DNA of 27,181 nucleotides. Source: a virus. The notes under the pieces are model-generated. The model made no database searches, was not told where the DNA came from, and saw nothing but the letters and a program-made list of their open reading frames with translations. Shown here in pieces: positions 1 through 27,181 of the stretch. Made by a program: the position numbers and the translations under genes. How positions within the stretch are numbered: the first letter of the stretch is position 1; each line of letters starts with the position of its first letter. The stretch lies in the IMG/VR virus record IMGVR_UViG_3300045738_001853, positions 1-27,181 of that record, one strand, 5' to 3'.

Positions 1-2
1 TA

Positions 3-446
3 GATTGGTTGCATAGTATTGAATATGAAGATAAAACTGTCCCTATTAGTGAAAATATCATTTCTAGTTTGCCGGTGGGTATTGTCAGTGACTTTAACAC
101 GTTTGTACAAGAACAAAATAAAAAACTAACATCTAAGCCTATTATAAATTATACATCACCCTTTTCGAAGGATACAAGCAATTTATACATTTCACTTTTA
201 GATGGTTCTATTATCAACACAATACGGTTATTTTTTGAGAGTGATCTACTCGATTTATACGAAACTGAATATTTCTTAATAAAAGATCATAATTTTTCAC
301 AGGATCTTTTTAATGTAAAATCCCCGGCCGAAATATTTGCATATATTTCTATAATTCAAAAGTATAAAGAAAAGGAGAGCAGTTCTACAGGCTCACCGGT
401 TGGCGAAGAGTTATATACTGGCGATTCAATTGAAAATGAGGATTAG
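3..446 (+). CDS. Partial baseplate hub assembly protein (gp51/gp26-like candidate)
   Basis: The reading frame is open to the left edge (codons GAT TGG precede the first TTG at 9), so this is probably the C-terminal part of a longer protein. The visible part has a segment with an LP-hydrophobic pattern (SLPVGIVSDFNTFV) followed by a strand-rich stretch, then a helical region with LYETEYFLIKDHNFS and SPAEIFAYISIIQKYKEKE. It ends in an acidic tail. The SPAE plus Tyr/Lys-rich helix resembles what I recall of T4-type gp51 hub assembly proteins, but this is pattern memory and not a firm family match. It lies 16 bases before a gp26-like gene, the right neighbourhood for a hub assembly factor. It could instead be a second gp26 paralogue with an added C-terminal helix. 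No signal peptide or membrane segment is visible. Confidence 0.5.
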   Translation, partial: DWLHSIEYEDKTVPISENIISSLPVGIVSDFNTFVQEQNKKLTSKPIINYTSPFSKDTSNLYISLLDGSIINTIRLFFESDLLDLYETEYFLIKDHNFSQDLFNVKSPAEIFAYISIIQKYKEKESSSTGSPVGEELYTGDSIENED

Positions 447-462
447 GGTGTAAGTATTTTAT

Positions 463-1275
463 ATGTTAGAAGAAGACGTATTACAAGAGCTTGAGAAGTT
501 TTATATTAACAACCCAGTTAATGTGTGGATACCGAGCTTAAAAAGTGATGTAAATTTCCGGCCGATTTCTGTTGGTGAACAAAAATCTTTAATAGAATTG
601 GAAAATGCCGGCGGTGCAAATAATTTAAATTATCTAGTTGAAGGTCCGAAGATATTAAATTCGCTTATCAAAAGTACATGTATTGATGAAAATAAATTTA
701 TTGAATTTACAACAATTGATCGTCCAAGTATATTATTACAACTAAAGCATAATACGAAAAGTTCCGTAATGCTACGAGTTGATGATGAGATGGTTGATGT
801 TAATTTAACCCCATTTGTTAATAATTTAAGAACTAAGAAGCCTGGTAGTATGAAATGGGCTGATACTTTTTCTGTTGATAATTTTTTTGTGGAGCTGAGA
901 GTACCCCCACTACATATTGATGAATTTTATAATGGGTATTTCTTATCACTATATACTGATATGGGCGATGTGGATATGAAAATTGCATCCGGTGATGCAT
1001 TTTTCGCTGAAATATCCAAATACATTAGTAAAATAACTTTTGAAACTAGTAAAGGGCCTGCAGTTTTTCAGTTTACAGAGTTTTCAAAAGAATCCTTTAC
1101 TAGGAATTTACAGCTACTAGAAAAACTACCGGCGAAGGTTGTTAGCAAAATATCAAACTATATCTCTAAGGTTAAAGACTATCAAATTAAGCTTCTAACA
1201 GAAAATATTGCTGTGAATGGTAAGAAGAGAAATGTCTTCTTAGATATTGACATCTCTTTCTTTACTACTCTCTAG
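463..1275 (+). CDS. 26: gp26-like baseplate hub assembly protein (T4_baseplate family)
   Basis: 270 residues. Near residue 30 it has the feature typical of the T4 gp26 family: a strand entering a 'RP(I/F)xVxExKxLI' motif, here FRPISVGEQKSLIELEN. A middle section has the IRxPxx-type strand (ELRVPPLHIDEF), and the C-terminus reads SFTRNLQLLEKLPAKVVSKISNYI and ends in DISFFTTL. T4 gp26 relatives likewise end in a helix, 'LP', and a terminal FF. The T4 family often carries a Cys-rich ribbon before that end; no Cys pair is seen here. T4 gp26 is 208 residues, so this version is longer. In T4, gp26 helps assemble the central hub. No clear Shine-Dalgarno sequence precedes the ATG. It follows the partial gp51-like gene at 16 bases and precedes the tape-measure candidate. 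Confidence 0.65.
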   Translation: MLEEDVLQELEKFYINNPVNVWIPSLKSDVNFRPISVGEQKSLIELENAGGANNLNYLVEGPKILNSLIKSTCIDENKFIEFTTIDRPSILLQLKHNTKSSVMLRVDDEMVDVNLTPFVNNLRTKKPGSMKWADTFSVDNFFVELRVPPLHIDEFYNGYFLSLYTDMGDVDMKIASGDAFFAEISKYISKITFETSKGPAVFQFTEFSKESFTRNLQLLEKLPAKVVSKISNYISKVKDYQIKLLTENIAVNGKKRNVFLDIDISFFTTL

Positions 1276-1286
1276 ACATTTATTCG

Positions 1287-1294
1287 GATAAATA
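1287..1294 (+). promoter_or_regulatory. Late-promoter box GATAAATA before the tape-measure candidate
   Basis: GATAAATA 7 bases before the ATG at 1302, no Shine-Dalgarno sequence in the 26-base spacer after the gp26-like gene. Confidence 0.5.
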
Positions 1295-1301
1295 TATGTA
1301 G

Positions 1302-3092
1302 ATGGCAGACGAATCTACAGATAATACGGGCTCAGTTCTTCAGGGTCAGGATATAATCTCCCAAATGTTACAAGCATTGGGTGGCGGTGTCGAGCAACTT
1401 CAAACTGCAATGGGTGAATCCCAAATACAACAAAATCAAGTTGTTACTATATCTCAAGAGTCAATACAAGATATTGAAGCTGCTATCGGACGAGCTGTAG
1501 GTCCTCTAGTACCGGCTCCTGCGCCGGTTGGTGTGGAAGCAGCTCCGGTGGCTGCCGTTCAAGCTGCCATTGCTCCGGAGCAAGCCGCTGACTCAATACC
1601 ATCCGCTCAGGAAATAAAAACCGAGCCAGATGTGCTTGATGTAAATTTAGTAAGTTTGGGTGATGGAGCTGAGAGAGAATTCAGTACACTTTTTAGTGGT
1701 CTTTTTGATTTTGCCAAACCTTCTGGCAAGGCGGGGCCGGCTGGTGCATCTGCTGGTGGTGGTGGAGATAGTAAGGACATGCTCAGTAGCCTCGTCTCAA
1801 GTCTTGGTGGATTAATGGCTGGTGCAGGTGTTGGCATTGGTGCCGCCGGTGCGGGTGTCGGTTACGGTACCGGAAAAATATTAGAAGGTGGCGGCGGGCT
1901 TCTATCTGGAGCTGGTAAAGGTGTTGGTGGTATATTCAAGGGTGTCGGTGAAGGTATTGGCAGTATCTTTCATGGTCCGGCGGCTGCAGCACCTGCCCCG
2001 GCGGTGGGGGCTGGCGGTGGCGGTAGCGTAGGATTTAGTGGCTTTACCGGATCGGGAGCTATGCAATTCGCGTCCGCCATACAACTAGCTTTAGTTGGTT
2101 TGCATGAAACTGTTAAAAAATGTTGCCGGGCGAAAGAGGCAGCGAAGAAAAAACCGGAGAGTCCTGTGGCGCGCGCTAAAGAAAAGATTGCTGACGAAGA
2201 GATAGTTAGAGCTGAGAAGCAGATAGAAGTGATTGAGGCAACTCAACCATCACCGGCCATAGCCGCGGCCCAACCAGAAATCGAACCGGTAGATATTATC
2301 GAAGTTGGCGATGCTGGTGGACATGATGAACCAACAGAACAAAATCTTGTTGCAGGGGAAATGGGACATCAAACGGAAACTCGTGTTGAGAAGATTAGCG
2401 AAATTCAATTAACTGCCGATCATGTGAATTTAGAGGGGGAAGCTGCCAAACCAGAGGCCCCAGAAACCGTTCGAGCTGAAGCTCCAGCAAAGAAGGCCGC
2501 TGAGAAAAAAGAGCAAACAAATTTCTTCCAAAGATTTAATGATACATTTTTAAAGGAAACAACACAGAAGACGTCTGAAAAAGAAACAATTGTTAAGGCG
2601 CAAGCAGACCCCGGTACTCGAGAAGCTAGCAAAGAAAAGCTTGCAGAGCAAGCAGTTACTGTAGCAAAAGCTGAAACCAGTACAGCAACTGAACAAGAAA
2701 CCAACCCCGATGAGGAGCCAGAAAAGAAGCAAAAATGGTATCAAAAAGGCCTCGCGGGTAAGGTTGGAAATGTAGTAGGATTGAATCAAGAAAAATCTTT
2801 TAGCGGGAATCTTTTATCAGAAGTAAAAGAGTTTGTTGGTATAAAAGAAGATAAAGAAGATGAGACAGATGAAGCAGAGGGTGCTGAGGGTATTGATAAT
2901 GAGCGGCTTTTTGCATTATTAGAAAATATGGATACAAACATCGAAGGGCTGCGTGGAGAATTTCCTGAAGCCATAGCTTCTATACAAGCAAACAATATTA
3001 CGTTAGGTGGTGGTGGTGGTGGTAATCCGAGTTCTGTAGGAGATAATTCCTCCCCATTAATGAGACAACGTGAGAAGAGTCGGCGATCTTAA
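1302..3092 (+). CDS. 29: Tape measure / baseplate hub protein candidate (gp29 position)
   Basis: 596 residues, close to the 590 of T4 gp29, and placed directly before a gp48-like cap gene as in T4. The sequence is low-complexity. It has an N-terminal Gln-rich helix (about 1-65), an Ala/Pro linker (about 66-110), a Gly/Ala-rich hydrophobic stretch (about 145-260) with repeated GxxxG spacing such as GAGVGIGAAGAGVGYG, and a long charged Glu/Lys/Ala region (about 270-540). A Gly run and a basic tail follow (QREKSRRS). Tape measure proteins commonly combine helical regions with hydrophobic segments that may enter the host membrane. Direct sequence similarity to gp29 cannot be shown by eye, so the call rests on length, position and composition. 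A GATAAATA motif lies 7 bases before the ATG and no Shine-Dalgarno sequence is visible. Confidence 0.5.
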   Translation: MADESTDNTGSVLQGQDIISQMLQALGGGVEQLQTAMGESQIQQNQVVTISQESIQDIEAAIGRAVGPLVPAPAPVGVEAAPVAAVQAAIAPEQAADSIPSAQEIKTEPDVLDVNLVSLGDGAEREFSTLFSGLFDFAKPSGKAGPAGASAGGGGDSKDMLSSLVSSLGGLMAGAGVGIGAAGAGVGYGTGKILEGGGGLLSGAGKGVGGIFKGVGEGIGSIFHGPAAAAPAPAVGAGGGGSVGFSGFTGSGAMQFASAIQLALVGLHETVKKCCRAKEAAKKKPESPVARAKEKIADEEIVRAEKQIEVIEATQPSPAIAAAQPEIEPVDIIEVGDAGGHDEPTEQNLVAGEMGHQTETRVEKISEIQLTADHVNLEGEAAKPEAPETVRAEAPAKKAAEKKEQTNFFQRFNDTFLKETTQKTSEKETIVKAQADPGTREASKEKLAEQAVTVAKAETSTATEQETNPDEEPEKKQKWYQKGLAGKVGNVVGLNQEKSFSGNLLSEVKEFVGIKEDKEDETDEAEGAEGIDNERLFALLENMDTNIEGLRGEFPEAIASIQANNITLGGGGGGNPSSVGDNSSPLMRQREKSRRS

Positions 3093-3095
3093 ATA
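3089..3095 (+). promoter_or_regulatory. Weak late-promoter-like box TTAAATA before gp48
   Basis: TTAAATA 8 bases before the gp48-like ATG at 3104; it overlaps the stop of the previous gene. Partial match to TATAAATA, no Shine-Dalgarno sequence. Confidence 0.35.
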
Positions 3096-3103
3096 TTTAA
3101 AAT

Positions 3104-4252
3104 ATGTCAGTAACAAAACCGCAAATATTTACAATAGTAAAAGATAGCATTGCTGATCAGAATGCTACTTCTATTACAGGTAAACAGCAAGCTCCTGCCT
3201 TAATACCGACCGGAAGGGACAGCGCGGAAGACGCCTCTAAAAAACCGCTACTAATTGATGTTGTAAAAGATTTTCAATGGACGGCATCTCCTAGAGAGAG
3301 GTTAATAGTAGACGAGATGCCTAACATTATTTTCCGAGAGTATATGGTGGTAGGTAATGCCATCTTACAACAAGCAAAATACATGCTCGAATTTGGAACA
3401 AGTAATGCCATGATGGGAATGGCTGCCGGGGCTTCTGTAGGGTCGGTCCTCGGGCCGGCTGGAGCAGCCGCCGGTGCTGCGCTTGGTGGAGGTATTGGTG
3501 CGGTGCGAGGACTTATGAGCGGCGGCGGAGCATTTGGCGGCGGCCGCAAAGGCTATCTCGAACCGTATCAAGATTTGTATCAACTCAAAAGTACTGGCTT
3601 TGAATATAGATTCCCATTCATAGAAGAAAATTTCCGTACTATTCAGAATAACTGGGCTGGCCCGGAGGTGTCATCATCTACTGTTGGAAAAGCTTATAAG
3701 ACTATTAAATCAAAAACGATGAATCTCGCGACCGATGCTGCTATGCTTTTCAATGAACCGAACGCATTTATTGAAGAAGCAAAACAATATCAGCATGATC
3801 GAGAAGGTAGTCCGTTCAGTATAAAATTTGCTCTATCTAATACTGGTACATATGATGATGTTATAAGAAATTGGCACTTAACATATCTATTATTATATCA
3901 AAATATGCCAAACAGATCTTCTAAAGTTCTGATAAGACCACCAGTAATATATGAAGTTGCAATACCTGGAATTATGTATCAGCCTCTTTGCTCAATGACT
4001 TCCGTAAATGTGCAGTACAAAGGTATGCAGCGAAAACAAAAGGTGATGATGTCTCAATTAGATCTCCCGTCAACTGGGAAGGTTGCCGGTGGTGGTGGGG
4101 GTAAGCCCTCGATCACGGGGATACAAACTATTGTCCCTGAAGCTTATGAAATTAATATATCTGTGACACCACTAGTAAAAGAAACACAAAATTTCTTATT
4201 CCATACGTTAACTAAAAACGACTCATTGTATGATATAACAGTAAGGGACTAA
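3104..4252 (+). CDS. 48: gp48-like baseplate tail-tube cap protein
   Basis: 382 residues (T4 gp48 has 364). The early motif IPTGRDSAED at about 34-43 matches the FPTGRASGND motif I recall in T4 gp48, and the C-terminal VTPLVKETQNFLFHTLT resembles the gp48/gp54 ending rich in short strands plus 'R/K-e-t-x-N'. gp48 and gp54 cap the baseplate and start the tail tube. Unusual is a glycine-zipper-like insert at residues 101-149 (GMAAGASVGSVLGPAGAAAG and following GGG runs) that looks like a membrane-active or packing helix hairpin. A second Gly run (GGGGG) sits near residue 327. The gene starts 11 bases after the tape-measure candidate. gp54 is the main alternative. Confidence 0.65.
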   Translation: MSVTKPQIFTIVKDSIADQNATSITGKQQAPALIPTGRDSAEDASKKPLLIDVVKDFQWTASPRERLIVDEMPNIIFREYMVVGNAILQQAKYMLEFGTSNAMMGMAAGASVGSVLGPAGAAAGAALGGGIGAVRGLMSGGGAFGGGRKGYLEPYQDLYQLKSTGFEYRFPFIEENFRTIQNNWAGPEVSSSTVGKAYKTIKSKTMNLATDAAMLFNEPNAFIEEAKQYQHDREGSPFSIKFALSNTGTYDDVIRNWHLTYLLLYQNMPNRSSKVLIRPPVIYEVAIPGIMYQPLCSMTSVNVQYKGMQRKQKVMMSQLDLPSTGKVAGGGGGKPSITGIQTIVPEAYEINISVTPLVKETQNFLFHTLTKNDSLYDITVRD

Positions 4253-4253
4253 T

Positions 4254-4628
4254 ATGGGAAAAGAAGAATTATTTCAAACAAATAACGAAATCGATGATCT
4301 TTTCAGATTGAGTGATTTCAACTATGAAAATATATTCAACATGTACAAAACAGATGATGGTTTTTATGCATATAATATTTTAAAGACTGTTATTATTCCG
4401 GCTGATATGGCTCCACAAATGTACGATCTTGTATTAGTTAATAGGAAAATGTCATGGGCTTATTTAAGTTATCTAGAATATGGTACTATGAAATTGTGGT
4501 GGTTGATCTGTTTAGCTAATGGTATTAAAAACCCAACGCTATTTCCCGAGCAAGGTATCCGGTTGAAGATTATTAAAACAGATGTTATACCACTAATTCT
4601 TAAACAGATCCGAGAGTCGGCAGCATGA
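4254..4628 (+). CDS. 53: gp53-like baseplate wedge protein
   Basis: 124 residues. The pattern ends in WAYLSYLEYGTMKLWWLICLANGIKNPTLFPEQGIRLKII, the hallmark of the gp53 family: a strand pair, then a 'W-x-x-(I/L)-x-x-x-N-x-I-x-(D/N)-P' LysM-like element followed by 'G-x-x-L-x-I'. T4 gp53 is 196 residues, so this is a short form, as is common outside the enteric phages. In T4 gp53 joins neighbouring wedges in the baseplate. The start codon follows the previous stop by one base and the stop overlaps the next ATG by four bases (ATGA), so the three genes are probably translated together. Confidence 0.8.
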   Translation: MGKEELFQTNNEIDDLFRLSDFNYENIFNMYKTDDGFYAYNILKTVIIPADMAPQMYDLVLVNRKMSWAYLSYLEYGTMKLWWLICLANGIKNPTLFPEQGIRLKIIKTDVIPLILKQIRESAA

Positions 4629-6244
4629 AGTTTCCAAAGCTATTTAAAAAGGCTACATCGTTAAAAGATAGCTCAGCTAAATTTAATGGTAATCATTATA
4701 AAGTAACCATCATGATGATGAATAGTGACGGTGATCCTATGCAGTTACCATGGAAATTTGTCCGCAGTTTAACTATAAATGATAATATTTTATCCCCTTT
4801 TCAATCTGGGATGATGATGATTGATAATCGTCTTAATACGTTAGAGCACTATCATATACCTATTATACTACCCGGGCAAACAGAAACAGACAGACCAGCC
4901 AGTTTTAAGTTTAATCATGATGGTTATGATTTAATGATGATTAAAATTAAGCCTGTTTTTAATATACCGCTTGTACCAGAAGGTATAAGTGATAGATTTT
5001 TTCCTCCGGAGGTTTGGGAGATGAGTTGCGTTTTTAATGTATATGAAGAAGATGAGTCGACCGCAGCCGGTACGGTTGATCGAAAATATAAGGTGTTATA
5101 TCTTAGAGATTTTAAAGAACAAATATTATCACAGACAAATTTAACTTGGTCAACAGCAGACTTGCATAAAGAGCATGAGATCGCTGTTAAAGAAATAACA
5201 CAATCATCTGACACTTTGCGATCTGTATATGGCGGGCCCTGTATAAAGGATATTATTAATAAAACATTTAAAGATAAAAAATTCTTATCTGAAACGATAA
5301 CTAATAAATTTGAAGATGATTGGGAAGAAGGTGGCGTTAAAACATTCTATTCATCTCCGGCTAACAATACAGCTATTGATGATATTGAGTATGTTTTAGA
5401 TCGCATGATTAGTGCGGATGACTTAGATAACTGCATTCTTAAATATGAGAGACATCATAAATGGTCACTTAGATCAATTACAAAATATTTTGATCGAGCT
5501 ATTAAAAAAGGTTCAAAGAAGCCTGGAGACTTCCATCTAGATCTCTTTACAGTTGCTGATCAAGATGGCCCCGAATCACTAATTTCGGGACTTTTAGGGG
5601 GCAAAATAAAAGGTCTATCTAGAAACTCTTTTAACTTAAAACTAAATTTCCATAAATTTGCTGGTATATCTAATTATAGCTATGCAGGAATAACGACAAA
5701 GGATAGTGTAGAGGAGCTTATATCTACTCCAGTACATAATTATGATATAAGAACTAAAAAATTTGGCATGGATGTTGAAAAGCATCATGTTGATAAAATG
5801 AGTAAAGCGTTTCAAGAATTATATGCAGACAAAATGCATGGAGACAAACCAAAATTATTGTTCCCAAATTCTGATTCAAAGAAAAATAATGAAATTTTAT
5901 ATAACGCCTTCTCCTGGAGTCCCGATCCAACTAAAAGATTTTTAGCTGGAAGAAATAAATTTTTAAATAAATTATTTCATCTAAACAACAGTTTATCATT
6001 TGAGATAGACGGTTTAACATATAGAAGATCTGGTAGATTTATGAGTGTTGTATGTACGCAGAGTGTACCAGATGTACCTTTTCAAGATGTATTTCAAGGT
6101 GAATGGTTTATAACAAATGTAGTACATACATTCAATGGATCTACCTACAAAAATGAATTGACTTGTGTAAAACCTTATGCATATAAAAAAGTGTATGAAG
6201 ACAAAGCACATGTTAGCAAAGCAAGTTTATTAAGGGGTATATAA
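4625..6244 (+). CDS. 27: gp27-like baseplate hub protein
   Basis: 539 residues (T4 gp27 has 391). N-terminal strands KFVRSLTINDNILSPFQSGMMMIDN fit the first beta-barrel of gp27-type hubs. The C-terminal part FQGEWFITNVVHTFNGSTYKNELTCVKPYAY matches the usual 'G-x-W-x-I-x-x-V-x-H-x-(F/I)-x-x-x-x-(Y)-x-n-x-L-x-x-x-(K/R)' end of gp27/late-control D proteins. gp27 forms the trimeric ring that carries the spike. The extra 150 residues are in the middle (about 230-400). No lysozyme domain is visible; the spike/lysozyme gp5 is not in this window. Translation is coupled to gp53 by ATGA overlap. Confidence 0.7.
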   Translation: MKFPKLFKKATSLKDSSAKFNGNHYKVTIMMMNSDGDPMQLPWKFVRSLTINDNILSPFQSGMMMIDNRLNTLEHYHIPIILPGQTETDRPASFKFNHDGYDLMMIKIKPVFNIPLVPEGISDRFFPPEVWEMSCVFNVYEEDESTAAGTVDRKYKVLYLRDFKEQILSQTNLTWSTADLHKEHEIAVKEITQSSDTLRSVYGGPCIKDIINKTFKDKKFLSETITNKFEDDWEEGGVKTFYSSPANNTAIDDIEYVLDRMISADDLDNCILKYERHHKWSLRSITKYFDRAIKKGSKKPGDFHLDLFTVADQDGPESLISGLLGGKIKGLSRNSFNLKLNFHKFAGISNYSYAGITTKDSVEELISTPVHNYDIRTKKFGMDVEKHHVDKMSKAFQELYADKMHGDKPKLLFPNSDSKKNNEILYNAFSWSPDPTKRFLAGRNKFLNKLFHLNNSLSFEIDGLTYRRSGRFMSVVCTQSVPDVPFQDVFQGEWFITNVVHTFNGSTYKNELTCVKPYAYKKVYEDKAHVSKASLLRGI

Positions 6245-6248
6245 TAAC

Positions 6249-7496
6249 ATGGCGAAAACATTTAAAACAGTTAAAGAACTAACCGCCTTTCTTAAGAAAG
6301 TTAAATCCCCTAAACATTTGGCACCATCGCGGACAGGGGCGCCGTATTTAGTAGAAAATAATTATGCCAATACTGTAGATTTACATGTAGCTTCTACAAA
6401 TTTTGTTTCTCTCGTGGATGATTTTGCTAATGAACTATCTACTTGCTTGGCATGGGATTTTACTCACGGTACTAATGACCCGATTATGAAGCAAGTTGAA
6501 TTTTTTAAACAATTAAATGACGGTCAATATGTACCTACAGGTCCAACTGGTGGTAAAGATAAACTAGTAAGAAAGGATATTACCGTAGCAATTGATACAA
6601 AAATACGCTCAAATGAGAAAATTGCTTTTGATGAAGGTGGGGTTCCAGTAACACGGATTAAAAATAACTTACGGCAATATAAAATTATATCAATGATGCC
6701 TCCATATAATGATAGGTGGATTAATATAGAGAAAAAAATAATCAATGAAATTAAGCGCCGAACAAAATCTTTAAAATCCAAATACGGTTATAAAGATATG
6801 AAAAAAACTGGAGATGAATTTGTATTATTTTGGATAGAAAGATTTCGCGTTGCACATGATACAGTAAAGGCTGCAGTATTAGAACAGGTTCAAGAAAAGC
6901 ATTGGTACCAACCACTATGTGATAGCATCGGGAGTATAATTAGAATGGATAGAAAGTTAGGATGGAATCTTTCATCGCTTGATATACCTCAAGATGATGT
7001 TACTTACTCAAAAAGTGTATCTCCTATATCGTATAGTCCTATTATAGGAGATAAAATTGATACTGTACATCAACGCATTTGTCAAGACTTCTCAGATAAG
7101 ACAGCATATGTGTTTAGAGCTAATATGCGCATGACGAAAACAATAGGTGCACGATCAGATAAACCTCACGGGGAAGATCTCGTACCAGATTCTCTCCATT
7201 GGAAGAGAATGACCGGTGGAGGAGATCGCAGCCAAGTGCAAGCATTAAGAGGTAAGATTAATGATGCATTAGGAGATGTTAGTAGTGTATTAGCCTGGCT
7301 AAGAACAAGCATTAAAATGAATAATCAAATAGTAATGAATCCAAAAATTGAATATTCTATTGAAAATGCTGTAGTCAGAGTAGATGCATATAAAAATCTT
7401 ATTAACCCCACCACAAAGAAAACTAGAACTAAATACGTAATAGGTACTGATATTAACCCACGTGGGTTAGGGACTGCTACTAACCCCAACAGTTAA
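6249..7496 (+). CDS. Unrecognised protein in the baseplate operon, probably structural
   Basis: 415 residues, soluble and Lys/Arg-rich, with no signal peptide or membrane segment. I do not recognise a family. Visible features are a basic N-terminus (KTFKTVKELTAFLKKVKSP), a central basic helix region (INEIKRRTKSLKSKYGYKD) and a C-terminal part with MNPKIEYSIENAVVRVDAYKNL that looks like beta strands. It follows gp27 by four bases and ends 30 bases inside the oppositely oriented gp16 gene. Its position after the hub gene suggests a baseplate or tail role. An RNA or DNA handling role is possible given its charge. The last codons encode GLGTATNPNS and lie in the hairpin-rich convergent junction. 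Confidence 0.75.
   Translation: MAKTFKTVKELTAFLKKVKSPKHLAPSRTGAPYLVENNYANTVDLHVASTNFVSLVDDFANELSTCLAWDFTHGTNDPIMKQVEFFKQLNDGQYVPTGPTGGKDKLVRKDITVAIDTKIRSNEKIAFDEGGVPVTRIKNNLRQYKIISMMPPYNDRWINIEKKIINEIKRRTKSLKSKYGYKDMKKTGDEFVLFWIERFRVAHDTVKAAVLEQVQEKHWYQPLCDSIGSIIRMDRKLGWNLSSLDIPQDDVTYSKSVSPISYSPIIGDKIDTVHQRICQDFSDKTAYVFRANMRMTKTIGARSDKPHGEDLVPDSLHWKRMTGGGDRSQVQALRGKINDALGDVSSVLAWLRTSIKMNNQIVMNPKIEYSIENAVVRVDAYKNLINPTTKKTRTKYVIGTDINPRGLGTATNPNS
7454..7486. terminator. Overlapping hairpins at the convergent junction (candidate bidirectional terminator)
   Basis: A 16-base perfect palindrome, TAACCCACGTGGGTTA, covers 7454-7469. The right arm GGGTTAG (7464-7470) can instead pair with CTAACCC (7480-7486) over a 9-base loop. 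The two hairpins share an arm and cannot both form. The region holds the stop codons of two convergent genes (+ stop at 7494-7496, - stop at 7467-7469). There is no T-run on either side, so ordinary intrinsic termination is uncertain. Confidence 0.45.
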
Positions 7497-7985
7497 TGAT
7501 TTGCGGAAATCTTCTGAAGTTGCATCCTCTGTTACATCAACATATCGGACTACTTTGGCATCATCTAATAATTTTTTGAGCAATTCCTCCCTTGTACTAG
7601 TAAAGGCTTCTGTTTTTGCTTTATGTTCAATTAATTCTTTCTTTTGATCAAGCTCTAGATTCTTAATCTTTAAGGTGGTGTCACTTCGTTTATCTTGTAC
7701 TAAGATTTTATTCAGACTTTCTAGAGCTTTAGTAGATGCGGACATTAGATCAGAATATGCGGACACATCTTCCGGGTTTGGAGCCGCACTGATTAGTTCT
7801 TTATACTCTTGTATTGTGTCTAAGCATTCAACAATTAGTTGTGCGGCATTGTTAATTACAAATTGTTCTAGTTCCTCTTTAGGTAAATTGAATTGAGTTC
7901 CAACTTTGGTCACATTGTTAGTTAGTGCGGAAGCGTCCTTTAATTGATTAACTAGCGATTCTACTGTGTCGTCTTTTTCTGACAT
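7467..7985 (-). CDS. 16: gp16-like small terminase subunit
   Basis: 172 residues (T4 gp16 has 164). The N-terminus has NLPKEELEQFVINNAAQLIV, then a long coiled-coil core: CLDTIQEYKELISAAPNPEDVSAY followed by SDLMSASTKALESLNKILVQDKR. This aligns in layout with T4 gp16 (AAKIFLETAK..., then '[24 protein letters not shown]'). Small terminases form a ring that recognises or presents DNA to the large terminase gp17, which is not in the window. The gene is isolated on the minus strand, facing a baseplate gene (30-base overlap) and divergent from dut. A TATAAGTA box lies 5 bases before the ATG. Confidence 0.7.
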   Translation of the reverse strand: MSEKDDTVESLVNQLKDASALTNNVTKVGTQFNLPKEELEQFVINNAAQLIVECLDTIQEYKELISAAPNPEDVSAYSDLMSASTKALESLNKILVQDKRSDTTLKIKNLELDQKKELIEHKAKTEAFTSTREELLKKLLDDAKVVRYVDVTEDATSEDFRKSLTVGVSSSP

Positions 7986-7990
7986 AAAAA

Positions 7991-7998
7991 TACTTATA
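7991..7998 (-). promoter_or_regulatory. Late-promoter-like box TATAAGTA before gp16
   Basis: Read on the minus strand the box is TATAAGTA, one change from the T4 late -10 element TATAAATA. It lies 5 bases before the gp16 ATG and no Shine-Dalgarno sequence is present. Confidence 0.4.
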
Positions 7999-8006
7999 GA
8001 TTTAAG

Positions 8007-8034
8007 TTGAAATAAAAACTGTTGATATTATACT
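8007..8034 (+). promoter_or_regulatory. Sigma70-like promoter before dut
   Basis: TTGAAA (8007-8012), a 16-base spacer, then TATACT (8029-8034). The expected transcription start is close to 8041, right at the dut ATG at 8042, so the mRNA may have almost no leader. Confidence 0.45.
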
Positions 8035-8041
8035 TAGATAA

Positions 8042-8530
8042 ATGAGATACCAATCTAATACAGGTAAATTTATATCTAAAACTGGGGTCATCATCAATCC
8101 TATTTTTAAATTTAAGAAGACTCACCCCGATGCACAATTGCCTACATGCTCAAGAGATTGCATTAATACAGGAGATACTGGATATGATTTAGTAGCAGTC
8201 GAAGACGTACAAATATCTCGCTATGGCATAGTGCCTGTTGGATTAACATTAGCATACGTACAGCCTGGTTTTTGGTTTAGAATTGAGCCTAGAAGTGGTC
8301 TAGGGTTTAAGCATCATATACAGCCGCATTTAGGCGTAATTGATAATGAATATCGAGGTGATTTAGGGGTTAAACTATATAACTTCGGTCATGAACCGTA
8401 TTTTGTCAAGAAGGGTGATCGTGTTGCTCAAATGATCGCGTACCCGTTACTAAAGCCACAGATGGAGTGGGCGGATGAAGTTGAAGACACCTCGCGTGGA
8501 TCATCTGGCTTCGGGAGCTCTGGTGAATAA
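8042..8530 (+). CDS. dut: dUTPase (dUTP diphosphatase)
   Basis: 162 residues, normal for the trimeric dUTPase family. All five family motifs are visible: motif 1 TGDTGYDLVA (43-52), motif 2 PRSGLG (83-88), motif 3 GVIDNEYRGD with the base-stacking Tyr (98-107), motif 4 GDRVAQMI (125-132) and the Gly-rich, P-loop-like motif 5 RGSSGFGSSG (152-161). It hydrolyses dUTP to dUMP and pyrophosphate, keeping uracil out of phage DNA and supplying dUMP for dTTP synthesis. It opens a short nucleotide/replication island inside structural genes and is followed after 39 bases by a tiny basic gene and gp44. Confidence 0.95.
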   Translation: MRYQSNTGKFISKTGVIINPIFKFKKTHPDAQLPTCSRDCINTGDTGYDLVAVEDVQISRYGIVPVGLTLAYVQPGFWFRIEPRSGLGFKHHIQPHLGVIDNEYRGDLGVKLYNFGHEPYFVKKGDRVAQMIAYPLLKPQMEWADEVEDTSRGSSGFGSSGE

Positions 8531-8533
8531 AGC

Positions 8534-8562
8534 TTGACTTCCTCTTCATATTATAGGATAAT
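8534..8562 (+). promoter_or_regulatory. Strong sigma70-like promoter before the small basic gene and gp44
   Basis: TTGACT (8534-8539), a 17-base spacer, then GATAAT (8557-8562); each box has five of six consensus bases. This is the best early-type promoter in the window. The expected start is around 8569-8570, at the ATG of the 34-residue gene. It would drive the basic peptide and clamp loader independently of late transcription. Confidence 0.6.
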
Positions 8563-8569
8563 ATTACAA

Positions 8570-8674
8570 ATGAAACGAACAAAACAACGTGTAAGTGTAA
8601 AACAACGTGGACGTACCACAATTCGAAAAACTGTAACTGTTACCAAGACAGTAAAGCCTCGTAAGAGAAAGTAA
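8570..8674 (+). CDS. 34-residue highly basic peptide
   Basis: The reading frame from ATG at 8570 to TAA at 8672-8674 encodes 34 residues starting MKRTKQRVSVKQRGRTT and ending KPRKRK. About 16 residues are Lys or Arg, none are acidic, and the middle has alternating Thr/Val (TVTVTKTV). The stop overlaps the start of gp44 (TAATG), which suggests coupled translation and supports the gene being real. AGGA at 8555-8558 lies 11 bases upstream of the ATG, although it would be mostly outside an mRNA started from the adjacent promoter. The composition suggests nucleic acid or ribosome/RNA polymerase binding. No family is recognised. Confidence 0.6.
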   Translation: MKRTKQRVSVKQRGRTTIRKTVTVTKTVKPRKRK

Positions 8675-9612
8675 TGGCGTTATTTGATAATCTTTGGGTT
8701 GAAAAATACCGACCGGGGAGATTGGAGGATATCGTCTTAACAGAAGAGAATAGACGAATCTTTAATGATATTCTCGAAGTTAAAGAAATACCTAATCTTC
8801 TATTTATTGGCCGGCCTGGTATCGGTAAAACTAGCTTAGCAAAAATTATTGTTAAGGATAGCTTACAATGCCAATATCTATATATCAATGCAAGTGATGA
8901 GAATGGTATTGAAACAATTAGATCCAAGGTAACAAATTTTTCAAAAACTAAAAGCATAGATGGTAAAATTAAAGTTATTATACTAGATGAGGTAGACGGC
9001 TTAACTCAAGATGCGCAACGGGCATTGCGTAACACTATGGAAGAGTATAGTGGGTTTACTAGGTTTATACTAACAGCTAATTACGGTCATAAAGTTATAC
9101 CAGCTATTCAAAGTAGATGCCAGAGCTTTGACCTAAGTCCTCCTTTAGACTTGTGTAGAGAGAGAATACAACACATTCTCCACTGTGAGAAGATTACATG
9201 TGATGACCATCAAAAAGAATTGCTACAAAAACTAATTCGCGGAAATTATCCTGATCTAAGGCGAATTATTAATGAGCTGCAGAAATTCTGTAATGCAACA
9301 CAGCAGCTAAAAATTACGAGTATCGATACAGAAAAATTTGCAGATCAGATTTTTGATTTAGTTCGAAAGGGTGCTGTGCTAAAGTTACGAAAAACAGTAA
9401 TAGAAAGTGAAGAAAAATTCGGGAGTGATTATCCCAAGCTATTAAAAGATATGTTCGACTGTATAGAGCAGTCCGATATAAGTGACATCAAAAAGAAAGA
9501 GAGCTTATTAATTGTAGCGGATCACTTATATAAATCTGCATTTGTAGCAGATCAGGAAATTAACTTTTTTAGCTGTGTAATAGCTCTTTCAAAAATTACG
9601 GCATGTAATTAG
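8674..9612 (+). CDS. 44: Sliding clamp loader ATPase subunit (gp44-like)
   Basis: 312 residues (T4 gp44 has 319). AAA+ clamp loader with WVEKYRP at 8-14, Walker A GRPGIGKT at 46-53, Walker B VIILDEVD at 101-108, sensor 1 LTANY at 133-137 and the SRC arginine-finger motif at 147-149. It loads the gp45 sliding clamp onto primed DNA with gp62. Its start overlaps the stop of the basic peptide gene. Neither gp62 nor gp45 is adjacent here, unlike T4, where 45-44-62 are consecutive. Its last 17 bases overlap the convergent minus-strand gene. Confidence 0.92.
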   Translation: MALFDNLWVEKYRPGRLEDIVLTEENRRIFNDILEVKEIPNLLFIGRPGIGKTSLAKIIVKDSLQCQYLYINASDENGIETIRSKVTNFSKTKSIDGKIKVIILDEVDGLTQDAQRALRNTMEEYSGFTRFILTANYGHKVIPAIQSRCQSFDLSPPLDLCRERIQHILHCEKITCDDHQKELLQKLIRGNYPDLRRIINELQKFCNATQQLKITSIDTEKFADQIFDLVRKGAVLKLRKTVIESEEKFGSDYPKLLKDMFDCIEQSDISDIKKKESLLIVADHLYKSAFVADQEINFFSCVIALSKITACN

Positions 9613-10162
9613 CTGTATAAGATTTCGCAGCAGTTGCTCCCGGGAGCACAACATTTTCATCAGGCAATATCTTGTCTGGGTGATCAACACGTGTTTGTTT
9701 TACAGAGCCCATCGGGTCACCACCATCAACAATATCATCTGCCAAAGGCTCTATATGAGAGGTTGAATCACGTCTCTGATCATCTGGTACAGGGGCTGTA
9801 ATATTATTACCTTCTAGCTCTATGCGTCTTACAAGATGTACCGGCACAGTAAAGAAGTTTGTATATCGACCGGGAGAAAGTTCCTCTACTAATTCAACGT
9901 ATTGATAATCCGGGCTTTCTTGATTCCCTAAACCATTGTTTCCGTCACCGTAAAGGCCTCTGATGCCCGCTACTCTTAAGTGGTGGCCAGCTTCAGCAAT
10001 TTCTCTAACTCTGTCTACTTGACCGCCAGATTGTCGTTTTACCCAGTCGTCACTACCCCAATTATCAACCAGCTCGACTAAATCTCCAACAAGAAATTCA
10101 GTTCTTTGATGGCGATGCAATGCATTTTCTACAATAAGATCAAATTTACTCTGTATGCTCAT
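9596..10162 (-). CDS. Unrecognised acidic protein
   Basis: 188 residues. The N-terminal part has TEFLVGDLVELVDNWGSDDWVK and later VPVHLVRRIEL, which reads like a small beta-barrel (SH3/KOW-like 'F-x-x-G-D-x-V') with an inserted Gly/Asn-rich loop (LYGDGNNGLGNQ). The C-terminal 60 residues are polar and probably disordered. No family is recognised. It lies alone on the minus strand between gp44 and gp25, converging with gp44 and diverging from gp25. A late-type box lies 9 bases before its ATG, so it is probably a late gene and perhaps a minor virion protein. Confidence 0.75.
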   Translation of the reverse strand: MSIQSKFDLIVENALHRHQRTEFLVGDLVELVDNWGSDDWVKRQSGGQVDRVREIAEAGHHLRVAGIRGLYGDGNNGLGNQESPDYQYVELVEELSPGRYTNFFTVPVHLVRRIELEGNNITAPVPDDQRRDSTSHIEPLADDIVDGGDPMGSVKQTRVDHPDKILPDENVVLPGATAAKSYTANYMP

Positions 10163-10171
10163 GTCTATATA

Positions 10172-10179
10172 TATTTATT
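10172..10179 (-). promoter_or_regulatory. Late-promoter box AATAAATA, minus strand
   Basis: Minus-strand AATAAATA 9 bases before the ATG at 10162. A second minus-strand copy, GATAAATA, lies at 10194-10201. No Shine-Dalgarno sequence is seen. Confidence 0.5.
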
Positions 10180-10225
10180 TAACAGCGTGTGGTTATTTAT
10201 CGCTAATATGAAATTGGCGATCGAC

Positions 10226-10233
10226 CATAAATA
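10226..10233 (+). promoter_or_regulatory. Late-promoter box CATAAATA before gp25
   Basis: CATAAATA, a near-exact match to the T4 late -10 element, 8 bases before the gp25 ATG. It forms a divergent pair with the minus-strand box at 10172-10179. Confidence 0.6.
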
Positions 10234-10241
10234 CTTAATAG

Positions 10242-10823
10242 ATGGCATCAATTAATCTAAAGACAATAAAGCCGGATGAAGATTTGTTCACTTTAGCTGA
10301 AGATCGCACCAAATCTCAGAAAGATGGGTGGAAATGGGTAGATCTTAAATTAGATCTATCGCTAGGTGATATTCTAACAAACGTACCTACAGATCAAAAA
10401 ACACAAGCAATTGACGCCCAAGTCATTATGGATGAGGATGCAGTCCGGCAAGCTGTTAAAAATATCTTTAACACTATGCAAGGAGAAAAATTATTAAATC
10501 CGCTTATAGGATTAGATTTAAGACAATATTTATTTGATCCTATTTCTGAGACAACAGCAACGAGAATAGCAAATACGATAGTGGACGGTTTAGTCGATCA
10601 AGAGCCAAGAATATCTGTTAAAAACATTAAAATAGAAGGGGTTATTAGTGAAGAGTCATATTACATAAGCTTTGTAATCACATTCCCAGATCTTCCAGAT
10701 ACAGAAGTAACAGTAGACGGTAAGTTAACCTCATCTGGGTTTGCCTTAACATCAGAAAATAAGAGTTTTGAGTTATCATCAAAACGAGTAGCCAGAGACA
10801 GATATTGGAACTTTGATAAATAA
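10242..10823 (+). CDS. 25: gp25-like baseplate wedge subunit
   Basis: 193 residues (T4 gp25 has 132). The family core is clear: DEDAVRQAVKNIFNTMQGEKLLNPLIGLDLRQYLFDPIS, matching the GPW/gp25 pattern 'EAVRQAIxNIL-T-GER-NPxFGxxLRxxLFEP', followed by RIANTIVDGLVDQEPRISVKNI. The EPRI motif is a conserved structural element of gp25-type wedge proteins. gp25 joins gp6 in the inner baseplate ring and the sheath-initiating wedge core. The N-terminal 60 and C-terminal 40 residues are extensions. gp6 follows. Confidence 0.9.
   Translation: MASINLKTIKPDEDLFTLAEDRTKSQKDGWKWVDLKLDLSLGDILTNVPTDQKTQAIDAQVIMDEDAVRQAVKNIFNTMQGEKLLNPLIGLDLRQYLFDPISETTATRIANTIVDGLVDQEPRISVKNIKIEGVISEESYYISFVITFPDLPDTEVTVDGKLTSSGFALTSENKSFELSSKRVARDRYWNFDK
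10815..10822 (+). promoter_or_regulatory. Late-promoter box GATAAATA with normal leader before gp6
   Basis: GATAAATA overlapping the gp25 stop, 32 bases before the gp6 ATG, with a Shine-Dalgarno sequence AAAAGGA at 10845-10851. This is the ordinary T4 late layout and contrasts with the short-gap copies elsewhere in the window. Confidence 0.5.
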
Positions 10824-10854
10824 AAATTTATGAATAAAATAGGTAAAAGGATTT

Positions 10855-12678
10855 ATGGCAGATAATAATTTAACTGATTTTAAGCTACCAACTACGGGAT
10901 ACGCAACGTTTGATGCGACAAGCTTAAAGCGCTTGATTATTCAGAGGTTAAATGAGAATAAGGTTTTTACCGATCAAAATTTTGAAGGTAGTAATCTCTC
11001 GTCTATTATCGATATAATTGCATATAGTTATCACGTCTTATTATTCTACTTAAATCAAACTTCAACTGAATCTTTATTTTCAGAAGCACAGCTATATGAA
11101 AATATAAACCGGATTGTTAAATCGATTGATTATCATCCGGTTGGATTCCAGACTAGTAACTTAACTATGCAAATGGTTGGTTCGTCGAATTTACCAAAAG
11201 ACACATATGTTATTCCTAGGTATTCATTTATAAAAGCCGGATCAGTTTCATATAACACAAAAGAAGATATTGTGTTTACCAAAACTTCTGATGGTATAGA
11301 AATTATATCAGATGTCGGCAATCACCATCTCTTATATGAAGGTTCATGGAAAGAATATCCTCGATACACAGCAATTGGAGAAGAGTTTGAAAATCTTACA
11401 TTGCTGCCTGGCGAAACTACGATGATTGATCATTTTAATATTGACATATACATAAAAAATATATATTCAGGTAAGTGGAGACAATGGAAGCGGACCGACT
11501 CGTTATTCTTAAATGATGGTGATTCAGAAGTTTTTGAAGTCAGATTAAATGAGAATAAACACTATGAATTAAAATTCGGTAATAACATTACCGGGAAGAA
11601 ACTAGACACAGGTGATATAGCAGCCATTTTTTATCTCCAAACAACTGGTGTCGCTGGTCAGGTAGGTGTTGCAACTATTGATAATCAAACAATGTCTTTT
11701 TATAATAATGTTAATTTCTTAGATGTTTTTAATGAAGTAAAAGATCAATATTCAATTTACTTAACAGAAACACAAGCCAAGAATTTAGCATGGACAAATA
11801 TAAATGCATCTACAGATTTTTATATCGGAGAGACTGTAACAGATATTAAGAACCGTGCACCTAAGACATTTACTTCGCAGTATAGATTAATTAACGCAGA
11901 AGACTATGAAACATATTTAAAGAATAAATTCTCTAATATTCTACGTGATGTGAAGGTTGTTAACAATAAGGAATATATTGAAAAACATATTGCATATATG
12001 TTTACGGATTTAGAATTGAGTAAGCCTAATGCAGATGCTAATACTCTTTACAATCAATTGTTATTTGGTAATAGCTGTGATTTTAACAATATATACATAT
12101 ATGGTGTTCCGCGGATGGAAAAAAGCAATAGCTACGTGGTGCGAAATAATTATCTAACTGCTGCTCAAAAATCTGTTATAATTGATTCTTTAAGAAATAA
12201 TAAGGTGTTAACAGCAGAACCAGTTATAGCTGACCCGGTATATATAGCAGTTGATATTGGAGCGGCACGCTCGGGTGAAGTAACGTCTGTCGGTATGTCT
12301 GATAAATCTCAATTACAGATTATAAGACATAAAGATTCACGCGTCAGTAAAGACAATATTAGAAAGCAAGCTGCAGAATTAATTAAAAAATACTTCAAGA
12401 CATCTGAATTGGGAATGACTTTGAATTTTGCAAATGTTATTAATAATGTTACTAGCATAAATGGCGTGAAGTCTGTATATACAGTCCGGACAGATATTGA
12501 AAATGTGAGAATTGAAGGTATAAATTTTATTCTTTTTAATCCAGTTTATCCAGATGTTGATATTGAATCAAGCTCCTCAATAGTATCACTGCCCTTTTTT
12601 AAGTATCCATACTTAAATGATGCAGATAATTTCATAAACAAAATTGTTGTGCTTGATGAAGATTCAGCTGTCTACTAA
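10855..12678 (+). CDS. 6: gp6-like baseplate wedge protein (baseplate J family)
   Basis: 607 residues (T4 gp6 has 660). The N-terminus FDATSLKRLIIQRLNENKVFTDQNFEGSNLSSIIDIIAYSYHVLLFYLN and ESLFSEAQLYENINRIVKSIDYHPVG is characteristic of T4 gp6. It is followed by a middle domain with FGNNITGKKLDTGDIAAIFYL, typical of baseplate J-like proteins, and a C-terminal region with NFANVINNVTSINGVKSVYTV. gp6 forms the iris ring that holds wedges together. A Shine-Dalgarno sequence (AAAAGGA) precedes the ATG, and the next gene starts two bases after the stop. Confidence 0.9.
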   Translation: MADNNLTDFKLPTTGYATFDATSLKRLIIQRLNENKVFTDQNFEGSNLSSIIDIIAYSYHVLLFYLNQTSTESLFSEAQLYENINRIVKSIDYHPVGFQTSNLTMQMVGSSNLPKDTYVIPRYSFIKAGSVSYNTKEDIVFTKTSDGIEIISDVGNHHLLYEGSWKEYPRYTAIGEEFENLTLLPGETTMIDHFNIDIYIKNIYSGKWRQWKRTDSLFLNDGDSEVFEVRLNENKHYELKFGNNITGKKLDTGDIAAIFYLQTTGVAGQVGVATIDNQTMSFYNNVNFLDVFNEVKDQYSIYLTETQAKNLAWTNINASTDFYIGETVTDIKNRAPKTFTSQYRLINAEDYETYLKNKFSNILRDVKVVNNKEYIEKHIAYMFTDLELSKPNADANTLYNQLLFGNSCDFNNIYIYGVPRMEKSNSYVVRNNYLTAAQKSVIIDSLRNNKVLTAEPVIADPVYIAVDIGAARSGEVTSVGMSDKSQLQIIRHKDSRVSKDNIRKQAAELIKKYFKTSELGMTLNFANVINNVTSINGVKSVYTVRTDIENVRIEGINFILFNPVYPDVDIESSSSIVSLPFFKYPYLNDADNFINKIVVLDEDSAVY

Positions 12679-12680
12679 TA

Positions 12681-15600
12681 ATGGCTACGACAACTCATGT
12701 AAAGAAAGAGATTCATGCCTTCCCCACAACCTTGTCGGGATATACTGGCATATCGCTACCTGACCCGTCTAATGTTCTCACTAATTTTAAATTTACAATT
12801 CAAAAAGAGTGGATTGTTTCTAAAGTATTTCAAACATTATGGCAAGAAGGATTTGAGACGGGACCGGTTCCATGGAGAAATCTATCTTGCTTTCATCACT
12901 CACATGTAAACAAATGCATATATGAGCCAGATTACTGGGCATGTGCTGAGCGACCAACTTATATATCTGTACGCTGTGGTGTGTGGGACGAGGCTTGGGG
13001 CGAATTACATCCAAATGGTGGTTATGCAAATTGGTTGTTTTACCCAAATTATTATCCAGATAAAGACGACCTTTTAGCAGGCTATGAAATAGAGATACAA
13101 GGTTACAGTAGTAGATATTCTCTCAAAATAAAGACGTATGATAAGCCTATTACTCCTGCAGCGATTGGCGATGAGTGGGGAGAGGTAGGTGGGTATGGTG
13201 GTGCTTCTATTTATCTTAGAGATCTTTTTATACCTCAAAGACAGCAGATTGGAAAGCACTATAGATTCTCTTTCTATACAAAAGCAGAAGCCAATCCCGG
13301 GTTAGTATATATGAGCTGCACTCAGGGGTTTGGTAAGAAAAGTAATAATATGTCTTATAAATTTACCCCTACAACAGAGTGGGTAAAACATGAGCATATT
13401 TTTGAAATGGATGAGGTCATGGACTGGCTGATAGTATATTCAGACACACCATATCAACAATTTCTTATTGACAATATTCTACTAGAAGAGGTTGAAGTAA
13501 CCTTAGCTCACCCTTCGCGGCATATCTTATGGGATTTTGGTGATGGTACATTCGGTTCAGGTCTAACAGCAACTCATGTATATACCTGGCCAGGTATATA
13601 TCCAATTAAAACAATTTTTTATGATCAGTATGGACGACCGCAAGAAAATACAGTAGTACCTACTGTCACTGTGTATAATGCTATGGATGATCAACTACGG
13701 TTAGATTACTCTATTCCAGATTTCACCACAGAAATTCCGGCAGGTGAACAGGGGTTTGATGCTTCTATCCCTCAATTCAGAACGTTAAGATACAGCACGT
13801 GGCAATCTTGGCCTAACTTATCTGGTAGTAATTATAGTTTATTTTTACATGCTTCAGGATCACTTTCTAATAGATTAAATGTTGGGAGATATTATGATGA
13901 AAAATGGTCTCATTTAGATCAAACATGGGCGTTTTATACTAGTGCAGTCGCCGCGGATGGTACTACAGATTGGATACCAGTATCTTCTGTTGATACAACT
14001 TCCACTCTATTATATAAAAGATGGCGATATGCAGATGAGACAAATCCAGATCCAGACAATTTAGTATTAAGAGACTGTGAGCGTACAGATATCGGAGCTT
14101 GTTTTGTTGGTACATCTGGGTATGCTGATTTTAAATATATTGATGATTTACCAAAACACAACTTCCCGGACTCCACTGACCCATCAGTTGAGTCTGATGA
14201 AGAACCTGTTGTTTTAATAGCATCATTAGATATGGAGCATTTTCCATCAGATCGAGAACCGTTTGTTAAGAAAGGTAGAGACTATAATTTAACAACAATG
14301 GGAGTGTCAGAGCCTCCAAAACTGACAATTCCTATTAAAACAGTACCGACCCCAGGGTGGGGTCTCTCAATTACGTCAACCGGTCAGCCGAATATGCCAA
14401 TTGAGAAAATTAAATGGCAAGATACTGCAATACCTTTCTTTGTTAATACGCTCAATCAAAATGGTTATATTGTTGAAACATACCCACCGTTATCCGGATG
14501 TATCGGCTGTAGTACGTATGCACCCGGTATTATAAATGTTACTCTAGACAAATCTCCGGACCCAAATGCTGTTGGAGCAAATTGGTATTATGATACATAT
14601 ACTAATTTGCCTAGGCATATAAATAGCCGGTTGCATGGTTTTTTTGTGCCGTGGGGTACATCATATAATGATGACTTTACAGGAGCGACTCTATCCGCGA
14701 CTACGTATATCATACATCCGTTAAGTTCATTAAGTGCAGTACATACAATGCCCAACCCTCACCGGTGCTACTATGTCTGGAATACACCTACTGAATCATC
14801 TGTAATAAAATTAATACACCACCCGTCTAATTTTGCGACAATGAGCATGCAGGGAGGGGCTGTTGAGTATAAGATGTCAGAAGCTTTATCCGGTGCACCG
14901 GGAATGCATTCCCTACCGGGAGAAGTGTTAGGTACTGTTACTGTTATTGACCAGTTTAATCAACAAAACCCTCAAACAACAACCTGGTTAGCTGATACCC
15001 GATTAAATCGCTTAACTAAACTTGATTCAAACGGAAATGTCGTACAGACAATCTCTGCTGATCAAGAAGTAAAACATACATGGTGTGATCCGTCGCCCGC
15101 GTCTATAGACATATCGCCCGAGCCCGAGCCATGGCAAGTAGGGCCGGGAAGGCAATTTGAGTCTCTGCCCGGTTGTACAGTTGGCTTATTAGGAATTGCG
15201 GTAGATAGGAAAAAAGATGTGTGGGTAACTGCACATGATGCCGGATATATAGCAAAATTTAATAGTGTTTCAGGCACATTAATGACAAGTATTAGTACCG
15301 CTGAATTAGAAATTGTTACTGGTACGACAAATCCTACAACTTCAACCGGATTTGTTTCAGCTGATGTTTTAGGGGGATTAAAGCCAACTGCTATTGATAC
15401 AGATGTTGATAGTAATATTTGGGTATCATTTACTAACCCAACGAGTTGCTTTGTCCAGAAATTTAATGGTACTGACGGTCAGCCAATTTCTGATTTCAAA
15501 TATGAATTTGCAAATGGTGAATTGCCTGTTGGGTTAGTTGTAGATTCTCACAATGATTTGTTTGTAATAACTAATTTTTGGAATGAAGAGACCCCTATTC

Positions 15601-18167
15601 AATCAACAGTTATTGAAAAAGTATCAGCATTTAGAGGAGTAGATACAGCATATAACCCTGCTCTGACAGGTATGAAGGCGATGCCGGATCATACAACTAT
15701 GTACTTTGGGTATGCATTATCGGCATCACCGGCTGATGGGTCTAATACTATAGGTGAAGCTGATCCTACAGCGTTACAGCTTCGCGGATATGGGGCTTTT
15801 TATATCGATGGGTTCGATTACTATAGAGAAACTATAGGTATAACAGGTACAAATTGTGATGCTGTATATAATGGGTGGGGCTGGGCTAGATTTGATACTC
15901 GTGATATTGAATATAGTGAAGTAACTTATGGGCTGTTCAATCTCTCAGCTACTGACATTGATACGCTGTATCAAGCTAGTCACGGTAGAACAGAACATCA
16001 GCCTGTATGTTTTCATTTAGCAGCACCGGCCGGGGCGAATACAACATCAACATATTATGTTAGTACTGACGGTGTTAATTTAATTAGGTTGCATACAGGC
16101 GCTCCAGTATTATCTTCTAATGTATTACCCCTATCTGGGCCCGTTGGTAATTATGAAATATATGGTTGTGATAAAGTAAAGAATAATATACTGTTTTTAA
16201 ATCCTCATGTAACACGGCGATACCCGAGAGATTGTCCGCGGCAATATAGTGATTATGTTAAATCAGAAAAAGATAACTTAACTTTAAAATGGCATCAGGG
16301 CGGGCATCTTTATAAGTTTGACGGGGCTGATGGATCTTTGATGTGGACTACATCCGGGCTGTATGCACCATCTCACATAACAGTTGATAAGAATCAAAAT
16401 ATTTGGGTATCAGATGGTCAGGATAGATTGTTAGGCTTCACTAATCGGCTGGGTGATATGTTTGCAGATGTACAAGGTGGAGATACATATAATGTTCTTG
16501 ATGAGTATGATGCTTCTGGGCGTGTATCACCAACATGCCTAGCTGGGTGCGGTACAAATGTAGTACCTAGCGGTATTGATTACCGCCCGGTTGATCAATA
16601 CATTACTGGATTGGCTTGTGACTTAGACAATAGAGTGATCGCTCTTAATAATAAGGAGGGTAGAGTTTATTATCTTCAAGTGGATGGTGTAGATGCGAGC
16701 TTACTGAGTATGCAGTCTCTTGATGCATTTCCGCCGGGCAGAAGGATTGCTAATACACCTTCCCAAGTCCTAATAGCTGCTCAGCAGCAAGCGAGCAATC
16801 CGGGTGGTATACAAGCGTATGGAGACTTTACAGGGTTTAATTGGTTTAACAAATATCAATATTATCCTGAAGTAAGGCGACTTGGAACTTCAGTAACGTT
16901 TAATGTATTTCCGTCTGGTGGATATTATGGAATTAATAAATTTAATGAAGATTATGATGCTATCGAAACTATAAAATCATACCGGCAGCAAGATAACTTA
17001 TTTGAAGCTGAATCATTTTTTAATAATTTTTACGGTGAAATTGTTGGTGATGCGGACTCTGATCCAACTGAAGTTGGAAAGACGACTTACGAAAAAATTG
17101 CGAACTTCCTAGCAAATCACAAAGATATTGACACGTGTGATGTCAACGCACTATATTCATATTGTGATCAGTTTAATGTACCTATTGCAAACTTTAATTT
17201 TGCTTATCCGGCTCAATTGAAGAGAATTATGAATATTGGTTCTATTAAACATAAAAAATTATGGGGCGCTAGAGATCAATTTGCAGAGAATTTTGATTTA
17301 GATTATGGAGCCGGTGATCTAAAACCGTCTAATCTAGGGGCAAAAATTCCGGTATCTGCTGCGGTGAGTACACATATGCTAACTGCTGGAGAACCTGTTG
17401 TAGCTAGGCAGATGTTTAATAATGAATTTAGATTAATTACACCAATGATAATAGATAATCAGACTACTTTTGGGTCTGGGTTATATCAAACTTCAGCATA
17501 TCCATTGAGTACATATCCATTGAGTTCTTACAGCAACCGGTGGGGGTGGAATATTGATCCGGATGCCGTTGATCAGTCTGTATCAGGTGTTGAGATAGTA
17601 AATTATTTTGATTTTTATGAATATGTTCCAGGGTATGATGGCACTCAATTAGAAGGAGTTATTGATTGGAGTAACGCTGGATCTAATGTTACTGAAACAT
17701 TATCTAGTCTTAGTGCATGGGCAGGGCATCACGGTATGCTAGAAAATATGATTGATCATTCATTGAGAATGGGTACTCAGTCATTTGCAGATGCAAAATT
17801 GGGCGGTGCCATACCAACATCAGTTAATACCAGTAACTTAGCTGAACCAACACAAACATTGAATGTAACAATACCAAACAATACAAATGTGTTTACGATA
17901 AATGGTAAGACGCGTCCGACAATATATTTACAGAAAGGTAATATGTATCAGTTCGTTACTGATGCTACTACTACATTTGAGCCATTTAGATTCTTCTCCG
18001 AACCGGATGATGTAAGTAAACAAGTAACTGATGGAGTTACTTTAACTAATGATGCGGCCGGGGCCGGTGGTATATTAACCATAGTTCCAACACCTCAAAC
18101 TCCAGATATGTTATACTATGGCTCATTAAGTGGTACAAATTACGGATTTGCGGTTGTATTTATATAA
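12681..18167 (+). CDS. Very large baseplate-associated protein with PKD and NHL-like propeller (gp7 position)
   Basis: 1828 residues, directly after gp6 where T4 has gp7 (1032 residues). Regions seen: a possible carbohydrate-binding-type jelly roll (about 60-270, with YRFSFYTKAEANPGLVYMSC and a short LIDNILLEEVEV end); a PKD domain (about 280-335, WDFGDGTFGSGLTATHVY); and beta-propeller blades of NHL/SMP-30 type between about 770 and 1350 (GIAVDRKKDVWV, AIDTDVDSNIWVSF, GLVVDSHNDLFV, ITVDKNQNIWVSDG, GLACDLDNRVIAL). A helical part follows near 1496-1530 (NFNFAYPAQLKRIMNIGSIK, then KKLWG), and a C-terminal cupredoxin-like domain (about 1718-1828, FTINGKTRPTIYLQKGNMYQ) ends it. Copper ligands are not seen in that last domain. 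It is probably a peripheral wedge protein that also binds host surface glycans. Its homology to T4 gp7 itself is not visible. Confidence 0.85.
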   Translation: MATTTHVKKEIHAFPTTLSGYTGISLPDPSNVLTNFKFTIQKEWIVSKVFQTLWQEGFETGPVPWRNLSCFHHSHVNKCIYEPDYWACAERPTYISVRCGVWDEAWGELHPNGGYANWLFYPNYYPDKDDLLAGYEIEIQGYSSRYSLKIKTYDKPITPAAIGDEWGEVGGYGGASIYLRDLFIPQRQQIGKHYRFSFYTKAEANPGLVYMSCTQGFGKKSNNMSYKFTPTTEWVKHEHIFEMDEVMDWLIVYSDTPYQQFLIDNILLEEVEVTLAHPSRHILWDFGDGTFGSGLTATHVYTWPGIYPIKTIFYDQYGRPQENTVVPTVTVYNAMDDQLRLDYSIPDFTTEIPAGEQGFDASIPQFRTLRYSTWQSWPNLSGSNYSLFLHASGSLSNRLNVGRYYDEKWSHLDQTWAFYTSAVAADGTTDWIPVSSVDTTSTLLYKRWRYADETNPDPDNLVLRDCERTDIGACFVGTSGYADFKYIDDLPKHNFPDSTDPSVESDEEPVVLIASLDMEHFPSDREPFVKKGRDYNLTTMGVSEPPKLTIPIKTVPTPGWGLSITSTGQPNMPIEKIKWQDTAIPFFVNTLNQNGYIVETYPPLSGCIGCSTYAPGIINVTLDKSPDPNAVGANWYYDTYTNLPRHINSRLHGFFVPWGTSYNDDFTGATLSATTYIIHPLSSLSAVHTMPNPHRCYYVWNTPTESSVIKLIHHPSNFATMSMQGGAVEYKMSEALSGAPGMHSLPGEVLGTVTVIDQFNQQNPQTTTWLADTRLNRLTKLDSNGNVVQTISADQEVKHTWCDPSPASIDISPEPEPWQVGPGRQFESLPGCTVGLLGIAVDRKKDVWVTAHDAGYIAKFNSVSGTLMTSISTAELEIVTGTTNPTTSTGFVSADVLGGLKPTAIDTDVDSNIWVSFTNPTSCFVQKFNGTDGQPISDFKYEFANGELPVGLVVDSHNDLFVITNFWNEETPIQSTVIEKVSAFRGVDTAYNPALTGMKAMPDHTTMYFGYALSASPADGSNTIGEADPTALQLRGYGAFYIDGFDYYRETIGITGTNCDAVYNGWGWARFDTRDIEYSEVTYGLFNLSATDIDTLYQASHGRTEHQPVCFHLAAPAGANTTSTYYVSTDGVNLIRLHTGAPVLSSNVLPLSGPVGNYEIYGCDKVKNNILFLNPHVTRRYPRDCPRQYSDYVKSEKDNLTLKWHQGGHLYKFDGADGSLMWTTSGLYAPSHITVDKNQNIWVSDGQDRLLGFTNRLGDMFADVQGGDTYNVLDEYDASGRVSPTCLAGCGTNVVPSGIDYRPVDQYITGLACDLDNRVIALNNKEGRVYYLQVDGVDASLLSMQSLDAFPPGRRIANTPSQVLIAAQQQASNPGGIQAYGDFTGFNWFNKYQYYPEVRRLGTSVTFNVFPSGGYYGINKFNEDYDAIETIKSYRQQDNLFEAESFFNNFYGEIVGDADSDPTEVGKTTYEKIANFLANHKDIDTCDVNALYSYCDQFNVPIANFNFAYPAQLKRIMNIGSIKHKKLWGARDQFAENFDLDYGAGDLKPSNLGAKIPVSAAVSTHMLTAGEPVVARQMFNNEFRLITPMIIDNQTTFGSGLYQTSAYPLSTYPLSSYSNRWGWNIDPDAVDQSVSGVEIVNYFDFYEYVPGYDGTQLEGVIDWSNAGSNVTETLSSLSAWAGHHGMLENMIDHSLRMGTQSFADAKLGGAIPTSVNTSNLAEPTQTLNVTIPNNTNVFTINGKTRPTIYLQKGNMYQFVTDATTTFEPFRFFSEPDDVSKQVTDGVTLTNDAAGAGGILTIVPTPQTPDMLYYGSLSGTNYGFAVVFI

Positions 18168-18175
18168 ACAAGTTG

Positions 18176-18182
18176 TTAAATA
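18176..18182 (+). promoter_or_regulatory. Weak late-promoter-like box TTAAATA before portal gene
   Basis: TTAAATA 9 bases before the portal ATG at 18192, in a spacer without a Shine-Dalgarno sequence. The match to TATAAATA is partial. Confidence 0.35.
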
Positions 18183-18191
18183 ATCTTAAGC

Positions 18192-20057
18192 ATGGGAAGT
18201 AAACAAACAAAAGGCGGTTGGAAAGAGGGAATTTTTGGCACCGGTGTGATGAACTACATCGCAAACCGGATGCCTTATTCCAACACGGCTGTTATTGATA
18301 ACATCTTAGAAGTAAATCCTAAGTTTAGAGAATTCTATGGAGCTGGTACAGAGCGGGATGAAGCGATAGTTCGACATTCTATTTCATCAGCAAACCCAGT
18401 TCTTGGAACTAATGACCCGGTTGGTGGTATTACTATTGATAGGCATTATCAACAAATAATGTATGCTAATGTCGAGTATAATAAGATTAAACGTTTACGG
18501 GATTATAGAGTTATGGGTGCTTTTGCTGAGGTGGCCGACGCGTTAGATGAAATATGTGATGAGAGTATCAATCAGGATGATGAAGGTACGCTGATGAAGT
18601 TAGATATAGATCAAGATGATATCGACGACATTCAACAAACAGAAATAGAAAAAGAATTCAAAAAATTTGTAAAGCATTACCAGATAGAGGAAAAGGGATG
18701 GGAATATTTTAGACAGTTGTTAGTAGATGGTGAATTATTCTTTGAGCATATTATTCATAAAGACCATCCGGATAAAGGAATTCTAGGAGTTTTGCAAATC
18801 CCGGCGGATGTAGTTGATCCAATATATGATAATGTTCAAAACTTATTAATTAAGGGATTTATATTAAGAAAACCGAAGTTGGATAATAAACCAAGACCGG
18901 CGCAAATGAGCAATGAAAATAAGGATAACGAGAATCCTACAATGTCTTCTGAGCAAACAAAGGTTGAGTTAGTACCATTAGATAAAAATCAAGTTACTTA
19001 TATACATAGTAATATTTGGAATGAAACAAGAACTTTAAGGATACCATTCATTGAAAATGCGAGAAGAGCTTACAAGCAATTATCGTTAACAGAAGATTCT
19101 ATTGTAATTTATAGACTAGTTCGAGCTCCGGAGCGTTTAGTTTTTAACGTCGATGTCGGTAATATGCCGCCACCTAAAGCAGAAGCTTATCTCAAAAAGC
19201 TTATGCAAAATTATTGGTCGCGTAAAACATTTGATTCCAGTCAGGGCCGTACCATAAATGCATTTAATCCTCAATCTATGCTAGATAGTTTTTGGTTTGC
19301 TAAGAGAGCAGGTAGTGATGGTACATCTGTTATTTCTCTACCAGGCGGGCAAAATCTTGGTGAGATAACAGACCTTTTATACTTTGTTAAAAAATTATAC
19401 AAATCTCTTAAAGTACCAACAAACCGGATTGATCCAGAATCATCATTCAGAGATGGTTTAGATGTTCTTAGAGAAGAATTAAAATTTGCTAAGTTTATTA
19501 TTCGTATTCAACAAACATTTGCAAACGGCTTAAAAGATGCTTTCATTACCCATCTTAAGCTAAGGGAATTTTGGAGTGAATATAAGTTAAAAGACACAGC
19601 ACTTTCAGTAACTTTCCACCCCCCGACTAATTTCTTTGAAATGAGAGAGTCTCAGAAATTAGAATTAAAAGCAGCTAACTTCAATAATCTGGCTGCTAAT
19701 GAATATATTTCAACATCTTACGCTCAGAAGAAGTGGTTGGACTGGAGTGATGTGCAGATTAAAGCTAACAGAGAGTGGATGCGTAAGGATGCGGCTTTAA
19801 TGTGGGAGATATCTCAAATAACAGCTATGGGTCCGGATTGGAAAGCAGCAATGGCGGAACAACAAGCTGGCGCTGAAGGTGCTGAGGGTATGGAACCTGG
19901 TGGAGGCATGCCAATGGGCGGTGGCGCCGGTGGGGCGCCACCTGCCTTTGGACCACCGCCAGGTGGCGGACCTGCTGGTGAAGCGGAAATTGCACCACCA
20001 GGCGGGGAATTACCGGCATCGCCAGATTTAGGCGGGGCGGGGCCTCCGCCAGCATAA
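18192..20057 (+). CDS. 20: Portal vertex protein gp20
   Basis: 621 residues (T4 gp20 has 524). T4-type portal features include DRHYQQIMYANVEYNKIKRLRDYRVM, FAEVADALDEICDESI, the wing/stem region VIYRLVRAPERLVFNVDVGNMPPPKAEAYL and NPQSMLDSFWFAKRAGSDG, and TNRIDPESSF plus DGLDVLREELKFAKFI. The portal forms the dodecameric DNA gate at the head vertex. The last 50 residues are Gly/Pro/Ala-rich and low complexity (GGGMPMGGGAGGAPP), absent from T4 and probably disordered. This tail is the GC-rich part of the gene. The stop codon lies inside the late-promoter box of the next gene. Confidence 0.95.
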   Translation: MGSKQTKGGWKEGIFGTGVMNYIANRMPYSNTAVIDNILEVNPKFREFYGAGTERDEAIVRHSISSANPVLGTNDPVGGITIDRHYQQIMYANVEYNKIKRLRDYRVMGAFAEVADALDEICDESINQDDEGTLMKLDIDQDDIDDIQQTEIEKEFKKFVKHYQIEEKGWEYFRQLLVDGELFFEHIIHKDHPDKGILGVLQIPADVVDPIYDNVQNLLIKGFILRKPKLDNKPRPAQMSNENKDNENPTMSSEQTKVELVPLDKNQVTYIHSNIWNETRTLRIPFIENARRAYKQLSLTEDSIVIYRLVRAPERLVFNVDVGNMPPPKAEAYLKKLMQNYWSRKTFDSSQGRTINAFNPQSMLDSFWFAKRAGSDGTSVISLPGGQNLGEITDLLYFVKKLYKSLKVPTNRIDPESSFRDGLDVLREELKFAKFIIRIQQTFANGLKDAFITHLKLREFWSEYKLKDTALSVTFHPPTNFFEMRESQKLELKAANFNNLAANEYISTSYAQKKWLDWSDVQIKANREWMRKDAALMWEISQITAMGPDWKAAMAEQQAGAEGAEGMEPGGGMPMGGGAGGAPPAFGPPPGGGPAGEAEIAPPGGELPASPDLGGAGPPPA

Positions 20058-20060
20058 ATA
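20053..20060 (+). promoter_or_regulatory. Late-promoter box CATAAATA before the neck-like gene
   Basis: CATAAATA overlapping the gp20 stop codon (20055-20057), only 6 bases before the ATG at 20067. No Shine-Dalgarno sequence is seen. Confidence 0.55.
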
Positions 20061-20066
20061 ATTAAA

Positions 20067-20942
20067 ATGGCGACAGAGGTCCAACCAGTAAGTGCTTTCT
20101 ATAGCACAAATATAAATCAGCGAATTACGAGTTTCTCGCTACTTGCGGACAGAATATCGCACTCTTTAGGATACCCGTTAGTTGATGTTGATGCTCATGC
20201 TAATCAGGTTAACGAATTTATCAGTATTAGCTGTGAAATGTTTTCAAAATACGCTGGGTATACACAAGAGTTTTTGGTATTTGATTCAAAATTATATGAA
20301 CCAAAGAAGGGTGTAAACCTACAAACCTTATTTAGTTCTACGCCAGGCTTATCATCATATTACGGAGGTGTATCAGGCGGTCATGATGATATGCTAAATG
20401 ATACAAGAAGAGTAATTGACGTATTTGAATTTCAAGAAGGATCCACATCTGGTGTTAATACTCTCTTTACTATTGAGCAATCTTTAGCACAGCAAACATA
20501 TTTTAGTTATTCGATGGGTAATTATGGCTTTGATTTAATAAGTTGGTATACATTAAAAAATTGGTTAGAGACGAGAGAGAAGATGCTGGCTATTAGAAGG
20601 ACATTTGAATTTCGTGAATATACACAATACTTGACCATCTGGCCCGAGCCGATTAATCGGCAAACGTTTTGGGGAGTTGTTGGTTGTTATGTGGAGAAAC
20701 CTCTAAAAGAGATTGTTAAAGAGCTATGGGTATATCAATATGCATTAGCGCTAACAAAAATCGCGATTGCTCATACACGTGGTAAGTTTGGTGGCGTTGC
20801 CCTGTTCGGTGGCGGTACTCTTAACTATGCTGATATGTTAAGCCAAGGACAGACTGAGAAAGATAAACTCGAAGAAATGATGTTTACCGGTGCATCTCCT
20901 GGATTTGGCGATGCAGAGCCAGCAATGTTCTTTATAGGGTGA
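20067..20942 (+). CDS. Putative neck / head-tail connector protein (gp13-like candidate)
   Basis: 291 residues (T4 gp13 has 309). The N-terminal ISHSLGYPLVDVDAHANQVNEFI followed by MFSKYAGYTQEFLVF fits the 'LGxP-x-V-x-(E/D)-x-x-x-x-Q-x-x-x-x-I' helical start of head-tail connector proteins. The middle has QSLAQQTYFSYSMGNYGFDL and WYTLKNWLETREKM, and the end has ALTKIAIAHTRGKFGGVALF. I recall very similar proteins labelled neck protein in marine T4-like phages, but that is from memory. In T4, gene 13 is far from gene 20, so the position beside the portal is a rearrangement if the call is right. The stop overlaps the GTG start of the following gene. Confidence 0.55.
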   Translation: MATEVQPVSAFYSTNINQRITSFSLLADRISHSLGYPLVDVDAHANQVNEFISISCEMFSKYAGYTQEFLVFDSKLYEPKKGVNLQTLFSSTPGLSSYYGGVSGGHDDMLNDTRRVIDVFEFQEGSTSGVNTLFTIEQSLAQQTYFSYSMGNYGFDLISWYTLKNWLETREKMLAIRRTFEFREYTQYLTIWPEPINRQTFWGVVGCYVEKPLKEIVKELWVYQYALALTKIAIAHTRGKFGGVALFGGGTLNYADMLSQGQTEKDKLEEMMFTGASPGFGDAEPAMFFIG

Positions 20943-21637
20943 TAGTCTCCCATAAATACAAATTCATATTCTGGAAGCCGTATAAAGTTGCTGGTTCAAG
21001 TATTATACAAGCACTTGGTAAACAATGCGGTGAAGATGATATAGTAGGCTCACCTCACGAATTAGAAGGGTTACCCGATTATTCAAAAAACATGCCTACT
21101 ATAACCGGGCGGCGATTACCGTTAGCATCCGCTGCCATACCGTATATGATTCGAAGTGCTGTAGGAGCAGAAGTATTTGATTCTTATTTTAAATTTACCA
21201 TAGTTCGCAACCCGTGGGATTGTACAGTTTCAGAATATTGGAATTATTGGGTACATGATCAGCTACCATCAGTTGATCCTCCAGCTCCGGATATTACTAA
21301 TCAAGATTTTCTAGATCATTTTAACTTCGGAGTTCGACCCATGGCAAATTCAAGATACAAAAACAGAAGAATCTTTTGCCGCAATAGAAGATATTGGTGT
21401 GCCTGGCAACCAGATTATTTTTTAAAATTTGAAAAATTAAATGAAGGCTATCAATATATCTGTAATAAATTTGATATTCCTGTTGAGCCGCTACCACATA
21501 TGAAGAAACAGTATAGAAGAGATACGTCTCATTACTCAAAGTATTATACTAAAGAAACTAGAGGTATTGTTGAGAGTCACTATAGGGATATTATTAAAAC
21601 ATGTAAATATACATATGAGGAAAAGGAAGGGATATAA
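20939..21637 (+). CDS. Sulfotransferase family protein
   Basis: 232 residues from a GTG start that overlaps the previous stop (GTGA). The N-terminal loop FWKPYKVAGSSII (11-23) fits the PAPS 5'-phosphosulfate-binding motif, and FTIVRNPWDCTVSEY (86-100) fits the 3'-phosphate-binding motif with Arg90 and Ser98. The end, with YYTKETRGIVESHYRDII, is typical of the sulfotransferase-2/carbohydrate sulfotransferase group. Such enzymes move sulfate from PAPS to sugars or other hydroxyl groups. There is no signal peptide or membrane segment. It lies inside the head gene cluster and is tightly linked on both sides, so it is presumably expressed late. The target is unknown; a virion protein or host surface glycan is possible. 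It could be a degenerate member, since activity cannot be judged. Confidence 0.75.
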   Translation: MIVSHKYKFIFWKPYKVAGSSIIQALGKQCGEDDIVGSPHELEGLPDYSKNMPTITGRRLPLASAAIPYMIRSAVGAEVFDSYFKFTIVRNPWDCTVSEYWNYWVHDQLPSVDPPAPDITNQDFLDHFNFGVRPMANSRYKNRRIFCRNRRYWCAWQPDYFLKFEKLNEGYQYICNKFDIPVEPLPHMKKQYRRDTSHYSKYYTKETRGIVESHYRDIIKTCKYTYEEKEGI

Positions 21638-22058
21638 GCAAGGAATATATTATCCCCGACACTTAGAGAAGTATGTTGGTACACAACCAATTATATACCG
21701 GTCCGGATGGGAATTAAAGTTTTTTCGATGGTGTGATGTGACCGAAAATGTATTAGAGTGGACTAGTGAATCCATAGTCATACCGTACGTCAGTCCGTTA
21801 GACGGTCGCGCTCATCGATACTATGTTGATAATTCTGTTGTTATTAAAGAGGGTAACAAAATACAAAAATATTTGGTTGAAATTAAACCAAAAAAACAAA
21901 CCATGCCACCAGTGTTTTCAAAGCGTAAAAAGCGCTCAACAGTATTATATGAATCCCAGATGTATGTAAGAAATCAGGCTAAATGGAAAGCTGCCAAGGA
22001 ATGGTGTAGAAAAAAGAACTATAAGTTCTTAATTATTACAGAGGAGGAATTATTTTGA
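21615..22058 (+). CDS. 4: Head completion nuclease gp4-like
   Basis: 147 residues from the ATG at 21615 (T4 gp4 has 150). An upstream in-frame start at 21567 would add 16 residues with no family match, so I prefer 21615. The core YRSGWELKFFRWCD, VLEWTSESIVIPYVSP, RYYVDN and LVEIKPKKQTMPP corresponds closely to T4 gp4 (IYRSSWELRVFKWCD, RYFVD, IEIKPKKQTKPP). It reads as a PD-(D/E)XK-type nuclease with candidate residues Glu33, Asp72, Glu89 and Lys91. T4 gp4 acts in head completion before tail joining. It overlaps the sulfotransferase gene by 23 bases and the next gene's TTG start by four. Confidence 0.88.
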   Translation: MRKRKGYKQGIYYPRHLEKYVGTQPIIYRSGWELKFFRWCDVTENVLEWTSESIVIPYVSPLDGRAHRYYVDNSVVIKEGNKIQKYLVEIKPKKQTMPPVFSKRKKRSTVLYESQMYVRNQAKWKAAKEWCRKKNYKFLIITEEELF

Positions 22059-22459
22059 ATGCAGGAAGTCTAACAATTAAAGATAAAACAATAAATGTTG
22101 AAATTACAAGCGGTATAAATGAAGCGTTTGCAGGTCTAATGGGAAGAGGGTATCTAAGAAAAAATCAAGGAATGCTTTTCGTGGTAGATGAAGATGAAGA
22201 CGCGCATGAGTTTGGCTCCATTTCAATGGGGGGTGTAACTTTTCCCCTATCAATAGCATATATAGATAGAGATTGGACAATATTAAAAATTTTTGATATG
22301 GAGCCGGGTGATAAAGATCATAGAATTGAATTTACATCAGTCAGTAATTCAACTACTAAGGTGGATGCAGCCTGCCCGGTCAAATATATTCTGGAAACGA
22401 ACCAAGGTTGGTTTGATCGACATGATATAGAAATTGGGTCAGCGTTCGACATTAGTTAA
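22055..22459 (+). CDS. DUF192 family protein
   Basis: 134 residues from a TTG start that overlaps the gp4 stop. The choice of TTG is supported by a strong Shine-Dalgarno sequence, GAGGAGG at 22041-22047, with 7 bases to the start. The pattern GLMGRGYLRKNQGMLFVVDE, FPLSIAYIDRDWTILKI and KYILETNQGWFDRHDIEIGS matches the DUF192 fold ('GLM-R-L---GMLF', 'PLD-x-FID-G-x-I', 'V-E--AGW---H-I--G'). The family's biochemical role is unsettled. No signal peptide is seen, unlike many bacterial members. It sits between gp4 and the gp21 protease, where T4 has no counterpart. Confidence 0.8.
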   Translation: MNAGSLTIKDKTINVEITSGINEAFAGLMGRGYLRKNQGMLFVVDEDEDAHEFGSISMGGVTFPLSIAYIDRDWTILKIFDMEPGDKDHRIEFTSVSNSTTKVDAACPVKYILETNQGWFDRHDIEIGSAFDIS

Positions 22460-22472
22460 TACTTTGACTAAT
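22451..22472 (+). promoter_or_regulatory. Hairpin at the end of the DUF192 gene
   Basis: ATTAGTTAA (22451-22459) pairs with TTGACTAAT (22464-22472) over a TACT loop, with one G-U pair. It covers the stop codon of the DUF192 gene. It is A+T-rich, and without a T-run a processing or stability role is more likely than termination. Confidence 0.3.
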
Positions 22473-22489
22473 ATACACGTCTAAATGGC

Positions 22490-22496
22490 TTAAATA
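22490..22496 (+). promoter_or_regulatory. Weak late-promoter-like box TTAAATA before gp21
   Basis: TTAAATA 6 bases before the gp21 ATG at 22503, with no Shine-Dalgarno sequence in the spacer. Confidence 0.35.
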
Positions 22497-22502
22497 TTTG
22501 AA

Positions 22503-23183
22503 ATGTCGTATAAACTGTTAGTGGACGCAGCAGATCCCGAAAGCTTTGAATATATAGTAGCAGAGCAAAATAAAAATGAGGAGCGTCGGTTGTACATCAA
22601 AGGGCCTATGATTATGGCTGAAGATGTAAACAAGAATGATAGAATCTACCCAATTAAAGAAGTTATACGTGAGGTTGCTAGATATACAGAAGAAATGATT
22701 GAGCATAAGCGTGCAATGGGCGAGTTAAATCACCCTCAAAGTGCTGAAGTTGATCTGGAGAGAGCGTGCCATGTTATTCAAGAACTTGTACAAGAAGGTA
22801 ATGTTTGGATTGGTAAATCAAAAATATTAAGAACGCCTGTAGGAAAAATTGTTGAGAATCTTATATTAGATGGTATTAAAGTGGGTATGTCTACTCGCTC
22901 ATTAGGTAAGCTTGAACCCATTACTTCTTCTTCGGATACCGACAAAACAGTAAGCAGAGTTTCAGAAATGAAATTAATTGCTATTGATTGTGTAGCTGAT
23001 CCTAGTTGCCCAGAGGCGTTTGTAAATGGTATTCTGGAGAGTAAGCAATGGACATTAAACAATTTTGGGCAATATGAAGAGTGTTTTGGAAATTTCGAAA
23101 AGGGACTGGCAAATCTACCTAAGAAAGATGTAGATAGTTATCTAAAAAACCATATTCTTGAATTTATTAATCAGATTAAATAG
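22503..23183 (+). CDS. 21: Prohead core protease gp21
   Basis: 226 residues (T4 gp21 has 212). A serine protease of the herpesvirus-assemblin type: GELNHP (73-78) holds the catalytic His77, and VGMSTRSLG (127-135) holds the nucleophile serine (Ser130 or Ser133). VSEMKLIAIDCVADPSCPEAF gives the usual segment with the third acidic or supporting residue. It cleaves the core and shell proteins after (L/I)xE sites during head maturation, and the capsid gene below contains such a site. It is followed by the core proteins in the same order as T4 21-22-23. Confidence 0.92.
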   Translation: MSYKLLVDAADPESFEYIVAEQNKNEERRLYIKGPMIMAEDVNKNDRIYPIKEVIREVARYTEEMIEHKRAMGELNHPQSAEVDLERACHVIQELVQEGNVWIGKSKILRTPVGKIVENLILDGIKVGMSTRSLGKLEPITSSSDTDKTVSRVSEMKLIAIDCVADPSCPEAFVNGILESKQWTLNNFGQYEECFGNFEKGLANLPKKDVDSYLKNHILEFINQIK

Positions 23184-23190
23184 CTATAAC

Positions 23191-23198
23191 CATAAATA
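23191..23198 (+). promoter_or_regulatory. Late-promoter box CATAAATA before the core-protein gene
   Basis: CATAAATA 12 bases before the ATG at 23211, no Shine-Dalgarno sequence. It probably starts transcripts for the core and capsid genes. Confidence 0.55.
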
Positions 23199-23210
23199 AT
23201 AGTAACCAAC

Positions 23211-23672
23211 ATGGCTAAAAGAAAAAAGCAATTAAATGAAACTGCACCTGGTACTCCTAAGTCTCACGGTCTCGATAAAATTCCGGACAGGTATCCCAAG
23301 GGCAAAGAGCCGCAATGGGTGATAGACGCGCGGGCGGAAGCTAAGGCAAAAAAGGATAAGGATAAGGATAATAAGGATAAGGATAATAAGGATAAGGATA
23401 CGGATACGGAAAAGGTAGATGAAGCGGGAACATCGTCATGGACACCGGCATCTGAAACTCCAAGACAGAAGCGCGCACGACAAAAGCTTGAGAAGAAGGA
23501 AAAAGACGACAAGGCAAAAAAGAAAGACAAGGATCCAAAAGAATCAGTCAATACCGCTAGGTTTTTGGGAGCTTTAACTCAGAAAAATTATGCTGAGGCT
23601 AATAAATATTTACGAGCAGTTGTTAATAGTAAACTAGTAAAGGTTATAAAACAATCTCAACAGGAAAATTAA
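23211..23672 (+). CDS. Prohead core protein, gp67-like module at C-terminus
   Basis: 153 residues with a Lys/Asp-rich low-complexity centre and a C-terminal helix pair FLGALTQKNYAEANKYLRAV and SKLVKVIKQSQQ. That helix pair resembles the N-terminus of T4 gp67 (LIEAIKSNDLVAARKLFAEA...). In T4 the helix comes first and an acidic tail follows; here the order is reversed and the charged part is mixed, not purely acidic. Position between gp21 and gp22 fits a scaffold core component. T4 gp68 is an alternative. The sequence also contains (I/L)xE-poor disordered stretches that gp21 might leave uncut. The central part is encoded by a DNA tandem repeat. Confidence 0.65.
   Translation: MAKRKKQLNETAPGTPKSHGLDKIPDRYPKGKEPQWVIDARAEAKAKKDKDKDNKDKDNKDKDTDTEKVDEAGTSSWTPASETPRQKRARQKLEKKEKDDKAKKKDKDPKESVNTARFLGALTQKNYAEANKYLRAVVNSKLVKVIKQSQQEN
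23352..23409 (+). repeat. In-frame GGATAA-type tandem repeat in core-protein gene
   Basis: Repeats of AAGGATAAGGATAAT and shorter AAGGAT units encode Lys-Asp and Asn-Lys-Asp steps, fading into GGATAC units that encode Asp-Thr. The repeat unit keeps the frame, so copy number could vary without breaking the gene. Confidence 0.85.
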
Positions 23673-23673
23673 T

Positions 23674-24564
23674 ATGTCAGAACAAATAACACAAAAGTTA
23701 AAGGAGTTTACTAAAGATCTTCTTTCTGAAGAGTCATTAAGTGAGATCAGCGCGGCTATTGAAGAGGCTGTTGTGGCGCGCGCGAAACTTCAAGTTGAAG
23801 CTGCGTTAGTTACACAAGATGAAGATCATGCTAATAAAGTAGGTATCCTGCTCGAAGCGATTGATCAAGACCATACTAATAAGTTAGAGAAATTAGTTGA
23901 AGCTATTGACATTAATCATGTTGATAAGTTAAAAAATATTATCAGTAAGTATGAAGTAATTTTAAGTGAAGAAGCAAAACAATTTAAGAATGAGATGATT
24001 AGTACGGTTAGTAATTATCTTGATCTGTATTTAGAGCAGTCAGTACCAATAGACTCTATTAAGGAAGCTGCTGCTAATAAGAAAGCGAGAATCATGCTAC
24101 ACTCTCTTAGAGATAAACTTGGTGTTGATATGGCAATTGCTAATGAATCTATCAAATCAGCAATTGTTGATGGTAAGAAGCAAATTGATGAGGCTGCCTT
24201 TTATGCATCCAAGACACAAAAGAGAAATCAAAATCTTGTAAGTGAATTACATGAAACGCGCGCGCAGTTGTTGCTAGAGAAAAAATGTACGGGCCTGTCA
24301 GCGCAAAAGAAGCGACATTTAGCTAGAGTCCTAGGTGATAAGGATGAGAAGTTTATTTTAGAGAATTTTGATTATACAGTCAGTCTTTTCGAGAGAGGGG
24401 AAGAAGAGACTACTAAAGTGTTGAAGGAGCAAGTCCTCTTAACACATAAACCAGCTGATAGGCCAGAGCCAGAATTACTTGAGGAAAATGCTCAGCCTAA
24501 CGCCGATGGAGAATTTGAAACTCCATGGCGGGACTCATACATGAGTGAGCTTGAGAGATTTTAA
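23674..24564 (+). CDS. 22: Major prohead scaffold core protein gp22-like
   Basis: 296 residues (T4 gp22 has 269), nearly all helical and acidic. It has a three-fold internal repeat (about 50-92): DHANKVGILLEAID, DHTNKLEKLVEAID, NHVDKLKNIISKYE. Further in are NYLDLYLEQSVPID, typical of the gp22 mid-region, and a conserved-looking C-terminus with LARVLGDKDEKFILENFDYTVSLFERGE. The scaffold fills the prohead and is cut to small peptides by gp21; several L/IxE sites are visible (LLE, LVE, ILE). AGGA lies upstream of the ATG and the gene precedes the capsid gene as in T4. Confidence 0.88.
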   Translation: MSEQITQKLKEFTKDLLSEESLSEISAAIEEAVVARAKLQVEAALVTQDEDHANKVGILLEAIDQDHTNKLEKLVEAIDINHVDKLKNIISKYEVILSEEAKQFKNEMISTVSNYLDLYLEQSVPIDSIKEAAANKKARIMLHSLRDKLGVDMAIANESIKSAIVDGKKQIDEAAFYASKTQKRNQNLVSELHETRAQLLLEKKCTGLSAQKKRHLARVLGDKDEKFILENFDYTVSLFERGEEETTKVLKEQVLLTHKPADRPEPELLEENAQPNADGEFETPWRDSYMSELERF

Positions 24565-24572
24565 TTTTGTTG

Positions 24573-24593
24573 AGGTAGATTAGTTGTCTACCT
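24573..24593 (+). promoter_or_regulatory. Hairpin in the capsid gene leader
   Basis: AGGTAGA (24573-24579) pairs perfectly with TCTACCT (24587-24593) over a 7-base loop. It lies 30 bases before the capsid ATG, with AAAGGA at 24605-24610 downstream. No T-run follows, so it may stabilise a 5' end or partly attenuate transcription between scaffold and capsid genes. Confidence 0.4.
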
Positions 24594-24623
24594 ATCTTCA
24601 TCGTAAAGGAAACGAAAAATAAT

Positions 24624-26057
24624 ATGCAAAAGCAAATTAAACCATCGGAATCATATATTGATGAGAGTCGAGCTCGCTCACTAGTCGAGAAGTGGAGTCC
24701 TGTATTGGATTACTCTTCGAAGAATGTGGCCGAGATCGAAGATGACAATACCCGCCTAAATACGGCTATTCTTCTAGAGAATCAAGAGCAGTGGTGCTTA
24801 ACTGAGGCTCAGAATAGTGCTGGTGAAGTGGGTGGAGGCAACAGTGTGTTCGGTTCACACCAAGGTACAGCAGGTGCTTACAGTGGTGACCGTTACGCAT
24901 CTGGAGACGCTCGTCTTCCCAAGATTCTTATCCCAATGATTCGCAGAACATTCCCTGAGTTGATCACTAACGAAATCGTTGGTGTCCAACCCATGAGTGG
25001 TCCAGTTGGGTTAGCTTTCGCGTTGCGCTATCGGTACGAGTCTGATTCGTTAGGTGCGGATGGTATTGATGGGAAGAAATTCACATCAACCAATCGCCCT
25101 GAAGCGGATGCAGCGGATGAGAAGGAAATCGGTTACCAAGACTTGGATACTCGGTTCACTGGAACATCCTCAGCCCAACTAAGCGGAAGCACTGACTTCG
25201 CTATGATGGGTCAGGATCAAGGTGTTGCTGAGTTACTCAAGAATTATGAGTTAACTGGTAAAATCCCTCAAGTCGTCGTACAATTCGAGAAAACAGCTGT
25301 TGAAGCTGGTACTCGAAGGTTAGCAGCCCGTTGGAGCGTCGAGCTCGAGCAGGACCTTAAGAACATGAATGGTATCGACGTGGATACCGAACTCACAAAT
25401 GCAATGTCTTATGAATTGCAGGCTGAGATCGACCGCGAAATGATCATTCGTATGATTCAGGTTGCGCTTAATGCCGGCACCAAGGGCGTAAGCACGTGGA
25501 CCCCAGCTTCGGCTGATGGTCGCTGGCTTGCAGAGAGAAATCGTGACTTCTACCAAAAGTTGATTGTTGAAGCGAATCGGATTGCCATCCGGAACAGACG
25601 CGGAGCAGCTAACTTCATCGTGTGCACGCCACGTGTGGCTGCCATCTTGGAGATGTTGCCCGAGTTCCAATGGATGCCAGTTAACGGTAACGTGAATACT
25701 CAACCAGTCGGAATTGCCAAAGTTGGTAATCTCGGAGGTAGATTTAATGTTTATCGTGATACAAGAACTGAAGCCCAGTTTGAAAACGCACTTCGCGGTG
25801 CTCGTCTAGAGTACGCGTTGTTGGGTTACAAAGGGCCTGAGTTCTATGACACGGGAATCATTTATTGTCCGTATATCCCTGTAATGGTACAGCGTACTAT
25901 TGGACCGAACGACTTCTCACCTCGCGTGGGCTTGTTGACTCGTTACGGCGTCGTAGACAACATATTTGGAGCAGACCTATATTATCATGTGATAATTGTC
26001 AAGGATCTGTCCCCAGATACGTTCGAGCGCTCGTCAGCTAACGTCAGCTACCTCTAA
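24624..26057 (+). CDS. 23: Major capsid protein gp23
   Basis: 477 residues (T4 gp23 has 521). The N-terminal propiece includes RSLVEKWSPVLDY, then ENQEQWCLTEAQN; an (L)TE site at Glu61 is the probable gp21 cleavage point, matching T4 cleavage at Glu65. Downstream family features are LPKILIPMIRRTFPELITNEIVGVQPMSGPVGLAFALRY, IDREMIIRMIQVALN, ANFIVCTPRVAAILEMLPEF, GPEFYDTGIIYCPYIPVM and SPRVGLLTRYGVVDNIFG. Codon use is much richer in C/G-ending codons (AAC, ATC, CGT, GGT) than in neighbours, consistent with very high expression. It is followed by the strongest terminator in the window. Confidence 0.97.
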   Translation: MQKQIKPSESYIDESRARSLVEKWSPVLDYSSKNVAEIEDDNTRLNTAILLENQEQWCLTEAQNSAGEVGGGNSVFGSHQGTAGAYSGDRYASGDARLPKILIPMIRRTFPELITNEIVGVQPMSGPVGLAFALRYRYESDSLGADGIDGKKFTSTNRPEADAADEKEIGYQDLDTRFTGTSSAQLSGSTDFAMMGQDQGVAELLKNYELTGKIPQVVVQFEKTAVEAGTRRLAARWSVELEQDLKNMNGIDVDTELTNAMSYELQAEIDREMIIRMIQVALNAGTKGVSTWTPASADGRWLAERNRDFYQKLIVEANRIAIRNRRGAANFIVCTPRVAAILEMLPEFQWMPVNGNVNTQPVGIAKVGNLGGRFNVYRDTRTEAQFENALRGARLEYALLGYKGPEFYDTGIIYCPYIPVMVQRTIGPNDFSPRVGLLTRYGVVDNIFGADLYYHVIIVKDLSPDTFERSSANVSYL

Positions 26058-26083
26058 GCGACAGAGAACAGTTCGCAATAAAC

Positions 26084-26290
26084 TCAACCCCGACTTCGGT
26101 CGGGGTTTTTTTTGTCTACCTTACATCCCAGCTCAATCATGGCGATGATCCACTTTTCCATGCCCCGCTTAGTGACTCGCACTCTGCCATTGGATTTCTT
26201 GTATAATTCTACAAAATCTTGGTCGTAGTCGCATTCAAGGATTAGGCTCCCGTCTTTCTGTGGTCGCTCTTCTATGATCTCAAACTTCAT
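26084..26290 (-). CDS. Unrecognised 68-residue protein
   Basis: 68 residues beginning MKFEIIEERPQKDGSLILEC and including DYDQDFVELYKKSNGRVRVTKR. It has beta strands then a helix (MEKWIIAMIELGCKV). Small 'strand-strand-E-F-helix' phage proteins of this kind are common, but I do not recognise a named family. The stop and last codons lie within the capsid terminator hairpin on the other strand, an economical tail-to-tail arrangement. It is preceded by the 87-base inverted-repeat element, which may control it. Confidence 0.65.
   Translation of the reverse strand: MKFEIIEERPQKDGSLILECDYDQDFVELYKKSNGRVRVTKRGMEKWIIAMIELGCKVDKKNPDRSRG
26086..26113 (+). terminator. Strong intrinsic terminator after gp23
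   Basis: CCCCGAC (26088-26094), loop TTCG, GTCGGGG (26099-26105), then eight T. The loop makes a cUUCGg tetraloop closed by C-G, exceptionally stable in RNA. It ends late transcription of the head operon. The same DNA also encodes the last residues of the opposite-strand gene. Confidence 0.95.
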
Positions 26291-26296
26291 AATTAG

Positions 26297-26383
26297 TAAC
26301 CTAGCCGCAGGATATTACCCGAGAGCGCTTTCCATCAACTCTCAGTGCCTATTACCGGTGGGTTAGCGGTTACGGCTAGGTTA
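26297..26383 (-). ncRNA. Structured leader element, candidate cis-regulatory RNA
   Basis: A perfect 11-base inverted repeat, TAACCTAGCCG (26297-26307) with CGGCTAGGTTA (26373-26383), closes an 87-base element that fills the 96-base spacer between two minus-strand genes. Read as minus-strand RNA, the inside has two more hairpins: ACCG/CGGT (26370-26367 with 26357-26354) and CUGAGAG/CUCUCGG (26345-26339 with 26325-26319). The second has a U-G pair on the minus strand but a C-A mismatch on the plus strand, favouring minus-strand RNA. The 3' arm of the closing stem holds UAGG, 9 bases before the AUG at 26290, so the ribosome site would be buried when the stem forms. It matches no RNA class I know. 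Confidence 0.5.
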
Positions 26384-26386
26384 AAT

Positions 26387-26986
26387 TTAATCCCACAAAT
26401 TCAAATAATATTTAGCAAACAAATCCAACCCTTCTTGGACTCTCTCGCTATGCTTCTCGCATGGTGTCCAATCAAATCCTCTATCGTCTAAGCCCTCGTA
26501 TCCAACGCTACCGTCACTGTAGGTAGTTTTCTTGTGTCTTGGGTCATAGTCCTTAGGCTCAATTGGGCTAACCGTGTCTTCCCAATGCTCAAATGACCAA
26601 ATCATTTTATCTAAAGTTTTCTCCCATTTACGCACAGCCCTGTCCATAGCAAGGTCTCGGTCTTTCTCGGACAATTCGTAGTCAGTACTGTGATCGTAAT
26701 CCTTTTCAAACATCTCGCTAGGACAGCCATTGAGATTATTCCGGAAGTGCTTCAAGCGGGGCACAACTATCTTTGAGTGCCAACTATGAAAATTCCACGC
26801 CTCCTCGTGTGGGAAGCCCGTTTGCCAAGTCTGTCGCTTTTGACGCCACCAGTACTCGACCGCTTCATACTTCCATTTGAATCGCCACCAAACTCTTTGA
26901 TACAAAGAAATTTTTGATCTCTCGCAAATATCTTCCATGAATCGTCCAACGATTTCTTCTTTTACTATTGTCCTTTTTTTACTCAT
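26387..26986 (-). CDS. Trp-rich conserved phage protein of unknown function
   Basis: 199 residues with many Trp. The core TGFPHEEAWNFHSWHSKIVVPRLKHFRNNLNGCPSEMF and WEKTLDKMIWSFEHWED follows a pattern I recall from many phage hypothetical proteins: 'GxxxxxxWNLDxxIAxFIxPRLxxFxxxxxGxP' and 'W-x-x-x-L-x-K-M-(I/V)-x-(A/S)-F-E'. These have no established function. The protein is soluble and acidic in the second half. The preceding gene's TAA directly abuts its ATG. Confidence 0.8.
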   Translation of the reverse strand: MSKKRTIVKEEIVGRFMEDICERSKISLYQRVWWRFKWKYEAVEYWWRQKRQTWQTGFPHEEAWNFHSWHSKIVVPRLKHFRNNLNGCPSEMFEKDYDHSTDYELSEKDRDLAMDRAVRKWEKTLDKMIWSFEHWEDTVSPIEPKDYDPRHKKTTYSDGSVGYEGLDDRGFDWTPCEKHSERVQEGLDLFAKYYLNLWD

Positions 26987-27181
26987 TTAATTATTTTCTA
27001 TCTTACTAAGGCTAAATTTTTTCATTAGCTTGGATACGCCGATTATTTCTATCCCGACTTGAGTGTTTAATTCGTCAGTGTCTATCGTCACCATATTTGA
27101 CCCGTCTTGATAAACTAATACCGTTCCTATTCGTCCCTGCGGAGGGGCAACGTAAATATACATCGCATCTGCTTCTTCGTC
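26987..27181 (-). CDS. Partial DUF2283-family protein
   Basis: A minus-strand frame runs from the right edge to TAA at 26987-26989, giving 64 residues without a visible start. It begins DEEADAMYIYVAPPQG and has TDELNTQVGIEIIGVSKLM. DUF2283 proteins share 'D-x-x-A-D-(A/V)-x-Y-I-x-(L/V)' and 'GIEI-(L/I)-x-(A/V)-S', so the match is good though the middle differs. Members are small bacterial proteins of unknown function, sometimes found beside DUF4258 genes in toxin-antitoxin-like pairs. No such partner is visible here because the window ends. It is directly followed by the Trp-rich gene. Confidence 0.75.
   Translation of the reverse strand, partial: DEEADAMYIYVAPPQGRIGTVLVYQDGSNMVTIDTDELNTQVGIEIIGVSKLMKKFSLSKIENN

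Follow-up and report, generated by a model that had tools for sequence, protein, structure and literature searches.

An 87-nucleotide stretch lying between two minus-strand genes of a phage very probably folds, according to energy modelling, into a stable RNA structure, and it is preserved at the same place in a second phage. We consider an intercistronic RNA in this spacer plausible because its closing helix is kept in that relative through a change from C-G to U-G, and its most likely role is to help control or protect the message of the neighbouring genes. The reading we favour, at a probability of roughly 0.35, is that of a cis-acting minus-strand RNA belonging to the end of the upstream gene and opened by the ribosomes that terminate there—a case of translational coupling. 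The whole stretch of DNA analysed (27,181 nucleotides, hereafter the window) comes from a T4-like phage recorded in IMG/VR, of which it is a fragment, and encodes a gp23-like capsid, prohead protease, portal, head-tail adaptor and baseplate hub proteins. The features on which the argument turns are as follows:

26297-26383, minus-strand RNA: structured intercistronic element of 87 nt, recognised by its inverted repeat, its fold and a relative identical at 85 of 87 positions
26371-26383, minus strand: 5' strand of the closing helix P1 (11 perfect base pairs plus U.G and A-U), predicted by the fold and kept in the relative, where C5->U gives U.G
26297-26309, minus strand: 3' strand of P1, containing UAGG (26300-26303), from the repeat and the fold
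26354-26370, minus strand: candidate small hairpin P2 (ACCG, 9 nt, CGGU), pair probability about 0.47
26319-26345, minus strand: inner hairpin P3 of the original prediction (CUGAGAGU/GCUCUCGG), disrupted in the relative by a single change
26387-26986, minus strand: upstream gene, 199 aa, phrog_11543, function not assigned, ending in a stop codon 3 bases ahead of the element
26084-26290, minus strand: downstream small ORF, 68 aa, function not assigned, with 55-56% identical orthologues at loci L004 and L010
26086-26107, plus strand: intrinsic terminator of the converging capsid gene, from terminator prediction
24624-26057, plus strand: major capsid protein (T4 gp23-like, phrog_138), the converging gene, by annotation

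Of the 96 bases that separate the stop of the upstream ORF from the start of the downstream one, the element takes up 87. Its ends, TAACCTAGCCG and CGGCTAGGTTA (26297-26307 and 26373-26383), form a perfect 11-bp inverted repeat, to which U.G and A-U add two further pairs on the minus strand. The repeat, the near-complete filling of the spacer and the two occurrences of GGUAAUA had all been pointed out in the original prediction, and all of them hold up; of the two GGUAAUA copies, for which a ligand or tertiary contact had been raised as a possibility, one has its GGU within the proposed P2 stem. Judged by number alone, such a repeat is not rare (three in the window against 1.05 expected, for loops of 3-100); this one is the sole 11-bp repeat with at least six G/C (0 in 40 shuffles). 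The minimum free energy on the minus strand is -33.0 kcal/mol, with a z of -3.54 and none of 200 dinucleotide shuffles equally good, and the plus-strand fold is weaker (z -1.98). After correction for composition, the element ranks 27th among the 9034 87-mer folds scanned across the window, and several other top-ranking 87-base folds sit in coding DNA, so that folding energy by itself proves nothing: the fold is strong, not unique. The best composition-corrected fold of the window (-37.0 kcal/mol) lies at 16519-16605 (+), in an 1828-aa ORF, and its strongest folds are located at the end of the portal ORF (19860-20055, +), which encodes a Gly/Pro/Ala-rich tail at about 70% G+C against 38% for the window.

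The best evidence that the element does something appears to be its excess identity in a second IMG/VR phage (contig IMGVR_UViG_3300045738_002140), where L006:4606-4692 is the sole relative found across all collections searched. The two copies agree at 85 of 87 positions (97.7%), against 83.7% for the DNA of the upstream gene (71% at third codon positions) and 89.7% for the best 87-nt stretch of that gene; at the background divergence, two or fewer mismatches would be expected with a probability of about 6e-5. The loops and junctions are as well conserved as the helix. Both copies stand right after the stop of the same upstream gene, at a distance of 3 nt in the window and 2 nt in L006—and the start of the closing helix 2-3 bases after that stop is, besides sequence, the sole feature that the copies have in common. 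The excess identity may instead come from a recent local exchange of DNA. The main part of the original observation, a stable and closed minus-strand element, is real and strengthened by this one conserved relative.

Only two changes, C5->U and T62->G, separate the copies. The former turns a C-G pair of the closing helix into U.G, a pair when read from the minus strand and a mismatch when read from the plus; together with U12.G76, the minus-strand-only pair that had been singled out originally and is borne out here, the U5.G83 of the relative makes two strand-asymmetric pairs that form on the minus strand alone. The latter disrupts an A-U pair at the middle of P3—one broken pair of the fold first drawn, as seen in the comparison of the two homologues—and the pair probabilities of this hairpin fall from 0.7-1.0 in the window to 0.1 or less in the relative. 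Judging from its pair probabilities, the relative prefers another inner arrangement, and its minimum-free-energy fold differs from that of the window and is not significantly better than shuffled sequence (z -1.31). RNAalifold applied to both copies yields a third inner fold with 25 consensus pairs that fits both sequences; among these pairs, the two near-identical homologues offer no double change, one single change that is kept and no covariation. Since P3 is broken and alternative inner pairings fit both copies equally well, the closing helix is the only part of the predicted fold that is supported, the inner architecture being left with several fits. The two enclosed hairpins did not stand as fixed parts of the structure: P2 stays a candidate at a probability of about 0.47 in the window, and P3 is lost with T62->G. 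A cloverleaf or tRNA-like fold, which also fits both sequences, was rejected as energetically unfavoured in the window. Inside the element, 26315-26335 (-) holds a six-codon frame (AUG GAA AGC GCU CUC GGG UAA) that reads MESARG in the relative; it is probably due to chance, and it may conceivably encode a leader peptide.

From a genomic perspective, the element moves with the upstream gene and not with any given downstream gene. Ten relatives of the upstream gene (P0002) were found in IMG/VR—a profile search for distant relatives returned the same 10 loci—and the stretch after the stop is readable in nine of them. The element follows the stop in one of these nine (L006) and different spacers or genes do so in the other eight, with no second copy found in the ten whole records. 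The next gene in L006 encodes a 205-aa protein (MGMFDYISCEM...) unrelated to the 68-aa protein of the window, a distant homologue of which comes one gene later. As the order in other relatives runs from the upstream gene through variable genes to the 205-aa gene and then the 68-aa family, the 205-aa gene has seemingly dropped out of the window while the element was kept. The junction after the stop varies among the P0002-bearing loci, one of which (L004) holds a tRNA-Met gene there, and it is, from these comparisons of gene order, a gene-swapping site. Directly before that tRNA-Met, at the same junction, lies another spacer (L004:4636-4750) with a strong predicted fold (-49 kcal/mol, z -3.11); it matches nothing in Rfam and differs in sequence from the element. 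Moreover, a short conserved spacer with small variations, GCAACTGACAAGGATTCCTTTACAGTT, was observed right after the P0002 stop in L002, L003, L004, L005, L008 and L010; it is a small inverted repeat with an SD-like AAGGA at its palindromic centre, stands ahead of different genes and has the look of a further intercistronic hairpin that can be swapped.

With the capsid gene running towards the minus-strand genes and stopping at a strong terminator (26086-26107), transcription of the element is more likely on the minus strand and less likely on the plus strand. The original proposal of a structured minus-strand RNA in this spacer is supported. The reverse strand of the terminator hairpin also encodes the 3' end of the 68-aa ORF (...KKNPDRSRG, 26084-26110). 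The gene that runs towards the capsid terminator in a capsid relative (L015:6507-6902, -) resembles by eye a small secreted cytochrome c (CALCH), and it could possibly be an auxiliary metabolic gene. No promoter-like site was found at the element, and a CTAAATA at the end of the upstream gene resembles a T4 late promoter by its letters only. Motifs of the form xTAAATA, which we take to be comparable to T4 late promoters, occur near the start codons of about 8 of the 18 plus-strand genes (before those at 1302, 3104, 10242, 10855, 18192, 20067, 22503 and 23211), several of them leaving almost no space for a Shine-Dalgarno sequence.

The element is an orphan that matches no known RNA family, in keeping with the original reader's failure to recognise a riboswitch, ribozyme or tRNA pattern. 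Rfam 15 gave no match at the gathering score, none to its thermometer models and, at E<=10, a single match to a snoRNA model (17.6 bits) that makes no sense here; neither ARAGORN nor Rfam RF00005 recognised a cloverleaf with T-loop and anticodon arm. No similar DNA was returned by blastn against annotated phages. When a 21-mer, a gapped core pattern and two 15-mers were run against a viral contig collection, the matches beyond L012 and L006 (one and the same contig, counted as one relative) were seemingly due to chance, those of the 15-mers having no matching context; in a genome contig collection, the gapped pattern had one match, inside a murA-like coding gene, which also looks like chance. 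A covariance model (R1) searched over 80 capsid-relative loci, 10 P0002-bearing records and 50 whole records matched only the window and record G005. These two hold one copy each, at the same site, with none elsewhere among the records searched, and a MITE- or REP-like mobile inverted repeat, which would be present at different sites, was rejected. An intrinsic terminator was dismissed as well—the original prediction had named a simple terminator as something to check—given a 61-nt interior, the lack of a U tract on either strand and its absence from the terminator predictions for the window. Hammerhead, HDV-like and twister ribozymes were considered by eye and dropped, as was a TPP riboswitch: CUGAGA and GGUAAU are similar to motifs of that riboswitch, but the parts come in the wrong order and Rfam is silent.

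UAGG, in the 3' strand of P1, lies 9 bases before the AUG in the window, just as first described, and provides the sole SD-like bases ahead of the downstream start. The case for a ribosome site is nevertheless weak, because it consists of UAGG only and because the distance from AGG to AUG is 13 bases in the relative, ahead of an unrelated gene; these last two observations also tell against the switch specific to the small downstream gene that had been suggested. In the fold predicted in context, AGG is fully paired, and the model keeps it at least 99.9% paired (unpaired probability <=0.001) from 4 to 50 °C. RNA thermometers such as FourU, ROSE and the FourU of prophage SPbeta blyA (PMC10586365) likewise hold SD-like bases within a 5' leader stem, but we consider the thermometer proposed originally to be extremely improbable, because the predicted helix stays closed throughout that range; its 11 Watson-Crick pairs run without interruption and lack the weak, mismatched pairing usual in thermometers, and it is far too stable and displays neither a FourU/ROSE pattern nor a modelled response to temperature. 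A metabolite-sensing riboswitch acting on the downstream gene would suit the size of the element, its multi-branch fold and the repeated GGUAAUA; it is nonetheless improbable, with different and unrelated genes downstream of the two copies, no conserved expression platform, a fold that differs between 98%-identical sequences and no described aptamer family matched in Rfam.

Translational coupling, the reading we favour, would operate through the position of P1 (11-13 bp), which starts 2-3 bases past the upstream stop and whose 3' strand may carry the weak ribosome site of whichever gene comes next. A ribosome that terminates there should sit over a large part of the 5' strand of P1. If, as we infer, the element is transcribed and UAGG is used, ribosomes ending the upstream gene would cover and open that strand and the translation of the next gene could then start; in the absence of upstream translation, the ribosome site would remain shut. 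In favour of this scenario, we note the 3-nt and 2-nt distances from the stop, the predicted placement of UAGG in a helix that fully pairs its AGG, an identity above that of the upstream gene and the two pairs confined to the minus strand. Coupling by unfolding is documented at +52 nt for rpmI-rplT and at the phage f1 VII/IX hairpin—a precedent across a gap of similar order (PMC12548453). Such hairpins, in phage MS2 coat/lysis, phage f1 VII/IX and E. coli rpmI-rplT, likewise place a structure between or across genes, over the downstream start region, that upstream ribosomes can disrupt (PMC12548453), whereas the spacer considered here is wholly non-coding, the gap from stop to start is long (96-102 nt), the SD is weak and the coupling is predicted. 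Besides, predicted structure just past a stop correlates with weaker coupling, as cited in the same review (PMC12548453); two near-identical sequences display no covariation, and a local recombination patch could also yield the excess identity. We keep the estimate at about 0.35, with the alternative that follows rated almost as likely, because of this post-stop structure, the weak SD and the invariant loops and junctions, which coupling by itself leaves unexplained.

That alternative, tentative in its turn, is a structured RNA with its own job in the upstream transcript—a stabiliser of the 3' end, a site for RNase processing or for protein binding, or the origin of a small trans-acting RNA—for which the downstream gene would be irrelevant. 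It would account for loops and junctions as conserved as the helix, for an element that accompanies the upstream gene through a change of downstream gene and for the lack of a U-tract terminator at either end; the absence of another copy in the records searched and of a promoter-like site at the element counts against it. Intercistronic stabiliser and processing hairpins, e.g., REP-like elements and RNase III sites, also present a strong stem right after a stop codon within an operon, yet the element differs from them in its long, conserved 61-nt interior in place of a small loop, and it is not repeated in the rest of the window or among the records searched. A remnant without function, or a patch of DNA shared recently, such as a decayed tRNA-like or cassette remnant with a good inverted repeat by chance, is unlikely, though worth weighing at a junction where genes and spacers are swapped and a tRNA-Met gene occurs in L004, when two copies are known and the fold of the relative is close to that of shuffled sequence. 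An identity clearly higher than in the upstream coding sequence, a closing helix kept through a G.U-type change and the lack of ARAGORN or Rfam tRNA matches argue against it. Less likely still, the element could represent a new family of phage structured RNA, its loops conserved, that is tied to genes of the phrog_11543 type in large T4-like phages; such an RNA would recognise a partner (a protein, a host RNA or a ligand) by sequence and act independently of the next gene, though two known copies are too few for the name family.

If real, the element would add a conserved RNA not described before to a group of T4-like phages that is abundant but uncultured; situated at a gene-swap junction, it would be a spacer RNA outliving the genes beside it.
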